Origin: Altererythrobacter sp. Root672
GTDB lineage: Bacteria; Pseudomonadota; Alphaproteobacteria; Sphingomonadales; Sphingomonadaceae
Direction of reading: 5' to 3'
Assembly (NCBI RefSeq): GCF_001427865.1
Contig: NZ_LMHH01000001.1
Coordinates: 2,046,001-2,110,000, forward strand
DNA length: 64,000 nt
Shown here: positions 1-64,000 of the stretch, in pieces
Layout: the number at the start of each line of letters is the position of its first letter
How positions within the stretch are numbered: position 1 is the first letter of the stretch
Position numbers and translations under genes: made by a program
Notes under the pieces: generated by a model
Told to the model about the DNA's origin: nothing
Database searches by the model: none
Seen by the model: only the letters and a program-made list of their open reading frames with translations

Positions 1-411
1 CTGCTCGAGACGATCCCTCCCTACTGGGAACCGGTGGTGAAGCAGTTCCACGAGCGCATGGGCAATCCGGGCACGCCCGAAGGCAAGGCCATGCTGGTCG
101 AGCGCAGCCCGTTGCACCAGGCCGACAAGATCTGCCGCCCACTGCTGATCGGCCAGGGCGCCAACGACCCGCGCGTCAAGCAGTCGGAAAGCGACCAGAT
201 CGTCGGGGCGATGCAGAAGCACGGCATCCCGGTGACTTACGTGGTGTTCCCCGACGAAGGTCACGGCTTCGCCAAGCCAACCAACAACATCGCCTTCAAT
301 GCGATCGTGGAGAATTTCCTCTCGACGATCCTGGGTGGCCGGGCGGAAGCGATCGGTGGAGAGGTTGAAGCCTCGACAGCGCAGATCGTGACCGGGGCGG
401 AACTGCTTTAA
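1..411 (+). CDS. S9 family (prolyl oligopeptidase-like) peptidase, C-terminal part only
   Basis: The reading frame is open from the first base, so this is the last 136 residues of a longer protein. It shows the end of an alpha/beta-hydrolase catalytic domain: the loop GANDPRV carries the expected catalytic Asp and DEGHGF the catalytic His, spaced as in S9 peptidases (DPP4/acyl-aminoacyl peptidase type). The nucleophile Ser would lie upstream of the window. Such enzymes cleave short peptides and in this group are often secreted. The last 35 residues after the helix NAIVENFLSTILGG are a variable tail. Family assignment is firm; substrate and exact subfamily cannot be told from this fragment. 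Confidence 0.85.
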   Translation: MLETIPPYWEPVVKQFHERMGNPGTPEGKAMLVERSPLHQADKICRPLLIGQGANDPRVKQSESDQIVGAMQKHGIPVTYVVFPDEGHGFAKPTNNIAFNAIVENFLSTILGGRAEAIGGEVEASTAQIVTGAELL

Positions 412-431
412 CGGGTGTTGCGCCCAGGAAG

Positions 432-535
432 CCCTCTCCCCTTGGGAGAGGGTTGGGTGAGGGTGAGAAGCACAGAGTAGCGGACCCTCACCCTCCGCGC
501 CTGACGGCGCTCCCCCCTCTCCCACGGGGAGAGGG
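432..535. repeat. Composite palindromic repeat (CCCTCTCCC...GGGAGAGGG type)
   Basis: Two hairpins face each other between two convergent genes. The left unit (432-466) begins with a stem CCCTCTCCC/GGGAGAGGG followed by a GGGTGAGGGTG arm; the right unit (484-535) has the complementary CCCTCACCC arm followed by a second CCCTCTCCC/GGGAGAGGG-like stem. The whole can therefore fold into one long imperfect hairpin. A lone half-unit of the same kind sits at 39005-39025. REP-like elements of this look are common in alphaproteobacterial intergenic regions; it may also end transcription from both sides. Confidence 0.75.
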
Positions 536-543
536 TAAAGTGT

Positions 544-1437
544 CTACTCCCCCACCACGTTCCCCGCCGTCGCCTCAAGCGAGATCGGCCCCACCAACGA
601 AGCGACGATCCCCGGCCCAGCCTGATCCGGCCGACGGGCGTCCATCCGCATCTCGTTCATGGCAATGTTCGCCTTCACGTGGCGGTTGAACGGCAGCACG
701 GTCCCATCGCCCCAATCCTGGTGGACGATGTCGAACTCCAGCGTATCCCCGCTGATCTTGAAGTTCTCCAGCGCACCAAAGGTATAAGGATTGTCGCATC
801 GTCCGCAGGCCAGGCCGAACAAGCGATCGCCGTCCTTGCGGATGACGAAGTACTGCTTCTCCATCCCAACCCCGAAGCCAAGCCACACGCCGACCACGTC
901 GTTCGCGGAGATGCGCCTCCAGTGCGCCGGCTGAACATAAGGCGCAGGCGGCGGACCGGCCGGACCAGCGGCCCTGGGCAGGATCGGAACAGGCGGGGCG
1001 TTCGGCGGCAGGATCGACTGCTGATACGGTCCTGGCGTCGGCCCGCGCGGGTCCTTGATCGTGGTGTGTTCGAAGTTCAGGCCCCCGGTCCCGCCGCGCT
1101 TGCCGCTGACCACCAGCTTGCCATCGACGAGTTTGGCCTGGAGCCGGTCCGTCGAAGCGGGCGAGCCGTCGAGCTTCAGGTGTCGGATCTTGAACGTCAG
1201 CCCGTCGGTTTCGCTGAACGTCCCCTCGATCGGGGCGAGCGTGGTGCCGTCGGCGCAGTGCGTGCAGTAGACGCCGGTAACCTCGCTACCCTTGATGACG
1301 AACTGATAGACATGCGGCTCCCCGCCATCGGTCCGCCACCCGCCGCGATAGTAATCGGCATCCTCGGCGCTCGCGCTCGAAGCCAAAGCCAGCGACGCGC
1401 CCGCCAGGGCCGCCCATGCAAACGATCGAAAGGTCAT
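544..1437 (-). CDS. Secreted protein of unknown function
   Basis: 297 residues starting at the ATG at 1437, chosen because it gives a clean signal peptide (MTFRSFAWAALAGASLALAS then cleavage near ASAEDA); the frame continues 17 codons upstream without a better start. The mature protein appears to hold two related beta-rich halves: one around residues 25-125 with a CTHCADG motif, the other around 170-275 with a CGRCDNP motif, joined by a Pro-rich linker. Each half contains a CxxC-type pair, so an internal duplication is likely, with the cysteines forming disulfides or holding a metal. I do not recognise a named family. It stands alone, convergent with the peptidase upstream. Confidence 0.7.
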   Translation of the reverse strand: MTFRSFAWAALAGASLALASSASAEDADYYRGGWRTDGGEPHVYQFVIKGSEVTGVYCTHCADGTTLAPIEGTFSETDGLTFKIRHLKLDGSPASTDRLQAKLVDGKLVVSGKRGGTGGLNFEHTTIKDPRGPTPGPYQQSILPPNAPPVPILPRAAGPAGPPPAPYVQPAHWRRISANDVVGVWLGFGVGMEKQYFVIRKDGDRLFGLACGRCDNPYTFGALENFKISGDTLEFDIVHQDWGDGTVLPFNRHVKANIAMNEMRMDARRPDQAGPGIVASLVGPISLEATAGNVVGE

Positions 1438-1535
1438 CCCCAAGCTCTCTCCCCGTTCCGCCTTTTGGCGGGACCTTGATGCTAGCATCAGCGCGGCGGT
1501 TCACAACCGGCTCTATCTGCGCTAGCTGCGCCGCG

Positions 1536-1862
1536 ATGCGCCGCGCCTTGCACCTCCTGCTCCTTCTGGCCGTGCTGTGGTGCGGTATCCATGTCGGTGA
1601 GCCGGCCATGGCGCATGACGAGACGCTCCACCACCAGTTGGCCGCCGCGGACGACAGTTCGCGCGACGCCGGTGGCGAGAAGCAGGACGGCGTGTTCGAT
1701 GCCGCCCATGTTGGCCACCACCATTGCCCTATGGCCCCGGCCTGCAATGACGGCGCGGCATCGTCGACCGGCCTGACCGATGGTGCGCCCGTGTTCGCGG
1801 CCGCCGTTGCGCCGCTAGCCTCGCTGTCACAGGCTCCCCCGCTGGAGCCGCCAGCCGCCTGA
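1536..1862 (+). CDS. Small His-rich secreted protein
   Basis: 108 residues. The ATG at 1536 gives an N-terminal signal peptide (MRRALHLLLLLAVLWCG, cleavage after AMA). The mature part is short, acidic and rich in His, with HHQ and the cluster GHHHCPMAP, then a low-complexity Ala/Pro tail. Such sequences bind divalent metals. The gene ends 67 bp before a TonB-dependent receptor on the same strand, so the two are probably co-transcribed. It resembles in style the small DUF2946-like proteins found beside copper-linked outer membrane receptors, but that is inference from motif and context only. A role in metal handling in the periplasm is plausible. Confidence 0.65.
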   Translation: MRRALHLLLLLAVLWCGIHVGEPAMAHDETLHHQLAAADDSSRDAGGEKQDGVFDAAHVGHHHCPMAPACNDGAASSTGLTDGAPVFAAAVAPLASLSQAPPLEPPAA

Positions 1863-1929
1863 ACCTTCGCACACCGTGCGGGCCCAAGCGCCCGCCTTGG
1901 CGATCGATTGTGTTCAGGAGCATTTCTAC

Positions 1930-3948
1930 ATGTCATTCAAGTCGCGTGCGGCCCTCCTTGCGGGGGCTGCCTTCCTTATGCCGAGTCCGGCGCTCGCTCA
2001 GGCTGAGCAGCCCGAGCCGGAAACCACCGTCTCCACCGTAGAGGACGAAGAGGGCGAGCCCATCATCGTCCAGTCCACCCGCTCGGGCCGCCGTGTTCAG
2101 GACGAGCCCGTGCGGGTCGAGGTGATCAACCAGGAGGAGATTGAGGAAAAGATCCTCATGCGCCCCGGGAATATTGCCACGATCCTCAGCGAGACTGGCG
2201 GTCTGCGCGTGCAGGTCACTGCGCCGGCGCTCGGGTCAGCCAACATCCGCGTGCAGGGGATGGACGGACGGTTCACCCAGCTGCTCGCCGACGGGCTACC
2301 GCTCTATGGCGGGCAGGCCTCTTCGCTGGGCCTGCTGCAGATCCCGCCCACCGATCTCGGCCAGGTCGAAGTGATCAAGGGCGCTGCCTCGGCGCTTTAC
2401 GGCCCTTCCGCCCTGGGCGGGGTCATCAACCTCGTCTCCCGCCGACCGCGCGATGAGGCAGAGGCCGAAGTCCTGCTCAACGCCACGACCCGCAACGGAC
2501 AGGACGTGACCGGCTACGCCGCCACGCCGCTGGGCCCGGACTGGGGCGGTTCGCTCACCGGTGGGTACCACCGCCAGAGCACTCAGGACCTCGACGACGA
2601 TGGCTGGATCGACATGCCGGGCTACGAACGCTGGACCCTGCGCCCGCGCCTGTTCTGGGAGAACGCCGACGGCGCCTCGCTGTTCGTCACCCTCGGCGCC
2701 ATGGCCGAAGAGCGCGTTGGCGGCACCCTGCCAGGCGCGACAGTTCCCGACGGCACGCTCTTCCCGCAGACCCAGGACACCGAGCGGTTCGACATGGGCC
2801 TGGTCGCCGCAATGCCGGTCGAAGGTCTCGGCACGCTTCACCTCCGCGGCTCGGGCATGACGCAGGACCACCAACACCTCTACGGCGAAGTGCTGGAGGA
2901 CGACACGCACGACACCCTGTTCGCCGAGGCCTCGATCTCCGGTGAAAGCGGCGCGACGACCTGGGTCGGCGGGGTGGCGTACCAGGAGGACGGCTTCCGC
3001 TCGGACACCTTCCCCGTGTTCGACTACACCTACCGCGTGCCCGGTCTCTTCGGTCAGGTCGAGCACGAACTCTCGCCCGACCTGACGCTTGCCGGCAGTG
3101 CGCGGGTGGACTTTCACAACGAGTTCGGGACGCAATTCAGTCCGCGCCTGTCGCTGCTCTACAAGCCCGGCCGCTGGACCATCCGCGCTTCCGGCGGGCG
3201 CGGGTTCTATGCCCCGACACCGTTCGTGGAGGAGATCGAGGCGGCGGGCCTGTCTCAACTCGAACCCCTCGGCGACCTGGAAGCCGAGACGGCCACCACG
3301 GGGTCACTCGACGTTGGTTACTCGCGTGGGCCGATTGAAACGAACGTGACGCTGTTCGGGTCCGACCTGCAAGACACGACCCGGCTCGATCCCGTCGCTC
3401 CGGATCGCGTGCAGCTAGTCAACGTCCCGGGGAAGACCCGCATCCGGGGCTCGGAGCTGCTCCTGCGCTATCGTTGGGAGGCGTTCGTGGTGACCGGTAG
3501 TTACGTCTTCGTCGATGCCACCGAGCCCGATCCCTCGGGCACCGGCCGGCGGACCAAGCCGCTGACGCCCAAGCACTCGGCCAGCCTGGTGGCGATGTGG
3601 GAGAAGCACGACAAGGGCCGCCTGGGCCTGGAGATCTACTACACCGGCGAGCAGGCGCTCGACGACAATCCCTATCGGACAGAGGGCAAGCCCTACTTCG
3701 AAGTAGGGCTGCTGGGCGAGATCGTCCTCGGCAAGGCCCGGCTGTTCCTCAATGCCGAGAACATCTTCAACACCCGGCAGACGAAGTACGATCCGCTGAT
3801 CCGCCCGACTCGCGCGCCCGATGGCCGCTGGACCGTCGACGTCTGGGCACCGACCGAGGGCTTCGTTCTCAACGGCGGCGTGCGCTTCAAGTTCGGAGGA
3901 GCGCACCAAAGTCCTTCGACAAGCTCAGGACGAACGGAAATGGAGTAA
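1930..3948 (+). CDS. TonB-dependent outer membrane receptor
   Basis: 672 residues from the ATG at 1930, preceded by AGGAG 10 bp upstream. Residues 1-24 are a signal peptide ending in ALAQ. An N-terminal plug follows (about 40-165) with the TonB-box-like stretch EPIIVQ and the plug hallmarks NIRVQGMDG, VEVIKGAASALYGPSALGG and INLVSRRP; the rest is a 22-strand beta-barrel. It would import a ligand across the outer membrane using TonB/ExbBD. The barrel's last strand ends GGVRFKF, whose terminal Phe is the usual C-terminus recognised by BAM. Here 17 more residues (GGAHQSPSTSSGRTEME) follow, encoded by a REP element that has replaced the original stop. The His-rich protein just upstream suggests a metal or metal-chelate ligand; this is not proven. 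Confidence 0.93.
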   Translation: MSFKSRAALLAGAAFLMPSPALAQAEQPEPETTVSTVEDEEGEPIIVQSTRSGRRVQDEPVRVEVINQEEIEEKILMRPGNIATILSETGGLRVQVTAPALGSANIRVQGMDGRFTQLLADGLPLYGGQASSLGLLQIPPTDLGQVEVIKGAASALYGPSALGGVINLVSRRPRDEAEAEVLLNATTRNGQDVTGYAATPLGPDWGGSLTGGYHRQSTQDLDDDGWIDMPGYERWTLRPRLFWENADGASLFVTLGAMAEERVGGTLPGATVPDGTLFPQTQDTERFDMGLVAAMPVEGLGTLHLRGSGMTQDHQHLYGEVLEDDTHDTLFAEASISGESGATTWVGGVAYQEDGFRSDTFPVFDYTYRVPGLFGQVEHELSPDLTLAGSARVDFHNEFGTQFSPRLSLLYKPGRWTIRASGGRGFYAPTPFVEEIEAAGLSQLEPLGDLEAETATTGSLDVGYSRGPIETNVTLFGSDLQDTTRLDPVAPDRVQLVNVPGKTRIRGSELLLRYRWEAFVVTGSYVFVDATEPDPSGTGRRTKPLTPKHSASLVAMWEKHDKGRLGLEIYYTGEQALDDNPYRTEGKPYFEVGLLGEIVLGKARLFLNAENIFNTRQTKYDPLIRPTRAPDGRWTVDVWAPTEGFVLNGGVRFKFGGAHQSPSTSSGRTEME

Positions 3949-3993
3949 TCGGTCCAGAGCCCCTCCCCGTTCGTGGTGAGCCTGTCGAACCAC
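3910..3993. repeat. REP palindrome pair overlapping the receptor stop codon
   Basis: Two inverted copies of one ~26-bp unit: CCTTCGACAAGCTCAGGACG (3913-3932) and, in opposite sense, CGTTCGTGGTGAGCCTGTCG (3968-3987). Together they can fold into a long hairpin. The same pair, in the other orientation, is at 32101-32174. The first unit lies inside the reading frame of the receptor and supplies its last codons and its TAA. Confidence 0.85.
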
Positions 3994-4130
3994 CTACTAA
4001 GCGTAGCGTGATGCGGGGCGGACAGTGGCAATTCCGTCCCGCATCATGTGCTTGCGAAACCGCTGGCCTGAAACCGGACAAAGTCATAGAGAATGACGCA
4101 AAATATGCTGGAAGAGAGGAAACCGGCCTG

Positions 4131-5369
4131 ATGACCTGCAATCGTTTCGCTTCACGACTGTTCACTGCAGCCACTGCCCTTGCGGCGGTGCTTGCGACGC
4201 CGACCGGTGTCGCCGCGCAGGAACGGCCGGCCGACCTGACCGAGCTTCCGCCGGTGCCGACCGACTACACCCCGGAAAAGACCGCGTGGGGCGATTACAA
4301 CTTCAGCCACACCTACCAGATCGAATACCTCAACAACGCCCGCATCCTGTTCCAGCGGCCCAAGGTGTTCGGCAACCGCGTGTGGATCAATGACGAGGAA
4401 TTCGCCCGCCGCGTGTCCGCGGCTGAGCGTTCGGACTCGAACTACGCACCGGCTTCCGAAAACGGCGTCGGCACGCCGGGCACCGAAGGACTGAGCGAAT
4501 GGGTCAAGACCTCCTCGTTCGGCAAGCGCACCTCGATGCTGGTGAGCCCGGCCGACGGTCAGCTTCCCGCGCTGACCCCGCAGGCCCAGGCGCTCTACAA
4601 GGCCGGCCGTTCGGGCTGGGTGCCGCTGCAGGAATACGACTGGGTCGACGATTTCGACAGCTGGGACCGCTGCGTCAGCCGCGGCTATCCCGCGTCGATG
4701 TACCCGTTCCGTTACAACAACGGCATCCGCATCTTCCAGGCGCCGGGCTACGTCATCATCAACCTGGAGATGCTTGGCACCCGCGTGGTCCCGATCGGCG
4801 ACCAGCCGCATTGGCCGAGCGAAGTCGAAGCGTGGATGGGCAACAGCCGCGGTCACTGGGAAGGCAAGACGCTGGTCATCGAGACGACCAACATCAAGTC
4901 CGGCGACAGTGTGACGCATGACATCTACGCCCGCGCCGCATCGCCGCTGAACATGGCGACGCAGCACGTGCCCCCGTTCAACACGATCCCGACCAGCGCC
5001 AAGGCCAAGACGGTCGAGCGCCTGACGATGACCGGCCCGAACACGCTCGTCCACGAGCTTACCTATTCGGATCCCGAGGTCTTCACTCAGCCCTGGACCA
5101 CCCGCGTCGAGTGGATCCGCGACGATGACTACAACTTCTTCGAATACGCCTGCCACGAAGGCAACGTGCAGGTGAGGAACTACATCACCGCCTCGCGCGC
5201 CCATCGCCAACAGATCGCCGCAGGTGCCGAAGCGCCTTCGATCGAGGGCGATGACCGTTCGCGGTTCGCGAACCAGTTCGACTACGATCCGGCCGCCAAT
5301 GACCGGCCGGCCCCTCCGGGACCGCCGCCGGCCGCCGCCGCGCAACCGGCTCGCAGCGGAGCGCGCTAA
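4131..5369 (+). CDS. Large secreted protein of unknown function
   Basis: 412 residues. The ATG at 4131 follows GAGAGGA and gives a signal peptide of about 30 residues (MTCNRFASRLFTAATALAAV, cleavage near GVAAQ); the open frame upstream is an artefact of overlapping the receptor. The mature protein is Trp- and Tyr-rich with conserved-looking stretches WDRCVSRGYP, NNGIRIFQAPGYV, GHWEGKTLVIETTNI, and YNFFEYACHEGN, ending in a Pro/Ala-rich tail. I recognise this as a family of uncharacterised exported proteins found in several paralogues in sphingomonads and Acidobacteria, but know no function for it. Position after the TonB receptor hints at a shared role, although a repeat and 181 bp separate them. 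Confidence 0.8.
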   Translation: MTCNRFASRLFTAATALAAVLATPTGVAAQERPADLTELPPVPTDYTPEKTAWGDYNFSHTYQIEYLNNARILFQRPKVFGNRVWINDEEFARRVSAAERSDSNYAPASENGVGTPGTEGLSEWVKTSSFGKRTSMLVSPADGQLPALTPQAQALYKAGRSGWVPLQEYDWVDDFDSWDRCVSRGYPASMYPFRYNNGIRIFQAPGYVIINLEMLGTRVVPIGDQPHWPSEVEAWMGNSRGHWEGKTLVIETTNIKSGDSVTHDIYARAASPLNMATQHVPPFNTIPTSAKAKTVERLTMTGPNTLVHELTYSDPEVFTQPWTTRVEWIRDDDYNFFEYACHEGNVQVRNYITASRAHRQQIAAGAEAPSIEGDDRSRFANQFDYDPAANDRPAPPGPPPAAAAQPARSGAR

Positions 5370-5382
5370 CGAAGTGAGACGC

Positions 5383-5417
5383 GGGCGGTAGCGGACCAAT
5401 TTTGGTCCCTGCCGCCC
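5383..5417. terminator. Strong hairpin after the secreted protein gene
   Basis: Nearly perfect inverted repeat: GGGCGGTAGCGGACCAA pairs with TTGGTCCCTGCCGCCC around a short loop, 14 bp past the stop codon. There is no following T-run, so it may act as a Rho-dependent or RNA-stabilising end rather than a classical intrinsic terminator. Confidence 0.6.
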
Positions 5418-5698
5418 CTCTCCGGCCCATTAATCCACAAAAATCAGCGTTTGATGCCGAGAAGTTACTGATCCCTGTCACGGTAATTCGTTACAGTAGC
5501 TTCACGAAAGAGGGACTCAGTCCTTCGGGTCGTATAAAAAGAGCGCGCGAACAGTCGTGCAGAGATGGGGGAAATGAGAGATATCGCCAGCCTGGCGTCG
5601 CGCCTTCGTCGCCTCTCGCGTGCATGCACCCGACCAATTCCTGCGGGCCTTCAGACTTCAGCACTGGACGGCGCAATGATTGGGGGTGCCGATTGAAC
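5418..5698 (+). other. Gene-free leader ahead of the response regulator
   Basis: I see no credible gene here; the open frame that spans it has no start with a ribosome site and no protein-like composition. The stretch is less GC-rich than its neighbours and contains a short palindrome GACTCAGTCC (5514-5523) and an AT-rich patch CGTATAAAAAG (5531-5541). It probably holds the promoter and a long untranslated leader of the regulator gene. Confidence 0.4.
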
Positions 5699-6331
5699 AT
5701 GCCCCTCATTCGGGTCGTAATCGTCGATGATCACGACATGGTTCGCAGGGGACTTCGCGGACTGATCGAATCCAGGCTCCGCTACGAAGTAGTGGGCGAG
5801 GCCTCAGACGGTCGGGAGGCGCTTACAGTTGTCGGCGATGCCCTGCCCGACATCGTCGTGCTCGACTACTCGCTCCCTCTCCAGGACGGCCTCTCGGTAG
5901 CGAGGAAGCTCAAGGAGCTTCATCCGCGGGTCGAGATCGTGATGTTTACCCTGTTCGAACAGGAACGGGTCGTCACCGAAGCGATCGAGATCGGTGTCCT
6001 CGGTTTCGTGCTGAAGTCCGAAGACGAGAGGTTCATGCTCGAGGCGCTGGAATTCGTGGCGCTCGGACGGCAGTATTTCACACCGACCCTGGCGAAAGCC
6101 CGCAAGGAAACGCCCCACATCTCGAGCGCCTCGATCGGTCTATCCGCTCGCGAGCAGGAGATCGTCCAGCTGATCGCAGAGGGCCTGGTCCAAAAGAATA
6201 TAGCTTACAAGCTAGGCATCAGCATCAAGACGGTCGAAACCCATCGCACCAACGCCTTGAACAAGCTGGGACTTGCCACGACGGCCGATCTCGTCCGCTA
6301 TGCTATGCGGAACAATCTCGTCTCCGAATGA
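5699..6331 (+). CDS. NarL/FixJ-type response regulator (orphan)
   Basis: 210 residues. Receiver domain residues 4-120: acidic pocket Asp10/Asp11, phospho-acceptor Asp56 in VVLDYSLP, and the conserved Lys of VLKSED. A LuxR-type helix-turn-helix lies at about 143-205 (LSAREQEIVQLIAEGL...KTVETHRTNALNKLGL). Phosphorylation would drive dimerisation and DNA binding. The ATG at 5699 follows GGGGGTG; an in-frame TTG lies two codons earlier. No histidine kinase is nearby on either strand, so its partner must be encoded elsewhere or it responds to cross-talk. Confidence 0.92.
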   Translation: MPLIRVVIVDDHDMVRRGLRGLIESRLRYEVVGEASDGREALTVVGDALPDIVVLDYSLPLQDGLSVARKLKELHPRVEIVMFTLFEQERVVTEAIEIGVLGFVLKSEDERFMLEALEFVALGRQYFTPTLAKARKETPHISSASIGLSAREQEIVQLIAEGLVQKNIAYKLGISIKTVETHRTNALNKLGLATTADLVRYAMRNNLVSE

Positions 6332-6392
6332 CGGGCATCTGCCGCTGATTTTGCCCCGTTTATCGGAACTCAAGCGGGGTTAGAGTCATTAT

Positions 6393-6408
6393 GGGTCTGT
6401 AGAGACCC
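6393..6408 (+). terminator. Small hairpin between the regulator and the transpeptidase gene
   Basis: Perfect 6-bp stem GGGTCT/AGACCC with a GTAG loop, followed by TTAAC, 62 bp past the regulator stop and 20 bp before the next ATG. It could end the regulator transcript or be a structure in the leader of the transpeptidase mRNA. Confidence 0.4.
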
Positions 6409-6427
6409 TTAACATACGGCAATCACA

Positions 6428-6979
6428 ATGAAGCACATCGCCCTCGCCCTTGCGCTTGGGGGAGCACTGACGCTCGCGGTCCCGTCCGCCCCAGCCTTTG
6501 CGACCATAGAAACAGCTGAAGCCAGGCTAGCCGCCGTCGAGGCGGCCGAGCAGGCGCGCGACGACATGCGCGACGTCTTCGGCAAGGAGTCCCTCAAGAA
6601 CGGCCAGTTCGTCTGGAAAGACGGCAAGCAAACCGGCGCGGTAACTCGCGTGGTAATCAGCCTGTCCGATCAGATGGCCTACGCCTATCGCGGAGACGAA
6701 CTGGTGGGGATCTCGACGATCTCCAGCGGTAACAACAAGAAGCCGACGCCAACCGGTATCTTCCCGATCCTTGAGAAGAAGCGGTTCCACCGTTCGATCA
6801 AGTACGAGAACGCCCCGATGCCGTTCATGCAGCGCCTCGACAGCTACGGCATCGCGATGCACGCGGGCCATCTGCCGGGTTACCCTGCATCACACGGCTG
6901 CGTCCGGCTTCCCTCCCAGTTCGCTTCGCGGCTGTTCGCCTCGACCGAAGTGGGCACCGAAGTCCTGATCGGCGCTTGA
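6428..6979 (+). CDS. L,D-transpeptidase (YkuD domain)
   Basis: 183 residues with a signal peptide of about 25 residues (MKHIALALALGGALTLAV, cleavage near AFA). The YkuD domain spans roughly 70-183: VVISLSDQMAYAY opens it, IAMHAGHLPG precedes the active site, and SHGCVRLP holds the catalytic His156 and Cys158. Such enzymes make 3-3 cross-links in peptidoglycan or attach proteins to it from the periplasm, and are insensitive to most penicillins. The protein is short, with only a short helical N-terminal segment and no substrate-binding accessory domain. Confidence 0.92.
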   Translation: MKHIALALALGGALTLAVPSAPAFATIETAEARLAAVEAAEQARDDMRDVFGKESLKNGQFVWKDGKQTGAVTRVVISLSDQMAYAYRGDELVGISTISSGNNKKPTPTGIFPILEKKRFHRSIKYENAPMPFMQRLDSYGIAMHAGHLPGYPASHGCVRLPSQFASRLFASTEVGTEVLIGA

Positions 6980-7020
6980 GCTGGGTTCGCCCGCCCCCTC
7001 GTCATCCTCGCCCTACCCCT

Positions 7021-7102
7021 TCGTCATCCCCGCGAACGCGGGGACCCAGTCGGCTCTCTTGCGCTGTTCCGCTCTGGGTTCCCGCGTTCGCGGGAATGAC
7101 GA
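7021..7102. repeat. Twin-hairpin repeat (TCGTCATCCCCGCG type)
   Basis: An inverted repeat runs from TCGTCATCCCCGCGAACGCG at the left edge to CGCGTTCGCGGGAATGACGA at the right edge. Each half also forms its own hairpin: CCCCGCG/CGCGGGG at 7029-7044 and CCCGCG/CGCGGG at 7081-7094. The inner arms ACCCAG and CTGGGT are also complementary. This is the widespread 'GTCATTCCCGCGAA' repeat of many proteobacteria, lying between two convergent genes. Confidence 0.85.
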
Positions 7103-7162
7103 AAATGAGAGGACAGGGGGCACGCTCTTGCTTCGGCCAGCGCTCCAATGTCCCAGCTCGAT

Positions 7163-8281
7163 TCAGCCACCTCGCAAAAGAGCGAGCCCCGCCCTGCCCT
7201 CGGCGTCGAGGAACGGGGCGAGGGCGCTCCACTCTACCAGCACCGGGACGATGCACGGCGTCGCCACGTGCGGTAGGTCCGGCCTGAACACCAGGCCGCC
7301 CCCCGCCAGGCCGATCGACCAGTAACTCGCCTCCGCCACATATTCGCGGCATTCGGAGGCGTCTTCGTCTTTAGGCCAGTTCGCCATGACGAGGTCACGC
7401 AGCGCGTCGGGGATGACCGAGTCCTCGCCGTCGATGCGTTCGTCGCCGATCCAGCCGAACAGGTCGACTTCCTCGCCCGATTGCCGATCGAACGTGTGGA
7501 CGATGGTGTAGTAGTTCGGGTGAGCGCCGCCGCAGAATGAGCCGGACTCCTGTTCGGCCACCAGGAAAGCCTTGTTGACCAAGGTCGGCTTCACCGAGAG
7601 CGAGTAGTCTCCGTCGATCCCCAGTGAGGCGATCGACCCGGCCAGGCACTCCATGAAGTCGTCCTCGACTGTTTCGCGCGGAAGGTCGGCCGCAAGCACT
7701 TCGAGGATCGCCTTGTCGCCTGGCCGTTGCGGGACAAAATCGAACGTCTCGATCGAGACATCCTCCGCGAAGAACTTGGCTGGCCGATAGGTCTTGCGGG
7801 TGTACTTCCAGCCCTCAAGCTCGGCGGCGTCGGATGCGATCGATCCCTTGCCGGTCCTCGGCCCCAGAAACGCTGCGGAGCTGCACGGGCCGCCCCACTC
7901 TCCCTCGGTCCAGGCCACCGGCTTCAAGTCGATCGGCAAGCTGCGGCTGCCCTGGCGCCAAGTCCCACGCACGCGGTTCGACGTAAGCTCGGCCAGCTCC
8001 CAAGTCGCCTCCGCATCACCGCCGGGCGCGCGTTCGACCCACCCGCCCTCGCCGTCCTCTTCGCTGATCGAAATCGGCTCGAGCGCCGACAGGTAGTAGT
8101 ACGACCCCCGCCCGGGTCCGTCGCCAAAGCTCTCCAGGCAAGCGCGAACCGGGTACGTCCCGATCTGGCCCTCCCACACGCTCACCCATGCCGGCTCATC
8201 CTGCGCAAACGCCGGCTGCGCGACGATCCCGAGCGTGAGCAAAGCAGCCAAGCTCAACAAAAATGATCGTGCGGATGTCAT
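7163..8281 (-). CDS. Secreted DUF3298-like protein
   Basis: 372 residues from the ATG at 8281, which yields a signal peptide MTSARSFLLSLAALLTLGIV with cleavage near AFAQ; 13 upstream codons are open but unlikely. The C-terminal half (about 190-365) resembles DUF3298/RsiV-type domains, with CGGAHPN followed by a strand ending TFDRQSGEEVDLFGWI, the usual hallmark. The N-terminal part carries single Cys pairs that may form disulfides. The domain is found in periplasmic and surface proteins, some binding lysozyme or peptidoglycan. A second, shorter member of the same type is encoded at 14675-15496. Exact role unknown. Confidence 0.75.
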   Translation of the reverse strand: MTSARSFLLSLAALLTLGIVAQPAFAQDEPAWVSVWEGQIGTYPVRACLESFGDGPGRGSYYYLSALEPISISEEDGEGGWVERAPGGDAEATWELAELTSNRVRGTWRQGSRSLPIDLKPVAWTEGEWGGPCSSAAFLGPRTGKGSIASDAAELEGWKYTRKTYRPAKFFAEDVSIETFDFVPQRPGDKAILEVLAADLPRETVEDDFMECLAGSIASLGIDGDYSLSVKPTLVNKAFLVAEQESGSFCGGAHPNYYTIVHTFDRQSGEEVDLFGWIGDERIDGEDSVIPDALRDLVMANWPKDEDASECREYVAEASYWSIGLAGGGLVFRPDLPHVATPCIVPVLVEWSALAPFLDAEGRAGLALLRGG

Positions 8282-8378
8282 CGTGTCCAATGCTCCTGGC
8301 GGCCCAAATCGCCATGCCAAGAACTCGGCGAAATCCTACTTATCAATACGTAGATTCCCGCGTTCGAACCCGTCCAAC

Positions 8379-8672
8379 TCACGCGACCAGCTTGTCAATC
8401 GCTCGGGCCAGCTTCGTGTCCCGCTCTGAGAGACCACCGGCATCGTGCGTCGTCAGCGTGATCGCCACCCGGTTGTAGACGTTGGACCACTCCGGATGGT
8501 GGTCCTGCTTTTCCGCCAGCAGCGCCACGCGCGCCATGAAGCCCCAGGCTTCGCTGAAGGTGCGGAACTTGAATTCGCGCTCGATCGCCAGGCCATCGGC
8601 CCGCAGTGTCCATTCGGGCAGCACGGCCAGCGCCTCAGCGCGTTCGGCTTCGGTGAGTTGCGGCACGGGCAT
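8379..8672 (-). CDS. phhB: 4a-hydroxytetrahydrobiopterin dehydratase
   Basis: 97 residues, the normal length for pterin-4a-carbinolamine dehydratase. The motif [13 protein letters not shown] contains the catalytic His pair and the substrate-binding residues; the downstream [12 protein letters not shown] is equally typical. It dehydrates 4a-hydroxytetrahydrobiopterin to regenerate the cofactor used by aromatic amino acid hydroxylases. The start at 8672 gives the usual N-terminus [15 protein letters not shown]; the longer open frame upstream overlaps ccmA and is spurious. It is divergent from ccmA with 53 bp between the two starts. Confidence 0.93.
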
Positions 8673-8725
8673 AGGCTCGCTCCCTCGCTTGTCGGCCCGT
8701 GCCTTCTGCCCTAACCCGCGCATCC

Positions 8726-9325
8726 ATGGAAGCCGCCCGGCCCCTAGATTCACGACTGGCCGCGACGGACCTTGCCTGCCGCCGCGGCGAACGGCTGTTG
8801 TTCCGCGGGCTTTCGTTCGAGTTGAAGTCCGGAGAGGCGCTGCAAATCTTCGGCCAGAACGGAACGGGCAAGTCGAGCCTGTTGCGAATTCTCGCCGGAC
8901 TGATGCGCCCCTTGGCGGGAACGGTCGAACGCAACGTCGCCGTGGCACTGCTCGACGAACGCCTGCCGCTTGATGGACACCTGCCGCTGGGCCGAGCGGT
9001 GGCCTTCTGGAGCCGCCTCGAAAGCGGGCGCAGCGACCCGCAGCTCCTCGAGGCCAACGGGCTCGACAGGTTAGCCGACGTGCCAGTGCGCTATCTCTCG
9101 ACCGGCCAGCGCAAGCGCGCGGCCATCTTGGCTTCGAATACGCACAACGCCGGTCTGTGGCTGCTCGACGAGCCCCTCAATGGCCTCGACGTCAACGCGG
9201 CCGCCGATTTTCAGCGGCATGTGGCGGACTATCTCGCCCAGGGCGGAATGGCCGTGATCGCCTCGCACCAGCCGTTCGACGTGCCGGGCCTGTGCGGGAT
9301 CGCGCTCGAGGATTTCGCCCCGTGA
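8726..9325 (+). CDS. ccmA: Haem exporter ATP-binding subunit CcmA
   Basis: 199 residues, typical for CcmA. Walker [13 protein letters not shown] signature LSTGQRKR and Walker B LWLLDEP are all present, followed by the H-loop IASHQP. With CcmB and CcmC it drives the system I cytochrome c maturation pathway, releasing haem-loaded CcmE. The start at 8726 ([11 protein letters not shown]) was preferred to one nine codons earlier that would run into the shared promoter region. Its stop overlaps the ccmB start by 4 bp, so the two are translationally coupled. ccmC-ccmI are not in the window. Confidence 0.93.
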
Positions 9326-9981
9326 GCCTGTTCAGCGCCCTACTCCTGCGCGATCTCGGCCAGATGTTCGGCGGGGGGCGGCGTGGCGCGACCATGCTGC
9401 CGGTTCTGTTCTTCATCGCCGTCGCCATGCTCTTCCCGTTCGCCGTCGGACCGGCCCCGGAGCTGCTTGCCCGAACCGGCGGCGGAGTAATCTGGGTCGC
9501 GGCCCTGCTCGCCTCGATCCTGCCGCTCGACCGACTGTTGCAGAGCGACGTCGAGGGTGGGTTCTTCGACCAGCTCTATTTGCGCGACATCTCGGAGGAG
9601 CTGGTGGTCATGGTGCGCCTGCTCGCCCACTGGCTAAGCTTCGGCCCGCCTTTGATGGTCGCCGCAATTCCTGCGTCTGCCCTGCTCGGGATCGACGGCC
9701 AGACCCTGCGCACTGTCGAGCTCGGCTTGCTTGCGGGCACGCCCGGCCTCGCCGCGATCGGCCTGATCATCGCCGCCCTGACCGTGGGAATGCGCGGCGG
9801 CGCGGCGCTCTCGGGCCTGCTCCTGATCCCCCTCGCCGTGCCGCTGCTGGTCTTCGGTGCCGGAGCGCTCTCGACCGGCGGCGACAGCGGCATCGCCCTT
9901 ACCGCTGCGATCAGCCTGCTATTGGTAGCCATCACCCCGTTCGCCGGCGGCGCGGCCATAAGGGCAGCACGGGAAGGCTGA
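9322..9981 (+). CDS. ccmB: Haem exporter membrane subunit CcmB
   Basis: 219 residues beginning at the GTG at 9322 inside the last codon of ccmA (GTGA overlap). Six hydrophobic segments are visible, and the stretch LDRLLQSDVEGGFFDQL after the second is the usual CcmB signature. It forms the membrane part of the CcmAB transporter in the inner membrane. Length matches the family. There is no further ccm gene downstream, so the operon here is just ccmAB. Confidence 0.93.
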   Translation: MSLFSALLLRDLGQMFGGGRRGATMLPVLFFIAVAMLFPFAVGPAPELLARTGGGVIWVAALLASILPLDRLLQSDVEGGFFDQLYLRDISEELVVMVRLLAHWLSFGPPLMVAAIPASALLGIDGQTLRTVELGLLAGTPGLAAIGLIIAALTVGMRGGAALSGLLLIPLAVPLLVFGAGALSTGGDSGIALTAAISLLLVAITPFAGGAAIRAAREG

Positions 9982-10032
9982 GGCCAACAACTGACCGTCT
10001 CCCTCTACCTTGCCCCCGAAGCCCGCGTTACA

Positions 10033-10308
10033 TCAGTTCAGAATTCTGGCCTTTTGCGTCGCGAATTCCTCGTCGGTCAAAATGCCGGCTTGATTCAATT
10101 CCGCCAGCTTCTGAAGCTGCTCGATCGCTTCGTTGGACAAGCTTGCCGGCGCTTCAGGCTGGCCCGGTGCTGCCGGGGCCGCCGGTTCGCCCTGCCGGCC
10201 CGCAACTTTGTTGGAAACCGCGGTGGCAGTCCCCGCGATTAGGGCGGTGCGAGCTGCCGTGTTCACCGCGCGTCCGAGCAGGCCGGAACTGCTTCGCCTT
10301 CTGACCAT
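10033..10308 (-). CDS. SHOCT-domain protein
   Basis: 91 residues. The ATG at 10308 is preceded by AAGGAGA at good spacing, so the longer open frame is not used. The N-terminus is basic (MVRRRSSSGLLG), followed by a short Ala-rich hydrophobic patch, a Pro/Ala linker, and at the C-terminus a SHOCT motif (about 60-91: IEQLQKLAELNQAGILTDEE). SHOCT is a short helical module thought to mediate oligomerisation or membrane-linked interactions. Function unknown. Confidence 0.8.
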   Translation of the reverse strand: MVRRRSSSGLLGRAVNTAARTALIAGTATAVSNKVAGRQGEPAAPAAPGQPEAPASLSNEAIEQLQKLAELNQAGILTDEEFATQKARILN

Positions 10309-10514
10309 CTGATCTCTCCTTGTTCGAGACTTGCCGGCACAGGCCGCCATCACGTCGAGCCGCTCAACCGCCGAGCGCTCGCTTCGCTGATTCCAAGCAT
10401 CGATCATTCGCCTAGAATCGCAATCAGGCGACATACCCATGCCAATGCGGGTTTACCCGAATGGTCGCCCGGTGTGGGGCCAGCTTGAACGTCAGCCGGG
10501 GCGCAGGGATCACG

Positions 10515-12356
10515 ATGTCACGCTGGCTGAAGATAGTCCTAGGCTCGATCGTCGCGCTTGCTGTCGCGGCTTACGGCGGGCTTTGGCTTTACGCTCAGCG
10601 CACGACGCCTTTGTCGGTCTCTTTGACCGATCGAGCCGCGGCAGTCGCCAACGCCGATCGCGTCATCGAACTGGGTCCAGAACCTGAAAGGTGGCCCGTG
10701 CGCCTGTTCGTCCCTGCAAGGACGCTGCAGGACGTGGCCGACACCGTCATCGGCACCAAATACCGGATCCCGTTCGGTGGCGCGGGCACGGAAGGGCCTG
10801 ACGGTTTCCTGGTCGCAGAGATCGAAAAGATCACGTTTGTCCCAAGCGACTTCCTGCTCCGCGCAAAGGCGGAGATGAAGGTGACCTATGCTCCCGTCAC
10901 CCGAACCCCCTGGTGGGGTGGCGCGACAGTGCGGTTTGTGGCGGAGGCCGACATGCTGCCGGTTCGCGGCGTGAACGATGATCCGGGTGCGCTCTATTTC
11001 CGTCTTGTTCCGACGAGCTTTTCGCCTCGCGTCCGCTGGGGGCCGCTCAACTACGCGGCATCGGAGCTAATGTCGCAGGTCGCGGCGTCGCGTCTGCTCG
11101 AAGACTTCGGGCAGAATCTGCTGATCCCCCTTCCGCCGCTCAAGGCGTCGATCGACCTCGAACCCGGCCTTCTCACGACGCAAGAAGGCGAATTTCCGGT
11201 GGACGGCAGCTACAAGATGACCGCCAACTTCGAGGGCCGGCCCGTTCGCGGAGAGATTTCAACCGATCACCTGCTGATCGTTTCAAGCGGCGTGTGGCTT
11301 CTCGGCGGATTGCCGGACGCGTCCGATCCTTCGCTCGGGCCAGAGACTACTTCCCGCCCCTCGCGTCGCGAGGACAACGACCAGGCCGCACTCGACGCCC
11401 GCATTGCCGCCACGGCAGCTAGGCTCAAGCCTTTCGAGCGGAAGTCCAGCGAGGCCGAAGGGCATCTTCCGATCGCCCCGGTCCTGGACCTCGTAAGCGG
11501 GAATTCGCCGCCCAACACCGACAGCCCGCCAGCGGGCGAATATCGCGGTGTCAGTGCGGTAATCACCGAAGCGACAGGCACTTTGTTCAGGACGAAACTG
11601 GCCAGCAATCCCCTTGCCGGTGACATCAACCTGGCCGTTTCTCCCGCGTCGCAGGACTTTGCCACCGGCAGGCTGACTTTTGCGCCGCCCGTATTGCAGT
11701 GGGTAAAGGGGGTTGGTCTCACGGGCAGCCTCGACGCAACGGCTCAAGGCGACGCTCGTCTCCGCGCGGACATATCCTCTTCGCGTATCGGCCGTTCGCT
11801 CGGCGCCGAACTGGAAGTGGCTGGATCGACCAGGGCTGAGTTTCCCTTCACCCTTGGCCTCCAGCTCGTCAGAAATGGGGCGGGAAGCGCGATCTTCCTG
11901 GTTCCGGAGATCGGCTGCACGCGCATGGCGATCGATCTTCTTCAAGTGGGGAACACGGGTCCGCTTTTCGCGACACCGTGGTTTACGCTGCAGTCGGTTG
12001 GCGTGCGGTTCGAACGCAATTTCGGCGGGGTTCCCGCGACGCTCCCACTGATCGACAGCAACCCGCGTTACCTGCCGTTTCCGGTTGGCGATCCACTGGC
12101 GCAGGGTGTTGTCTATCCCGCTGACGGTTTCGCCATCACGACGGTGCCCACAAAGCTCGTCATCGGGGCGGATGGCATAGAGATCGCGCTGTCGCTTACC
12201 GCACGATCCGCGTCGAGCGCAGAGCAGGCCCGGTTCAAATCTGAACGCGAGACTTCACTCGCAAAACTCAGACAGGACCTGCCCGCTGAGCTGTGCGCCG
12301 CCAATCCGGGATTTAGGCTGTTAACGACGCCCGGTCCTGCGACCGGCGTCCGTTAG
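10515..12356 (+). CDS. Membrane-anchored periplasmic protein of unknown function
   Basis: 613 residues from the ATG at 10515, with one N-terminal membrane segment (about 4-27, LKIVLGSIVALAVAAYGGLW) that is an anchor or uncleaved signal. The rest is predicted periplasmic, beta-rich, and interrupted by a low-complexity polar stretch at about 285-310 (many Ser, Arg and Asp). Two halves of similar look, each with ARLRADISSSRIG-like strands, suggest a tubular lipid-binding or bacterial-lectin type fold, but I do not recognise a family. Its stop overlaps the end of the next, convergent gene by 4 bp. Confidence 0.7.
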   Translation: MSRWLKIVLGSIVALAVAAYGGLWLYAQRTTPLSVSLTDRAAAVANADRVIELGPEPERWPVRLFVPARTLQDVADTVIGTKYRIPFGGAGTEGPDGFLVAEIEKITFVPSDFLLRAKAEMKVTYAPVTRTPWWGGATVRFVAEADMLPVRGVNDDPGALYFRLVPTSFSPRVRWGPLNYAASELMSQVAASRLLEDFGQNLLIPLPPLKASIDLEPGLLTTQEGEFPVDGSYKMTANFEGRPVRGEISTDHLLIVSSGVWLLGGLPDASDPSLGPETTSRPSRREDNDQAALDARIAATAARLKPFERKSSEAEGHLPIAPVLDLVSGNSPPNTDSPPAGEYRGVSAVITEATGTLFRTKLASNPLAGDINLAVSPASQDFATGRLTFAPPVLQWVKGVGLTGSLDATAQGDARLRADISSSRIGRSLGAELEVAGSTRAEFPFTLGLQLVRNGAGSAIFLVPEIGCTRMAIDLLQVGNTGPLFATPWFTLQSVGVRFERNFGGVPATLPLIDSNPRYLPFPVGDPLAQGVVYPADGFAITTVPTKLVIGADGIEIALSLTARSASSAEQARFKSERETSLAKLRQDLPAELCAANPGFRLLTTPGPATGVR

Positions 12357-12580
12357 CTATCGGACGAAGCGAGCATCGCCGCTTCGGCAGCGCGACGCTC
12401 GGCACGGACTTCTTCGGCCTTCACGCGATCGCGTTCGACCTTCTTCGCCTGGGCGGCGAGGCCGCGCCAGGTCTTCTCCGCGCGTAGTGCGCGTTCGCGC
12501 ACCATAACCAAGTCGGCGCGCTCCGCCTCTGCAGCAGCCTCACGAGCCCGAGAATCGTAGAATTCGAATGTCTGGCTCAT
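12353..12580 (-). CDS. Small helical charged protein, unknown function
   Basis: 75 residues, almost all alpha-helical, with alternating Arg/Glu and Ala (EAAAEAERADLVMVRERALR), predicted to form a coiled coil. The aromatic segment KTWRGLAAQ in the middle is the only distinctive feature. Small proteins of this composition are conserved in sphingomonads without known function. It lies 56 bp upstream of nothing obvious and shares the minus strand with the cold-shock gene, which is upstream of it and may be co-transcribed. Confidence 0.7.
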   Translation of the reverse strand: MSQTFEFYDSRAREAAAEAERADLVMVRERALRAEKTWRGLAAQAKKVERDRVKAEEVRAERRAAEAAMLASSDS

Positions 12581-12636
12581 GCTTTGAGTTTCCCCATTGG
12601 ATGCTGGCAGCAGGGCGCAGCGCGCCGATGGAGTCG

Positions 12637-12843
12637 TTAGACTGCGGTCAGGTTGACGGCAGATTCCTTGCCGTTGCGGCCACGCTCGACTTCGTACGAC
12701 AGGCGCTGATCCTTGTTCAGCGTCTGCATGCCAGCAGCCTGCACGGCACTGATGTGGACGAAGCTGTCCGCGCCACCGTCTTCAGGAGCGATGAAACCAT
12801 AGCCCTTGTCGGTGTTGAAAAATTTGACTGTGCCGATCGGCAT
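12637..12843 (-). CDS. Cold-shock domain protein
   Basis: 68 residues, a single cold-shock domain. RNP1 (KGYGFI) and RNP2 (FVHIS) are intact; the start MPIGTVKFFNTDKGYGF is standard and follows AAGGGA. These proteins bind single-stranded RNA and melt mRNA structure. The 260-bp gap upstream is long enough for the extended leader such genes often carry. Paralogues are usual in this group, so the name cspA cannot be assigned with certainty. Confidence 0.95.
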   Translation of the reverse strand: MPIGTVKFFNTDKGYGFIAPEDGGADSFVHISAVQAAGMQTLNKDQRLSYEVERGRNGKESAVNLTAV

Positions 12844-13107
12844 TGTGCATTCCCTTCGAAAATCGGGGCTGCCAAAACGCTTCTTGCGTGCAGACAGTCC
12901 CTGGTAGTTCAGCCGCGACATGCGGCAGTCGTGCGTCGGGTCGTCAATCGAAAGGAAGTCGCCGTCAGAGAGAGACCCCGCCTGTAAAGGGTCGGGTCTT
13001 AGTCTTAGCGCCGAAGTCCGTCGTAAATTCGACGTCAGCCTGGGTGTCCTAGCACAGGTACGGCGAATAACCTACGAAGCAATCAGGCTACCCAAATCGC
13101 CCGTCCC
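12844..13107. other. Intergenic region upstream of the cold-shock gene
   Basis: No gene is supported in these 264 bp. Read on the minus strand it would contain the cold-shock promoter and leader. I could not pick out a cold-box or confident -10/-35 pair by eye. Confidence 0.4.
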
Positions 13108-13569
13108 TCACCCCACACGCTTCATCCGCACAAGCGCCGTGTCGAGCGCTTGCAGGAAGCGTGAGCGGTCAGCTTTTGCGAATGGCGGGGGACCGCCTTG
13201 AATGCCGTCGGCGCCTGCGCGCAAGTCGGCCATGATCGCCCGAGTGGCCACAGCGCCGCCAATCGAGGCCTGCGTGAAGGCCTTGCCGGTGGGTGCCAGG
13301 ACCGTGGCCCCGGCCTTCACGCACCGATCGGCTAGGAGGATGTCGGCGGTTACCACTACGCTCCACCCATCGGCGCGTTCGGCGATCCAGTCGTCGGCGG
13401 CATCGAAGCCTTCGCTGACCACCACGCGGCTGATCAGCGGGCCCACCGGCACGCGAAACGGGCTGTTGCTGACCACGCTGACGGGCACGGCGTGCCGCTC
13501 GGCCACGCGGTAGATCTCGTCCTTCACCGGGCAGGCGTCGGCATCGACGAGAACGCAGAGTTCACCCAT
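13108..13569 (-). CDS. yaiI: YaiI/YqxD family protein (UPF0178, DUF188)
   Basis: 153 residues. The N-terminus VLVDADACPVKDEIY and the later VVTADILLADRCVKAGA are the hallmarks of the DUF188 family, a PIN-like nuclease fold with clustered acidic residues. No activity is established for the family. The gene follows, with a 5-bp gap, a 43-codon basic gene on the same strand, so the pair probably forms an operon. Confidence 0.93.
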   Translation of the reverse strand: MGELCVLVDADACPVKDEIYRVAERHAVPVSVVSNSPFRVPVGPLISRVVVSEGFDAADDWIAERADGWSVVVTADILLADRCVKAGATVLAPTGKAFTQASIGGAVATRAIMADLRAGADGIQGGPPPFAKADRSRFLQALDTALVRMKRVG

Positions 13570-13574
13570 TAGGC

Positions 13575-13706
13575 TCAGGTGTTCTTCATGTTCTCGAGAC
13601 CTTTCACCGCACCGAACTTCTGCGTCGGCTGGGAGGCGTTGGTCTTGGGCTTCTCCGCCTTGGGTTTGCGGGCTTCCCTATTCGATTTCTTCTGGCCTTT
13701 GGCCAT
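13575..13706 (-). CDS. Small basic Lys-rich protein (43 residues)
   Basis: A short gene of 43 codons plus stop. It starts MAKGQKKSNREARKPKAEKP and ends GAVKGLENMKNT; a GGAGAAAG ribosome site is correctly spaced before the ATG at 13706. The protein is strongly basic, lacks hydrophobic segments and looks like a nucleic-acid- or ribosome-associated tail protein. I recall similar short Lys-rich proteins as widespread in sphingomonads but know no function. It ends 5 bp before yaiI. Confidence 0.75.
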   Translation of the reverse strand: MAKGQKKSNREARKPKAEKPKTNASQPTQKFGAVKGLENMKNT

Positions 13707-13821
13707 GGTCTTTCTCCGTTGGGCTACAGGCCCAACGCTGTCCTAGGCCTTCCGGCGAGGAATAGCGAATGCGGTGTCCGTCCAGGGGGCGAGTCGGTCG
13801 CCCGACAGGGGCGACCCTTAC

Positions 13822-14649
13822 CTAGGCGTAAGGCGGCTGATGCAGCCCCTTCGGGCTTAGCGTGAAGATCTCGCAGCCGTCCTCGGTAATGCCGATCGAA
13901 TGTTCGAACTGGGCCGAAAGGCTCTTGTCGCGGGTGACCGCCGTCCAGCCATCGTTGAGGACTTTGACCGCCGCCTTGCCGAGATTGATCATCGGTTCGA
14001 TGGTCATGAACATGCCTGCGCGCAGTTCCGGCCCCGTGCCCGCGCGGGCAGCGTGAACGACTTCGGGCGCATCGTGGAACAGGCGGCCAAGGCCATGGCC
14101 GCAGAAATCGCGCACCACGCCATAGCGGTACTGCTCGGCATGGGCCTGGATCGCCGCGCCGATGTCACCCAAACGCGCGCCGGGCTTGGCCTGCTCGATA
14201 CCGAGCATGAGGCATTCGTAAGTCACGTCGATCAGTCGCTTTGCCTTTAGCGAAACGTCGCCGACCAGGTACATGCGGCTCGAGTCTCCATGCCAGCCGT
14301 CGAGCAGCGGAGTTACGTCGATATTGACGATGTCCCCGTCCTTGATCGTCTTGGAAGAGGGGATACCGTGGCACACCACGTGGTTGATCGAGATGCAGCA
14401 GCTATGCGTATAGCCGCGATAGCCGAGCGTCGCCGGCACGCCGCCGCCATCGAGCGTCATCTCGCGGACGACGCGGTCGATTTCTTCGGTAGAGATGCCA
14501 GGGCGGACGACCGAGGCCATCTCATCGAGAATCTGCGCCGCAAGGCGACCGGCCTTGCGCATGCCTTCGAACCCGTCGGGTCCATGGAGCTTGATGGTTC
14601 CGTCGCGATAGACCGCGGTATCGCCGGTGACGTGCTGGTATTCGATCAT
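13822..14649 (-). CDS. map: Methionine aminopeptidase, type I
   Basis: 275 residues, in the range for type I enzymes. All five metal ligands are in place: Asp in NIDVTPLLDGWHGDSSR (two Asp), His in CGHGLGR, Glu in MTIEPMIN and Glu in QFEHSIG; the substrate-binding His of CHGIPS is also present. It removes the initiator Met from nascent proteins in the cytoplasm. The N-terminal extension before IKLHGPDGFEGMRKAG is a little longer than in E. coli but normal for alphaproteobacteria. Confidence 0.97.
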   Translation of the reverse strand: MIEYQHVTGDTAVYRDGTIKLHGPDGFEGMRKAGRLAAQILDEMASVVRPGISTEEIDRVVREMTLDGGGVPATLGYRGYTHSCCISINHVVCHGIPSSKTIKDGDIVNIDVTPLLDGWHGDSSRMYLVGDVSLKAKRLIDVTYECLMLGIEQAKPGARLGDIGAAIQAHAEQYRYGVVRDFCGHGLGRLFHDAPEVVHAARAGTGPELRAGMFMTIEPMINLGKAAVKVLNDGWTAVTRDKSLSAQFEHSIGITEDGCEIFTLSPKGLHQPPYA

Positions 14650-14674
14650 TTCGCGAATGTAGTCATTCCGCCGA

Positions 14675-15496
14675 TCAATTGCGAGCGCTGAAGGCTTCGC
14701 GGAATTCCGGCTTTACCGTGTCGAGGATCGCGCGATTGATCGAAAGGTTCACCTTGTAGGCGCCTTCGGCATAGGGGCCGGCCACGTAGGGCCCGGCGTA
14801 AAGCGTCAGACGGTTGAAAGTCCGTCCATTGTTAGAGCCCACCAGAACCGTCAGCTCCTTGATACCCGGGCAATCGGAGAACGGATCGTCCCCGCCCTTC
14901 ACCACCGGCGCCCCGCGGCGCTTGGCGCGCTGCCGGTTCAATTCGTCACAGAAGCGGTCGCCGAGCGCCTTCTCCAACGCCTCAGGAGAGACGAACAGGT
15001 CAATCGCCTTCCTCGATTCGCCCTTGGTCTTGTCCCAGACAAGCGACTGCAAATCGTAGTTCCCGTGCGCCCCGCCGCTATAGGTCGCCACGTCGTTGGA
15101 CAGGCTCAGCCAGCCCGGCAGCGCGGCCACGACCTTCCATTCCGAGGTGTAGCTGTGCTTGTTGTAAGGGAACCCGTCCGCCCTCGCGGCGCGGCGTGCG
15201 TCCTGCGATTCTTCCGCCAATTGCCCACGCTGCTGTTCGAGCATGACGTCGAGCTGGCTCGCCAGTTCGGCAATCCGACCGGCTTCGGCCGGATAGGAAT
15301 ATTCGAACAGGAAATCGTCGGTCTCTTCCGACACCGAACGCGCGCCATTGCTCGTGGCCCGCGCGGTTGCCGTTGGGGTCGGAGTCGCGGTCGCCGCTGG
15401 GCTCGGCGTTGCGGTGCCGTCAGGCGAATCCCCACCGCCAAGGTTGCAGGCGGAGATCGTTGCGGCCAGCGCCAGAACCGAAAGCATGCGCATCAT
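14675..15496 (-). CDS. DUF3298-type lipoprotein
   Basis: 273 residues. The ATG at 15496, after GGAAAGG, gives a lipoprotein signal peptide with lipobox ISAC and Cys17 as the lipidation site. A Thr/Pro/Ala linker (about 25-50) separates it from a globular domain with the DUF3298/DUF4163 pattern: YSGGAHGNYDLQSLVWD and then a strand AIDLFVSPEALEKAL. Residues near the C-terminus (AGPYVAGPYAEGAYKV) are the usual last strands. It is related in domain type to the protein at 7163-8281. It is divergent from pepA with 47 bp between the starts. Function unknown; cell envelope location is likely. Confidence 0.8.
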   Translation of the reverse strand: MMRMLSVLALAATISACNLGGGDSPDGTATPSPAATATPTPTATARATSNGARSVSEETDDFLFEYSYPAEAGRIAELASQLDVMLEQQRGQLAEESQDARRAARADGFPYNKHSYTSEWKVVAALPGWLSLSNDVATYSGGAHGNYDLQSLVWDKTKGESRKAIDLFVSPEALEKALGDRFCDELNRQRAKRRGAPVVKGGDDPFSDCPGIKELTVLVGSNNGRTFNRLTLYAGPYVAGPYAEGAYKVNLSINRAILDTVKPEFREAFSARN

Positions 15497-15543
15497 CGTG
15501 ACTGCCTTTCCAAAACCTGCGCAAACGGGCAAGCGTGAATTCT

Positions 15544-16920
15544 ATGAAAGACGATTTGATCCAGCCGGACCGCGGACAGCAGGCCATCACGATCCACCTC
15601 GTCAGCAAAGACGGCTTCCCCGAATTTGCAAAAACTCTCAGCGGGCCACAACGTGCCGGGCTTGCCGGACAAAAGTTTGTCGGAACAGCATTCCAGGTCG
15701 GGATCGTGCCCGATGGGGACGCGTGGTTTGCTATCGGCGGGGTGCGCAATCCCGCCGAGCTTTCGAGCTGGTGCCTGGCCAAGCTGGCTGAGGAATTGCC
15801 GGCGGGCATTTATCGCCTGGCGCAGGACGATGCCGGCAAAGGCCTGCACGGCTGGCAGACCGCGCAGTACCGCTTTACCCGGTATCGCGAGGACAAGGAC
15901 TCCGAAGGACCGCGCGTCCTGCTGAGCAAGGAAGCCAAGGCGATCGGCCCGGCACTGGCCGAGGCGGAAGCAGTCGAGTTGGTTCGCACGCTCGTCAACA
16001 CGCCGGCCGAGGACATGGGCCCGGCAGAGCTTGAGGTAGAGGCCGAACGGCTAGCCAAGTCGCATGGCGCCAAGCTCTCGGTCACCAAGGGAGAAACGCT
16101 GGAGCGCGAATACCCGATGGTCCACGCCGTCGGCCGCGCCGCCGCGCGCAGCCACGCGCCGCGGATGCTGCACCTCACCTGGGGCGACGAGAAGGCTCCC
16201 GTCGTGGCGATCATCGGCAAAGGCGTGTGCTTCGACTCTGGTGGCCTGGACCTCAAACCGGCGGCCGGGATGCTGCTGATGAAGAAGGACATGGGCGGCG
16301 CGGCGCATGCCCTGGCGCTGGCTGGGCTCATCATGGGTGCCGGGCTGAAAGTTCGGCTGCACTGCCTGGTACCGGCGGTGGAGAACGCTGTCGCCGGAAA
16401 CGCCTTCCGTCCGGGCGACGTGCTCCGCAGCCGCAAGGGGCTGACGGTCGAGATCGGCAATACCGATGCCGAAGGCCGGCTGATCCTGGCGGACGCGCTG
16501 GCGCGGGCCTGCGAAGAGCAGCCTGAGCTGGTGATCGACTTCGCCACGCTGACGGGCGCGGCGCGCGTCGCCGTCGGGCCTGACTTGCCGGCACTATTCA
16601 CCCGGCGCGACGAAACCGCCGATGCGCTGCTAGCCGCGGGTAAGGCACACGAGGATCCCTGCTGGCGCCTGCCGCTTTACGAAGGCTACAGCGAATGGCT
16701 CAAGTCCGACATTGCCGACGCCAACAACGCCCACAGCAACGGCTTTGCAGGGGCGAGCGTGGCGGCGCTGTTCCTCGACAAGTTCGTGGCCGATGGCGTC
16801 GATTGGGCGCATTTCGACACCTTTGCCTGGCGCCCCACACCTAAGCCCGGACGGCCAAAAGGCGGCGATGCGCTCGGCCTGCGGGCTGCCTGGCACATGC
16901 TTCAGGCGCGATTCGCTTGA
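15544..16920 (+). CDS. pepA: Leucyl aminopeptidase family (M17) protein
   Basis: 458 residues. The M17 catalytic domain (about 150-455) shows the metal-binding KGVCFDSGGLDLKPAAGM and the family signature NTDAEGRLILADAL. It hydrolyses N-terminal residues of peptides in the cytoplasm using two metal ions. The N-terminal domain is shorter and divergent from E. coli PepA, as in the PepB-like members of alphaproteobacteria, so the symbol is by family. A GTG three codons upstream (15535) is an alternative start; neither has a strong ribosome site. Confidence 0.9.
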   Translation: MKDDLIQPDRGQQAITIHLVSKDGFPEFAKTLSGPQRAGLAGQKFVGTAFQVGIVPDGDAWFAIGGVRNPAELSSWCLAKLAEELPAGIYRLAQDDAGKGLHGWQTAQYRFTRYREDKDSEGPRVLLSKEAKAIGPALAEAEAVELVRTLVNTPAEDMGPAELEVEAERLAKSHGAKLSVTKGETLEREYPMVHAVGRAAARSHAPRMLHLTWGDEKAPVVAIIGKGVCFDSGGLDLKPAAGMLLMKKDMGGAAHALALAGLIMGAGLKVRLHCLVPAVENAVAGNAFRPGDVLRSRKGLTVEIGNTDAEGRLILADALARACEEQPELVIDFATLTGAARVAVGPDLPALFTRRDETADALLAAGKAHEDPCWRLPLYEGYSEWLKSDIADANNAHSNGFAGASVAALFLDKFVADGVDWAHFDTFAWRPTPKPGRPKGGDALGLRAAWHMLQARFA

Positions 16921-17024
16921 CGGCGGTGCTTGCCCCAGTGCGCTGTGACGTCTAACCGCGCCCCAACGATGAACCCCGCGAGCTTTTTCGAGTGCCTGGT
17001 TACGCCCCTTACGATCCTACTGAC

Positions 17025-17354
17025 ATGACCGGCCACATATCTTACGCCCTAACGGGCCCGCAGCCGAAGGCCGTACCAGGCCGCACGCCTTTGCGCGGTG
17101 ATCTCGCGCACATCGGCCTCGCCGGGCGCTACTTCGTGCCGCACTACGCCGTACCTCAGCCGCGCACGGTCATGCCGGGCGGCGCCCCCCTGCTTTCGAG
17201 CAATGGCGAAGGCGGGCAGGAGCTCTGCACGCTGATGGAAGGCGAAAGCTTCGAGGTGCTGGACGTGACCGGTGGCTGGGCCTGGGGCTGCCTCTCGATG
17301 GATGGACCTGTCGGCTATATCCGCGTCGACCGGCTCGAACAGCTGCCCGGATGA
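17025..17354 (+). CDS. SH3-domain protein, possibly a truncated NlpC/P60-type protein
   Basis: 109 residues. The C-terminal two-thirds resemble a bacterial SH3 domain: GESFEVLDVTGGWAWGCL followed by DGPVGYIRVDRL, as in the SH3 domain ahead of NlpC/P60 peptidases. No catalytic domain follows, so it is either a stand-alone SH3 protein or a truncated copy. There is no signal peptide. The ATG at 17025 was chosen over a GTG at 16992. The stop overlaps the argC start by 4 bp (ATGA), so its translation is coupled to argC, an odd pairing. Confidence 0.7.
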   Translation: MTGHISYALTGPQPKAVPGRTPLRGDLAHIGLAGRYFVPHYAVPQPRTVMPGGAPLLSSNGEGGQELCTLMEGESFEVLDVTGGWAWGCLSMDGPVGYIRVDRLEQLPG

Positions 17355-18277
17355 CCCGGACGATTTTCATCGACGGGGCCGTCGGCACGACGGGCCTCGA
17401 GATCGGCGAGCGGCTGGCTGGCCGGACGGAGTTCGAGCTGATCAGGCTCGACGAAGCCCGGCGCAAGGACCCGGTAGCCCGGCGGGAAGCGCTCAACGAC
17501 GCCGAGTTCGTGATCCTGTGCCTGCCGGACGATGCGGCTCGCGAATCCGCGGCCATGATCGACAACCCGCGCACCCGGGTGATCGACGCCTCCACCGCCC
17601 ACCGCGTGAGCCCGGGCTGGGTCTACGGGTTTCCCGAGGTCAGTGGGCACAAGGCTGTCGCCACGGCGATGCGCGTATCCAATCCGGGTTGCTATTCGAC
17701 CGGCTTCATCGCGCTTGTCGCGCCGCTGGTGCGCGCTGGACTCCTGCCCGCCGACTGGCCCTACACCTGCAACGCCGTCTCGGGATATTCGGGCGGCGGC
17801 AAGTCGCTGATCGAACGCTTCGAAGCCGATCAGGACATCGCCTGGCGCGGTTACGCGCTGGCGCTCGGACACAAGCACGTGCCGGAGATGCAGGAGCGCT
17901 GCGGCCTCTCGGTCAAGCCGCTGTTCACCCCCGCGGTGATTCCGGCCCATCGTGGAATGGTAGTGGAAGTTCCGCTTCCGCTGTCCGCGATGAAGGGTGT
18001 CGGCACCCCGCAAGCTATGCGGGAGTGGCTGGCGAACTTCTACGGCGCCAGCAAGATCGTCGGCATGGGCACGCCGCCCGCTGACGGTGAACTCCTGATA
18101 CGTGGCTCGAACGCCGGAAACGACCGGATGGACCTGTTCGTGTTCGACAGCGCCGACGGTAGCCAGGCCCGCCTGGTGGCCGTGCTCGACAACCTCGGCA
18201 AGGGAGCCAGCGGCGCCGCCGTGCAGTCGTTGAACCTCATGGCAGGTCTCGACGAAATGGCCGGCCTGAGGCTCTGA
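17351..18277 (+). CDS. argC: N-acetyl-gamma-glutamyl-phosphate reductase, type 2
   Basis: 308 residues, matching the shorter type-2 ArgC. The N-terminal NAD(P)-binding loop is DGAVGTTGLEIGERL and the catalytic Cys lies in SNPGCYSTGF; the GYSGGGKSL loop is also typical. It reduces N-acetylglutamyl phosphate to the semialdehyde in arginine synthesis. No other arg gene is close by. Start overlaps the stop of the SH3 gene. Confidence 0.95.
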   Translation: MTRTIFIDGAVGTTGLEIGERLAGRTEFELIRLDEARRKDPVARREALNDAEFVILCLPDDAARESAAMIDNPRTRVIDASTAHRVSPGWVYGFPEVSGHKAVATAMRVSNPGCYSTGFIALVAPLVRAGLLPADWPYTCNAVSGYSGGGKSLIERFEADQDIAWRGYALALGHKHVPEMQERCGLSVKPLFTPAVIPAHRGMVVEVPLPLSAMKGVGTPQAMREWLANFYGASKIVGMGTPPADGELLIRGSNAGNDRMDLFVFDSADGSQARLVAVLDNLGKGASGAAVQSLNLMAGLDEMAGLRL

Positions 18278-18353
18278 CGCTTATTTTTTAGGCACGACCT
18301 GCCTGAAATTTAGACATAGCCACACCACAACGCACGATTCGATAGTTCCATAG

Positions 18354-18857
<504 letters not shown>

Positions 18858-18864
18858 GTTCATT

Positions 18865-18884
18865 GCTCTCCCATCCGGGAGGGC
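18865..18884 (+). terminator. Hairpin between glnB and glnA
   Basis: Stem GCTCTCCC/GGGAGGGC (one G-T pair) with an ATCC loop, just after glnB. A weaker hairpin CCGCC/GGCGG follows near 18941-18954. With no T-run, this is more likely a processing or partial-termination site that sets the glnB:glnA ratio than a full terminator. Confidence 0.4.
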
Positions 18885-18971
18885 AAAATCCCAAATTTGC
18901 ACCCTTCCCCTCTCGGGGGACAAATTAAGTGAAACTCCGCCGGACGGGCGGGACCAACAAGGAAGACGAGA

Positions 18972-20381
18972 ATGGCCAGTGCATCGGATATCGTGAAGCG
19001 GATCAAGGATGAGGAGATCGAGTGGGTCGACCTTCGCTTCACCGATCCCAAGGGCAAGTGGCAGCACCTGACCATGGTCTCCTCGGTCATTGGCGAAGAC
19101 GAGCTGGAAGAAGGCCTGATGTTCGACGGTTCGTCGATCGAAGGCTGGAAGACCATCAACGAATCCGACATGATCCTGAAGCCGGACCTCGATGCCGTGT
19201 GGATCGATCCGTTCTCCGCCACTCCGATGATGATCGTGGTCTGCGACATCGTCGAGCCTTCGACGGGCGAGCTCTACTCGCGTGACCCGCGCTCGACTGC
19301 CAAGCGCGCCGAGGCCTTCCTCAAGACCACCGGCATCGGCGACACCGTCTACGTCGGTCCGGAAGCCGAGTTCTTCATGTTCGACGATGTGCGCTTCGAA
19401 GACGGCTATGCCGGCTCGGGCTACCAGATCGACGATATCGAGCTGCCGACCAACACCGGTGCGGAACTCGAAGGCGGCAACCTGGCGCACCGTCCGCGTG
19501 CCAAGGGCGGCTACTTCCCGGTCGCACCGGTCGACAGCGCTGTCGACATCCGTGGCGAGATGGTCTCGACCATGCTCGAAATGGGCCTGCCGTGCGACAA
19601 GCACCACCACGAAGTGGCGGCCGCCCAGCACGAGCTCGGCCTGACCTTCGGCACGCTGGTCACCACTGCCGACCGCATGCAGATCTACAAGTACGTCGTG
19701 CACATGGTCGCGCAGGCCTATGGCAAGACGGCCACGTTCATGCCGAAGCCGATCGCCAAGGATAACGGCAGCGGCATGCACACCCACATCTCGATCTGGG
19801 AAAAGGGCAAGCCAACCTTCGCTGGCAACGGCTATGCCGGCCTGTCGGACAACTGCCTGTACTTCATCGGTGGTGTCATCAAGCACGCGAAGGCCCTCAA
19901 CGCCTTCACCAACCCGACCACCAACAGCTACAAGCGCCTGGTCCCGGGTTACGAAGCTCCGGTGCTGCTGGCCTATTCGGCCCGCAACCGTTCGGCTTCG
20001 TGCCGCATTCCGTACGGCACCGGCGAGAAGGCCAAGCGCGTGGAATTCCGCTTCCCCGACGCGATGGCCAACCCGTACCTGTGCTACGCCGCGCTGCTGA
20101 TGGCCGGCCTCGACGGTATCCAGAACAAGATCCATCCGGGCGAGCCGATGGACAAGAACCTGTACGATCTGCCGCCGGCCGAACTGGCCGAAGTGCCGAC
20201 CGTCTGCGGTTCGCTGCGTGAAGCCCTGGAAGCCCTGCAGGCCGACTACGAGTTCCTGCTCAAGGGTGACGTGTTCTCGAAGGACCAGATCGACGCTTAC
20301 TGCGAGATCAAGTGGGCTGACGTGATGCGTTGGGAAACCACGCCGAGCCCGGTCGAATTCGACATGTACTACAGCTACTGA
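18972..20381 (+). CDS. glnA: Glutamine synthetase, type I
   Basis: 469 residues. Signature [10 protein letters not shown] near the N-terminus, the ATP-binding segment [18 protein letters not shown], and Tyr398 in [10 protein letters not shown], the adenylylation site of GSI-beta enzymes, are all seen. It makes glutamine from glutamate and ammonia and is inactivated by GlnE. Codon use is strongly biased, as expected of a highly expressed gene. AAGGA lies before the ATG. It is followed by a clear terminator. Confidence 0.98.
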
Positions 20382-20407
20382 TTCCTCTGGTCAGAGCTGT
20401 TCGAAAG

Positions 20408-20438
20408 GGGCGTCCGGAGCAATCCGGGCGCCCTTTTT
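20408..20438 (+). terminator. Rho-independent terminator of glnBA
   Basis: GC-rich stem GGGCGTCCGGA/TCCGGGCGCCC with a GCAA loop, followed by five T residues, 27 bp past the glnA stop. A textbook intrinsic terminator. Confidence 0.92.
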
Positions 20439-20549
20439 CATATCTGCCCTGGTGCCGTTCCCTTTCGGGACGAGGGGGTAGAAGGCCATGGACCTGACCC
20501 GGTCACCTGGCGCAGATTGCGGTCTGCAACATCGCCATCAGGACCCCAC

Positions 20550-20771
20550 GTGCTGGCCACCTTCACCATCGTGACCGCGCTGATCGTGGTCCTCGCGATC
20601 CTTGCAGCAGCAGTGCTGTGGCTCGCCCGCTCGTGGGAAGTGATCGATGACGACCGCAAGATCCATCGGCTCTTTCGCGAAGCCGGCCTGCGCGGCTGGT
20701 TCCGCCGCGCACCGCGCCTCCTGACTTATCGCCGCGACGGCCGCGGCCGCTTCCGGCGGCACAAGCGCTAG
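20550..20771 (+). CDS. Small single-pass membrane protein
   Basis: 73 residues from the GTG at 20550, which follows AGGA. One membrane segment at about 4-27 (TFTIVTALIVVLAILAAAVL) is followed by a short acidic patch (EVIDDDRK) and a very basic C-terminus rich in Arg. I do not recognise it; a longer start at 20517 is possible. It is convergent with tamB. Confidence 0.55.
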   Translation: MLATFTIVTALIVVLAILAAAVLWLARSWEVIDDDRKIHRLFREAGLRGWFRRAPRLLTYRRDGRGRFRRHKR

Positions 20772-20788
20772 AACCCTCGCAACTTTCG

Positions 20789-23700
20789 TCAGTAGTCGTG
20801 GCTGACCACACCGGCGATGCTGCCGCGGCCAATCGTGTTGATGGTGGCCAGCAGCGACAGCCAGTTGGTCAGGCGGAACTCAAGCGAAGTGGCGTTGTAG
20901 CCCTGGCCGTCGGTCACGATCTCACCATAGAAGCGGCGGCCGATATTCTTGCCGAGCGCGATCGCCGTGCCGCGGTTCATCGCCGGATCCGCCGCCACGA
21001 TGCGCAGCCTGTCGAGCCCGATCGACTTCCGCAGCTGGTTGATCGGATCCATCCCTCCGCCACCCTGCAGCGAGGCGATTGCGGCACCGAGTTGGAGCGC
21101 GTCGGTCGCCGAAAGGTTGGTGATCGAATCCCCGAACAGTAGCCGCGACAACAGCTCTTCCTCGGGCAATGCCGGTACCGAATTGAACGCAATCTCCGGC
21201 CTGCTGGCGTTGCCCTTGATGGTCACGGTCACCGATAGATTGTCGACGTTGGTTTCGGCGACGATGTCGATCAGTGGGTCGATCGGCCCGTTCACGTCGA
21301 AGTCGATCACGCCGCGCGTCAGTTCGAAGCGGTTTCCGGCGAACGAATAGAAGCCCTGCCGCGGAACAACGCGCGCCACCCCGCCAATGCGCGGATCCTC
21401 GGTGGTACCGCGCAGCTGGATGTTGGCGCTCCATTCGCTGTCGAGACCCATGCTGTCGACCTCGATCCCGCCAGGGGCGTTGACGTCGATCAGGAAACGC
21501 CACGGTGCAGCCGGGCCAGTAGGTGCGCGGCGGTCGGGCGGGAAGTTGATCTCACGCGTGGTGATGTTGGGCAGGCGCTCGGTCGACTCTGCCGCGCCGA
21601 ACGCCCAGCGAGCCTCTTCAACGCTGAGCCGGCCGGCAATCGTCCCGCCCACGCCGCTCGAAACGATCCGCATTGGGCCGGTGATCGTTGCGCCCATGTT
21701 GGGCAAGTTGACCACTTCGGCCCGGCGCATCGCCAGACGCACATCGATCTGAGGGCCGCGTGAAGCGGATATCCGCGCCAAGTCGACATAGCCGCTTCCG
21801 CTGACCGCACCGCCATTGGGCGCGGTACCGGAGAAGCTCGTAAGCTGGAGTCTCGGTCCCGAGAAGCGGCCGCGAGCACGGACGTTGCGGATGTCGGACC
21901 CCGTCATGGCGACCTGAATCCGCAGATCGTCACCCGCCAGCGACCCGCGCAGCAACGGATTTCCCAGGCTCCCGGTCACATCGGCCGCCACTTGGATCCT
22001 ACCGGTGAGGTCGAGCAGCTCAATCGTCGACAGACGCCAGAGCGCGTCGGCTGGCCCGTCGTAGCGCAGCTGGGCGAACAGATCGCCGTTGTAGAGCCGT
22101 TCGTTCAGGCTTCCGGTTTCGGGTAGGTTGGCGATGCGGCCCTGCAGTCGACCGCGGACCACTCCGTCCTCCTTAACCACGGCCCGCGCCTGCATCAGTG
22201 TTGGCGAGAGCCGCGCGACCAGTGCGAGGTCGATCGGACGCGAGGACATGACCAGGCCCGAGCGCGTGAGGTTGTCGACCATGACTCGCATCTCGCCGGT
22301 CGGCACACCGTTGGGTCCGCTGCCGAAGTCGATGATGCCCGACGCGGTCCCGCCAAGGCCGAGCTCGGTGCCTGCGAGATCGATCACGGACAGCGGCATG
22401 TCAGCAACCGCCAGCCTGCCGTGCATCGGCTCAGTGCCGCCGAAATGCCCTTCGACGATGGCAAAGCCCCGGCCGAAGCTGAGCTGCGTCTGCTGCAGGT
22501 CCCAGCCGCCATCGCGCGAGGCGATCAACACCGCGCGGCGCGGCATGACGATGTCACGGCCAGCGTAGTTGCCGCGAGCCGCCACCATGATCCGCTCGGG
22601 CGAGACGGTCCCGGTCATCTGCAAGTCGAAACGTCGGTCCCGCCGACCGGTAATCGCCGCGTCGAACTGGCCCTGGCCGTTGACGATCTCCGCCCTGGCG
22701 CCGAGCCGGCCGATGAACAGCGTGCCGTAGCTGACCCCAGCGGCGCGGACGTTGCCGTTTACGGTCCAGCCACCTCCGCCGATCACGCCGCTCGCCTGGA
22801 TGCTCGCCTGATTGATCGAGATTGGGGTCGCGCCCGAGAACGTCGCGTTGTTGGCCGCCAGGTTGACGTCGAAGCCTTGCCCGCCTTCCCGCGGAGCGAG
22901 AGCAAGCGTCCCGTCGAGCCCGCCACCCATTAGCGTGAGATCGCCGCTCACGCCGCCAGAGCCGAGTGCGAGGGTGCCGGCCAGAGTGGTCTGGGCGACA
23001 GTGAAGTGCTCGATACCGATCTGCGTCGGCCCACGCGCCGGCATCGTCAGGTTGAGCAGGCCATCGAACGCGCCGAGCGTCGACTGGCCGTCGGTCTCGA
23101 TGCGGAAGCCGTTCGGCGTGGGCGACAGCGCCACGCGAACGTCCTTTAGCCCGGCGGGCGGGAACGGGCTGGCGAAGACCAGCGTCGCGTGCGGCCCATC
23201 GCCTTCGAGCCGCGCCTCTACCGTGAAGGGCCCGTACTCGACGTGCCGGCCACTACCGGCAAGCGTAGTGCGGCCCGCTTCGACGCGACCGTCGAGCGTG
23301 AGTGTGAGCTTGCTCGCCGTCAGGGTCGTACGATCGAAGTCGATCGGCCGCCCCGCACCGAGTTGCACCCCGCCGCTGAAGCGAATGTTGGTGCCCGCGA
23401 TGTTCGCCAGCGTTGCGTTGGTCACGCGCGGCATCCGCCCGGTAAAGTTCGCCGCCAGCCGCCATGGCACGCCCTTGCAGATCGAGAAGCGGATCTGCGC
23501 GCCGGCGTCGATCGTGCCGAGGTTCTGCAGCGTGATGCCCCGCGCCTCGACTGGCCCCGCCAGGGCGTATCCGCCGCGGGCAATGTCACCGCGAAGCGTG
23601 AGGTCCGCCGTCAAGCCGGGGAAGCGCAGCGCGAGGTTGTCTGACCTGAGGTCGCTTCCGGCCAGCGTCACCGTGCCCCGCAGAGTGCCGTTGACCAGGC

Positions 23701-24997
23701 GTGGATCGATCATCGCGTTGCCGCTGGTGATCCGCTGGACCGAGGCATCGAGCGGCAGCAGCCAGCGCGTCCCGTCGTAGGCCACGATGCCGTTCTGGAC
23801 GAGCCCGGTGAACACGGTGCCGCCCACGTCCATCTTGCCCACGCGCAGCTCGAGTGGGGACGCGAGGGGCCGGAAGGGACCGTCGAATGTCGCCACTGCC
23901 GTCGCATCGTCGAGCGTCAGGCCTGGGCCGAACAGTTGCGAGTCCAGCAGCGCAGCGCTCACCTTGAGCTGGTTGAACTCGTTCTCGCCAAGGTCGATGC
24001 CGCCTTCGCCGTCGATGCTGACGCCCTTGCCTCGCAGTGCCACGCTGCCGTCGAGCACGCTGTTCTCAAGCGTGCCCACCGCGGCGAGCGAAACCACCTC
24101 GCCGAGCGCCGCGGCGGGAAGGCCGGTGACGAACCCGCCCGGCCTCGCCTGGCCGACAACTTTGTATCGGCCGCTGTGGTTGTGAATGCGCAGCGCCGTG
24201 ATGATGTCGCCGCCGTGGTTGACCACGAAAGCGCCGGTCCAGGCGGTCCAGGTGCCATCCCCGACGATCCGAGCCCGCACATCCTCCTCGGCCCCGACCA
24301 TTGTAGCGAGCAAGCCGCCTGCTGGAGCACGATAGTCGAGGTCGAGGTCGAACCGGTTGCCGTCAGGCTCGGCGTCGACCAGTAGCTTGAACTTGTCTCC
24401 GCCGCCCAGCTCTCCATCGGAATCAAGCAAGACTCGGCCATTGCGGATGTCGGCTCGGGCGCGGAAGTCGACGGTTCGCTCATCCCCAAGAAGCCCTTTG
24501 GACACCTTGAGGTCGTCGATGACGAAGCGATCGACGCGAATGTTGAAGTTGGGCAGGATCGGCGCGTCGGGATCGCCCGGGAGCAGCTTCGGCACCGCGT
24601 AGAGTGTGCCGCGATGAAGCACGAGATGGCGCACGTCGAGGCCGCTGAACAGGAACCGGTGCGGTCGCCAGTTGAGGTCGACTTCGGGGACCTGGAGGAA
24701 CAGGGTGCCGTTGGCGTCGCGGAACTTCACGTCATAGAGCGTGGAGCTCCACAGGACCGAGCCTTCTATTCGCCCAACCTCGATCCGAAGGCCCGAGGCC
24801 GGGGCCACTCGCGACAGCCGATCGACAATGAACTGCCGGCCCGAACCGGTGTGGAGCCAGGCGATTGCGACAGCCAGCAACAGCAGCAGCACCAGCACAC
24901 CGCCGAACAACCAGCGCGCAAGTCGCACAAACCAGTTCCTGCGGCGCACCGGAACGGGCTCGGCCGGTCCTTCGGGAAGGATCTCGCCGTCGCTCAT
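20789..24997 (-). CDS. tamB: Translocation and assembly module inner membrane component TamB
   Basis: 1402 residues. One N-terminal membrane anchor (about 25-48, Leu/Val/Ala-rich) is followed by a very long, beta-rich repetitive region and at about 1050-1402 the conserved DUF490 domain, with GFYSFAGNRFELTRGVIDF and EIAFNSVPALPEEELLSRLLFG. TamB spans the periplasm and works with TamA, or in lipid transport to the outer membrane. Its start overlaps the tamA stop (TGATG), so the pair is translationally coupled. Confidence 0.95.
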   Translation of the reverse strand: MSDGEILPEGPAEPVPVRRRNWFVRLARWLFGGVLVLLLLLAVAIAWLHTGSGRQFIVDRLSRVAPASGLRIEVGRIEGSVLWSSTLYDVKFRDANGTLFLQVPEVDLNWRPHRFLFSGLDVRHLVLHRGTLYAVPKLLPGDPDAPILPNFNIRVDRFVIDDLKVSKGLLGDERTVDFRARADIRNGRVLLDSDGELGGGDKFKLLVDAEPDGNRFDLDLDYRAPAGGLLATMVGAEEDVRARIVGDGTWTAWTGAFVVNHGGDIITALRIHNHSGRYKVVGQARPGGFVTGLPAAALGEVVSLAAVGTLENSVLDGSVALRGKGVSIDGEGGIDLGENEFNQLKVSAALLDSQLFGPGLTLDDATAVATFDGPFRPLASPLELRVGKMDVGGTVFTGLVQNGIVAYDGTRWLLPLDASVQRITSGNAMIDPRLVNGTLRGTVTLAGSDLRSDNLALRFPGLTADLTLRGDIARGGYALAGPVEARGITLQNLGTIDAGAQIRFSICKGVPWRLAANFTGRMPRVTNATLANIAGTNIRFSGGVQLGAGRPIDFDRTTLTASKLTLTLDGRVEAGRTTLAGSGRHVEYGPFTVEARLEGDGPHATLVFASPFPPAGLKDVRVALSPTPNGFRIETDGQSTLGAFDGLLNLTMPARGPTQIGIEHFTVAQTTLAGTLALGSGGVSGDLTLMGGGLDGTLALAPREGGQGFDVNLAANNATFSGATPISINQASIQASGVIGGGGWTVNGNVRAAGVSYGTLFIGRLGARAEIVNGQGQFDAAITGRRDRRFDLQMTGTVSPERIMVAARGNYAGRDIVMPRRAVLIASRDGGWDLQQTQLSFGRGFAIVEGHFGGTEPMHGRLAVADMPLSVIDLAGTELGLGGTASGIIDFGSGPNGVPTGEMRVMVDNLTRSGLVMSSRPIDLALVARLSPTLMQARAVVKEDGVVRGRLQGRIANLPETGSLNERLYNGDLFAQLRYDGPADALWRLSTIELLDLTGRIQVAADVTGSLGNPLLRGSLAGDDLRIQVAMTGSDIRNVRARGRFSGPRLQLTSFSGTAPNGGAVSGSGYVDLARISASRGPQIDVRLAMRRAEVVNLPNMGATITGPMRIVSSGVGGTIAGRLSVEEARWAFGAAESTERLPNITTREINFPPDRRAPTGPAAPWRFLIDVNAPGGIEVDSMGLDSEWSANIQLRGTTEDPRIGGVARVVPRQGFYSFAGNRFELTRGVIDFDVNGPIDPLIDIVAETNVDNLSVTVTIKGNASRPEIAFNSVPALPEEELLSRLLFGDSITNLSATDALQLGAAIASLQGGGGMDPINQLRKSIGLDRLRIVAADPAMNRGTAIALGKNIGRRFYGEIVTDGQGYNATSLEFRLTNWLSLLATINTIGRGSIAGVVSHDY

Positions 24998-27195
24998 CAG
25001 AACGCCTGCCCCAGGGCGACGTAGACGCCGATCCAGCCGTCGTTCGGTCCGGGGTTGAGCGGGGTGGCCACGTCGATACGCAGCGGGCCGAAGCCCGTGT
25101 TGTAACGAACGCCAACGCCCACGCCGACCTTGATCTCGTCGAAGCTCGGCACTGGGTCTTCGCCCACCGTGCCGGCATCGATGAAGGGCACGACGCCCAG
25201 CGCCCCACCGAGAAGGCCGGTCTGGATGCGCGCCTCTGCGGACAGTTCGAGCAACGAGCGGCCTCCGCTCGGGTCGCCTTCGCTGTTGCGCGGTCCGATG
25301 CCGCGGTAGTCGTAGCCGCGCACCGATCCGCCACCGCCGGCATAGAGACGCCGTGACGGAGCGATCGCCGACAGCGAGGCGCCGGGGATGCTGGCGACGC
25401 GCACCCTGCCCGCCAACACCAGGTTCTCGCTCGTCTGGAGGTAGTAAGTCGCGTCGACTTGGCCGCGCAGGTAGTAGCTCTCGACGCCGTTCGTGCGCGA
25501 AGCCTCGGGCGACATCCTCACCCCTACCCGGTAGCCCTTCCTCGGATCGAGCAGATCGTCCGACGCATCGAACTGCGCAAACAGCGGTACCGCCGCGATG
25601 AAGAAGGTCTCCGGCGGGCCTAGATCGCCGTTCGCATCCTTCTCCTGCTCGCGCGTCGCGACCAGTTCGAGGCCGGCTGAATAGCTGAATGACTTCTGGA
25701 ACAAGAGCGTGCTGATGCGCTCGAATGTCCCGACCAACGATACCGTCTCTGCCTCGTAGGCGTCGTAATCTTGCGTGTTGGCGTAGGCGTCGACCGTCAG
25801 GATACGGTCGCGACCGCCGAAGTTGTTCTTGCGGAAGGTGACGCCGGCGAACTGTTCGCGCGTACCCAGGGTACCGCGGAACCGCAGCATACCCTCGGGC
25901 GGGAACATGTTGCGGTGTTCCCAGGCACCTTCGACCTTGAACCCTTCACCTGAACCATAGCCGATCCGCCCCGAGATCGTGCGCAGCTTGGCCGGTGTCA
26001 TGTCGACGGCGATGTCGACCGTGCCCGGTTCGCCGTTAGCCGGCGCAGCGGTTTCGACCGGAGTCATGGTCACGCTGCCAACCAGGCCGGTCGCCAGGAT
26101 CGCACGCCGCAAGTCGAGCTCGAGGCTGCGCTGGTAGACATCGCCCGGCTCGAAGCGGGCGATGTCGGCCAGGTGCTTGCCCGACATGAGCCGCGGCACG
26201 TTGCTAGTGACCGTACCGAAGCGATACTTCCCGCCCGGCGTGACCAACATCGTCAGGTCGCCTTCGGTCCGCGCGTGGTCGACCAGCAGTTCGGGGTCCT
26301 TGATCGCGGCGAACGGATAGCCGCCCTCGCCCAGGGCTTCGTCGAGGTCGAAGCGTTCCTCGACGATCTTGTCGGACAACAGCGGATCGCCGGTCACAAC
26401 CTCGAACGTGTCGCGCAAGACCTGATAATCGGTCCCGGCCTGGGCCAGGTTGCCGAGGTCGACTGCACCGACGCGGTATTGCGTGCCGGGCGCAATCTCG
26501 AAGCGAACCGTCGGACGGCTCTCGGCGGTTTCCGCTCCGGGCTCGATGTCGCCGATCGAACGCAGAACCACAGCGTCGTAGTATCCGTAGATCCGCAGCA
26601 TCCGGTTCAGCAGAGCTTCGTCTTCGCGGGCCTGGGCCGCCAGGCGACCTACGTTGTTGTCATCATCGAGCCGCTCGATCGTCGACAGCGCGTCGAACCG
26701 TTCGACGAATTCCTTGCGTTCGGGGAACAGCATGGGATCGACGGGGAACACCAGCACGACCTCGGATGAGATGCGTTCCTCCAGCCCCATGGCGACTTGC
26801 GTGCCATCCTTGTTGAGGTCGGGAAGCAGGTCGGTGAAATCTACGAACTGGATATCCTCTTCCGGCTCAAGCGGGGCGATCTCGACCGGTTCCGCGTCCT
26901 CGGGCCACGGCACGTCGACCAGCGGCATTTCGGCCAGCGGGGAATCGGCCTGGAGTTCCGGCGCATCCTCGACGACCGTCTCATCCGGCGGCACACCCTG
27001 CTGCGCCCAGGCCTCGGGGTTGGCGACCGCTTCGTCTGGAATCAGCGTTTCGAGTTCGGGACTGGCGTTGGTGTTCTGCGCCAGGGACGGCGAACAGATC
27101 AGCGATGCAGATGCAGCAAGGGCCGTAAGCGCCCGGCGAAGAGCGCGGCCTTCCTTATGCGAGCTTGTACTGGTCCTGGCCGCCAGGCGTACCAT
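24997..27195 (-). CDS. tamA: Outer membrane assembly protein TamA (BamA/Omp85 family)
   Basis: 732 residues from the ATG at 27195. The signal peptide lies at about 20-40 ([21 protein letters not shown]-like) after an unusually long basic start. Acidic linker and POTRA domains occupy roughly 85-400; the C-terminal Omp85 barrel ends in ...YVALGQAF with the expected terminal Phe, and holds the loop [18 protein letters not shown]. With TamB it assembles outer membrane proteins. The start lies 41 bp inside the bpt gene; no ATG, GTG or TTG occurs between there and the signal peptide, so the overlap is real unless a rare start is used. Confidence 0.92.
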
Positions 27196-28006
27196 CCTTG
27201 CTGCCGCCTTCCACGCATTCGGCATCTTCGCGCCGTGAAGTGGCGACAGCGTCGATGAGGGCTGATTGCTCGCCTTCGGAGAACCGCAGCCAACCCGCTG
27301 GTCCGAGGCGTTCGAGCGGGCGGTAGCGGATCTTGTATTGCATCCGCTGCGATCCCTCGACCCAATAACCGAGGTACACGTAAGCGAGGCTTTCTTCCTT
27401 CGCGCGGCGGATGTGATCGAGGATGATGTAGTTCCCAAGCCCCGTCCGTACCTCATGCTCTGGGTCGTAGAAGCTGTAGATCATCGACAACCCGTCCCCT
27501 TGCCGGTCCGTGAGGCAGGCACCGATCAAGCGGCCTTGCCCTCCGTCCGGCGAAGGTTCCCTGTATTCAATGATAAAGCTGGAAACGGCCGTATGTTCCA
27601 CCATGTCGGCGTAATCGACCTCGTCCATCGTCGCCATGCCGCCGCCGGGGTGGCGGCTGGAGAGATAACGCTGCAGCAGTTCAAACTGTTCGGACGTGGC
27701 CCACGGGCGGCATTCGGTGATGACCAGGTCATCGTTGTCACGCATGTTGCGGCGCTGTGCGCTCGCCGGCTCGAATTCCTGCGCCACCACTCGCACCGAC
27801 ACACAGGCCTGGCAGTCGAGGCAACTCGGCCGGTAGGCGACAGTCTGGCTGCGGCGGAAGCCGATGCGGCCGAGCGCATCGTTGAGCGCTTCAGCGTGCG
27901 GGCCCTTGAGCTCGGTGAAGACCTTCCGCTCGGTCTTGCCGGGCAGGTACGGGCACGGCGCGGGGCTCGTGACAAAAAACCTAGGAAAGCGAACTGGGGC
28001 CGTCAC
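27155..28006 (-). CDS. bpt: Aspartate/glutamate leucyltransferase (Bpt, ATE family)
   Basis: 283 residues from the GTG at 28006, chosen because homologues begin [22 protein letters not shown]. The N-terminal Cys of PCPYLPG and the pair in CLDCQAC match the redox/cluster-binding cysteines of arginyl/leucyltransferases; the C-terminal domain holds [21 protein letters not shown] and [15 protein letters not shown]. It adds Leu from Leu-tRNA to proteins with N-terminal Asp or Glu, marking them for ClpAP in the N-end rule pathway. Upstream ATG codons give an unsupported longer form. The 3' end overlaps tamA. Confidence 0.92.
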
Positions 28007-28127
28007 GGCAGACGCGGTCCTCTTCCAAGCAAGAGTTGCGGGTAGCTGCAGCGGACTATGATCTGCAACAGATTCGCAAGGAAGACCATTAACCACAAAA
28101 TTCGGTGGAATGCAGGACAAATGTGTC

Positions 28128-28150
28128 CAGCCCCCCGCTTTGAGGGGCTG
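28128..28150 (-). terminator. Hairpin downstream of threonine ammonia-lyase gene
   Basis: Stem CAGCCCC/GGGGCTG, 17 bp beyond the stop on the minus strand, without a T-run directly after it. It may end that transcript before bpt. Confidence 0.45.
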
Positions 28151-28166
28151 CCCGCCCCGATATGGG

Positions 28167-29402
28167 TCAGTTCAGTTCGACGTGACTAACGGAATAGCCG
28201 CGCGCCCGTAAAGCGCCGACCAGCTTGTCGAGCTGTTCGCGATCGCGAGCCTCGCATTCGATGTCGGTGACGAGGCCCTTGGCCGGCAGATTGGTAAAGA
28301 TCCGCTGGTGGTAAATCTCGAGAATGTTAACGTGATGCGCGTCGAATTCCTGCATCACCTTAAGCAGCGCACCAGGGCGATCCTGCAGCGAGATCCTCAG
28401 CCGCGCGAGGCGACCTGAGCGGGCCAGGTCACGCAGCAAGACGTTCGCGAGCAGGCGCGTGTCGATGTTGCCACCGCACAGCACCAGGCCGACCTTCTTG
28501 CCGGCGAACCGTTCCCGATGGGCGAGCACCGCGGCAAGGCCAGCGGCACCGGCGCCTTCGACGACGGTCTTTTCTATTTGCAGCAGCAGGGCGACGGCTT
28601 GCTCCAGGTTGGACTCTTTGACGAGGACGATGTCGTCCACGACCTTCTCGATGATCCGCGAGGTGAAGACGCCCGGTTCCTTGACCGCGATGCCTTCGGC
28701 CAGCGTGTCACCACCGCATTCGAGCTCTTCGCCTTTGAAGCGGCTGTAGGCCGAGGGATAGAGTTCGGCCTGGACGCCGATGACTTCGATCGGTCGGCCC
28801 TGCGCCTTGGCGACAGTGCCCATGCCGGAGATCAGCCCGCCCCCGCCAATCGGCACGACGAGCGTCTCGATCTCGGGAGCGTCTTCGAGCAATTCGAGAG
28901 CCACTGTGCCCTGCCCGGCCGCCACGTTCGGTTCGTCGAACGGATGGACGAAGGTCAGGCCGAGCTGCTTTTCCATGCTCCGCGCGTAGGCGTTGGCTTC
29001 GTCGAACGTCTCACCTTCGAGCACGACGTTGCCGCCAACGCTCTCGGTCTGCATGACTTTGACGGTCGGCGTGGTGCGCGGCATGACGATCGTCACCGGC
29101 ACGCCGAGGCGCGAGCCGTGGTAGGACAGGCCCTGCGAGTGATTGCCGGCCGAAGCCGCAATCACGCCCCGCGCGCGCTGTTCCGGATCCATCAGCAGCA
29201 GCGCATTGAGCGCGCCGCGTTCCTTATAAGCCGCGGTGAACTGCTGGTTCTCGAACTTCAGCCAGATCTCGGCGCCGGTAATCTTGGACAGCGTCTTGCT
29301 GTGCATGGTCGGCGTGCGCACGACTGCTCCAACGATCCGCTCTGCTGCGGCGCGTACATCGGCGATATCGAGGTTCGCCTCGAGCGTTTCCGTCCCGGTC
29401 AT
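28167..29402 (-). CDS. ilvA: Threonine ammonia-lyase with C-terminal ACT domain
   Basis: 411 residues. Lys60 in [11 protein letters not shown] is the PLP-binding lysine; the phosphate loop [11 protein letters not shown] and SAGNHSQG motifs are intact. A short ACT domain (about 335-411, [19 protein letters not shown]) follows. It turns threonine into 2-oxobutyrate and ammonia, the first step to isoleucine, or degrades threonine if it is the catabolic TdcB/serine-threonine type. The length (about 400, one ACT) fits the short form also called tdcB; the symbol is therefore tentative. Confidence 0.92.
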
Positions 29403-29494
29403 AGGCGGCGGGCACTAACCGAATTTCTGCGCCTTGGGAACGCCACCCGCAGCAAAGATTGCTTTGCGTCGGCGAAGTCGGCACTTGAGCGGCC

Positions 29495-30388
29495 ATGACT
29501 ACAAGCAAGCGCATCGCCTTTCTCGGCCTGGGCGTCATGGGCGCGCCGATGGCTGGACACCTCGCACGGGCAGGCCATCGGGTGACGGTGTACAACCGCA
29601 CTGGCGCGCGGGCCGAGGCCTGGGTGGAGCGGCACGAGGGGCTCGATGTCCACCTCGCGCCGACCCCGGCCGAAGCTGCGACGGGACAGGACGTGGTGCT
29701 GACCTGCGTCGGCAACGACAACGACCTGACGGAGGTCGTGCTCGGCGAACGAGGCGTGCTGGTCGCGATGACGCCCGGCACCTTGTTCGTCGACCACACC
29801 ACCGTCTCGCCAGCGACGGCGCGCTCTATTGCCACCGCCGCCGTCGAACGCGGTCTGCTCGCGCTCGACGCGCCGGTATCGGGCGGACAGGCCGGGGCGG
29901 AGAACGGCAAGCTGGCGATCATGTGCGGCGGTTCGGCCGAGGCGATGGAGGCGGCGCGCCCTGTGATCGAAAGCTACGCGGCGCGGATCGTGCACGTCGG
30001 CGAAGCTGGGGCCGGCCAGGCGACCAAGGCGGTCAACCAGATCTGCATTGCCGGTGTCCTCGGCGGGCTCTCCGAAGGACTGCGCTTTGCCCAGGCGGCC
30101 GATCTCGACCTGGATAAGGTGCTTGAAGCCATCTCCGGCGGCGCGGCGCAAAGCTGGCAGATGGTGAACCGCTGGAAGACCATGGCGGACGACGAGTTCG
30201 ACTTCGGCTTCGCGATCGACTGGATGCGCAAGGATCTCGCGATCGCCTTGGCCGAAGCGAAAGCGCACGGCCTCGACTTGCCGCTGACCTCGCAGGTCGA
30301 CAGCTTCTACGCGCAGGTCCAGGCGATGGGCGGCGCCAGACAGGATACGAGCGCGCTAGTGCGTCATTTGCCCAAGGCCACCGCATGA
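29495..30388 (+). CDS. Beta-hydroxyacid dehydrogenase (3-hydroxyisobutyrate/tartronate semialdehyde type)
   Basis: 297 residues. The Rossmann motif GLGVMGAPMAGHLARAG at about 9-25, the substrate loop DAPVSGGQAGAENG, and the catalytic Lys in GAGQATKAVNQI identify the family. It reduces or oxidises a small beta-hydroxy acid with NAD(P). Substrate cannot be read from the sequence. Its stop overlaps the start of the next gene (ATGA), an amidohydrolase, suggesting both act in one catabolic step. Confidence 0.9.
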   Translation: MTTSKRIAFLGLGVMGAPMAGHLARAGHRVTVYNRTGARAEAWVERHEGLDVHLAPTPAEAATGQDVVLTCVGNDNDLTEVVLGERGVLVAMTPGTLFVDHTTVSPATARSIATAAVERGLLALDAPVSGGQAGAENGKLAIMCGGSAEAMEAARPVIESYAARIVHVGEAGAGQATKAVNQICIAGVLGGLSEGLRFAQAADLDLDKVLEAISGGAAQSWQMVNRWKTMADDEFDFGFAIDWMRKDLAIALAEAKAHGLDLPLTSQVDSFYAQVQAMGGARQDTSALVRHLPKATA

Positions 30389-32073
30389 TCGCTCGCCTGC
30401 TTGCCGCCGTCGCCCTGGCGGCGCTTCCCGCTGCTGCGCTTGCCGATACGCTGATCGACAACATCAACGGCATCTCGGTCGACCGCGACGGCAAGGTCAC
30501 CCACTTCTCGGCCATGGTGATCGACGACCGTGGCCGCATCGCCCAGGTGATCGGCCAGGGCGAGCGCCCGCCCCAGGGGATCGACTATCGCGAGAACGGC
30601 CGGGGCAAGACGGTCATTCCGGGCATGATCGACGCCCATCTGCACATCATGGCCCTCGGCCTCGCTCAGTTGACGGTCGATCTCTCCGACACCCGCTCGC
30701 TGGCCGAAGCGCAGGCCAAGATCGCCGCCTATGCCGCCGCGAACCCGGAGCGTCCGTGGATCGTTGGACGCGGCTGGAACCAGGAGCAATGGGGCCTAGG
30801 CCGCTTCCCGACCGCTGCGGAACTCGACGCCGCCGTGCCCGACCGGCCCGTCTGGCTCGAGCGTGTGGACGGCCATGCTGGCTGGGCCAACAGTGTCGCC
30901 ATCAGCGTGTCTGGAGTGACCGCCAGCACAGCCGACCCAACCAGCGGAAGGGTTGAGCGCCTGCCCGGTGGCAAGCAGCCTGCGGGCGTGTTCGTCGATA
31001 CCGCGATGGAGCTTGTCGGCAAGAACGTCCCCCCACCCCGCGCCACCGACCGCGACGTGGCCTTGCACAAGGCCCAGGAACTGCTCGTCCAGCACGGCGT
31101 CACCGCGGTGGCCGACATGGGCACGAGCATCGAAGATTGGATGACCTTCCGCCGCGCCGGCGACGAGGGGCGGCTGCGGGTTCGCATCATGGCCTACGCC
31201 GGCAGCGTGCCGGACATGGTGCTGATCGGCGGCTCGGGGCCGACCCAGTGGCTCTATGACGACCGGCTGCGGCTCAACGGCCTCAAGCTCTACCTCGACG
31301 GCGCACTCGGCTCGCGCGGGGCCATGCTCAAGGCCCCTTATGCCGACGATCCGGGCAACAAGGGCCTGCCGGTCATCAACGGCACCCAGCTGCGCAACAA
31401 CATGAGCCGCGCGGCGATGGAGGGCTACCAGGTGGCGATCCACGCCATCGGCGACGCCGCCAATGCCGAGGCGTTGGATGCGATCGAGGAACTTGCCGAC
31501 GACTACACCGGCGACAGGCGCTGGCGCATCGAACACGCGCAGATCGTCGATCCGGTGGATATCCCGCGTTTCGGCCAGCACGGCGTGATCGCCTCGATGC
31601 AGCCGGTCCACCAGACCTCCGATCGGCTCATGGCCGAGGCGCGGCTCGGGCCGGATCGGTTAGCCGGCGCCTATGCGTGGCGCTCGATCCATGACGCCGG
31701 CGCGCCGCTTGCTTTTGGCTCGGACGCGCCGGTCGAAGTGCCCGATCCCTTTACCGGCATCGCGGCTGCGATCACCCGCGAGGACGCGCAGGGCCAGCCC
31801 CTAGGTGGATGGCACGCCGAACAGCGCGTGACACGCGAGGAAGCGCTGGCCGCCTATACCTCGGGCGCCGCCTACGCTGGATTTGCCGAGGGCCGTTTCG
31901 GCAGGCTGGCGGCAGGGGAGCGCGCCGATTTCCTGGTGCTCGACACCGATCCGCTGACGGCAGATCCAAGCGACCTCAGGACTATCCGCGTGCTCGAGAC
32001 CTGGATCGGCGGGGAGAAGGTCTACGATGCGAGCCCGGAGGAACGCCGGGAGGCTGACGCGCCGGGGCGTTAG
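30385..32073 (+). CDS. Secreted amidohydrolase (YtcJ/DUF-type, amidohydrolase 3)
   Basis: 562 residues. Signal peptide MIARLLAAVALAALPAAALA. The metal-binding DAHLHIMALG near residue 75 and the later HAIGDAAN, RIEHAQI and FGSDAPVE motifs are those of amidohydrolase_3 enzymes related to N-substituted formamide deformylase. It would hydrolyse an amide or ester-like bond in the periplasm. Coupled to the upstream dehydrogenase by an ATGA overlap. Substrate unknown. Confidence 0.9.
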   Translation: MIARLLAAVALAALPAAALADTLIDNINGISVDRDGKVTHFSAMVIDDRGRIAQVIGQGERPPQGIDYRENGRGKTVIPGMIDAHLHIMALGLAQLTVDLSDTRSLAEAQAKIAAYAAANPERPWIVGRGWNQEQWGLGRFPTAAELDAAVPDRPVWLERVDGHAGWANSVAISVSGVTASTADPTSGRVERLPGGKQPAGVFVDTAMELVGKNVPPPRATDRDVALHKAQELLVQHGVTAVADMGTSIEDWMTFRRAGDEGRLRVRIMAYAGSVPDMVLIGGSGPTQWLYDDRLRLNGLKLYLDGALGSRGAMLKAPYADDPGNKGLPVINGTQLRNNMSRAAMEGYQVAIHAIGDAANAEALDAIEELADDYTGDRRWRIEHAQIVDPVDIPRFGQHGVIASMQPVHQTSDRLMAEARLGPDRLAGAYAWRSIHDAGAPLAFGSDAPVEVPDPFTGIAAAITREDAQGQPLGGWHAEQRVTREEALAAYTSGAAYAGFAEGRFGRLAAGERADFLVLDTDPLTADPSDLRTIRVLETWIGGEKVYDASPEERREADAPGR

Positions 32074-32100
32074 GGACGCGCGGGCCAGTCATGGACCCAC

Positions 32101-32174
32101 GTCCCGTTCGTGGTGAGCTTGTCGAACCACCACACCTAGCGCTCGCGTCCTTCGACAGGCTCAGGACGAACGGA
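32101..32174. repeat. REP palindrome pair, second copy
   Basis: CCGTTCGTGGTGAGCTTGTC at the left edge and CCTTCGACAGGCTCAGGACG at the right are inverted copies of one unit, as at 3910-3993 but in the opposite orientation. It sits between the convergent amidohydrolase and a small membrane protein, where it may stop transcription from both sides. Confidence 0.88.
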
Positions 32175-32187
32175 GAATTGGGCGGCC

Positions 32188-32499
32188 TTAGCGAAGGGAG
32201 AACGTAACTACGCTCCCGGCAACGCCAACGAGAACGATAGCACCGACAACCCACGACAAACGTCCGCTTCCGCGAAGCCTTGCAACGTATCGCGAAATAA
32301 CTGCGTCGTCCCGCTTGTCCGAAGCCGCCCACACGATCAACGCCACCCAAAGAATGAACGAGAAAATCGTCAGCGGTGTGAGCTTGTAGATGAGCTTCCG
32401 TTCCGGATGCTTCCGTACCAACGCAATGAGGGGCGGCGCGGCTAGGAACGCGGCAAACAGGGCCAGCATTGCAACCAGCGCTACGATTTTGTCCGACAT
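32188..32499 (-). CDS. Small membrane protein, unknown function
   Basis: 103 residues from the ATG at 32499 (a GTG three codons earlier is possible). Three hydrophobic segments (about 3-25, 42-60, 80-100) with a basic loop after the first (VRKHPERKL) suggest a three-pass inner membrane protein. I do not recognise a family. It follows tatC-facing sequence but is 76 bp from tatC on the same strand, downstream of it, so may be the last gene of that operon. Confidence 0.6.
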   Translation of the reverse strand: MSDKIVALVAMLALFAAFLAAPPLIALVRKHPERKLIYKLTPLTIFSFILWVALIVWAASDKRDDAVISRYVARLRGSGRLSWVVGAIVLVGVAGSVVTFSLR

Positions 32500-32574
32500 G
32501 CTAGACACCCCCGCCCAACCGCACGTGCTTATACATCTGAAAATGTGTTGTTGCAGGTGTCGCTATTCAAGCGG

Positions 32575-33453
32575 CTACTCGGCAGGAGCTGGCGGCGTCT
32601 CAGCCGCAACGCGGGCCGCCTCTTCAGCCGCAGCCGCCCGCTTCGCTTCTTCCGCCGCCTCCTGAGCGGCCTCTTCAGCTTCAGCCTTGGCCTTTTCCTC
32701 GGCAATCTTGGCCTCGGACTTCATCAGCAGCAGCGAGCCTTCGAACAACAGCATCAACGGGATCGCCAGGATCAGCTGCGAAACCACGTCCGGCGGTGTC
32801 GCCACGGCGGCGACGACGAAGATGCCGACGATCACGTAGCGCCGGCCCTTGGTCAGCTGTTCCTTCGTAACCAACCCCGCCCGGTTGAGCAGGAGCAAGA
32901 GCACCGGCAGCAGGAAGCTGATCCCGAACGCCAGGATGAAGTGCATCACCAGACTGAGGAAATCGCCCATCGCCGGCAAGGCTTCGATCGGCATGCCGTT
33001 GGCGGTCTCGCCCTGGAAACCGAGGAACCAGGTGAAGGCCGTCGGCATGACCACGAAGTAGGCCAGCGAAGCCCCCATCGCGAACAACACCGGTGTCGCG
33101 ATCAGGAACGGCAGGAAGGCTTTCTTCTCGCGCGCATAGAGGCCGGGCGCCACGAACTGCCAGAGCTGGTTGGCGATGATCGGGAAGCTGAGGAAGAACC
33201 CGGAAAATAGCGCCACCTTGATATCGACGAAGAACGCTTCGTAGAGCTTGGTGTAGATCAGCTTGCCCTCGCCCGGTGGGAAAGCCTGCGACAGCGGCCG
33301 GACGAGAATCCCGAAGATTTCCTTGGCGAAATAAAGGCTCACACCGAACCCGACCGCCAGCGCGAGCACGCAGCGGACCAGCCGGTTACGCAGCTCGATC
33401 AGGTGATCAAGCAGCGGGGCCTGGCTTTCGTCTATGTCCTTGACCTTGAGCAT
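32575..33453 (-). CDS. tatC: Twin-arginine translocase subunit TatC
   Basis: 292 residues. The conserved start APLLDHLIELRNRLVRCV is followed by six membrane segments; the Phe-Glu-rich loops FPPGEGKLIYTKLYEAF and PGLYAREKKAFLPF are typical. TatC recognises the twin-arginine signal and recruits TatA. The C-terminus carries an unusual tail of about 45 residues made almost only of Ala, Glu and Lys/Arg, predicted helical. Directly follows tatB (11-bp gap). Confidence 0.97.
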   Translation of the reverse strand: MLKVKDIDESQAPLLDHLIELRNRLVRCVLALAVGFGVSLYFAKEIFGILVRPLSQAFPPGEGKLIYTKLYEAFFVDIKVALFSGFFLSFPIIANQLWQFVAPGLYAREKKAFLPFLIATPVLFAMGASLAYFVVMPTAFTWFLGFQGETANGMPIEALPAMGDFLSLVMHFILAFGISFLLPVLLLLLNRAGLVTKEQLTKGRRYVIVGIFVVAAVATPPDVVSQLILAIPLMLLFEGSLLLMKSEAKIAEEKAKAEAEEAAQEAAEEAKRAAAAEEAARVAAETPPAPAE

Positions 33454-33464
33454 TGTACGGGAAC

Positions 33465-33836
33465 CTAGGCTAAAGGCGGCGGGGCAGGAGCTTCGGCGGG
33501 CTTTTCAGGCGTGGCTTCCGCCACGCGTGCCTCGGCCGATGCCACCTGGACCTGCGGAGAGGGATAAGCACCGGTCGGCTCCGCTTCAGGCGGAGCGTCG
33601 GCCGGATGCTCACGCATGATCTTGGCGTTCTGCTCTCGCCACTTCTCTTCCATTTCCTGCATCTCCGCCTCGCGGATCATGGCTTCGAGGCCGGTGCGGA
33701 AATGGCCGGAGACCTTGCGCATCTTGCCCATCCAGCGGCCAGCAGTGCGCAGCGCCAAAGGAAGATCCTTGGGGCCGATGACGATCACCGCAACAACGAC
33801 GATCAGCAGTAATTCGTCTGGACCGATATCAAACAT
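33465..33836 (-). CDS. tatB: Twin-arginine translocase subunit TatB
   Basis: 123 residues. Single N-terminal membrane helix after MFDIGPDELL, hinge GPKDLPLALRT, then an amphipathic helix (GRWMGKMRKVSGHFRTGLE) and an acidic helical stretch, then a Pro/Ala tail. This is the standard TatB architecture. Its start follows tatA by 34 bp. Confidence 0.96.
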   Translation of the reverse strand: MFDIGPDELLLIVVVAVIVIGPKDLPLALRTAGRWMGKMRKVSGHFRTGLEAMIREAEMQEMEEKWREQNAKIMREHPADAPPEAEPTGAYPSPQVQVASAEARVAEATPEKPAEAPAPPPLA

Positions 33837-33870
33837 GGGCTGTGTGTAATCTTAAAAAAGTGCGTTGGTA

Positions 33871-34116
33871 TCAGCCCGCGGTCTTGTCCGCAGGCTGGGG
33901 TTCGGCGGCGGCTTCGGCAGTAAGCCCTTCTTCGTTCGGTCCTTCGGCGGCCAGTTCAGAGGCCGCCGCAGGGGTCGCGTCATCTTCGCTTACTCCCTGG
34001 CGGAAGCTCTTCACGCCCTTGCCGAAGTCACCCATCATCTCGCTGATCCTGCCACGACCAAACAACACGAGTATGACAAGCGCGATTATCAGGATCTGAA
34101 ACAGACCGATACTCAC
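33871..34116 (-). CDS. tatA: Twin-arginine translocase subunit TatA
   Basis: 81 residues from the GTG at 34116, giving the canonical MSIGLFQILIIALVILVLFG; the longer open frame upstream overlaps scpB and is spurious. A membrane helix is followed by the FGRGRISEMMGDFGKGVKSF hinge and amphipathic helix, then an acidic tail. TatA forms the protein-conducting assembly. Confidence 0.96.
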   Translation of the reverse strand: MSIGLFQILIIALVILVLFGRGRISEMMGDFGKGVKSFRQGVSEDDATPAAASELAAEGPNEEGLTAEAAAEPQPADKTAG

Positions 34117-34147
34117 TGGAATTCTCCGAGCGGCTTCAGCTGCGAGT

Positions 34148-34783
34148 CTAGGCGCTTTCCTGAGGGTTTTCCAGCGCGGCCGCGTCTTCGGGCTGTTCGT
34201 CGCCGCTGGCTTCCGCCTCGCCACGAGCTTTTTCAGTCATTTCGTCGTAGGCTTCGTCGATCGGATCGAGCAGCCCCGCCGCCTTGAGTTCATCGATTCC
34301 GGGCAGATCGCGGCGGCTCTTGAGGCCGAAGTGGCTGAGGAATTCCGGGGTCGTCGCGTAGATCACCGGCCGCCCGGGCACCTCGCGCCGACCGGCCACA
34401 CGCACCCAGCCCGCTTCCATCAGCACATCCAGCGTACCGGCGCTGGTCTGGACCCCGCGGATCGATTCGATCTCCGCGCGGCTGACCGGTTCATGATAGG
34501 CGACGATCGCGAGCACTTCAGTCGCCGCGCGGCTGAGCTTGCGGACTTGCTCGCGCTCGCGCCGCAGTAGATGGGCGAGGTCCGGCGCGGTCTGGAAGTG
34601 CCAGCGCTTGCCGCGTTCGACCAGTTGGATGCCGCGCGTGCGATAGTGGTTTTGCAACTCGTCCAGCGCGGCGCGCACGTCGGCGCCGCCGAGATGGGCC
34701 GATAGTGCCTCCACCGACATCGGCTCCTCAGCCGCGAACAGCGTCGCCTCGACTGCGCGGAGAAGCTCGTCAGCCGGTTCCAT
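34148..34783 (-). CDS. scpB: Segregation and condensation protein B
   Basis: 211 residues. Two winged-helix domains typical of ScpB, with SRAATEVLAIVAYHEPVSRAEIE and the following RGVQTSAGTLDVLMEAGWV as the usual signature. It bridges ScpA and SMC for chromosome condensation. A tail of about 35 acidic residues follows. Start overlaps the scpA stop (TGATG). Confidence 0.96.
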   Translation of the reverse strand: MEPADELLRAVEATLFAAEEPMSVEALSAHLGGADVRAALDELQNHYRTRGIQLVERGKRWHFQTAPDLAHLLRREREQVRKLSRAATEVLAIVAYHEPVSRAEIESIRGVQTSAGTLDVLMEAGWVRVAGRREVPGRPVIYATTPEFLSHFGLKSRRDLPGIDELKAAGLLDPIDEAYDEMTEKARGEAEASGDEQPEDAAALENPQESA

Positions 34784-35586
34784 CAGACCGCCACCCGCCG
34801 CAAGTGGAGCGGACCGAAAGTGTCCTCCTGCCGGATCTCTGCCTTCCCCAGCCGCGCCAGTTCGAGCGCGGCGACGAAGCTGGAAGCCAATGCCGAGCGC
34901 TTAAGCCGCGGATCGGCATGGGCCGGCAGGAAGTCCCGCAACTCCATCCAGTCGAGCTTCACGCCCAGCATGGCCGAGACGCGGCTTAGCGCGGAATCGA
35001 GCGTCATCACTGGGCGCTCGCGCACCATGTGCACCACTGGCTCGGTCCGCGCCTTGACCTGGGCATAGGCGGAGACGAGCTGGTACCAGTCGCACTGCCA
35101 GGCGTTCTTGCGGTCGACCCGCAGCCCCTCGGGTGCGCCGCGTAGGAACACGTCGCGCCCGATCCGATCGCGCGCCAGCAACCGCGCCGCAGCCTCGCGC
35201 ATGGCTCCGAGGCGCTGAAGGCGCAGCTGCAGTTTGAGCGCCAGTTCCTCGGGGCTTGGGTCCTCCTGCTCTTCCTTCGGCAGCAACAGCGCCGACTTGA
35301 GGTACGCAAGCCAGGCCGCCATCACGAGGTAGTCGGCGGCAATCTCAAGCTTCAGCGCCTCGGCCCGGCCGATATAGACGAGATACTGATCGACCAGCGC
35401 CAGGATCGAAATCGCCTTGAGATCGACCTTCTGTCGCCGCGCCAGGTCGAGCAGCAGGTCGAGCGGGCCGGCCCAGCCGTCGAGCTCGAGGTACAGCGCC
35501 TCCTCTCCACTCGGCGCGCCACCCGGTGCTTCCCAATCGTCTGCCGCATCAGGCGGCGCGTCGAAAAGGAGGCCGTCTTCGGTCAT
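34783..35586 (-). CDS. scpA: Segregation and condensation protein A
   Basis: 267 residues. The core starts LDGWAGPLDLLLDLARRQKV and ends with the winged helix carrying ASSFVAALELARLGKAEI. Kleisin subunit of the SMC-ScpAB complex. Coupled to nagZ upstream and to scpB downstream by overlaps of 4 and 1 bp. Confidence 0.96.
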   Translation of the reverse strand: MTEDGLLFDAPPDAADDWEAPGGAPSGEEALYLELDGWAGPLDLLLDLARRQKVDLKAISILALVDQYLVYIGRAEALKLEIAADYLVMAAWLAYLKSALLLPKEEQEDPSPEELALKLQLRLQRLGAMREAAARLLARDRIGRDVFLRGAPEGLRVDRKNAWQCDWYQLVSAYAQVKARTEPVVHMVRERPVMTLDSALSRVSAMLGVKLDWMELRDFLPAHADPRLKRSALASSFVAALELARLGKAEIRQEDTFGPLHLRRVAV

Positions 35587-36602
35587 GCCAGGTTTCTCGT
35601 TAGGTCGAGCAGGCTGTCGCGCTTGGCGATAAGGTGCCCGCGATCGGGGCCGCTTCTCGAACTCTGCGCACTGCTCAGCGCCGCTGAAAGACGATCGGTT
35701 GCTTCACTCGAAAGCGCCGGAAGACGCTCGACGATGCCGGTCATGTCGTCCATCTTCGCCCAGCAGTTCAGCACCACGTCGCACCCGGCGGCGATGGCCC
35801 GTTCGGCCCGCTCGGGCACAGTGCCGTCAAGCGCTTCCATGTCGATGTCGTCGGTCAGCAGCAGTCCGGTGAAGCCGATCCGCTTCCTGATGATCTCATT
35901 GATCACGAACGGAGAGGTCGTGCCGGGATTGGCAGCGTCCCAGGCCAGGTAGCGGACATGCGCGGTCATGCCGATGGGGGCACTGGCGAGCGTGCGGAAC
36001 GGTTCGATGTCCGTCTCCAGCTCTGCGTCGCTGGCGTCGACTGTGGGCAGTTCCTTGTGGCTGTCTGCCCCTGCACGACCGTGACCGGGCATGTGCTTCA
36101 CGCAACCTGTCACGCCGCCTCGCGCGAGCCCGTCGAGCGTGGCCCGGCCAAGCGCAGCGACCTGCATCGGTTCATTGCCCAATGCCCGATCGCCGATCAC
36201 GTCGTGCGCGCCAGGCTGACGGACGTCGAGCAACGGTAGGTAGTCGACCGTCACGCCTACTTCGGCCAGGTCCAATGCCAGTGCCTCGGCATTGGCCCGC
36301 GCCGCTTCGATGGCGCTGGCAGGAGCGACTTGCCACAGGCGTGCAAAAGCCTCTCCCGGCGGGAATGCTTCCCACTCCGGAGGCTTCATGCGCGCCACCC
36401 GGCCACCTTCCTGATCGATCGAGATGAGCAGCCTGTCGCGGCCGTGAAGGGCCCGGAGATCGTCAGTCAGGGCACGCAACTGCCCCCGGTCGGCGACATT
36501 GCGGCCGAACAGGATGTAGCCAACAGGATCCGCCTCGCGGAAGAAGGCGCGTTCGTCGTCGGTAAGCGTGGTACCTGACAAGCCGAAGATGGCGGGCGTC
36601 AT
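35583..36602 (-). CDS. nagZ: Beta-N-acetylhexosaminidase NagZ (GH3)
   Basis: 339 residues. SIDQEGGRVARM, KHMPGHGRAGADSHKELP (the general-base loop with its His) and DDIDMEALDG (nucleophile Asp) are the GH3/NagZ hallmarks. It acts in the cytoplasm in cell-wall recycling, removing N-acetylglucosamine from anhydromuropeptides, and so can feed AmpR-type beta-lactam sensing. Stop overlaps the scpA start by 4 bp. Confidence 0.96.
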   Translation of the reverse strand: MTPAIFGLSGTTLTDDERAFFREADPVGYILFGRNVADRGQLRALTDDLRALHGRDRLLISIDQEGGRVARMKPPEWEAFPPGEAFARLWQVAPASAIEAARANAEALALDLAEVGVTVDYLPLLDVRQPGAHDVIGDRALGNEPMQVAALGRATLDGLARGGVTGCVKHMPGHGRAGADSHKELPTVDASDAELETDIEPFRTLASAPIGMTAHVRYLAWDAANPGTTSPFVINEIIRKRIGFTGLLLTDDIDMEALDGTVPERAERAIAAGCDVVLNCWAKMDDMTGIVERLPALSSEATDRLSAALSSAQSSRSGPDRGHLIAKRDSLLDLTRNLA

Positions 36603-36665
36603 GGGGCGAAAGTCGCAGGAAAGCGCTGCACGGGCAAGGTTACTTCAATCCGTCGATGTGGACAG

Positions 36666-37229
36666 TCAACGTGAAGTGAAGACGCTGATCCAGTCCCGCA
36701 AGGCCGCGAGATAGCCGGCGAGATACTCCCGTGTAGCTGCGTCGGTCAGGTTGCCATCGGCATCGAACTTCTCGTGCGCACGGAAGACCAGGATCTCCGG
36801 CTGGGGCATGCAATAGGAGTTGGTGAACTCGAACGCCTGCCTCAGCTGGCTCTGTCCTCTGGCCGAGCCGGTCTGCCCTGGCGAGGCGCCGATGATGCCG
36901 ACGGGCTTGCGGCCAAGTGGCGCGCCCTGCGGTGGACGCGAGGCCCAGTCGATGGCGTTCTTCATGACCCCGGGAACGCCATGGTTGTACTCGGGCGTCG
37001 CAATCAGCAAGCCATCGGCCGCTGCAATCGCCTGCTTGAAAGCCGCCACAGCCGGTGGATCACCCGCCGCCTCGACGTCGCTATTGTAGAGCGGCACTTC
37101 GCCGATATCGAAGATCTCGATCCGCATTCCTTCCGGCGTGAGTTCCTGCGCCGCGCGCAACAAGGCACGGTTGTACGACCCTGCCCGCAAACTGCCTGCA
37201 AATGCCAGAACGCGAACTTCATCACCCAT
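36666..37229 (-). CDS. NADPH-dependent FMN reductase
   Basis: 187 residues. Flavodoxin-like fold with GSLRAGSYNRALLRAA at the N-terminus (FMN phosphate loop) and TPEYNHGVPGVMKNAIDW, the hallmark of the FMN_red/ArsH-like family. It reduces FMN or quinones with NADPH. The ATG at 37229 overlaps the preceding flavoprotein gene by 8 bp, so the pair is coupled; a TTG four codons earlier is less likely. Lies 63 bp before nagZ. Confidence 0.92.
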   Translation of the reverse strand: MGDEVRVLAFAGSLRAGSYNRALLRAAQELTPEGMRIEIFDIGEVPLYNSDVEAAGDPPAVAAFKQAIAAADGLLIATPEYNHGVPGVMKNAIDWASRPPQGAPLGRKPVGIIGASPGQTGSARGQSQLRQAFEFTNSYCMPQPEILVFRAHEKFDADGNLTDAATREYLAGYLAALRDWISVFTSR

Positions 37230-38916
37230 GCGCGGTTCCAATTTGTGAGAGGAAAGTGTGAATGTTGGAAACGACTTGCGCGCCGTCTCCTGCTGCCGCC
37301 GCTACGCGCTTGACCGACCCGGAACGCACGTCCCCCACGGCAAAGATACCGTGACGACTGCATTCGAGCGGCAGGCGCGAAGGCGCGGCCTCGAGCCCGG
37401 TCACGACAAAACCCCGCGGATCGAGGGCCACGCCCGTTCCGGAAAGCCAATCGGTATTGGGTTCGGCCCCGATGAACAGGAAAAGCTCGCGAACGCCCAG
37501 CGGCGTGCTCGCCTCGTCTCCGCGCCGCTTCCACTCGATCGCGTGAAGCGCCCTGCCCTCGCCGTTCAGCGCGGTGACTTCGGCGCCTTCGAGCACCTCG
37601 ATATTCGGCTGCGCGGCGATGCGATCGATCAGGTAGCGCGACATGGTATCGGCCAGAGGACGGCGGGCAATGATCGTGACATGGCTGGCGTAGCCCGAGA
37701 GGAATACTGCCGCCTGCCCCGCCGAATTGCCGCCGCCGACCAGCGCGACGGGTTGCCGCGCGCACAGGCGCGCCTCCAGCGGCGAGGCCCAATAATGGAC
37801 TGATACGCCCTCGAACCGCTCGAGGCCCTCGACCGGGAGCCTTCGGTATTTCGCACCCGTGGCGATCACCACCGCCCGGGCGCGGGTCCGTTCGTCATTG
37901 GCGAGGGTTAGCGTGTGCCAACCGCCGTCACCCTCCACTGGGCACTCAAGTCGCAAGGCCTCATCCGGTATGGCCATTTCGACACCGAACTTCTGCGCTT
38001 GGTTGTAGGCCCGAGCCATCAGCGCCATGCCCGAAATGCCCGTCGGGAAGCCGAGGAAATTCTCGATCCGCGCCGAGGCTCCGGCTTGGCCGCCGAATGC
38101 GCGGCAATCGAGCGCGAGCACTTCGAGGCCTTCGGAAGCCGCATAGACCGCCGCGGCCAACCCCGCGGGGCCGGCGCCGACAATGGCAACGTCATAGACC
38201 CGTTCCGGATCGATGACGCCAACCAGCCCCAGGCACCGAGCGAGCGCACTTTCGGTCGGGTTGCGCAGCAGGGAGCCACTCGGACAGAGCACGATCGGAA
38301 GTTCTTCAGGCGTGACTTCGAACTGCCCGATCAAGGTCCGCGCGCAAGTGTCGGTGTCTGAATCGAGATAAGTCATCGGGTGCCCGTTGCGTGACAGGAA
38401 CCCTTGAAGTCGCAACACGTCGGCGTCCTGTGCGGGGCCGATGATGACGGGTCCGCCGCCGCCTGACTCGATCAGGCCCACGCGGCGCAAGATCAGGGCC
38501 CGCATGATCTCTTGCCCCAGATCGGCCTCGGCGATGAGCATGGCGCGCAAGGATTGCGGCGAGATCAGCAGGACCTCGACGTCGCTCAGCGCGACGGCAT
38601 CGACCAATGAGGGCCTGCCGGAGAGTTGAGCCAGCTCGCCAAGGAAGCCGCCTTTTGCATGCACGACGATGGGTAGGTTGGGGCCGCCGTGTTGCCGCTG
38701 GCTGACCTCTACAGCGCCACTGAGGACCACTCGAAGACCGATGCCCGGGTCGCCTACCTGAGCGAGAAACTCACCGGACTGATAGCTGTGCAGTTCGCCG
38801 AACCGTCCGAGCCGCTCGACTTCCTGCGGTTCGAGAGTGGGAAACATCTGGTCACCCCGACTGTCCCTGGTCGGGGAAGTCAGTTGGCCGTGGTCCAGTA
38901 CCTGCGAGTCACCCAT
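37222..38916 (-). CDS. cNMP-binding/thioredoxin reductase-like fusion flavoprotein
   Basis: 564 residues from the ATG at 38916, after AGGAG at good spacing. Three parts: a cyclic-nucleotide-binding domain at about 24-145 (LSGAVEVSQ, GGFLGELAQLSG); a glutaredoxin/thioredoxin-like domain at about 155-235 (VLRLQGFLSRNGHPMTYLD); and a class-II flavin reductase domain from about 242, with FAD loop VAIVGAGPAGLAAAVYAA and NADPH loop VALVGGGNSAGQAAVFLS. The CxxC of true thioredoxin reductases is absent: its place reads HYWASPLEARLC. This is the pattern of the known fused family. Electron acceptor unknown, and regulation by cAMP/cGMP is inferred from the domain. Confidence 0.9.
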   Translation of the reverse strand: MGDSQVLDHGQLTSPTRDSRGDQMFPTLEPQEVERLGRFGELHSYQSGEFLAQVGDPGIGLRVVLSGAVEVSQRQHGGPNLPIVVHAKGGFLGELAQLSGRPSLVDAVALSDVEVLLISPQSLRAMLIAEADLGQEIMRALILRRVGLIESGGGGPVIIGPAQDADVLRLQGFLSRNGHPMTYLDSDTDTCARTLIGQFEVTPEELPIVLCPSGSLLRNPTESALARCLGLVGVIDPERVYDVAIVGAGPAGLAAAVYAASEGLEVLALDCRAFGGQAGASARIENFLGFPTGISGMALMARAYNQAQKFGVEMAIPDEALRLECPVEGDGGWHTLTLANDERTRARAVVIATGAKYRRLPVEGLERFEGVSVHYWASPLEARLCARQPVALVGGGNSAGQAAVFLSGYASHVTIIARRPLADTMSRYLIDRIAAQPNIEVLEGAEVTALNGEGRALHAIEWKRRGDEASTPLGVRELFLFIGAEPNTDWLSGTGVALDPRGFVVTGLEAAPSRLPLECSRHGIFAVGDVRSGSVKRVAAAAGDGAQVVSNIHTFLSQIGTAHG

Positions 38917-39004
38917 GCTCGAACGCTCCTCGACCACCCCGGAAGCGGAGCATCATACGCAGGCGACCACCGATTGAAAGTGCGCCAGATTAATCGTCCG
39001 AACG

Positions 39005-39025
39005 CCCTCTCCCATTGGGAGAGGG
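39005..39025. repeat. Half-unit of the CCCTCTCCC palindrome
   Basis: Perfect stem CCCTCTCCC/GGGAGAGGG with a short loop, 13 bp past the SPOR gene stop on the minus strand; the same motif forms each half of the repeat at 432-535. It may end the argS-SPOR transcript. Confidence 0.7.
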
Positions 39026-39038
39026 TTCGGTGGTGACC

Positions 39039-39752
39039 TCAGCGCTTGACCTGGCAGTCCCCGCCCTGGGCCTTGAGCGCCCGGCACAGCGTGTCGGCTT
39101 CTTCGACACTGCCGGCGAGTGCCTGCAGGCGGAAGATCGTGCCGCTATCGGCAATGCCCTGGACGACCCGGTGGTTGCGGCCCTGGAGCGTGTCAAAGCG
39201 ACCGGAGAGAGTGTTCCAACCCGCTTCGGCCTGCTCCTTCGTCGAATAGGCGCCAACCTGAATGCCAACGCCCCGGGCGGCGGGCGCAGAGGCTTCCTCG
39301 CCCTCGGCGCCTGCCTGCTGATCACGATCGATGCTGGGAGCCACGACTTCGCCGCTGCCGGCAATCCGGCCGTCGATCTCTTTGCCTTCAGCAACTTCGA
39401 AGCTGGTGTCGCCAGTCCCTTCGACTTGCAGTCCGCCGGGATTGTCGGGCCGGGTCTTGTAGGGCGCATCCGGCGCTTCGATCACGCTGCCGTCGGCCAC
39501 CAGTTCCTGACCTGAATCGTCGCGCAGGGCCCACCACAGGACGCCAAGCAGCAGCACGATGACAAGCAGTCCGACCGCGGCGAACACCACGATGCGACCC
39601 GTGTCGACGCCGGCCGGCTCAATGTCGTCATCTGATTCGAGCCAGGGCAACCGCTCGTCGCTGTCGGCTAGCGCAAGCTCCGCCTCAACGTCCTCAGTCG
39701 AGTCAGCCTGGTTTCCGAACTCTTCCCCGCGCCCCAATCCCGCCATGGGCAT
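39039..39752 (-). CDS. SPOR-domain protein
   Basis: 237 residues. An acidic cytoplasmic N-terminus, one membrane helix at about 54-75 (VFAAVGLLVIVLLLGVLWW), a long polar linker, and a C-terminal SPOR domain (about 160-237, GVGIQVGAYSTKEQAEAGW... with LQALAGSVEEADTLC). SPOR binds denuded peptidoglycan at division sites. Start taken at 39752, 8 bp after the GAGGAG at the end of argS; an overlapping GTG at 39758 is the alternative. Sits directly after argS, as in other sphingomonads. Confidence 0.93.
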   Translation of the reverse strand: MPMAGLGRGEEFGNQADSTEDVEAELALADSDERLPWLESDDDIEPAGVDTGRIVVFAAVGLLVIVLLLGVLWWALRDDSGQELVADGSVIEAPDAPYKTRPDNPGGLQVEGTGDTSFEVAEGKEIDGRIAGSGEVVAPSIDRDQQAGAEGEEASAPAARGVGIQVGAYSTKEQAEAGWNTLSGRFDTLQGRNHRVVQGIADSGTIFRLQALAGSVEEADTLCRALKAQGGDCQVKR

Positions 39753-39754
39753 GA

Positions 39755-41500
39755 TCACAACTCCTCGACAGCTTGCACTCCGAGAAGAGCCAGGCCGTTG
39801 CGGACAACCTGCCCGATTTGTGCGGCGAGGAAAAGCCTTGCTGCCGTCAGCTCGCGGTCCTGCGCCACGATGATACGTTTTGCCGGGTCGTCATTGCCCA
39901 GGTTCCAGAAGGCATGGAACTCCGCCGCGAGGTCGTAGAGGTAGAAAGCGATCCGGTGCGGCTCGCGGGCCTTGGCAGCAGCTTCGACCTCACGCGGGAA
40001 CTGCGAGGCGAACTTGACCAGCGCCAGGTCGTCTTCGCCCAGCCTGGCCAGAGCGTCGGCAGAGGGCACGATCCCTTCGGCCCCGGCCTTGCGCAAGGTC
40101 GAGTGAATGCGGGCGTGCGCGTACTGCACGTAGAAGACCGGGTTGTCCTTGCTCGCCTCGACCACCTTGGCGAAGTCGAAGTCCATTTGCGCTTCTGGCT
40201 TGCGCGTCAGCATGGTGAAGCGGACCACGTCCTTGCCCACTTCCTCGACCATGTCGGCGATGGTGATGAAAGTGCCCGAACGCTTCGACATCTTCACCGG
40301 CTCGCCGCCGCGCAGCAGCTGGACCATCTGCACCAGCTTCACGTCGAACGGGATCGGCTTGCCCTCTCCCTCGGACAAAGCCGCGACCGCCGCCTTGATG
40401 CGCTTGACGGTGCCAGAGTGGTCGGCGCCCCAGATGTCGATCAGTTCGTCGGCACCCTGGGCCTTCTGCATGTGGTAGGCGAGGTCGGCACCGAAATAGG
40501 TCCAGTTGCCGTCGCTCTTCCGGATCGGGCGATCCTGGTCGTCGCCGAAGCGGGTCGAGCGGAACAGCGGCAGTTCGACCGGCTCCCAATCCTCGAGCGT
40601 CTTGCCCTTGGGAGCTTCGAGCTGGCCATCGAACACCAGGTCGTGCTCGCGCAGCCAAGCCTCGGCCTGTTCAGGCTTCTTGGCCGCCTGGAGCTCGGCC
40701 TCCGACGAGAACACGTCGTGATGGATGCCAAGCAGCGCCAGATCCGCGCGGATCATCTCCATCATCGCGGCAACGGCGCGCTCGCGGAACATGTCCAGCC
40801 ATTCGCTTTCCGGCGCGGCAACGTAGGCTGGGCCGAACTCCTGGGCGAGCCGTTCGCCGATCGGCTTGAGGTAGTCGCCGGGATAGTAGCCGGCGGGAAT
40901 CTCGCCGATGTCCTCGCCCAGCGCCTCGCGGTAACGCAGGTGCGCCGAACGAGCCAGGGTCTGGACCTGCGCACCCGCGTCGTTGACGTAGTATTCGCGC
41001 ACGACCCTGTGCCCGGCGAACTGGAGCAGTGCCGCCAAGGCATCGCCCACAACCGCGCCACGACAGTGGCCCATGTGCATTGGACCGGTGGGATTGGCCG
41101 AGACGTACTCGACATTGACCGTACGTCCGGCGCCCATGGTCGAGCGTCCGTAGTCGGCACCCAACTCGGCGATAGCGTGAATTTCGCTCACCCAGTTGGC
41201 GGGAGCCAGGCGCAAGTTGATGAAGCCCGGTCCGGCGATCTCGGCGCTCGTCACCAGCGGGTCGCCAGTGAGCTTTGCCACGATGTGCTCTGCCAAGGCG
41301 CGCGGGTTGGTCTTCGCTTCCTTGGCGAGCACCATGGCGGCGTTAGTTGCGAGATCGCCGTGCGACGGATCTCGAGGCGGCTCGACGCTCACCGATCCGC
41401 GCGAGACGTGCGGCGGTAGCACCGCCTCCTTCTCAAGCGCGGCGAGGGCTGCATCGATCTTGGCCGCAAAGGCGGCGTACAGGGTATGCGACTGGTCCAT
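39755..41500 (-). CDS. argS: Arginyl-tRNA synthetase
   Basis: 581 residues. Class I signature HIGH-type motif in PTGPMHMGHCRGAVVGDAL, KMSKRSG loop near residue 385, an N-terminal Add-1 domain, and the anticodon-binding DALR domain at the C-terminus. It charges tRNA-Arg. Its stop overlaps the possible GTG start of the SPOR gene. Confidence 0.98.
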   Translation of the reverse strand: MDQSHTLYAAFAAKIDAALAALEKEAVLPPHVSRGSVSVEPPRDPSHGDLATNAAMVLAKEAKTNPRALAEHIVAKLTGDPLVTSAEIAGPGFINLRLAPANWVSEIHAIAELGADYGRSTMGAGRTVNVEYVSANPTGPMHMGHCRGAVVGDALAALLQFAGHRVVREYYVNDAGAQVQTLARSAHLRYREALGEDIGEIPAGYYPGDYLKPIGERLAQEFGPAYVAAPESEWLDMFRERAVAAMMEMIRADLALLGIHHDVFSSEAELQAAKKPEQAEAWLREHDLVFDGQLEAPKGKTLEDWEPVELPLFRSTRFGDDQDRPIRKSDGNWTYFGADLAYHMQKAQGADELIDIWGADHSGTVKRIKAAVAALSEGEGKPIPFDVKLVQMVQLLRGGEPVKMSKRSGTFITIADMVEEVGKDVVRFTMLTRKPEAQMDFDFAKVVEASKDNPVFYVQYAHARIHSTLRKAGAEGIVPSADALARLGEDDLALVKFASQFPREVEAAAKAREPHRIAFYLYDLAAEFHAFWNLGNDDPAKRIIVAQDRELTAARLFLAAQIGQVVRNGLALLGVQAVEEL

Positions 41501-41564
41501 GGGCCGCGCCGTTAGCCTGTTTGGCCCGCGCGGGGAAGGAGCGGTCTTACCTTACCTGAACAGA

Positions 41565-42215
41565 CTAGCGCGTGGCGTTGTACGCGAGCTGGTCTTCGGT
41601 CAGCTGAAAGCCCACCAGGACCTCGAAGCTCGCCTGCGCCAGAGCAGCGCGAACCGCCGGATCGGTCAGCGGGTCGACCGCAGCCTCTTCCTCGCCCGAA
41701 CGGCGGCGGCGGACGATGCGCTCGCGAACGTCAGGCGCCAGTGTGGCAGCGGCGCGATTGACCACACCACCGGCAGTGGCGGTGGCCTGGGCGCGCTCTT
41801 GCCCATCGGCGAAGTTGAGAGTGACCGAACCGACGCGCTTGGCAACGACTGAGTCACCACCGCGCACGACCGTTGAGAAGTAAGGCAGAGTCACCGTGCG
41901 AGCGCCGCTCACGTCGCGGCGTTGGGCCAGCACGTCGAACGTCACATTGGCGTAGACGTCAGCCCCGGTGTCATCGCACTGGCTGCGCACGTTGGTGATC
42001 GAAGCGGTCATATCGAGCGCATCGAGCGTGCGGGCGGTTTCGGGCGAGAATAGCGTGATGTTGCCGGTGTAGTCAGGGACGCCAACCGCCGGACACACGG
42101 ACCGGAGCGCGGTGATACCGACACCTTCTTGTACCACGAGATCACCGGTCTTGGCGCAACCGGCCAGGGCGGCTGACGCGACGGTCATGGTAATCAGAGC
42201 TGTCCGGAAGCGCAT
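41565..42215 (-). CDS. Lipoprotein of unknown function
   Basis: 216 residues from the ATG at 42215. Lipobox ALAGC with Cys20. The body is beta-rich with no motif I recognise; the C-terminus is helical with an Arg-rich stretch (DVRERIVRRRRSGEEE). It lies between argS (same strand, 64 bp downstream) and ispH (divergent). Outer or inner membrane lipoprotein; function unknown. Confidence 0.75.
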   Translation of the reverse strand: MRFRTALITMTVASAALAGCAKTGDLVVQEGVGITALRSVCPAVGVPDYTGNITLFSPETARTLDALDMTASITNVRSQCDDTGADVYANVTFDVLAQRRDVSGARTVTLPYFSTVVRGGDSVVAKRVGSVTLNFADGQERAQATATAGGVVNRAAATLAPDVRERIVRRRRSGEEEAAVDPLTDPAVRAALAQASFEVLVGFQLTEDQLAYNATR

Positions 42216-42292
42216 CCCAAATCCTTGTCCCAAAATCTCGGCGCAGGCCCTAGCCCTTTCGCCACGACGCGACAACAGCTAGAGGGGCCCCG

Positions 42293-43282
42293 ATGAACGC
42301 GCCCTTTCAGAATGAGGCCACCGGGCCGACTAAAACCGCTGAGGCCAAAGTGCCGCTAACGGTGCTGATCGCCGCCCCGCGCGGCTTCTGCGCCGGTGTC
42401 GACCGTGCGATCGAGATAGTCGAGCGCGCGCTCGGTCGGTTTGGTGCCCCGGTCTATGTTCGGCACGAGATTGTGCACAACCGCTTCGTGGTTGAAAGCC
42501 TCAAGGCCAAAGGCGCGGTCTTCGTCGAAGAGCTCGACCAGGTGCCCGAAGGTGTTCCGGTGGTCTTCAGCGCGCATGGCGTTCCCAAGTCGGTCCCGGC
42601 CGAAGCCGAACGCCGCGAGATGACCTACCTCGACGCCACCTGTCCGCTGGTGAGCAAGGTCCACCGCCAGGCCGAACGCCATTTGGAGGCCAACCGGCAC
42701 ATCATCTTCATCGGCCATCGCGGCCATCCCGAAGCGGTCGGTACTTATGGACAGGTGCCAGAGGGCTCCATGACCGTGATCGAAACGGTCGAGGAAGTCG
42801 AAAGCCTCGATTTCCCCGCCGAGGCGCCTCTCGCCTTCCTGACGCAGACGACGCTTTCGGTCGACGACACCGCCCAAGTCGTGGCCGCATTGCGGGCCAA
42901 GTATCCGCATATCGTCGGGCCCAAGGCGGAAGACATCTGCTACGCCACTTCCAATCGCCAGGCCGCGGTCAAGGAGATCGCCGGCAAGTGCGAACTGGTG
43001 CTGGTGATCGGCTCCCCCAACTCCTCCAATTCGGTGCGGCTGGTCGAAGTCGCCGAGCGCTGCGGCGCCAAGGCACGGCTGATCCAGCGCGCCAGTGAGA
43101 TCGACGCCTCCTGGCTCGACGGCGTATCGACCCTGGGCTTAACCGCCGGCGCCTCGGCGCCCGAGCCGCTGGTCCTCGAAGTGATCGAGCGGCTCGGCGA
43201 GTTGCGGGAAGTGGCGGTGAACGAAGTCGTCACCGCGCAGGAACAGATCGTCTTCAAGCTTCCGCGCCAGTTGATCGACTGA
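42293..43282 (+). CDS. ispH: 4-hydroxy-3-methylbut-2-enyl diphosphate reductase
   Basis: 329 residues. The three cluster cysteines are in [24 protein letters not shown] and [16 protein letters not shown]-like SAHGVPKSV and GSPNSSNS are also seen. It carries out the last step of the MEP isoprenoid pathway with an iron-sulfur cluster. It is followed 4 bp later by thrB, and then rnhA, an order conserved in alphaproteobacteria. Confidence 0.97.
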
Positions 43283-43286
43283 CTTC

Positions 43287-44270
43287 GTGGCCGTCTACAC
43301 AACGCTTTCGGCCGCCGAACTGGCCGCGCTCATCGCGCAATACGATGTCGGCGAACTCGTGTCGGCCAAGGGCATCGCCGAGGGTGTGTCCAATTCGAAC
43401 TGGCTGATCGAGACGACCGGGAATAGCGGCCAGGGCGAACGCTTCATCCTGACGATGTACGAAGCCCGCGTCGACGCGGATGACCTGCCGTTCTTCCTCG
43501 GCCTGCTCGATCATCTCGCCGCCAAGGGCAGCCCGGTCCCGCGCACGATCCACGACCGCGATGGCGCGGCCTCGCGCTTGGTCCGTGGCAAGGCCGTCGC
43601 CCTGATCGAGTTCCTTCCCGGTGTCTCGGTTGACGACCCAAGCGCAGAGCAGGCTCGCGCCGTGGGCGAAGCCCTCGCCGGCATTCACATCGCTTCAGCG
43701 GACTTTTCGGGTCAGCGCGCTAACGGCATGTCTCTCCCGCAGTGGCACAAGCTGTTCGCCGATTGTGGCGAGGAAGGTTTGCGCTCGATCGATCCGGAGC
43801 TTCCCAACCTCGTCAGGCGCGAGCTGGATTTCCTTTCGGCGAACTGGCCCAAGGACCTGCCCCACTCGGTCATCCACGCCGATCTCTTTCCCGACAACGT
43901 GCTGTTGCTGGGCGAGCAGGTTTGCGGGTTGATCGACTTCTATTTCGCCTGCACCGATATCACTGCTTACGACCTGGCAGTGACCCATTCGGCCTGGTGC
44001 TTCTCGAAGGACGGCCGTTTCAGGCCGGACATCGCCGAGGCTCTCGTCGCGGGATACGCGGCCCGGCGCACCCTCTCTGCCGCCGAATGGAACGCCTTAC
44101 CGCTGCTGGCACGCGGAGCTGCGCTGCGGTTCGTCGCCACGCGAGCCTACGATTGGCTCAACACCCCGGCTGACGCCCTGGTGACGCGCAAGGATCCGAT
44201 GGATTTCGCCCGCAGGCTGTCATTCTACGCCGCGGAAGGCGAGCGAGCCTTCCCGCGCGTCACCGCCTGA
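43287..44270 (+). CDS. thrB: Homoserine kinase, type II (ThrB, APH fold)
   Basis: 327 residues from the GTG at 43287. The N-terminus AVYTTLSAAELAALIAQYDVG and GVSNSNWLIET are typical; the phosphotransferase loop HADLFPDNVLL carries the catalytic Asp and DFYFACTDITAYDLAV the metal-binding Asp. It phosphorylates homoserine in threonine synthesis. Confidence 0.95.
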   Translation: MAVYTTLSAAELAALIAQYDVGELVSAKGIAEGVSNSNWLIETTGNSGQGERFILTMYEARVDADDLPFFLGLLDHLAAKGSPVPRTIHDRDGAASRLVRGKAVALIEFLPGVSVDDPSAEQARAVGEALAGIHIASADFSGQRANGMSLPQWHKLFADCGEEGLRSIDPELPNLVRRELDFLSANWPKDLPHSVIHADLFPDNVLLLGEQVCGLIDFYFACTDITAYDLAVTHSAWCFSKDGRFRPDIAEALVAGYAARRTLSAAEWNALPLLARGAALRFVATRAYDWLNTPADALVTRKDPMDFARRLSFYAAEGERAFPRVTA

Positions 44271-44285
44271 GCGAAGACCAAAAGC

Positions 44286-44723
44286 ATGAAACATGTCGAC
44301 ATTTTCACTGACGGTGCCTGCAAGGGCAATCCGGGTCCGGGCGGCTGGGGCGTATTGCTACGCATGGGCCAGCACGAGAAGGAACTGAGCGGCGGCGAGG
44401 CGCACACGACCAACAATCGCATGGAGATGACAGCGGTCGTCCGCGGCCTCAAGGCGCTTATCGAACCCTGCGAAGTCACGCTCCATTCGGACAGCCGCTA
44501 CGTGATCGATGGCATGACCAAGTGGATTCACGGCTGGCAGAAAAAGGGCTGGATCAACGCCAGCAAGAAGCCCGTCCGCAACGAAGACCTATGGCACGAG
44601 TTGATCGCGGCAGCCGCGCCGCACCGGATCACCTGGCAGTGGGTCAAGGGACACGACGGCCACGTCGAGAACGAGCGCGTCGATCGTCTGGCGTGTGAGG
44701 CTGCGGAGGCGGCGCGGGCTTAA
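44286..44723 (+). CDS. rnhA: Ribonuclease HI
   Basis: 145 residues. All four catalytic acids are seen: Asp9 in [15 protein letters not shown], Glu in NNRMEMTAV, Asp in [10 protein letters not shown] and Asp in NERVDRLA. It degrades the RNA strand of RNA-DNA hybrids. Last gene of ispH-thrB-rnhA. Confidence 0.97.
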
Positions 44724-44776
44724 GCCTCCAGGCGCGAACGCGGGCGGACTTTGGATGAGCTGCCGACGAGCTGGAA

Positions 44777-44800
44777 GTCCGCAATGGGTGGAAAGCGGAC
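44777..44800 (+). repeat. GTCCGC repeat, copy A (24-bp short form)
   Basis: GTCCGCAATGGGT then GGAAAGCGGAC, 24 bp. Its ends are inverted (GTCCGC/GCGGAC). It matches the two ends of the 95-bp form joined at ATGGGT. A further inverted pair GCGGACTT/AAGTCCGC at 44746-44782 overlaps it. Confidence 0.85.
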
Positions 44801-44806
44801 CTAGGC

Positions 44807-45205
44807 TCAGCGCCTTATGATGCCCTTAGCCAGCGCCGCAGCTTCGCACTGATCTCCCGCAGCACACGGTCCATTGATCTGAAGATAATTCGGCCAATCG
44901 GGCCGCATTCGTGCGACCACACTCCCACGCTCGTTATCACGACGAAGCTTGGCTTCAGGATCTAAAGGTAGCGATAGGATAGACTCTGCACCTTCACCCT
45001 CATCTGGCGCATTGCCTTCGTAGATCACAAACCTCACGCCGTTCCATTCAACGTCGTAGAGATTGAAGTCATGGACTGGCGTTCGCTTGCTGAGCAGGCG
45101 TGCATCAGAAGGAAGGCAGAAGCTTTCGCCACAAGCGCCGCCATCGGTTTCTGGGGAGCAGCTCATTAGCGTCGTCGCGAATAGGAGAGCCAGGAGCCGC
45201 ATCAT
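44807..45205 (-). CDS. Small lipoprotein, unknown function
   Basis: 132 residues from the ATG at 45205, chosen because it gives a lipoprotein signal (MMRLLALLFATTLMSC, Cys16). Cysteines at CGESFCLP and CAAGDQC may form two disulfides. I do not recognise the fold. Repeat copy B lies in its upstream region, 29 bp from the start. Confidence 0.6.
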   Translation of the reverse strand: MMRLLALLFATTLMSCSPETDGGACGESFCLPSDARLLSKRTPVHDFNLYDVEWNGVRFVIYEGNAPDEGEGAESILSLPLDPEAKLRRDNERGSVVARMRPDWPNYLQINGPCAAGDQCEAAALAKGIIRR

Positions 45206-45233
45206 CCGACCAGCATGCCTGAGAACCGGAAGC

Positions 45234-45328
45234 GTCCGCAATGGGTCGTTTGCAGTCGGTCCGCTCCGGAGCGGGTCTCGATCTGCAGTTTTGCCCCTCG
45301 GAATGACCGACATGGGTGGAAAGCGGAC
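45234..45328 (+). repeat. GTCCGC repeat, copy B (95-bp full form)
   Basis: Starts GTCCGCAATGGGTCG and ends ACATGGGTGGAAAGCGGAC. The internal TTTGCAGTCGGTCCGC is shared with copies C, F and G, while the middle diverges. ATGGGT occurs at 45241 and 45312, 71 bp apart. Confidence 0.88.
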
Positions 45329-45355
45329 ATTTGTTCCGATTGTTTCGAGCCTTCC

Positions 45356-45931
45356 TCATCCCCCTTTTGGGAGGCGAAATCGTTCCAAAGCTCGAATGGC
45401 ATCCTCGCGTATTTCCGGAGCCTCAAATCGGCGGTTCCAATCGAAAAAGAGCTGCCACTCCACATCTCGATGGGTGAAAATCATCCCGCAATGATAACGT
45501 CTCTGCCAGCTTTGTGTGTTGCAATAAACGGTGCCTGCCGATGACGGAATTACGGCTAATTCATTGAGTTTTTTGAACTCCGTGTAGAGCTTATGTAGTT
45601 CTGGGTTTGCATGATACGGCCCTGATGGCTGGTAGTATCCTTCATATATCAACCAGTATGAGTTCCTCGATGTCGGCACTGATACGCGATTGCGTTCTAC
45701 GACTTCAGACTCATAGCGTATGTAAGGAGTATCCTTCTGCGGGTTCTCGCGTACGACTCCCTGCTCGAGACGGTTAAGTGTCCGGCCCTCGAAAATGAAC
45801 CCACTTAGATGGTCGCGCGGGAAGCGATACAACGTCCCACCTAACTGAACGTCTACAAACGTCCGACGCTCAGCGCCGCAGCCAGCTGAGAGGCTGAGGA
45901 GTATTAGAACCCATGTCGAATGGCGCAACAC
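45356..45931 (-). CDS. Lipoprotein of lower GC, unknown function
   Basis: 191 residues from the GTG at 45931. Lipobox LSAGC with Cys18. The body is rich in Tyr, Arg and Trp (LGGTLYRFPRDH, YWLIYEGYYQP, SWQRRYHCGMIF), unlike neighbouring proteins, and the gene is visibly poorer in GC than the flanks, suggesting recent acquisition. No family recognised. No strong ribosome site at the start. Confidence 0.6.
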   Translation of the reverse strand: MLRHSTWVLILLSLSAGCGAERRTFVDVQLGGTLYRFPRDHLSGFIFEGRTLNRLEQGVVRENPQKDTPYIRYESEVVERNRVSVPTSRNSYWLIYEGYYQPSGPYHANPELHKLYTEFKKLNELAVIPSSAGTVYCNTQSWQRRYHCGMIFTHRDVEWQLFFDWNRRFEAPEIREDAIRALERFRLPKGG

Positions 45932-46023
45932 TCGGAACTTCTGACAAGATGGAATGCTCTGACTCCCCGCCCGTAGGTGGCTTCTGTGTAATTCTCGGGA
46001 GTTAAGATCGCCCTCACATCAAA

Positions 46024-46118
46024 GTCCGCAATGGGTCGTTTGCAGACGGTCCGCTTTCGAACGAGAGCCGGATCGCGCTTTGGCCGATCGGAATGGCCGA
46101 GATGGGTGGTTAGCGGAC
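46024..46118 (+). repeat. GTCCGC repeat, copy C (95-bp full form)
   Basis: Same length and ends as copy B: GTCCGCAATGGGTCGTTTGC at the left, GATGGGTGGTTAGCGGAC at the right. ATGGGT at 46031 and 46102, again 71 bp apart. It occupies much of the 306-bp gene-free stretch 45932-46237, the rest of which holds the divergent promoters of the flanking lipoprotein genes; nothing else is seen there. Confidence 0.88.
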
Positions 46119-46237
46119 ATTCGCACCCGTAAGAGCGTGCGCGCAACGGTCGCCACATGGGGACGAGGGTAATCCCTGATACCCCTCTACGGGCACCAAC
46201 CATACGGTGAAGCCCGGTCGGGATAAGGAGAGAAGTC

Positions 46238-46567
46238 ATGGTGCTGCGGTTCGCTCTTGGCGCATCAATTGCGCTCGTTCTCGCAGGCTGCCAGACCCCG
46301 CCCCCTGCACCGACTCCCAACCCATCAATCGGCGTCGGCAATCCCTATCCTGTCAGCAATTATCAGTGCGGGAACACCCGTCTCGCCGTGCGCCTGATGG
46401 GTGAGCGGGCGTCGGTGTCGGTTGACGGTGCCGACGCGATCGACCTCCCCGCCAGCGGGTCTTCCGGCACGACCTTTTCGAACGGGCGCCAGACCCTGAT
46501 CATAGAGCAGGGCCGCGTGTCCTGGGGCCTCGGCCGTGCTGTCCCGGTCCCCTGCACGGGCGGCTGA
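46238..46567 (+). CDS. MliC-like lipoprotein (lysozyme inhibitor fold)
   Basis: 109 residues, after an excellent AAGGAG. Lipobox LAGC with Cys18, Pro-rich linker, then a domain with YQCGNTRLAVRLMG, ASVSVDGADAIDLPAS and FSNGRQTLIIEQG, the strand pattern of MliC/PliC inhibitors of C-type lysozyme. Two Cys of the mature domain would form the usual disulfide. The key Ser-Gly of the inhibitory loop appears as GSSGTTFSNG. Likely protects the cell wall against host or environmental lysozyme; inhibition is not shown. Confidence 0.8.
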   Translation: MVLRFALGASIALVLAGCQTPPPAPTPNPSIGVGNPYPVSNYQCGNTRLAVRLMGERASVSVDGADAIDLPASGSSGTTFSNGRQTLIIEQGRVSWGLGRAVPVPCTGG

Positions 46568-46596
46568 ACAGAGGCGAGTTCAGCCGTGGCGCGGAC

Positions 46597-46620
46597 GTCC
46601 GCAATGGGTCGTTAGCGGTC
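46597..46620 (+). repeat. GTCCGC repeat, copy D (24-bp short form)
   Basis: GTCCGCAATGGGTCG then TTAGCGGTC; 24 bp. Its right end resembles that of copy C, and it is preceded by GCGGAC, so the left edge is itself a palindrome GCGGACGTCCGC. It sits between the MliC-like gene and the next membrane protein gene. Confidence 0.75.
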
Positions 46621-46788
46621 TCTTGCGTAACGTGGCACCTACCCGCACTGCACGCGGTGCAGCAGCTTGGGGTTGGCCGGCACCAGCGCCGCCATCGCCG
46701 CGACCACCGAGGCCGTTCTACCGACCTTCGAAACCTGCTTGCGGTCGGTGAAGGCCGGCGTCATTCTGCGCGAACTGGGGGAGGGTTC

Positions 46789-47547
46789 ATGACCGCATCC
46801 GTCGCCGCTGCGACTTTGACGACTGTTGGTAGCCGCTTCAGGCCGTCGTTCTATTTCTGGATGACGCTGGCGATGTGCCTGTTCGTCTTCGCGGGCTTCG
46901 GGCTCCACTCCTTCCTGCCCGCTCTCCAGGGCAATTTTCCGCCGGCGCCGCCGATAGTGCACCTGCACGGCGTGGTGTTCGTCACCTGGATGCTGCTGCT
47001 GTTGACGCAGTCGGCACTGGTGTGCTCCGGGAACGTGAAGCTGCACCGCGCGCTCGGTACCTGGGGCATCGCACAAGGCACCGCGACCATCCTCATCGGC
47101 CTGATGATGCAGCTAATCGCCTCGGGCCGCGGTTATGCCGCCGGGAGACCGGCCGGGACCGACGGGCTCTACCTCGGGCTGCTCGCCTTCCTGGGCTTTG
47201 CCCTGATGTTCGCCTTGGCGATCGGCAACCGGACGAGGCCAGACGTCCATCGCCGGATGATTCTCTTCGCCATGCTGCCCGTCATCCCGCCCGGCGTGAA
47301 CCGCTTCTGGGCCAATGCGCTGGGGCTGGACGATCCGGTGCCGACGTTCTGGCTCTACCTGACGCTGTGGTCGATGGCAGCGGCGATCCTCCTGCAAGAA
47401 CGCCGCACGACCGGCCGCATTGGCGCCTTGTCGCTGCTCGGCGCGGGCTGGATAGTCGCCGAAGGCGCGCTGCACGAAGCGGTGGTCGGCTCACCCGGTT
47501 TCGAGCGTGTCGCCGCCGCAGTTCTGGGGCTGGTCCACTACCGTTAG
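46789..47547 (+). CDS. Multi-pass membrane protein, unknown function
   Basis: 252 residues from the ATG at 46789, after GGGGGAGGG. Seven hydrophobic segments are visible. Conserved-looking pieces are PIVHLHGVVFVTWM in the second loop and NVKLHRALGTWGI before the third segment, each with a His that could bind haem; this pattern resembles membrane-bound cytochrome-like proteins (DUF2306/DUF420 style), a guess only. Its stop overlaps that of the convergent serine hydrolase by 4 bp. Confidence 0.72.
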   Translation: MTASVAAATLTTVGSRFRPSFYFWMTLAMCLFVFAGFGLHSFLPALQGNFPPAPPIVHLHGVVFVTWMLLLLTQSALVCSGNVKLHRALGTWGIAQGTATILIGLMMQLIASGRGYAAGRPAGTDGLYLGLLAFLGFALMFALAIGNRTRPDVHRRMILFAMLPVIPPGVNRFWANALGLDDPVPTFWLYLTLWSMAAAILLQERRTTGRIGALSLLGAGWIVAEGALHEAVVGSPGFERVAAAVLGLVHYR

Positions 47548-49046
47548 CTGCGTGGCCCGCCGGGTGGCACGGGGCGGTAGTTGACCGTCGCGATCGTGCC
47601 GTCCGGAGCGAGCAAGATCGTGTAGACCGCCGCGCCGTTGGCGAACTCGGCGCGATAGGAGTCGAAATCCCCAAGCGTGACTTCCGTGAAAGTCAGGGAG
47701 CGTAGCGGCCCGAGGTCCTTGTATATCTGCTGTAACGTCGGGAGCATGGCGCGCGTCATATCCGCACCCAGCGGCGACATCGTCGAGTAATCGGGAGTCC
47801 CCGCCGCGATGTCCGTGATCATCTTGCGCAACGCGGCCTCGGAGCCCGGCTGTGGCGTGGTCCGCAGCTCAGGCGGCTCGTCGGACGTCAGCGCGGCGAT
47901 GATCCGCCGTTGGATGATCGGAGTCGGCATCGCCTCGCTGTTGGAGATCAAAGCGACGCGCAAGCCGCTGTCGGGCAGCCAGCTCAGCACGCCGCCGAAG
48001 CCGTTTATGCCGCCGCCGTGCGTGATCACGCGTTGACCGTCCAGGCGGTCGATCATCACCCCAAACCCGTAGAGCGCGTCGCCCGGCCCCGTCTTGACCG
48101 GCGAGCCGATCATCTGCTCGAATGAGGCGGGGCTGATCGCACGCCCGTTGGTCAAGGCGATCTGCCAACGCACCAGGTCACCGGCGCTCGAGACCAGTGC
48201 TCCGCCGGCGCCCGGCGTGTTCATGCTGATCGCCGCGTCGTTGGAGTGCGAGAGTGTGTCCGGGTCGAAGGAATAGCCCTGCGCCCGGTGTGGAATAATC
48301 GCGGTCTCCGAGCCGTAGCGCGTGTGCGTCAGGCCGAGCGGCGTAAAGAACTCGTCCTGCATGAACGTGGCGTAGGGCCGGCCGCTCGCCTTGGCGACGA
48401 CCATCCCCAGCAGGTAGTAGTTGGTGTTCGAATAGCGCCAGTTCGTTCCCGGCTCGAAGTCGAACGGCTTGCCGGACACGAGCTGCATCAGCTCGGCGTC
48501 GCTCAGGTTGAGCGGCGACAGCTTCGGGAAGAAGCCGGGTTGCATCGTGTATTCGGGGATGCCCGAGGTGTGGTTGAGCAACTCGCGGATCGTCACCACG
48601 CGGCCGCCGGTGTCGAAATCGGGCACGTATCGGCTCATCGGATCATCGAGGGCGAGCTTGCCCTGCTCCGCAAGCTTCAGGATGGCCGCGGCGGTGAACT
48701 GCTTGGTCATCGAGCCGATGCGGAAAGACGTGCTCGCATCGACCGGCGCGTTCCATTCGAGGTCTGCGATGCCGTAGCCGCGATCCACGATCAGCTGGTC
48801 GCCGCGCGCCACCGCCACCGACAGGCCGACGAACTCTGGGCGGGTCCTGATTTCGTCGATCACTGCGCCGACACGGCGCTCCACCTCGGCATCGCTGAGC
48901 CTGGCGAAGACCTGCGCTTCAGGGGAAGGCGCGGCTTGCTGCGCCTGCAACGACACCTGAGCTTGCGCGGGCAGACTCGCGACCAGAGCGCCGGCCGCCA
49001 GCGCCATCGAGAAACCGCTCACCCTCATCCCAGTCGTCCCCTTCAT
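47544..49046 (-). CDS. Serine hydrolase of the class C beta-lactamase family
   Basis: 500 residues. Signal peptide to about residue 30. The penicillin-recognition motifs are SxxK as Ser112-Met-Thr-Lys115 (IGSMTKQFTA), YxN as YSNTNYYLLG, and a HGG triad in THGGGINGF in place of KTG. A second domain of about 120 residues follows after residue 380. Such proteins are usually esterases or D-aminopeptidases. The start at 49046 overlaps the stop of the gene before it (TGATG). It is the last gene of the blaI-blaR1 operon. Confidence 0.9.
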   Translation of the reverse strand: MKGTTGMRVSGFSMALAAGALVASLPAQAQVSLQAQQAAPSPEAQVFARLSDAEVERRVGAVIDEIRTRPEFVGLSVAVARGDQLIVDRGYGIADLEWNAPVDASTSFRIGSMTKQFTAAAILKLAEQGKLALDDPMSRYVPDFDTGGRVVTIRELLNHTSGIPEYTMQPGFFPKLSPLNLSDAELMQLVSGKPFDFEPGTNWRYSNTNYYLLGMVVAKASGRPYATFMQDEFFTPLGLTHTRYGSETAIIPHRAQGYSFDPDTLSHSNDAAISMNTPGAGGALVSSAGDLVRWQIALTNGRAISPASFEQMIGSPVKTGPGDALYGFGVMIDRLDGQRVITHGGGINGFGGVLSWLPDSGLRVALISNSEAMPTPIIQRRIIAALTSDEPPELRTTPQPGSEAALRKMITDIAAGTPDYSTMSPLGADMTRAMLPTLQQIYKDLGPLRSLTFTEVTLGDFDSYRAEFANGAAVYTILLAPDGTIATVNYRPVPPGGPRS

Positions 49047-50347
49047 CAATCTCGAGCACCACCAGCCGGCCGGGCCAGCGCGATGGCGCGCATTGCGAGC
49101 GCCGTGAGCGCCCCTCTGTCGACGTCCGCAGCGGTGTTATTCCAGCTCAGTGTCACCGCATGCCATTGGCCGGCCTGCTCCTGCAGCAGCCAGCTCAAGT
49201 TGAGCACACCGGGCTCCGATCCGCCCTTGAAGCCGATATACTGCCAGCCCCCGCTCAGGTTATCCGGGACAGAGGTGCTGACCGCCATGATCTCGCGCGC
49301 CGTGGGATCGTCGAGTTCGCGGATGCGGCGCATGAGATTGGCCATGTCCTCGCCCGACACCAGCCATTCGATATCGATGGCTTTGGGTGGGCCGGTGAAG
49401 GTCGTCATGAATTCGAACATGTCGATTTTGCTATCGGCGGTGGCCTTGAGCACGGCTAGGCGACCGGCCGCGTCGGCGGCTCGATAGGCTTCGACATCGC
49501 CATTGACCTTCAGAGCAATCATCTCGCGCGTCGACATGAAGGGAACCAGCAGGGCGGGATCGGAATGTCCCGACGCGGCGACCTCCGCCTCCACTGCGCC
49601 GCGCCCGACGGCCGACAGCAAATTGTCGGTGGCGGTGTTGTCGCTGACCGAGATCATTAGCGTGGCGAGGGTGTGCAGCGTGACCGGCGCCCCCTCCGGC
49701 CAGTCCCTCGAAGCGCCGGAAGGATGGGTTATGGTGGTGATCGGGACGACATCGCCCCAGCTTCGCTTTCCTGCAGCAACTTGGCGGGCGAGCGTGGAAA
49801 GGACGTAGAGCTTGAAGGCAGATCCGATGCCGAGATGCTGGTCGGCATTGTACGACAGCAAAGGCTCGCCACCGTCGAGCGGGGTGACGAGGATCGATGT
49901 TTCGCCCGGCAATGCCTGGATATCGGCCAGCAGCTTCTCGGTGCTGTCATCGGCCGGGGCGACGTTGTTCACGAGAATGCCGGCGACGCGGTAGGGAGGC
50001 TTACCGGCAAGGTTGAACACCCCCGAAGCGATCCCGCGCTCGAACCGGATGGCGATATTCGCAGCGGTTGGCGACGTCGGTTCGACCGATTCCAGCCCAA
50101 CTACCGGGCCGTATTTGCCCTTAGCCTGATCGAAGATCGCGGAAAACTGCTCCTGCGAAACCCGCGAGGTGAAGGCTTCGTCGAACACGTCCGTGTAGAT
50201 CGCCTCTCCCTGCAACACCTCCACGATTTCCCTGGCGCGCTGCTCGACATCCTGTGCGGCGGCGGCAAGGGGCGTGGCGATAAGAACGAGTGCGGCAATG
50301 GCGCGATGAACGACCCCGATCGCGCGCGAGATTCCGACGTCGGTCAC
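49046..50347 (-). CDS. Class A beta-lactamase-like serine hydrolase
   Basis: 433 residues from the GTG at 50347 (GTGA overlap with blaR1). Signal peptide to about 31. An N-terminal domain of about 120 residues resembling a Cpl-7/NTF2-like module is followed by the transpeptidase-like domain: Ser176-Ala-Phe-Lys179 (GSAFKLY), the SDN motif at 235-237 (SVSDNTATDN) and KGG near 373 (GFKGGSEPG) in place of KTG. I see no ExxxN omega-loop motif with the catalytic Glu of true class A enzymes, so efficient penicillin hydrolysis is doubtful. Regulated with its operon by BlaI. Confidence 0.88.
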   Translation of the reverse strand: MTDVGISRAIGVVHRAIAALVLIATPLAAAAQDVEQRAREIVEVLQGEAIYTDVFDEAFTSRVSQEQFSAIFDQAKGKYGPVVGLESVEPTSPTAANIAIRFERGIASGVFNLAGKPPYRVAGILVNNVAPADDSTEKLLADIQALPGETSILVTPLDGGEPLLSYNADQHLGIGSAFKLYVLSTLARQVAAGKRSWGDVVPITTITHPSGASRDWPEGAPVTLHTLATLMISVSDNTATDNLLSAVGRGAVEAEVAASGHSDPALLVPFMSTREMIALKVNGDVEAYRAADAAGRLAVLKATADSKIDMFEFMTTFTGPPKAIDIEWLVSGEDMANLMRRIRELDDPTAREIMAVSTSVPDNLSGGWQYIGFKGGSEPGVLNLSWLLQEQAGQWHAVTLSWNNTAADVDRGALTALAMRAIALARPAGGARD

Positions 50348-51468
50348 TTGGTGACGGGCCCTAAGCCCGCCTCTTGCGCCGATTTCGGCAGGGCATCGGA
50401 CTCGCGGGGCGGTATTCGAAGTTCAAACACGACCACTTCGGCATCGTCGCCTGACGCGAACTGCGCAGAGGCCGAGGAAGCGGCCGCTCTATCGGTGAAC
50501 TGCAAGGTCATCAGCGGCGCCGTCAGGGCGGCCGCGCCGATGGCCATGGCCGCGGCCCAGCTAGTTCCGCTGGCCGACCGGCTCAAGCCGCGGTCGAGCA
50601 CCCGCCGGACACGCTGGGCGAGCGAGTTTCGCGAGGGCGCGACGCCGTGGGCTCCGGACAGCAGGCCGTTGCTGTGCAGTCGGGCGGCGCTGACCAGCAA
50701 GCTCGCATAAACCGTGTCCTCGACGTCCGCGGCCAGCACTGCGTCGTCGGCCGCTTCCTCGCGCAACTGGTGCGCCTCTCGCGCCAACAGCCAGGCAAAG
50801 GGATTGAACCAGAATAACGCCACGCTCACGCGGGCAAGCACCAGCTTGGCCCAGTCCGCCCGCGCGAGGTGTGCCAGCTCGTGCGCCACGATGGCGTCGG
50901 CGTCCGCGGGCGCGTCGACGGCATCGGTGTTGAGTAGGATCTTGGGCCCGTGCACCCCCCAGCTTACCGGAGAGGCGATCTCGTGGCTGGCCAACAATGC
51001 GATGCTCTTTGTGAAACCGATCCGCAGCCGGGCCCGGGCGAGCGCCTGAAGCCAGTGATCGTCGGTCACGGCGCGAGCCCGCGCCGTCAGCAGCACCAGC
51101 CGCAGCAACGCCAGCAGCGTGCGGGCGATGAGGAACAGAGCGATCACGGCATAGGCCAGCAGCAGCCAGTCCGCCGCTGGCTGCGCCCATCCCGGCTCTG
51201 CAACAGGGGTGTGGACCGCAGGCGCGATCGGTGCGGCCCTCGCTGTACCGGAGCTTGCCGTCGCGGCCTCGGCCAGGACAGAGGCGTAGGAGGTCGGCAC
51301 CTCCAGCGGCGGAAACAGCAACGATCCCAGCGGCAGCGCAGCGAGCGCCGCCAAGCCGAGATGCGCGATCCAGCTCCGATCCGAAGCCGAGCGGCCGCGC
51401 ATGAACCGTAGTACCAGCAGGGTTCCGCCGGCGATCACGACCGACTTCGCGGTGAAGAGAACGATCAT
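50344..51468 (-). CDS. blaR1: BlaR1/MecR1-type M56 metallopeptidase
   Basis: 374 residues. Four hydrophobic stretches surround the zinc-binding HELAH (196-200) followed by ARADWAKLVLARVSV and a downstream EEAADDAV Glu. BlaR1 and MecR1 carry an outer penicillin-binding sensor domain that triggers cleavage of BlaI. Here the chain ends about 170 residues after the peptidase site and no such sensor is seen, so the signal must be sensed differently. Start at 51468 overlaps the blaI stop (TGATG). Confidence 0.9.
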   Translation of the reverse strand: MIVLFTAKSVVIAGGTLLVLRFMRGRSASDRSWIAHLGLAALAALPLGSLLFPPLEVPTSYASVLAEAATASSGTARAAPIAPAVHTPVAEPGWAQPAADWLLLAYAVIALFLIARTLLALLRLVLLTARARAVTDDHWLQALARARLRIGFTKSIALLASHEIASPVSWGVHGPKILLNTDAVDAPADADAIVAHELAHLARADWAKLVLARVSVALFWFNPFAWLLAREAHQLREEAADDAVLAADVEDTVYASLLVSAARLHSNGLLSGAHGVAPSRNSLAQRVRRVLDRGLSRSASGTSWAAAMAIGAAALTAPLMTLQFTDRAAASSASAQFASGDDAEVVVFELRIPPRESDALPKSAQEAGLGPVTK

Positions 51469-51854
51469 CACTTGCCCTCCTCGCGTTTGGCGGCGCGGGC
51501 CTGGGCGATCAGCGCTTCAAGCTCGTCGAGCTCGGTCTCGTCGAGCCGATCGGACATGCCGAGCAGCGCTGTCGCGGCGCCCGCGGGGGAGCCGTGGAAG
51601 AACACCCTCACCAGATCCTTGAGCGCGGTCTTGCGCGCCTGGCTATCGGGCACGGCAGGTCGGTAGAGATGGCCTTTCGAGCTCTCGGTGCGGCGAACGA
51701 AGCCCTTGTGCTCGAGCCGGCTGAGCATCGTCCGGATGGCCGAGCCGCTGAGTTGCCCAGGTAGTGCTTCTGAAATCTCCGCCACGGTCAGGTCGCCCCG
51801 CTCGTAGAGCAGGTCGACGATCTCGCGTTCGCGCGGGGGCAACTTCTTCAACAT
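51468..51854 (-). CDS. blaI: BlaI/MecI-family transcriptional repressor
   Basis: 128 residues from the ATG at 51854, after GGAGGGG. Winged helix at about 1-75 with LPPREREIVDLLYERGDLT and AIRTMLSRLEHKGFVRR; dimerisation helices after that. It represses its own operon and is inactivated by the M56 peptidase. The operators overlap its promoter (51874-51902). Confidence 0.94.
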   Translation of the reverse strand: MLKKLPPREREIVDLLYERGDLTVAEISEALPGQLSGSAIRTMLSRLEHKGFVRRTESSKGHLYRPAVPDSQARKTALKDLVRVFFHGSPAGAATALLGMSDRLDETELDELEALIAQARAAKREEGK

Positions 51855-51873
51855 CGGCCCCTCCACCTTCGCT

Positions 51874-51902
51874 GCTACATTTGTAGCGTGCCACATTTGT
51901 AG
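51874..51902 (-). promoter_or_regulatory. Tandem BlaI operators
   Basis: Perfect palindrome GCTACATTTGTAGC (51874-51887), then a second half-copy ACATTTGTAG (51893-51902). Both match the BlaI/MecI operator TACA-N2-TGTA. They lie 20-48 bp before the blaI start, where repression of the promoter is expected. Confidence 0.8.
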
Positions 51903-52099
51903 CGCGTCTGCAATGGGGATTTGGCGCACGTCCTGGACTGCCCATCGACTGCTCTTGGCTAGCGGGTGCGGCTAGTTGGGTGCCCTAGATGGGCGCAGAC
52001 TGGACCAGCAGCGTCTGGCCGAACGCAGACCGTCGGCTTTCGGGTCGGACCAGGCCGAATACCGCCGATCCGCTTTTCACCTCTTCAACTCTTTATGAA

Positions 52100-52123
52100 G
52101 TCCGCAATGGGTGGAAAGCGGAC
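52100..52123 (+). repeat. GTCCGC repeat, copy E (24-bp short form)
   Basis: Identical to copy A over all 24 bp. It lies between the BlaI promoter region and the end of a membrane protein gene. The remainder of the 297-bp gene-free stretch 51855-52151 shows a weak trace of the full repeat near 52023-52048 (GCAGACCGTC) but no gene. Confidence 0.85.
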
Positions 52124-52151
52124 GTTAGCTCGCAAGGTTATCGTGGTCGCC

Positions 52152-52607
52152 TCACACTGCTCCCAAGTCGCCGACGCGCCGCCACCTTAGCCAGACGGCA
52201 GTAATGAGCACTGTCACGCCTCCACCGGCGAGCAGACTGAGGAACACCGCGCGGGCGGGAGGCTCTGGCACAACTCCGCCCGCAACCAGAAACAGCCATG
52301 AAGTCGCGCCGAATATGGTCACGACGAAGCTGACTGCCCAAGCGTCCACGACGATACGACGAAAGACTTCGTCCAACATTCGCAGGGCGAACCGCATTGT
52401 TACTAGCGTCAGCAGTGGGAGCAGAACGGCCCCAGCCACGCCAGCCTCGGGCGTAAAGGGCGGAAATCCGTCGACAGGATCGCGCCTGCCCGACATCAGC
52501 CCGACCATTAATGCGGTCGCCGCGAGAGCGTAAATTCCCTGGAATACCAGCAACCGCTTTTTCGATGCCCTATCTGCGCGAACGCCAGGTCCCTCTGCGT
52601 CAGTCAT
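52152..52607 (-). CDS. Membrane protein paired with an XRE regulator
   Basis: 151 residues from the ATG at 52607, overlapping the regulator stop by 8 bp. Four membrane segments: ALAATALMVGL, AGAVLLPLLTLVTMRFAL, VVTIFGATSWLFLVAG and LLAGGGVTVLITAVWL. This arrangement, a short XRE repressor followed by a small membrane protein, recurs in many bacteria with the membrane protein of unknown role (DUF2178-like). Longer start at 52625 possible. Confidence 0.78.
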   Translation of the reverse strand: MTDAEGPGVRADRASKKRLLVFQGIYALAATALMVGLMSGRRDPVDGFPPFTPEAGVAGAVLLPLLTLVTMRFALRMLDEVFRRIVVDAWAVSFVVTIFGATSWLFLVAGGVVPEPPARAVFLSLLAGGGVTVLITAVWLRWRRVGDLGAV

Positions 52608-52806
52608 GGTCGTCTTTCCCGTCATCGAAAATCTCCTCGATGGGCTGCTTGAACAGCCGAGCAATCTTGAACGCGAGGGGGAGAGAAGGATCGTGCTTGC
52701 CCGATTCGATCGCAATGATGGCGTGGCGCGAAACACCCAGACGCCCGCCAAGCTCGGCCTGGCTCCAGTCTCGCTCCGCTCGCAACACCTTCAATCGGTT
52801 CTTCAC
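52600..52806 (-). CDS. Short XRE-family helix-turn-helix regulator
   Basis: 68 residues from the GTG at 52806. Single HTH: LRAERDWSQAELGGRLGVSRHAIIAIESGKHDPSLPLAFKIARLFKQPIEEIF, the standard HTH_3 pattern with almost nothing else, as in the YozG-type regulators that sit before a membrane protein. A palindrome upstream is a likely operator. Confidence 0.92.
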   Translation of the reverse strand: MKNRLKVLRAERDWSQAELGGRLGVSRHAIIAIESGKHDPSLPLAFKIARLFKQPIEEIFDDGKDDHD

Positions 52807-52842
52807 ACACTCAACTCATGTTACGATTCCCTACCCAAAAGG

Positions 52843-52871
52843 TAGGTATACCTAACATAATAATGTGTCAA
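52843..52871 (-). promoter_or_regulatory. Promoter with palindromic operator for the XRE gene
   Basis: On the minus strand TTGACA (52871-52866) is a perfect -35 element. About 15 bp on, TATACC serves as -10 and lies inside the 12-bp perfect palindrome TAGGTATACCTA (52843-52854). The palindrome is 37 bp before the start, so binding of a repressor there would block the promoter. Confidence 0.65.
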
Positions 52872-52913
52872 CAGTACTCTACTTTATGGTATGTAAACAT
52901 CACATAGAGCTAT

Positions 52914-53007
52914 GTCCGCATTGGGTCTTGTGCAGACAGCCCGCTTTGGGTTGAGCGGCGACTTGCCCTCAAGCCGCACGGAGTTACCGCAACGGCGGAA
53001 GGCAGAC
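52914..53007 (+). repeat. GTCCGC repeat, copy F (94-bp, diverged full form)
   Basis: GTCCGCATTGGGTCTTGTGC on the left, GGCGGAAGGCAGAC on the right; the middle resembles copies B and C only loosely. Length, 94 bp, fits the full form. It shares the 305-bp gap 52807-53111 with the XRE promoter; nothing else is seen there. Confidence 0.65.
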
Positions 53008-53111
53008 GTTAGCATCCGACCCTTTGAAAACACTGCCACGTTCCGAAACTCGCCGCGGTTTCTCACGGGAATAGAAAAAGGGGCTCAGTGTTACTATTCT
53101 TCCGGAACCAC

Positions 53112-53762
53112 TTATCTGGCCCTATTCGCTTCGACGAGGGAATCCCAAGCTGCCCATTCGATAGCGCGTCCAGGATAAGCAACTTTTCCGAATGGCCATT
53201 CTGCTTGCACCCATTTGGTCACCCACTGGTATATTTCGGCGTCGAAGCCCGCGTCATATTCGGCTTTGGTTACCCAGATCGTGACCTCGGCATCGTAGCC
53301 TTCAACGGTACTTGGATGAACGTAAACACACCCACGCTCGCGACGTCCATCCGGGGTCAGTACGGCATAGGCAAATGATTTGCGGTTCTTAAATCTGCCG
53401 TCTTCGGTTTCCATATCTCGCATGGCATCAGCCGCGGATATGTCTTTGTGAGGCCAGTCGGTGCTGCGAGTGAAAGTCTTCTGCAGGTGTTCGATGGATG
53501 ACATGTAGGCGGCAAAATCAAGATCCACCAATTCGGGCCCTAATGGCACGATTTTGAAGCCGGCCGTTTCAACCAGTATCGGAACACTAAAATCCGCCGG
53601 GACGAATGACGATACTGGTCCTGCTTCGGACATCACTACGGGCGCAGTTTCTGTGACCTCCGCCGCGGTTGTGCTTGACGCAGTTTCCTCCGCCAAGGCC
53701 GGTGAGTGGGCCATGGTTAGAACCGCCAAAGTTAGACCTGCGCCGGTGATCCTCAGTTTCAA
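53112..53762 (-). CDS. Secreted protein resembling GNAT acetyltransferases
   Basis: 216 residues from the TTG at 53762, supported by AGGGAG 8 bp upstream and a signal peptide (MKLRITGAGLTLAVLTMAHS, cleavage after ALA). The core has DFAAYMSSIEHLQKTF, KSFAYAVLTPDGRRERGCVY and WVTKWVQAEWPF, the pattern of a GNAT-type acetyltransferase family normally found in the cytoplasm. With a signal peptide it would lack acetyl-CoA, so it may have another ligand. GC is lower than the flanks. Function unknown. Confidence 0.65.
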   Translation of the reverse strand: MKLRITGAGLTLAVLTMAHSPALAEETASSTTAAEVTETAPVVMSEAGPVSSFVPADFSVPILVETAGFKIVPLGPELVDLDFAAYMSSIEHLQKTFTRSTDWPHKDISAADAMRDMETEDGRFKNRKSFAYAVLTPDGRRERGCVYVHPSTVEGYDAEVTIWVTKAEYDAGFDAEIYQWVTKWVQAEWPFGKVAYPGRAIEWAAWDSLVEANRAR

Positions 53763-53841
53763 TCTGCTTACTCCCTGAGACTGAGCGGCCTCCGCAGCGC
53801 ACGGGCGCGGGGTCAGGTCGCGGACCGGTTAACGCAATCGA

Positions 53842-53958
53842 TTATTCGGCAGGTACGGCGGTGTGCGTCTGCTGCTGGCGCCGTTGGAAGAAGGCCTTGG
53901 CCGGCTTACAACGGATAGTCATCGCCTCGTGGATCGACATCTTCCGTCCACCTTCCAT
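53842..53958 (-). pseudogene. Possible remnant of a small protein gene
   Basis: On the minus strand 38 codons from the ATG at 53958 to the TAA at 53842 are open, and the frame stays open to a TAG at 54031. The sequence (starts MEGGRKMSIHEAMTIRCKPA, ends TAVPAE) has normal protein-like composition, and the open codons before it (DPTFGTRVNGEPELLG) do too, but no start is available for them. It looks like the 3' end of a gene that has lost its front. The rest of the 432-bp gap 53763-54194 holds only repeat copy G. Confidence 0.35.
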
Positions 53959-54101
53959 GCCCAGCAGTTCAGGCTCGCCATTGACGCGTGTGCCGAACGT
54001 CGGGTCGATGATGGTCCAACATGGCGCACGCTACGATGCCTGGCGGCAGACTATCGATATTAACAAACGCGTCAAGCGTAATAATGCCAGCGCCATCAAG
54101 T

Positions 54102-54137
54102 GTCCGCAGTGGGTCGTTTGCAGACCGCCCGCTCTTA
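54102..54137 (+). repeat. GTCCGC repeat, copy G (left half only)
   Basis: GTCCGCAGTGGGTCGTTTGC then AGACCGCCCGCTC matches the left part of copies B and C; no right end with GCGGAC follows within 120 bp, so the copy is truncated. It lies 58 bp beyond the stop of the FAD oxidoreductase gene. Confidence 0.6.
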
Positions 54138-54194
54138 CCCACGATATAACTGCCTTCTCAGCATTGATGCCGTCCGTAGAGTTTTCGAGCAGAG

Positions 54195-55292
54195 CTAGCC
54201 CAGCCGCCGCGGTGAATAGAGCTCCGCGTCGAGCGCCTCGGTCATCTCATCACGCGGCAGGCCCAACAGGAGTTGCGCTCCAAGACGCGCGGCCGCGGGG
54301 GCGGTCTGGATGCCGAACCCGCCTTGTCCGGCGAACCAGAAGAACCCGTCCCGCGCCCCGTCAAAGCCATAGACCGGCATGCGATCGGGAGCGAAGCTCC
54401 GCAGCCCCGCCCACTTGCGTTCCACCGCCGCAACCCGCCAATCGACCACTCCTTCGAACCGATCGATCGCAATGGCCACGTCGAGTTCTTCAGGCGCTAC
54501 GTCGGACGCCGGATTGGGCGTCTCATCATGCGGGCTGAGCCACAGCCGGCCATGCTCCGGCTTGAAGTAGAACTGCCCGGAGATGTCGAGCACCAGCGGC
54601 AAATCCGTTGGCGGCGGCGGATCGGTGCGGAGCTGGATTACCGTGCGGCGGAACGGGGTAATGCCCAAGGCTCGCGCGCCTGCCAGTCCCGCGACCCGAT
54701 CAGCCCAGGCGCCCGCTGCGTTCACCAGCACCTTCGCATGAGCTTCGCCGCTTCGCCCGAAGGAGAGCCGCCAACCATCGCCTTCGCGCTCGGCACTCTC
54801 CAGCGCACAGGATGTTCGCAACTCAGCTCCGGCTTTCCGGGCGAGAGCTAGGTAGTGCTGGTGCAACCCTGCGACATCGATGTCAGCGCATGCAGGCTCG
54901 GATACGGCGAACGTCCATTCCGGCCGCAATCCAGCCATCCGTTCTTCCAGCGACGAACGGCCGAGCTTCTCGATGTGGACTCCCGTTCCTCCAAATCGCT
55001 CCATGAACGCGTCGATCGCCGGTTCATCTTCAGCGCGTCCAAGATAGAGCGCGCCCCTTGGCGAGAGCATGTCGTGCTGGCGCAAGTACTTGCCGGACGC
55101 CAGCGTCAGGGGGACAACCCCGGGGCCGCCATAACACTCTTCCCAGAACGCAGCGGAGCGGCCGGTCGCATGATAGCCCGGCATGGTCTCTGCTTCAGCC
55201 ACCAGCACTTTGGCATGGGGCGCGAGCTCGGCGGCAATGCTTGCTCCGGCCATTCCCGCACCGATCACGGCAATATCGAAACTGGTATTCAC
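54195..55292 (-). CDS. FAD-dependent oxidoreductase (glycine/D-amino acid oxidase type)
   Basis: 365 residues from the GTG at 55292. DAO fold: FAD motif IAVIGAGMAGASIAAELA, then GRSAAFWEE, and a C-terminal PVYGFDGARDGFFWFAGQGGFGIQTAPAAARL. It would oxidise an amine such as an amino acid or glycerol phosphate. The GTGA overlaps the stop of the hydrolase gene before it, so they are coupled. Substrate unknown. Confidence 0.88.
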   Translation of the reverse strand: MNTSFDIAVIGAGMAGASIAAELAPHAKVLVAEAETMPGYHATGRSAAFWEECYGGPGVVPLTLASGKYLRQHDMLSPRGALYLGRAEDEPAIDAFMERFGGTGVHIEKLGRSSLEERMAGLRPEWTFAVSEPACADIDVAGLHQHYLALARKAGAELRTSCALESAEREGDGWRLSFGRSGEAHAKVLVNAAGAWADRVAGLAGARALGITPFRRTVIQLRTDPPPPTDLPLVLDISGQFYFKPEHGRLWLSPHDETPNPASDVAPEELDVAIAIDRFEGVVDWRVAAVERKWAGLRSFAPDRMPVYGFDGARDGFFWFAGQGGFGIQTAPAAARLGAQLLLGLPRDEMTEALDAELYSPRRLG

Positions 55293-56242
55293 GTCGTTGA
55301 AACTTCCTCGAGAAAGGCGTCGATCCCGGCGAGAGCCCGCTGGCGGACGGGGTCGGCCTCGCGAAGGATTTCATGCCTCGCCTCGGGTCCGAACCACAGA
55401 GTCTGGGCTCGAGGCAGTCGTGTCGCCGCATGGTGGATCGCGCGCGATCCGACAAGCCGATCCGCGCGCGTCGCGACAATGTAGACGGGCGTGTCCACGG
55501 CTTCGAGAGTGCCTGGACGGTTCAACTGCCTGATCGATGCGAGTGAACTGGCGACCCATCCCCAGCTACCGGTACCCATGACCAGCTCGGGCCGCTCTTG
55601 CCGCCACCATAGCTCGTCGGCGTAACGTTCATCGTGATGCGTCAGAAGGGCCTGTCGGCCTGCGGGCACTGCCCCCGGAACCTCGCTCCATTTCCAGGCC
55701 GGCCGACGCGGGTCCCCGAGCGATGCCATGAAACGAGCGAAGGCGTGCTTGAACGCCGGGGGCAATGCCTCGGGCGAAACGTCGAGCATTGGAGCGACCA
55801 GGACCAGGGCATCGGGGGCAGGAGCCAGCGCTCTTTCGGCGACGACCCGCAGCGCGAGATGGCCGCCCATCGAATGGCCAATGAGCACCAACGGGCCTTT
55901 CCTGTCCTGCGACCACTCTTTCCAGAAGGCCGACAAGTCGGCGGTCCACTCCGTGAACTCACCTATATGTCCGGTGACCTCGTCTAGTCCAAAGCGGCCC
56001 GACCCGGCCTGACCGCGCCAATCAGCGGCGGTCACGCCCCAACCCTGGCCATGCCAGTGATCAAGCACCTCGAGGTACTTTTCATATGCGTCACCGCGAC
56101 CTGGCATGAACAACAGCGATCCACGCGCCGTTGACGGCTGCGGCCAGTCGATCCGGCGAATCAGATGTCCATCCGGCGCTGACCAACGGCTTTCGATTGT
56201 GCCCGATGGAATGGCACGGCGATTGAATACCTTGGCCGTCAA
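55289..56242 (-). CDS. Lysophospholipase-like alpha/beta hydrolase
   Basis: 317 residues if the TTG at 56242 is used; an ATG at 56323 adds 27 residues but leaves only 30 bp to the divergent cpaA. The start is therefore uncertain. Nucleophile Ser lies in LIGHSMGGHLA, the acid in ADRLVGSRAI and the His in GPEARHEIL, as in monoglyceride lipase/PldB-type enzymes. Oxyanion strand LLFMPGRGDAYEKYLEV is typical. No signal peptide. Confidence 0.85.
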   Translation of the reverse strand: MTAKVFNRRAIPSGTIESRWSAPDGHLIRRIDWPQPSTARGSLLFMPGRGDAYEKYLEVLDHWHGQGWGVTAADWRGQAGSGRFGLDEVTGHIGEFTEWTADLSAFWKEWSQDRKGPLVLIGHSMGGHLALRVVAERALAPAPDALVLVAPMLDVSPEALPPAFKHAFARFMASLGDPRRPAWKWSEVPGAVPAGRQALLTHHDERYADELWWRQERPELVMGTGSWGWVASSLASIRQLNRPGTLEAVDTPVYIVATRADRLVGSRAIHHAATRLPRAQTLWFGPEARHEILREADPVRQRALAGIDAFLEEVSTT

Positions 56243-56353
56243 GTTGGTTACTTGGCTAACTCCGGCCTCCCGCCAGTGGTTACTTTTTAGTAAGTCATCT
56301 GCGCTAGCACCAGAAAGCCGCATTGGGGATTTCCCCGGCGAGATGGGGTTTCG

Positions 56354-56842
56354 ATGCTAGACGATCCATTCCGGTACGGGCTGCTTGCCGCTTTGGCAAT
56401 TGCGCTGCTGACCGCCGCATTTACCGATCTGCGCAGCCGCAAGATCGCGAACTGGCTCAACGCCAGCATCGCTCTGGCGGCACCGTTGTTCTGGTGGGCG
56501 AGTGGCATGGATCTGTGGCCCGACGTGGCGATGCAGCTTGGCCTGGCTCTGCTCACCTTTGCCGTTCTTTGTGGTCTGTTCGCGCTCGGTCAGATGGGAG
56601 GTGGCGACATCAAGCTGCTGACCGCGCTGGCGTTGTGGATCGCTCCGCTCCCGTTCCTGCAGCTCCTGGTTCTGATGGCGCTGATCGGGGGCTTACTGAC
56701 GATTGTTTTCGGTGCCTGGCATCTGATGCGCCGCCAGCGTGACAAGATGGCGATTCCATACGGATTGGCGATCGCTGCGGCGGGGCTGTGGATCCTCGGC
56801 ACCACCTACCTGCCGGTGGCCACCGCCACCGCTGGAACCTGA
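56354..56842 (+). CDS. cpaA: Prepilin peptidase CpaA (A24)
   Basis: 162 residues, six hydrophobic segments. The two catalytic Asp are in TDLRSRKIANW and GGGDIKLLTALALW. It cleaves Flp-type prepilins at the inner membrane. First gene of the Tad cluster, 69 bp before cpaB. No pilin gene precedes it; the usual cpaA companion pilA/flp is missing here. Confidence 0.93.
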   Translation: MLDDPFRYGLLAALAIALLTAAFTDLRSRKIANWLNASIALAAPLFWWASGMDLWPDVAMQLGLALLTFAVLCGLFALGQMGGGDIKLLTALALWIAPLPFLQLLVLMALIGGLLTIVFGAWHLMRRQRDKMAIPYGLAIAAAGLWILGTTYLPVATATAGT

Positions 56843-56911
56843 TCTTAACCATTCCAAACCTACAACGTCCGCAATCAATTTTCTTGGACCCTTAAGAAGG
56901 CAACACGCATC

Positions 56912-58000
56912 ATGGACAGGAAGAAGCTGGTTCTGCTGCTTGGGGCGCTGATCGTCGCGATCGGTACCGCTTTCGCCGCCCGTAGCATGCTGACGGGGGC
57001 GGCCGCCCCGCAAGTGGACGCCGCCGCGCTGCCCGCGCAGCCCGAGGGTCCGAAGGTCCTGGTCGCCAAGCGGGCACTTCCCGTCGGCACGATCATCACT
57101 GCAGATGCTGTGGGCTTTCAGCTCTGGCCGCAGGAGATGGTTCAGGACGCCTACTTCCTCGACGGCGAAGCCGACATGGCCAAGCTCATCGGCACGGTCG
57201 TCCGCAATCCGATCACGGCTGGCGAGCCGGTCACTCAGGGCTCGCTGGTTAGCCCTGGCGATCGTGGCTTCCTAGCCGCTGCTCTTGGACCGGGCATGCG
57301 TGCGGTAACTGTTCCGGTTTCGGCTCAGACCGGCGTCGGCGGCTTCATCTTCCCGGGCGACCGGGTCGACCTGATGCTGACCCAGGCCGTCTCAGGGGAT
57401 GGGCAAGAGCTCAAGGCCACCGAGACCATTCTGCGCAACCTGCGCGTCCTGGCGACTGACAAGTTCACCGAAACCGAGACCACGCCTGACGGCAAGACCG
57501 TCGTGCGCAATGTCAGCACGGTGACGCTCGAAGTTACGCCCAAGATCGCCGAGAAGATCTCGGTCGCGCAGACGGTCGGCACGCTCAGCCTGTCGCTTCG
57601 CTCGATCGCCGACAACCAGAGCGAGCTCGAACGTGCAGTCGCCTCCGGTGCCGTTGATCTGCCCGAAGGCGCCACGAAGGAGCAGGAAGAAAAGCTCCTG
57701 CGCCAGGCCATGGCGCGTCCGCAGGACGGTGCTTCCACCTTTGTAACCGGTGGCGACGTATCGCGCTTCCAGCGCAGTTCGATGCCGGTCCTGTCCCAGG
57801 CAGCCCCGGCTCAGTCCGGTGGGCAACCGGTTGCTGCTGGACCTGCGGTTCCGTCGGGCCCGACGGTCCGTGTGACCCGCGGCAAAGACACCACGGTTGA
57901 ATCGGTCAATCGAGGCGCTGGCGCGCTGCTCGACCGCACCGGCCAAGGCGCACGCGCAGTCGGACGGACAGCGCCCACCGCCCTGACAACCCTAAGGTAA
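56912..58000 (+). CDS. cpaB: Flp pilus assembly protein CpaB
   Basis: 362 residues. Membrane segment at about 5-25 (LVLLLGALIVAIGTAFAARS), then an SAF domain (about 45-110, VLVAKRALPVGTIITADAV) and RcpC-like domain with VPVSAQTGVGGFIFPGDRVDL. Periplasmic component of the Tad machine. Ribosome site is weak AAGAAGG. Four bp precede the next gene frame. Confidence 0.93.
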   Translation: MDRKKLVLLLGALIVAIGTAFAARSMLTGAAAPQVDAAALPAQPEGPKVLVAKRALPVGTIITADAVGFQLWPQEMVQDAYFLDGEADMAKLIGTVVRNPITAGEPVTQGSLVSPGDRGFLAAALGPGMRAVTVPVSAQTGVGGFIFPGDRVDLMLTQAVSGDGQELKATETILRNLRVLATDKFTETETTPDGKTVVRNVSTVTLEVTPKIAEKISVAQTVGTLSLSLRSIADNQSELERAVASGAVDLPEGATKEQEEKLLRQAMARPQDGASTFVTGGDVSRFQRSSMPVLSQAAPAQSGGQPVAAGPAVPSGPTVRVTRGKDTTVESVNRGAGALLDRTGQGARAVGRTAPTALTTLR

Positions 58001-58067
58001 TTTCATGACACTCGAAGCGGGCAACCTCAGCCGAAACAAGGCAAGCGAGAAGGTAAGGGGCAAGACA

Positions 58068-59645
58068 ATGAAGAGTCGCGTTCTCAAGACAGTGCTGGTC
58101 GCAGCCTGCGCCCTCGCGCCGCTGGCCGCTGCCACCTCTGGCCCGGCGATGGCCCAGGCTATCGTCAGCCCGGCACAGGATATCGCCCTGTCGATCGGGC
58201 GAGGCCAGCTGGTGACGGTACCGGGCAACATGGCAGACATCTTCGTTTCGAACGAGAGTGTCGCCGACGTCCAGGTCAAGTCACAGCGCCAGCTCTACGT
58301 CTTCGGCAAGGCCGGCGGCGAGACCACGGTCTACGCCAGCAACGGCGCCGGCGACATCATCTGGTCGGCCAACGTCCGCGTGGGCTCGAACATCGATAGC
58401 GTCGACCAGATGCTGACCCTGGCCATGCCGGACGCGAACATCAGCGTCGCCACGATGGGCACCAACACCGTGCTGCTGACCGGAACGGTTGCCGCTCCGG
58501 AAGACGCCGCCGAGGCCGAACGCTTGGTAACCGCCTTTATGGGCGACACCACGAACGTGGTCTCGCGCCTGCGCATGGCGACGCCGCTGCAGGTCAACCT
58601 GCGCGTTCGCTTCGCGGAAGTGAACCGTTCGCTGGTTCGCGCCCTGGGCGTCAATCTCTCTACCTATGATCCTACAAGCGGCATTCGGTTCGGGGTTACA
58701 CAGGGCCGCGCTGGTGCGATCCCTCAATGGAATCCCTCCTACATCGACCCAATTACCGGAGCTCGCGTCTTTCCGCCGCTTGCTGTTGGCGGAACTTCGG
58801 CCCCGGGCGACACAAGTCTTGTGACACGGAACCCAAACGGCGGGAGCACACTGGGCATTTTCGGCCGCTTCCTCGGCCTCGACATCGGCTCCGCGATCGA
58901 CCTTGCTGAACAAGACGGCCTGTCGACCACGCTCGCCGAACCGAACCTGACGGCGCTTTCGGGCGAAACCGCGGAATTTCTCGCGGGCGGCGAGTTCCCG
59001 ATCCCCCTCAGCCAGGGCCTGGGCACGACCACCGTCGAATACAAGAATTACGGCGTGAGCCTGGCTTACACGCCGACGGTACTGGCCAATGGTCGTATCT
59101 CGATCCGCGTCCGCCCGGAAGTCTCCGAGCTTACCTCTCAGGGTGCCGTAACCCTTGGCGGTGTCCAGGTTCCGGCGCTAACCGTGCGCCGCGCCGAAAC
59201 GACCGTCGAACTCGGCTCCGGCCAGAGCTTCATGATTGCCGGCCTGCTGAGCAACAGCTCAAGCAACTTGATCGACAAGGCCCCTGGAGTCGGCGACGTC
59301 CCGATCCTCGGCGCCCTGTTCCGTTCGACGAATTTCCAGCGCAAGCAGACCGAACTCGTGATCGTGGTGACGCCGTACTTGGTGCGCCCGGTCGACGACA
59401 GTGATATCCGCCTGCCGACCGACGGCTTCCAGGTGCCGGATCCGATCCAGCAGTACCTGCTGTTGAAGGACAACAACGGAGTCACCGGCGGAACCCGTCC
59501 AATGCCGCGTGCGGCCGAAGGAGGCGCGGCCCCGCAGGTTGGACAGATCGACCAGGCCACTCCGGACCAGACCGCCGACAACCGTCGCCGAATTGGCGAG
59601 GAAACAGCCGGTGCCGAACCGGCTTCGCCCGGCTTCAGCCTCTAA
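58068..59645 (+). CDS. cpaC: Tad pilus secretin CpaC (RcpA)
   Basis: 525 residues from the ATG at 58068, after AAGGGG; an ATG at 58005 lacks a signal peptide. Signal peptide to about 30 (MKSRVLKTVLVAACALAPLA). Pilus secretin N-terminal domain (about 35-105) with VPGNMADIFVSNESVADV, a BON-like domain, and the secretin core about 250-430, with GEFPIPLSQGLGTTTVEYKNYGVSL. Forms the outer membrane channel. Confidence 0.95.
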   Translation: MKSRVLKTVLVAACALAPLAAATSGPAMAQAIVSPAQDIALSIGRGQLVTVPGNMADIFVSNESVADVQVKSQRQLYVFGKAGGETTVYASNGAGDIIWSANVRVGSNIDSVDQMLTLAMPDANISVATMGTNTVLLTGTVAAPEDAAEAERLVTAFMGDTTNVVSRLRMATPLQVNLRVRFAEVNRSLVRALGVNLSTYDPTSGIRFGVTQGRAGAIPQWNPSYIDPITGARVFPPLAVGGTSAPGDTSLVTRNPNGGSTLGIFGRFLGLDIGSAIDLAEQDGLSTTLAEPNLTALSGETAEFLAGGEFPIPLSQGLGTTTVEYKNYGVSLAYTPTVLANGRISIRVRPEVSELTSQGAVTLGGVQVPALTVRRAETTVELGSGQSFMIAGLLSNSSSNLIDKAPGVGDVPILGALFRSTNFQRKQTELVIVVTPYLVRPVDDSDIRLPTDGFQVPDPIQQYLLLKDNNGVTGGTRPMPRAAEGGAAPQVGQIDQATPDQTADNRRRIGEETAGAEPASPGFSL

Positions 59646-59661
59646 GGGAAAGGTGAACCAG

Positions 59662-60309
59662 ATGACCCTTCGCAAGAACAGCCCGGTCGCCGCGGCACTC
59701 GCCCTCTCCCTAGGAGTGGCTCTTTCCGGCTGCGCCACCTCCGACAGCCAGGGGAACCTGTCGCTGAACAGCGTGGCCCAGCCAGTTGTCGAGCGCCAGA
59801 ACTTCACCATCGACCTCGCGTCGAGCGCCAACGGTCTCTCCTATCCCGAACAGCAGCGGCTCGCCGGCTGGTTCGAAACGATGAACCTCAAGTACGGCGA
59901 TCGCGTGGCCCTAGACGGATCGGTGGTGAACCAATCTGTGAACGACCAGGTTGCCGCGATCGCCGGCCGCTATGGCATCCTACTCAGCGCAGGTGCCCCG
60001 GTGACGGACGGGTTCGTCAATCCGGGCACGGTCCGCGTCGTGGTTTCGCGCACTCGCGCCTACGTCCCCGGCTGCCCTGACTGGACCGACACGGCCCAGG
60101 GCAACGGCACTTCGAGCGACTATGGCTGTTCGATCAATTCGAACCTCGCCGCCATGGTCGCCGATCCGGAACACCTTCTGCACGGCGCGACAGGCACCGG
60201 TGAAACGGTCGTCATGAGCTCGACCAAAGCCATCGACAGCTATCGTGAGCAGAAGCCCACTGGCGGCCAGCCGCTCGGCGGCGTCAGCACCACTCAAGGA
60301 GCCCAATGA
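59662..60309 (+). CDS. cpaD: Pilus assembly lipoprotein CpaD
   Basis: 215 residues. Lipobox LSGC with Cys24. CpaD family features: VVVSRTRAYVPGCPDWTDT and YGCSINSNLAAMVADPEHLLHG. Assists the secretin in the outer membrane. ATG at 59662 follows AAAGG; a GTG at 59653 is an alternative. Stop overlaps cpaE. Confidence 0.93.
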   Translation: MTLRKNSPVAAALALSLGVALSGCATSDSQGNLSLNSVAQPVVERQNFTIDLASSANGLSYPEQQRLAGWFETMNLKYGDRVALDGSVVNQSVNDQVAAIAGRYGILLSAGAPVTDGFVNPGTVRVVVSRTRAYVPGCPDWTDTAQGNGTSSDYGCSINSNLAAMVADPEHLLHGATGTGETVVMSSTKAIDSYREQKPTGGQPLGGVSTTQGAQ

Positions 60310-61604
60310 TGAACTCGCCCTGGAAACCAGGCCCACTGGGCAATCGCGATCCCTTCGCGGCGTTCATCTGCGACGAGAGCGCGCTCGACGTCTTGCGTCC
60401 AGTAGTCATCGAAATGGGCTGGCAGCCCGAGAAGTGCAACAAGGGCGGCCTGCGCAACGCGGTCCAGTCCCTGTCGATCTCGGCTAGCCCGGCGATCCTC
60501 ATGGTCGACCTTTCGGAAAGCGGTGACCCGCTAAACGACATCAACGCCCTGGCAGAGGTTTGCGAACCCGGCACGGTGGTGATCGCCGTTGGGCAGGTCA
60601 ACGATGTGCGCCTCTATCGCGATCTGCTCGCCAGCGGCATTCACGACTACCTGCTCAAGCCGCTCTCGGCGAGTCAGGTGCGTGACTCGCTTACCCAGGC
60701 TCAGGCGGTCTTCATGGCGCCGCGCAACGCCGATGGCGATGGGGTTAAATCCCATGTCTCGACGGCCGTGGTCGGCACGCGTGGCGGCGTCGGTGCCTCC
60801 ACCCTCGCGACCTCGCTCGCCTGGTTGCTGAGCGCCGATCACAAGCGGCCGACCGCGCTGCTCGATCTCGACGTGCACTTCGGAACCGGCGCGCTCGCGC
60901 TCGACCTGGAGCCAGGTCGCGGTCTCACCGATGCGATCGAGAATCCGAGCCGTATCGACGGCCTGTTCATCGAACGCGCCATGATCCGTGCCAACGATCA
61001 CTTGTCGGTCCTGTCGGCAGAAGCACCAATCAATTCGCCTCTGCTAACTGACGGTGCAGCTTTCGTGCAGCTGGAGGAGGAATTCCGCCAGGCGTTCGAG
61101 ATGACTGTCATCGACATGCCGCGCAACATGCTGATCAACTTCCCGCATCTGCTGGCGGACGTGAACGTGGTGACCTTGGTCACCGAGATGACCTTGGCAT
61201 CTGCTCGTGACACCATCCGCATCCTCGCCTGGCTCAAGAGCAACGCGCCGAACGCGCAGCCTCTGATCGTGGCCAACAAGGTTCAGGCGGGCGCGAGCGA
61301 GATCAGCCGCAACGATTTCGAAGCGTCGATCGAGCGTAAGGTGAACTACCTGATCCCTTACGATCTCAAGGCCGCGACCAACGCTGCCAAGTTGGGCCAG
61401 ACATTCGCCGATGCCAATCGCACGGCGAAATCGGGCCAGACGATCCGGGAAATCGCCAAGGCGATTCTCGGGGCGAGCGACGACGATGGTGCCAGCTTGG
61501 CCGAAACCACCACCAACATTTCGCTGCTGGGCAAGTTGGATCTCAAGTCGCTGCTGGCCAAGAAGGCAAAGGGCAAATCGTCACGGGAAGCTGAGCTCAG
61601 CTAA
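60306..61604 (+). CDS. cpaE: Pilus assembly ATPase CpaE (MinD/ParA-like)
   Basis: 432 residues (or 431 from the next ATG, 60309). A receiver-like domain at about 15-130 is followed by the deviant Walker A GTRGGVGASTLATSLAW, in which the lysine is replaced, typical of CpaE. It localises the Tad machine at the pole. Overlaps cpaD by 4 bp; AAGGAG lies just before. Confidence 0.94.
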   Translation: MMNSPWKPGPLGNRDPFAAFICDESALDVLRPVVIEMGWQPEKCNKGGLRNAVQSLSISASPAILMVDLSESGDPLNDINALAEVCEPGTVVIAVGQVNDVRLYRDLLASGIHDYLLKPLSASQVRDSLTQAQAVFMAPRNADGDGVKSHVSTAVVGTRGGVGASTLATSLAWLLSADHKRPTALLDLDVHFGTGALALDLEPGRGLTDAIENPSRIDGLFIERAMIRANDHLSVLSAEAPINSPLLTDGAAFVQLEEEFRQAFEMTVIDMPRNMLINFPHLLADVNVVTLVTEMTLASARDTIRILAWLKSNAPNAQPLIVANKVQAGASEISRNDFEASIERKVNYLIPYDLKAATNAAKLGQTFADANRTAKSGQTIREIAKAILGASDDDGASLAETTTNISLLGKLDLKSLLAKKAKGKSSREAELS

Positions 61605-61668
61605 GTAAGTTAGGGTGCGGGACCTCGCCCGTACTCTGAACTAGCGATCGGACACGCAAGGGCGGAAC

Positions 61669-62640
61669 ATGAGCATCATCCAGCTATTGCTAGTGAGCGG
61701 CGGCCTCTTCACGGTGATCGTCCTCGCCTATCTGGCCTTTGTCGGGAAATCTCCTGGCAAAGAGGGGCAACGACGCCTCCAGTCTGTCCGCTATCGCCAT
61801 TCCGAGAACACACTCGACCGCGTCGAATCGCAGTTGAAGAAGGCGATCGCCGCGCGGAAGCCGAAATTCCACAAGATAGCGGGATCTGGCTCTCGCCAGG
61901 AAGCGCTCGCCATCCGGCTGCAACGCACTGGCAAGGGCTGGACCGTATCGCAATATCTCTATGGATCGATCGGTCTGGCGCTGACCGTCTTGGTCATCAT
62001 GTACCTGCGTAGCGGTTCGGCGTTGCTGTCATTGGGCCTCGGTGTGCTGGCCGGCGCTGGCCTGCCCCACCTTGTGGTCAGTCATTTGATCAAGAAGCGC
62101 ACCAATAACTTCAATGCGAAGTTTCCTGATGGGATCGAGCTGCTTGTACGAGGCCTGCGCTCGGGCCTGCCGGTATCCGAAACGCTTTCGGTGGTCGGAC
62201 AGGAAGTGTCCGGACCCGTCGGCGAGGAATTTCGGTCTGCGGTGGAACGCATGAAGATCGGCCGCACGATGGAGGACTCCCTCCAGGTAACGGCAGACAA
62301 GCTGGGCACTGCGGAGTTCCAGTTCTTCGTGATTACCTTGGCCATCCAACGCGAGACGGGTGGCAACCTGGCGGAGACCTTGAGCAATCTTGCCGACGTG
62401 CTGCGAAAACGCGCGCAGATGAAGTTGAAGATCCGCGCGATGAGCTCGGAATCCAAAGCGTCTGCCTACATCGTCGGCGCACTGCCGTTCATCGTCTTCG
62501 CCGCCATTTGGTTCATCAATCCCACCTACGCCACGCGGTTCTTCACCGAAGACAGGCTCATTGTGACTGGTCTTGGTGGACTCGTCTGGATGTCGCTCGG
62601 GGCATTCATCATGGCCAAGATGGTCAGCTTCGAAATCTGA
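61669..62640 (+). CDS. tadB: Pilus platform protein TadB
   Basis: 323 residues. Type II secretion F domain (about 140-265, FPDGIELLVRGLRSGLPVSETL, RETGGNLAETLSNLADVLR) between hydrophobic segments. Inner membrane platform. It follows cpaE after only 64 bp, with no cpaF between them. Confidence 0.94.
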   Translation: MSIIQLLLVSGGLFTVIVLAYLAFVGKSPGKEGQRRLQSVRYRHSENTLDRVESQLKKAIAARKPKFHKIAGSGSRQEALAIRLQRTGKGWTVSQYLYGSIGLALTVLVIMYLRSGSALLSLGLGVLAGAGLPHLVVSHLIKKRTNNFNAKFPDGIELLVRGLRSGLPVSETLSVVGQEVSGPVGEEFRSAVERMKIGRTMEDSLQVTADKLGTAEFQFFVITLAIQRETGGNLAETLSNLADVLRKRAQMKLKIRAMSSESKASAYIVGALPFIVFAAIWFINPTYATRFFTEDRLIVTGLGGLVWMSLGAFIMAKMVSFEI

Positions 62641-62659
62641 GCGGGAAACGGACAGACCC

Positions 62660-63664
62660 ATGATCAACCCGGCAACAGGTCCTACCCTCCTCGGAGTCGA
62701 CGTCATCCTCGTCGGTTCGATACTTGCTGGTATCGCCGCGGCGGCGATGCTGTACGTCATCTACGGTGTCCTGACTGTGCGGGACCCGATGGCCAAGCGT
62801 ATCAAATCGCTCAACGCTCGCCGCGACGAGTTGAAGTCGGGCCTAACATCTTCGAGCGGTCGCAAGCGTCAAAGCCTGTTGCGCCGGACCGAAACTACCG
62901 ACCGGGTCAAAGACACGCTTGCGGGCATGAAGGTCCTTCAGGACAGTCAGATCAAGGCGATTCAGCAGCTGCTGGCGCAGGCCGGATACCGCAACAAGGA
63001 ATTCGCGGTCATCGTCATCTTTGCGCGAATGATCCTGCCGATTGTGCTTGGCTTTATTGGGGTTGTTGCACTCTACTGGATGGACATGTTCCCCGACTGG
63101 AGCAGCTTCAAACGCTTCATGGCCTTCGCCTTCCTGGTGCTTGCCGGGTACAAGGGGCCCGAGACCTTTCTCAAGAACAAGGCGAAGAAGCGCACCGACG
63201 AGATTCGCAAGGGCCTTCCCGACGCGCTCGACCTGATGGTGATTTGCGCGGAAGCCGGCCTTACAGTCGATACGGCCTTCAACCGCGTCGCCAAGGAACT
63301 TGGCCGTGCCTATCCCGAACTGGGGGATGAGTTCGCGCTTACCGCAATTGAACTGTCGTTCCTTACCGAGCGGCGCCAGGCGTTCGAGAATTTCGCGTAT
63401 CGTGTCGACCTCGACGCCATCAAGGGCGTGGTCACGACAATGATCCAGACGGAACGTTATGGTACGCCGTTGGCTTCGGCGCTCCGCGTGCTTTCAGCGG
63501 AGTTCCGTAACGAACGCATGATGCGAGCAGAGGAAAAGGCTGCACGGCTGCCGGCGATCATGACGGTGCCGCTGATCCTGTTCATTCTGCCCGTTCTGTT
63601 CATCGCGATCCTTGGGCCGGCTGCCTGCGACATTTCGGACGCATTCAGCGACGGGATCGGCTGA
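62660..63664 (+). CDS. tadC: Pilus platform protein TadC
   Basis: 334 residues from the ATG at 62660. Four membrane segments, with LPDALDLMVICAEAGLTVD and TMIQTERYGTPLASALRVLS as the F-domain signature. Pairs with TadB. Nineteen bp after tadB. The gene is followed directly by a terminator, so no tadD/tetratricopeptide gene follows. Confidence 0.94.
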   Translation: MINPATGPTLLGVDVILVGSILAGIAAAAMLYVIYGVLTVRDPMAKRIKSLNARRDELKSGLTSSSGRKRQSLLRRTETTDRVKDTLAGMKVLQDSQIKAIQQLLAQAGYRNKEFAVIVIFARMILPIVLGFIGVVALYWMDMFPDWSSFKRFMAFAFLVLAGYKGPETFLKNKAKKRTDEIRKGLPDALDLMVICAEAGLTVDTAFNRVAKELGRAYPELGDEFALTAIELSFLTERRQAFENFAYRVDLDAIKGVVTTMIQTERYGTPLASALRVLSAEFRNERMMRAEEKAARLPAIMTVPLILFILPVLFIAILGPAACDISDAFSDGIG

Positions 63665-63690
63665 AGAATTGCCCGCTGGGCGAGAGGGGA

Positions 63691-63719
63691 GCCCCGCGGT
63701 TTCGGCCGCGGGGCCTTTT
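63691..63719 (+). terminator. Rho-independent terminator of the Tad operon
   Basis: Perfect stem CCCCGCGG/CCGCGGGG with a short loop followed by CCTTTTC, 27 bp past the tadC stop. Also lies 2 bp from the stop of the convergent MarR gene and may serve it too. Confidence 0.9.
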
Positions 63720-63721
63720 CG

Positions 63722-64000
63722 TTACTGGACGCCGAAGTTGCCGTTATCGATGTCGTCCGCGTCGAGATCTACGACTTCACCGCGCACACGCTCGAGCAGG
63801 CTGCGAAACTGGTCGACTTCCTCGGCCGCGAAATTGGCGAACAGGCGCCGTTCCATTTCCAATGCCAACGGCATTATCTCGTCGCGCATCCTGACCCCAG
63901 TTGCCGTGAGCTCAAGCAGATGCGACCGCCCGTCCTGGGCGTTCGGACGCCGCTCGGCCAGTTCCCGCTCTTCCAGGACCTTGCACGCCCGGTTGACCGC
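63722..64000 (-). CDS. MarR-family transcriptional regulator (C-terminal part)
   Basis: 92 residues plus stop; the start is beyond the window. It has the wing of the winged helix (VNRACKVLEERELAERRPNAQDGR) and the C-terminal dimerisation helix (GVRMRDEIMPLALEMERRLFANF), as in MarR proteins. Ligand and targets unknown. Convergent with the Tad operon. Confidence 0.88.
   Translation of the reverse strand, partial: AVNRACKVLEERELAERRPNAQDGRSHLLELTATGVRMRDEIMPLALEMERRLFANFAAEEVDQFRSLLERVRGEVVDLDADDIDNGNFGVQ

Follow-up and report, generated by a model that had tools for sequence, protein, structure and literature searches.

Co-oriented 24-bp sites in an Altererythrobacter genome as probable borders of exchangeable gene cassettes

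Between rnhA and a FAD oxidoreductase gene of Altererythrobacter sp. Root672, copies of a short intergenic repeat are scattered over 9.4 kb, raising the question of what these repeats are and what they do to the genes between them. The window, i.e. the whole analysed stretch of 64,000 nucleotides, had previously been given a sequence-only reading, in which seven copies with inverted ends were described as a family of small mobile-looking or REP-like units; all seven stretches were found to be present. From sequence comparison, we consider it probable that the repeats are conservative site-specific recombination sites bounding exchangeable gene cassettes, and that the window contains an array without its recombinase.

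A scan with a position weight matrix (PWM) derived from 155 instances, all from other genomes, revealed nine 24-bp units at seven places, all on the + strand and all between 44777 and 54125 (Table 1). No unit was found elsewhere in the window or in two mononucleotide shuffles per threshold, and the family, with its shared orientation, intergenic position, inverted ends and, within the window, confinement to this stretch, was borne out. The site consensus is approximately AATGTCCGCWWT-GGGTSG-AAAGCGGACATT, an asymmetric, directional 6-bp core between two inverted arms of about 12 bp. The 95-bp form, formerly taken for one unit, is real and consists of a pair of 24-bp units in direct orientation, at a distance of 71 bp, bracketing a 71-bp ORF-less mini-cassette, and the 24-bp form is a single site; 15 unit pairs of 70-72 bp were counted in the window plus the fetched stretches of the same genome. 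The copy at 52914 likewise exists, with its first unit alone above threshold, and the supposedly truncated copy at 54102 comprises one whole unit.

Table 1. Parts of the site array in the window, from left to right, with PWM scores of the units
Feature	Position	Strand	Remarks
Site, core GGGTGG	44777..44800	+	PWM 39.8; array begins here, 53 bp past the rnhA stop
Cassette gene, 131-132 aa	44807..45205	-	Lipoprotein-like start MRLLALLFATTLMSCSP, lipobox by eye; stops short of the next site; not called by the coding-potential caller; longer ORF 44807-45313 without Pfam match
Double site	45234..45328	+	Units 45234-45257 (GGGTCG, PWM 21.4) and 45305-45328 (GGGTGG, PWM 30.1); 71-bp ORF-less mini-cassette between
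Cassette ORF, low GC	45356..45931	-	Flanked by the double sites at 45234 and 46024; no Pfam match; not called by the coding-potential caller
Double site with mini-cassette	46024..46118	+	Units 46024-46047 (PWM 32.4) and 46095-46118 (PWM 26.6)
Cassette gene, 109 aa	46238..46567	+	Lipoprotein-like by eye; no Pfam match; parallel to the sites (minority orientation)
Site, core GGGTCG	46597..46620	+	PWM 31.0; left edge of module A
Module A	46621..47557	+	Gene 46789-47547, no Pfam match; sharp right boundary 47556/47557
Module B	47557..51999	-	BlaI-type repressor, peptidase with HELAH motif, two serine-hydrolase genes
Site, core GGGTGG	52100..52123	+	PWM 43.4; left edge of module D
Module D	52152..52806	-	Membrane-type protein 52152-52625 (no Pfam match); XRE regulator 52600-52806
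Diverged double site with mini-cassette	52914..53007	+	First unit 52914-52937, PWM 20.0
Cassette gene E	53112..53714	-	Weak GNAT match, under the Pfam cut-off
Last site with 12 bp of mini-cassette	54102..54137	+	Whole unit 54102-54125, PWM 24.6

Genome-wide, 69 sites were found at up to two mismatches of the 24-bp pattern compared with 0 for the reversed pattern, and exact GTCCGCWWTGGGT occurred 30 times (reversed control, 0). The short consensus GTCCGCAATGGGT with three mismatches was at chance level (25 found, 23.1 expected); the significance of the family rests on the exact and longer forms, not on this one. The repeats are over-represented across the genome, as the sequence-only reading had expected of a true family, and their similarity extends over the 24-bp pattern rather than being limited to GTCCGC. 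Searches of the window against Rfam, of one 95-bp copy against plasmids and of a second copy against phages (the latter two by BLAST) returned no match. As single-stranded DNA, a perfect 36-mer folded strongly (z -8.1) and a 24-mer moderately (z -3.8); among five 95-bp stretches, one hardly differed from background (z -0.5) and the remaining four ranged from z -1.5 to -3.0, for which reason we do not claim a hairpin substrate. A function as intrinsic terminators was rejected, with one of the nine units (46024-46047) being terminator-like and ten matches in the region compared with 7.0 expected.

The array lies in an accessory stretch, as had been proposed. Four of five genus relatives have rnhA and the FAD oxidoreductase gene near each other, the matched stretches being 264, 294, 736 and 1247 bp apart compared with 9.4 kb here; in the draft genome of the remaining relative, the two genes are on different contigs. 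One relative (G001) has a called gene in this gap without any site. To the right of the array, core-genome sequence seems to take over again at 54138, as judged from a 10-bp match by eye to the flank of relative G005, with BLAST homology from 54191. Parts of the array recur elsewhere: module A is present at other loci in relatives G003, G004 and G005, and module B, whose peptidase matches BlaR1 weakly and under its cut-off, is intact at another locus of G005, with a site near its right end, and split across two contigs in G004. A paralogue of module D, 75% identical, lies between two sites of the same genome (G000:C1:1806055 and 1806964), and the G004 copy is likewise between sites. In G003, a homologue of gene E is found elsewhere, with no recognised site; a clear site is also lacking at the A|B junction and at one end of module B in G004.

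Co-oriented arrays of these sites occur in many Proteobacteria. Neighbouring sites within 1.5 kb had the same orientation in 132 cases and opposite orientation in 11 (median gap 577 bp; 68 loci of other genomes), with corresponding ratios of 22:3 in the fetched stretches of the own genome outside the window and 25:0 in those of the genus relatives, all stretches having been picked because they hold sites. In 28 array-rich loci chosen for this purpose, exactly one called gene was present in 95 of 144 intervals, and 115 of 142 genes were antiparallel to the sites. The cargo includes Barstar, GNAT, glyoxalase and Arr, and much of it has no Pfam family. Scattered palindromes are disfavoured, because neither the co-orientation (132:11) nor one gene per interval would be expected of them.

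The position of the putative exchange was approached by comparing sites that share a flank. The site at 46597 has its right flank in common with a G005 site and its left flank not, and homology of the site at 52100 with the paralogous cassette begins at its GGGTGG. In G005, a 397-bp cassette occurs with 97% identity at two loci with unrelated flanks, the identity spanning GGGTGG to AATGGGTCG. Altogether, 13 site pairs from nine cassette families had one flank in common and none had both, pairs of intermediate flank identity having been dropped uncounted. All 13 were compatible with a break inside the 6-bp core, with arm variants going with the flanks, although each pair gives bounds for the breakpoint and several also differ on the common side. 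The core letters were identical in every pair, including the variable S, at which random pairs differ 46% of the time; that rate was the sole use of a looser set of 134 pairs, 53 of them sharing the left flank alone, 80 the right flank alone and 1 both flanks, in which mini-cassette spacers made up most of what was common among the pairs listed. Exchange in the core, with which all 13 pairs are compatible, is what would be expected of a tyrosine recombinase. Among internal HSP ends, 224 of 263 were not near a site, in a set that includes allelic flanks.

The same comparison bears on two other origins. Dispersed palindromes could lack a dedicated enzyme, with cassettes moving by homologous or short-homology recombination; repeats of 24-95 bp could indeed serve as homology, and the small recombinase described below was not found in the genus, yet the fit of every one-sided pair to a core break, with arm variants following the flanks, makes this improbable. 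An origin as RAYT-copied REP/REPIN elements or as IS-derived MITEs would fit repeats that, like these sites, are short, palindromic, mostly intergenic and present in many copies. Against this origin, which we regard as highly improbable, the Y1_Tnp profile (PF01797) had 0 matches in the own genome, with 5 of 14 control genomes matching. The consensus of 156 instances, AAT-GTCCGC...GCGGAC-ATT, is sharply bounded, with conservation ending beyond about -5/+29 and the base preceding GTCCGC being T in 72% and C in 16%; at consensus level, its bordering letters are inverted (AAT..ATT) and not a direct duplication. No RAYT was found, and the units do not behave as ones that move whole, the halves of a site going with different cassettes and the breakpoints fitting the central 6 bp; of the earlier characterisation, "mobile-looking" was kept and "REP-like" dropped.

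A catalytic-domain-only tyrosine recombinase of about 200 aa adjoins the sites in arrays of other genomes. In a screen with five matches for tyrosine recombinases beside sites, three were array loci of this small family, and the remaining two were L176, a Pseudoxanthomonas MAG locus in which 265 bp separate a truncated integron-integrase gene from a site, and L177, which looks phage-like and is far from a site. The small enzyme matches PF00589 (5.9e-20) and lies below every NCBIfam cut-off. In 20 sequences, R58, K86, R158, H181 and Y190 are invariant and H155 is conserved in at least 90%, giving the R-K-H-R-H-Y set. Its predicted fold (pLDDT 82.4 from 20 sequences, 46.8 from 3) aligned with XerA at Z 19.2 over 164 residues (rmsd 2.5) and with Cre at Z about 17.5, the alignment starting at about residue 19 of the small enzyme and covering no more than the catalytic part of each (from residue 101 in XerA and about residue 131 in Cre). 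We conclude that, by its catalytic residues and predicted fold, the small enzyme is a tyrosine recombinase.

Sites were found within 1.5 kb of this enzyme's gene at 10 of 14 loci (9 of 14 at a stricter threshold), two of the site-bearing loci being those of discovery. Site polarity flips at the gene: in all nine loci where each side of the gene has a site at up to 1 kb, the two flanking sites were inverted; one of these loci has weak sites only and one carries a gene with an in-frame stop. In Dyella sp. OK004, 13 of 14 called genes in a run of 17 co-oriented sites point away from the recombinase. The host XerC/XerD or another resident tyrosine recombinase might instead act on real sites and cassettes, with the small enzyme as a frequent passenger. 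Of the tyrosine recombinases, only two XerC/XerD-like genes, classed as such from their scores and lengths, were seen in every one of the six genus genomes; a recent cassette duplication occurred in G005 without the small enzyme; and in Dyella the small gene is followed by an antiparallel site, the same relation as that of a cassette gene. We nevertheless hold this assignment to be rather unlikely, since other tyrosine-recombinase loci, L176 excepted, had no site within 1.5 kb (0/12, 0/16 and, for the genus loci, 0/30), the small gene sits at the polarity flip in each of the nine loci, and the site does not seem to resemble dif and is not known to be related to it in sequence.

The distribution of the small recombinase is patchy. 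None of the six genus genomes yielded it, so that the window array is without it, and among 19 array genomes it was found in 9. Among 398 sampled proteobacterial genomes, no co-occurrence was seen, the recombinase being present in 1 of the 9 genomes that carry the exact site pattern and in 69 of the 389 that do not; of 30 recombinase loci fetched from this sample, three had clear sites and one a weak site. In a recombinase tree of 42 rows (13 labelled), the site-associated members did not form one clade and required 8 changes, a value as low as which was reached in only 6 of 500 shuffles; the tree is weakened by two long-branched rows and by a score threshold under which locus L255 was counted as "none". 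By eye, no other array-like repeat family was evident around the recombinase in three genomes without these sites and at four loci of the phylum sample. At one of these four loci, L298, a stretch is present in duplicate and one copy contains a GTCCGC-type site. Among plasmids, 1465 records matched the small enzyme at E ≤ 1e-5 (487 with at least 80% coverage), and many of these records surely represent other tyrosine recombinases.

Under the reading of the repeats as recombination sites, strand exchange within the core would excise or insert the stretch between two co-oriented sites as a circle, and a cassette would then consist of a right half-site, a gene and a left half-site. Cassettes would travel as such circles, arrays may store adaptive genes, and the small recombinase would perform the exchange. 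This last role is one that we infer, because the enzyme was not found in the genus and shows no co-occurrence across the 398 genomes. In this genus it may have been lost, or an incoming or substitute enzyme, e.g. XerC/D, may act; something else may move cassettes in G005, because the 97% identical duplicated cassette is found there without the small recombinase.

More broadly, the data lean towards a second, integron-independent cassette platform in Alpha-, Beta- and Gammaproteobacteria, made up of a FimB-sized tyrosine recombinase and 12-6-12 GGGTSG sites. It is somewhat more plausible than otherwise that this platform captures, stores and shuffles mostly unknown small genes, occasionally of the resistance or toxin-inhibitor type, and that it leaves orphan arrays like the present one. 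If so, a second platform, whose sites differ in geometry and whose recombinase is minimal, would imply that the capture strategy arose more than once; it would also account for a repeat family and for a common "tyrosine-type recombinase/integrase" without assigned function, and make a large reservoir of unknown small genes accessible. In titles and abstract openings from the open literature, and in passages of PMC8138268, no description of such a site, enzyme motif or system was found; this coverage leaves subscription papers and preprints mostly outside.

Several known systems share features with these arrays. Integrons, the textbook case of genes being captured site-specifically into cassette arrays, have attC sites with conserved GTTRRRY/RYYYAAC end boxes. 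Integrons (IntI/attC), including integrase-less clusters, resemble the present arrays in having co-oriented sites, commonly a single small gene for each site and much Pfam-less cargo, and the recombinase gene of Dyella sp. OK004 faces away from its 17-site run in integron fashion. The arrays could be degenerate integrons, attC clusters without integrase, in view of this array logic, the Barstar, GNAT, glyoxalase and Arr cargo, the truncated integrase at L176 and a full one in Dyella silvatica. We consider this very improbable: the IntI profile TIGR02249 was over its cut-off in only 1 of 21 array genomes (Dyella silvatica) and not in the own genome, with the L176 integrase, outside these 21, just under it (259.5 vs 265 bits); the consensus of 156 instances does not contain the attC boxes; and the breakpoints fit the centre of the palindrome and not an end box. 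Here, each cassette would carry two half-sites, the enzyme is catalytic-domain-only, and some Sphingomonas genomes have arrays on both sides of the recombinase.

Gene modules between short tyrosine-recombinase core sites are also known from pdif systems, in which the pdif pairs are inverted. The likeness lies in such bounded modules, and the difference in the co-oriented arrays found here, largely on chromosome-sized contigs. PMC6449649 and PMC7399989 deal with pdif modules (XerC/XerD) of Acinetobacter plasmids. With Cre/loxP, XerH/difH and XerA-type systems, the present one shares the predicted catalytic-domain fold and a site with inverted arms and a directional spacer, whereas the small enzyme corresponds to the catalytic part only of Cre and XerA and falls below all NCBIfam cut-offs. 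In size it is similar to two profiles of 198 and 200 aa, labelled tyrosine-type DNA invertases, which we take to be FimB/FimE-type; the match is weak (33.5 bits, cut-off 222), and where FimB/FimE-type invertases serve a single invertible switch, the sites described here form co-oriented arrays.

All seven repeat stretches listed in the sequence-only reading were recovered from the window sequence, and the claim that they share one orientation and are confined to one cluster was borne out by a matrix scan, which placed nine 24-bp units between 44777 and 54125, each of them on the + strand, and none elsewhere in the window. The site matrix comprised 35 columns and was built from 155 instances, all in other genomes. 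The check on genome-wide over-representation, for which the 3.69 Mb of the strain's own genome (5 contigs) was searched, yielded 69 sites with at most 2 mismatches versus 0 for the reversed pattern. At the same stringency, the genus relatives G001, G002, G003, G004 and G005 contained 0, 1, 10, 24 and 22 sites, with reversed-pattern controls of 0, 1, 0, 2 and 0. The motif from 156 instances is CKAAT-GTCCGC-WWT-GGGTSG-AAA-GCGGAC-ATTMGC, with conservation from about -5 to +29 and none beyond; as the search pattern preset most letters between GTCCGC and GCRGAC, the free evidence for the motif consists of the flanks and the W, S and A positions. A scan of one genome per species matched at least 120 rows. 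The matches listed include Sphingomonas and relatives, Brevundimonas, Phenylobacterium, Caulobacter, Lysobacter, Dyella, Frateuria, Massilia, a number of further gammaproteobacteria, and some MAGs carrying the label Nitrospinae, Nitrospirota or Caldithrix. The distribution is patchy, since the exact pattern was present in only 9 of 398 proteobacterial genomes in a drawn sample.

The 95-bp form consists of two direct units 71 bp apart, and the 24-bp form, GTCCGCAATGGGTGGAAAGCGGAC, combines the first unit's left half with the second unit's right half. The window and the fetched own-genome stretches contain 15 close same-orientation pairs, every one with a spacing of 70-72 bp; the most plausible reading of the 95-bp repeat is therefore a 71-bp cassette that lacks an ORF and has a site at each end, and that of the 24-bp form is the site without this cassette. 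This mini-cassette with its sites is itself amplified in the own genome. Recurring close spacings in other lineages are 35-37, 59 and 82-83 bp, some of them between opposite units.

Site scoring of 126 of 128 loci from viral and genome collections (the remaining two being too short) gave 325 sites, 17 of which overlap a called gene. With close doubles collapsed, consecutive sites at most 1.5 kb apart, whose median spacing is 577 bp, were in the same orientation in 132 cases versus 11 opposite; same orientation was in the majority in 62 of 68 loci and opposite in 2. The corresponding ratios were 22:3 in fetched own-genome stretches outside the window and 25:0 in those of genus relatives. In 28 array-rich loci, picked for the analysis of cassette content, 144 intervals between sites hold 142 genes, called with a custom codon-usage script rather than a standard gene finder: one gene in 95 intervals, none in 28 and two or three in 21. 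These genes, with a median product of 122 aa, are mostly antiparallel to the sites (115 versus 27 parallel). Their proteins match 65 Pfam families, the commonest in only 3 proteins, and the family counts imply that no more than about half of the 142 can have a match. Barstar was found in 3 proteins, GNAT families, alpha/beta hydrolase and glyoxalase in 2 each, and the matches listed include Arr-ms, beta-lactamase, SRAP and DUF families once each. PADLOC returned 2 weak matches.

To locate the exchange point, the ends of HSPs of at least 180 bp between distinct loci were compared with site centres. Of 263 internal ends, 15 were no more than 25 bp away from a site centre in both loci compared (null 0.05%) and 39 in one locus or both (null 3.9%), a signal diluted by the allelic flanks included in the set. 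The 508 sites were also searched for pairs that are homologous between 6 and 125 bp outside the site on one flank, with little homology on the opposite one; 13 pairs have a single flank in common (7 left, 6 right) and 0 have both, pairs of intermediate identity having been dropped uncounted. The 13 pairs represent nine cassette families, and core letters 9-14 are identical in all of them, including the C/G position, which differs in 46% of random site pairs. Where the left flank is shared, the unshared side first differs directly after the core in 6 of 7 pairs and three bases further in the seventh; where the right flank is shared, the last difference on the unshared side lies 1-3 bases before the core in 5 of 6 pairs, the sixth having no arm mismatch. 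The picture is blurred by shared-side mismatches inside the site, at positions 3, 6, 8 or 5-7 in four left-sharing pairs and after the core at positions 16 and 18 in two right-sharing pairs, which may reflect divergence of the copies. A single pair only sets limits to the breakpoint, and the limits from all 13 are compatible with exchange inside the 6-bp core. The clearest example is a 397-bp segment of G005, present at two places with 97% identity and unrelated flanks, which extends from the GGGTGG in one site to the AATGGGTCG in the following site. Further within-genome copies were found in the own genome (L234, 10574-10894 and 15161-15413) and in S. rhizophila (L289, 1418-1775 and 12637-12994). 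Sequence comparison directly documents the sites, the arrays, the copied cassettes and the breakpoint bounds, and site-specific recombination is their simplest cause.

In the own genome, 9.4 kb separates rnhA from the FAD oxidoreductase gene; between matched stretches, this gap measures 1247 bp in G001, 294 bp in G002, 264 bp in G003 and 736 bp in G005, and in G004 the two genes are on separate contigs. The G005 gap holds one clear site, a second, degenerate site recognised by eye, and a different small insert; the G001 gap holds a called gene without a site. Pieces of the 9.4-kb insert, termed modules, recur in the genus.

Features of the insert between rnhA and the FAD oxidoreductase gene (window positions)
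Feature	Position	Content or basis	Occurrence elsewhere
Mini-cassette repeats	45234-45328, 46024-46118, 52914-53007	71 bp without ORF, two flanking sites	
Module A	46592-47557		G003, G004, G005
Module B	47557-51999	BlaI-type operon	intact in G005, split in G004
Module D	52109-52904		G004; own-genome copy
Module E			G003
XRE regulator (in module D)	52600	Pfam	
Weak GNAT match (gene of module E)	53112	Pfam	

The own-genome copy of module D (C1:1806 kb) is 75% identical and lies between two sites. The A/B homology boundary at 47556/47557 is sharp in five comparisons, with a site there that is at best degenerate; no clear site was found at the edge of module E in G003, nor at the pieces of module B in G004, where one site-like string was read by eye. 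The genes at 44807, 45356, 46238, 46789 and 52152 had no Pfam match. Two stretches outside the site family, 53910-54018 (~110 bp) and 46641-46712 (~70 bp), recur at other genus loci.

A search of the site loci with a profile built from resident tyrosine recombinases revealed a family of ~200 aa adjoining sites in Sphingomonas (L065, L113) and Dyella (L126), mutually 55-69% identical; the search had two further matches, to a truncated integron integrase (L176) and to a phage-like fragment (L177). The small recombinase matches PF00589, passes no cut-off of the NCBIfam profiles and conserves R58, K86, H155, R158, H181 and Y190. Its structure model (mean pLDDT 82.4) aligns with the XerA catalytic domain (Z 19.2, 164 residues, 2.5 A) and likewise with that of Cre.

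With presence set at an identity of at least 52%, the enzyme was found in 14 of 39 chosen genomes: 9 of the 19 with arrays, 5 of the 14 that belong to the family but not to the genus, and 0 of the 6 from the genus. Sites lay within 1.5 kb at 10 of the 14 loci (9 at threshold 20), two of which, L254 and L262, are discovery loci again. No sites were found within 1.5 kb of weaker, mostly XerC/D-like matches (0/16), or near other tyrosine recombinases in array genomes (0/12) or genus tyrosine recombinases (0/30). Of 20 small-recombinase loci chosen for containing a site, nine are flanked left and right by sites no more than 1 kb away, and these are inverted in 9/9, in contrast to the 132:11 co-oriented neighbours elsewhere. 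The recombinase gene of S. sediminicola has 10 sites to its left, every one '-', and 7 to its right, every one '+' (threshold 12). That of Dyella sp. OK004 is oriented away from a series of 17 co-oriented sites, and 13 of the 14 genes called within the series are directed away from the recombinase gene. As evidence against a link, enzyme and exact sites do not co-occur across the 398 sampled genomes (1/9 with exact sites versus 69/389 without), and clear sites were missing at 27 of 30 enzyme loci fetched from this sample. The small enzyme is likely the recombinase acting on the sites.

Around the recombinase gene of L298 (G447), stretches 1225-1391 and 3019-3198 are duplicated, one copy having a GTCCGC-type site. 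In the viral collection, L362, L363, L364 and L378, which may be proviral or host flanks, have an antiparallel site 25-136 bp after the recombinase-gene match. At least 80% of the enzyme is covered by 487 plasmid records; the best 30 include Pseudomonas, Cupriavidus, Paraburkholderia and Sinorhizobium and are annotated only as 'tyrosine-type recombinase/integrase' or unannotated.

Arrays and a recently copied cassette are present in the genus although the small enzyme was not found there, a further point against its role. Because the enzyme is absent here, the window array would be an orphan fed from elsewhere or be worked by another enzyme, for which an XerC/D-like pair, the only candidate recombinases seen in all six genus genomes, is the candidate substitute.

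Integron integrases were also encountered. In L176, from a Pseudoxanthomonas MAG, the truncated integrase ORF (479-1279; 259.5 bits, profile positions 2-236 of 315) lies 265 bp from a site at 1544. In the array-bearing Dyella silvatica (L182, G453), an integron integrase scored over the cut-off; integron and lox-like-site systems may coexist there.
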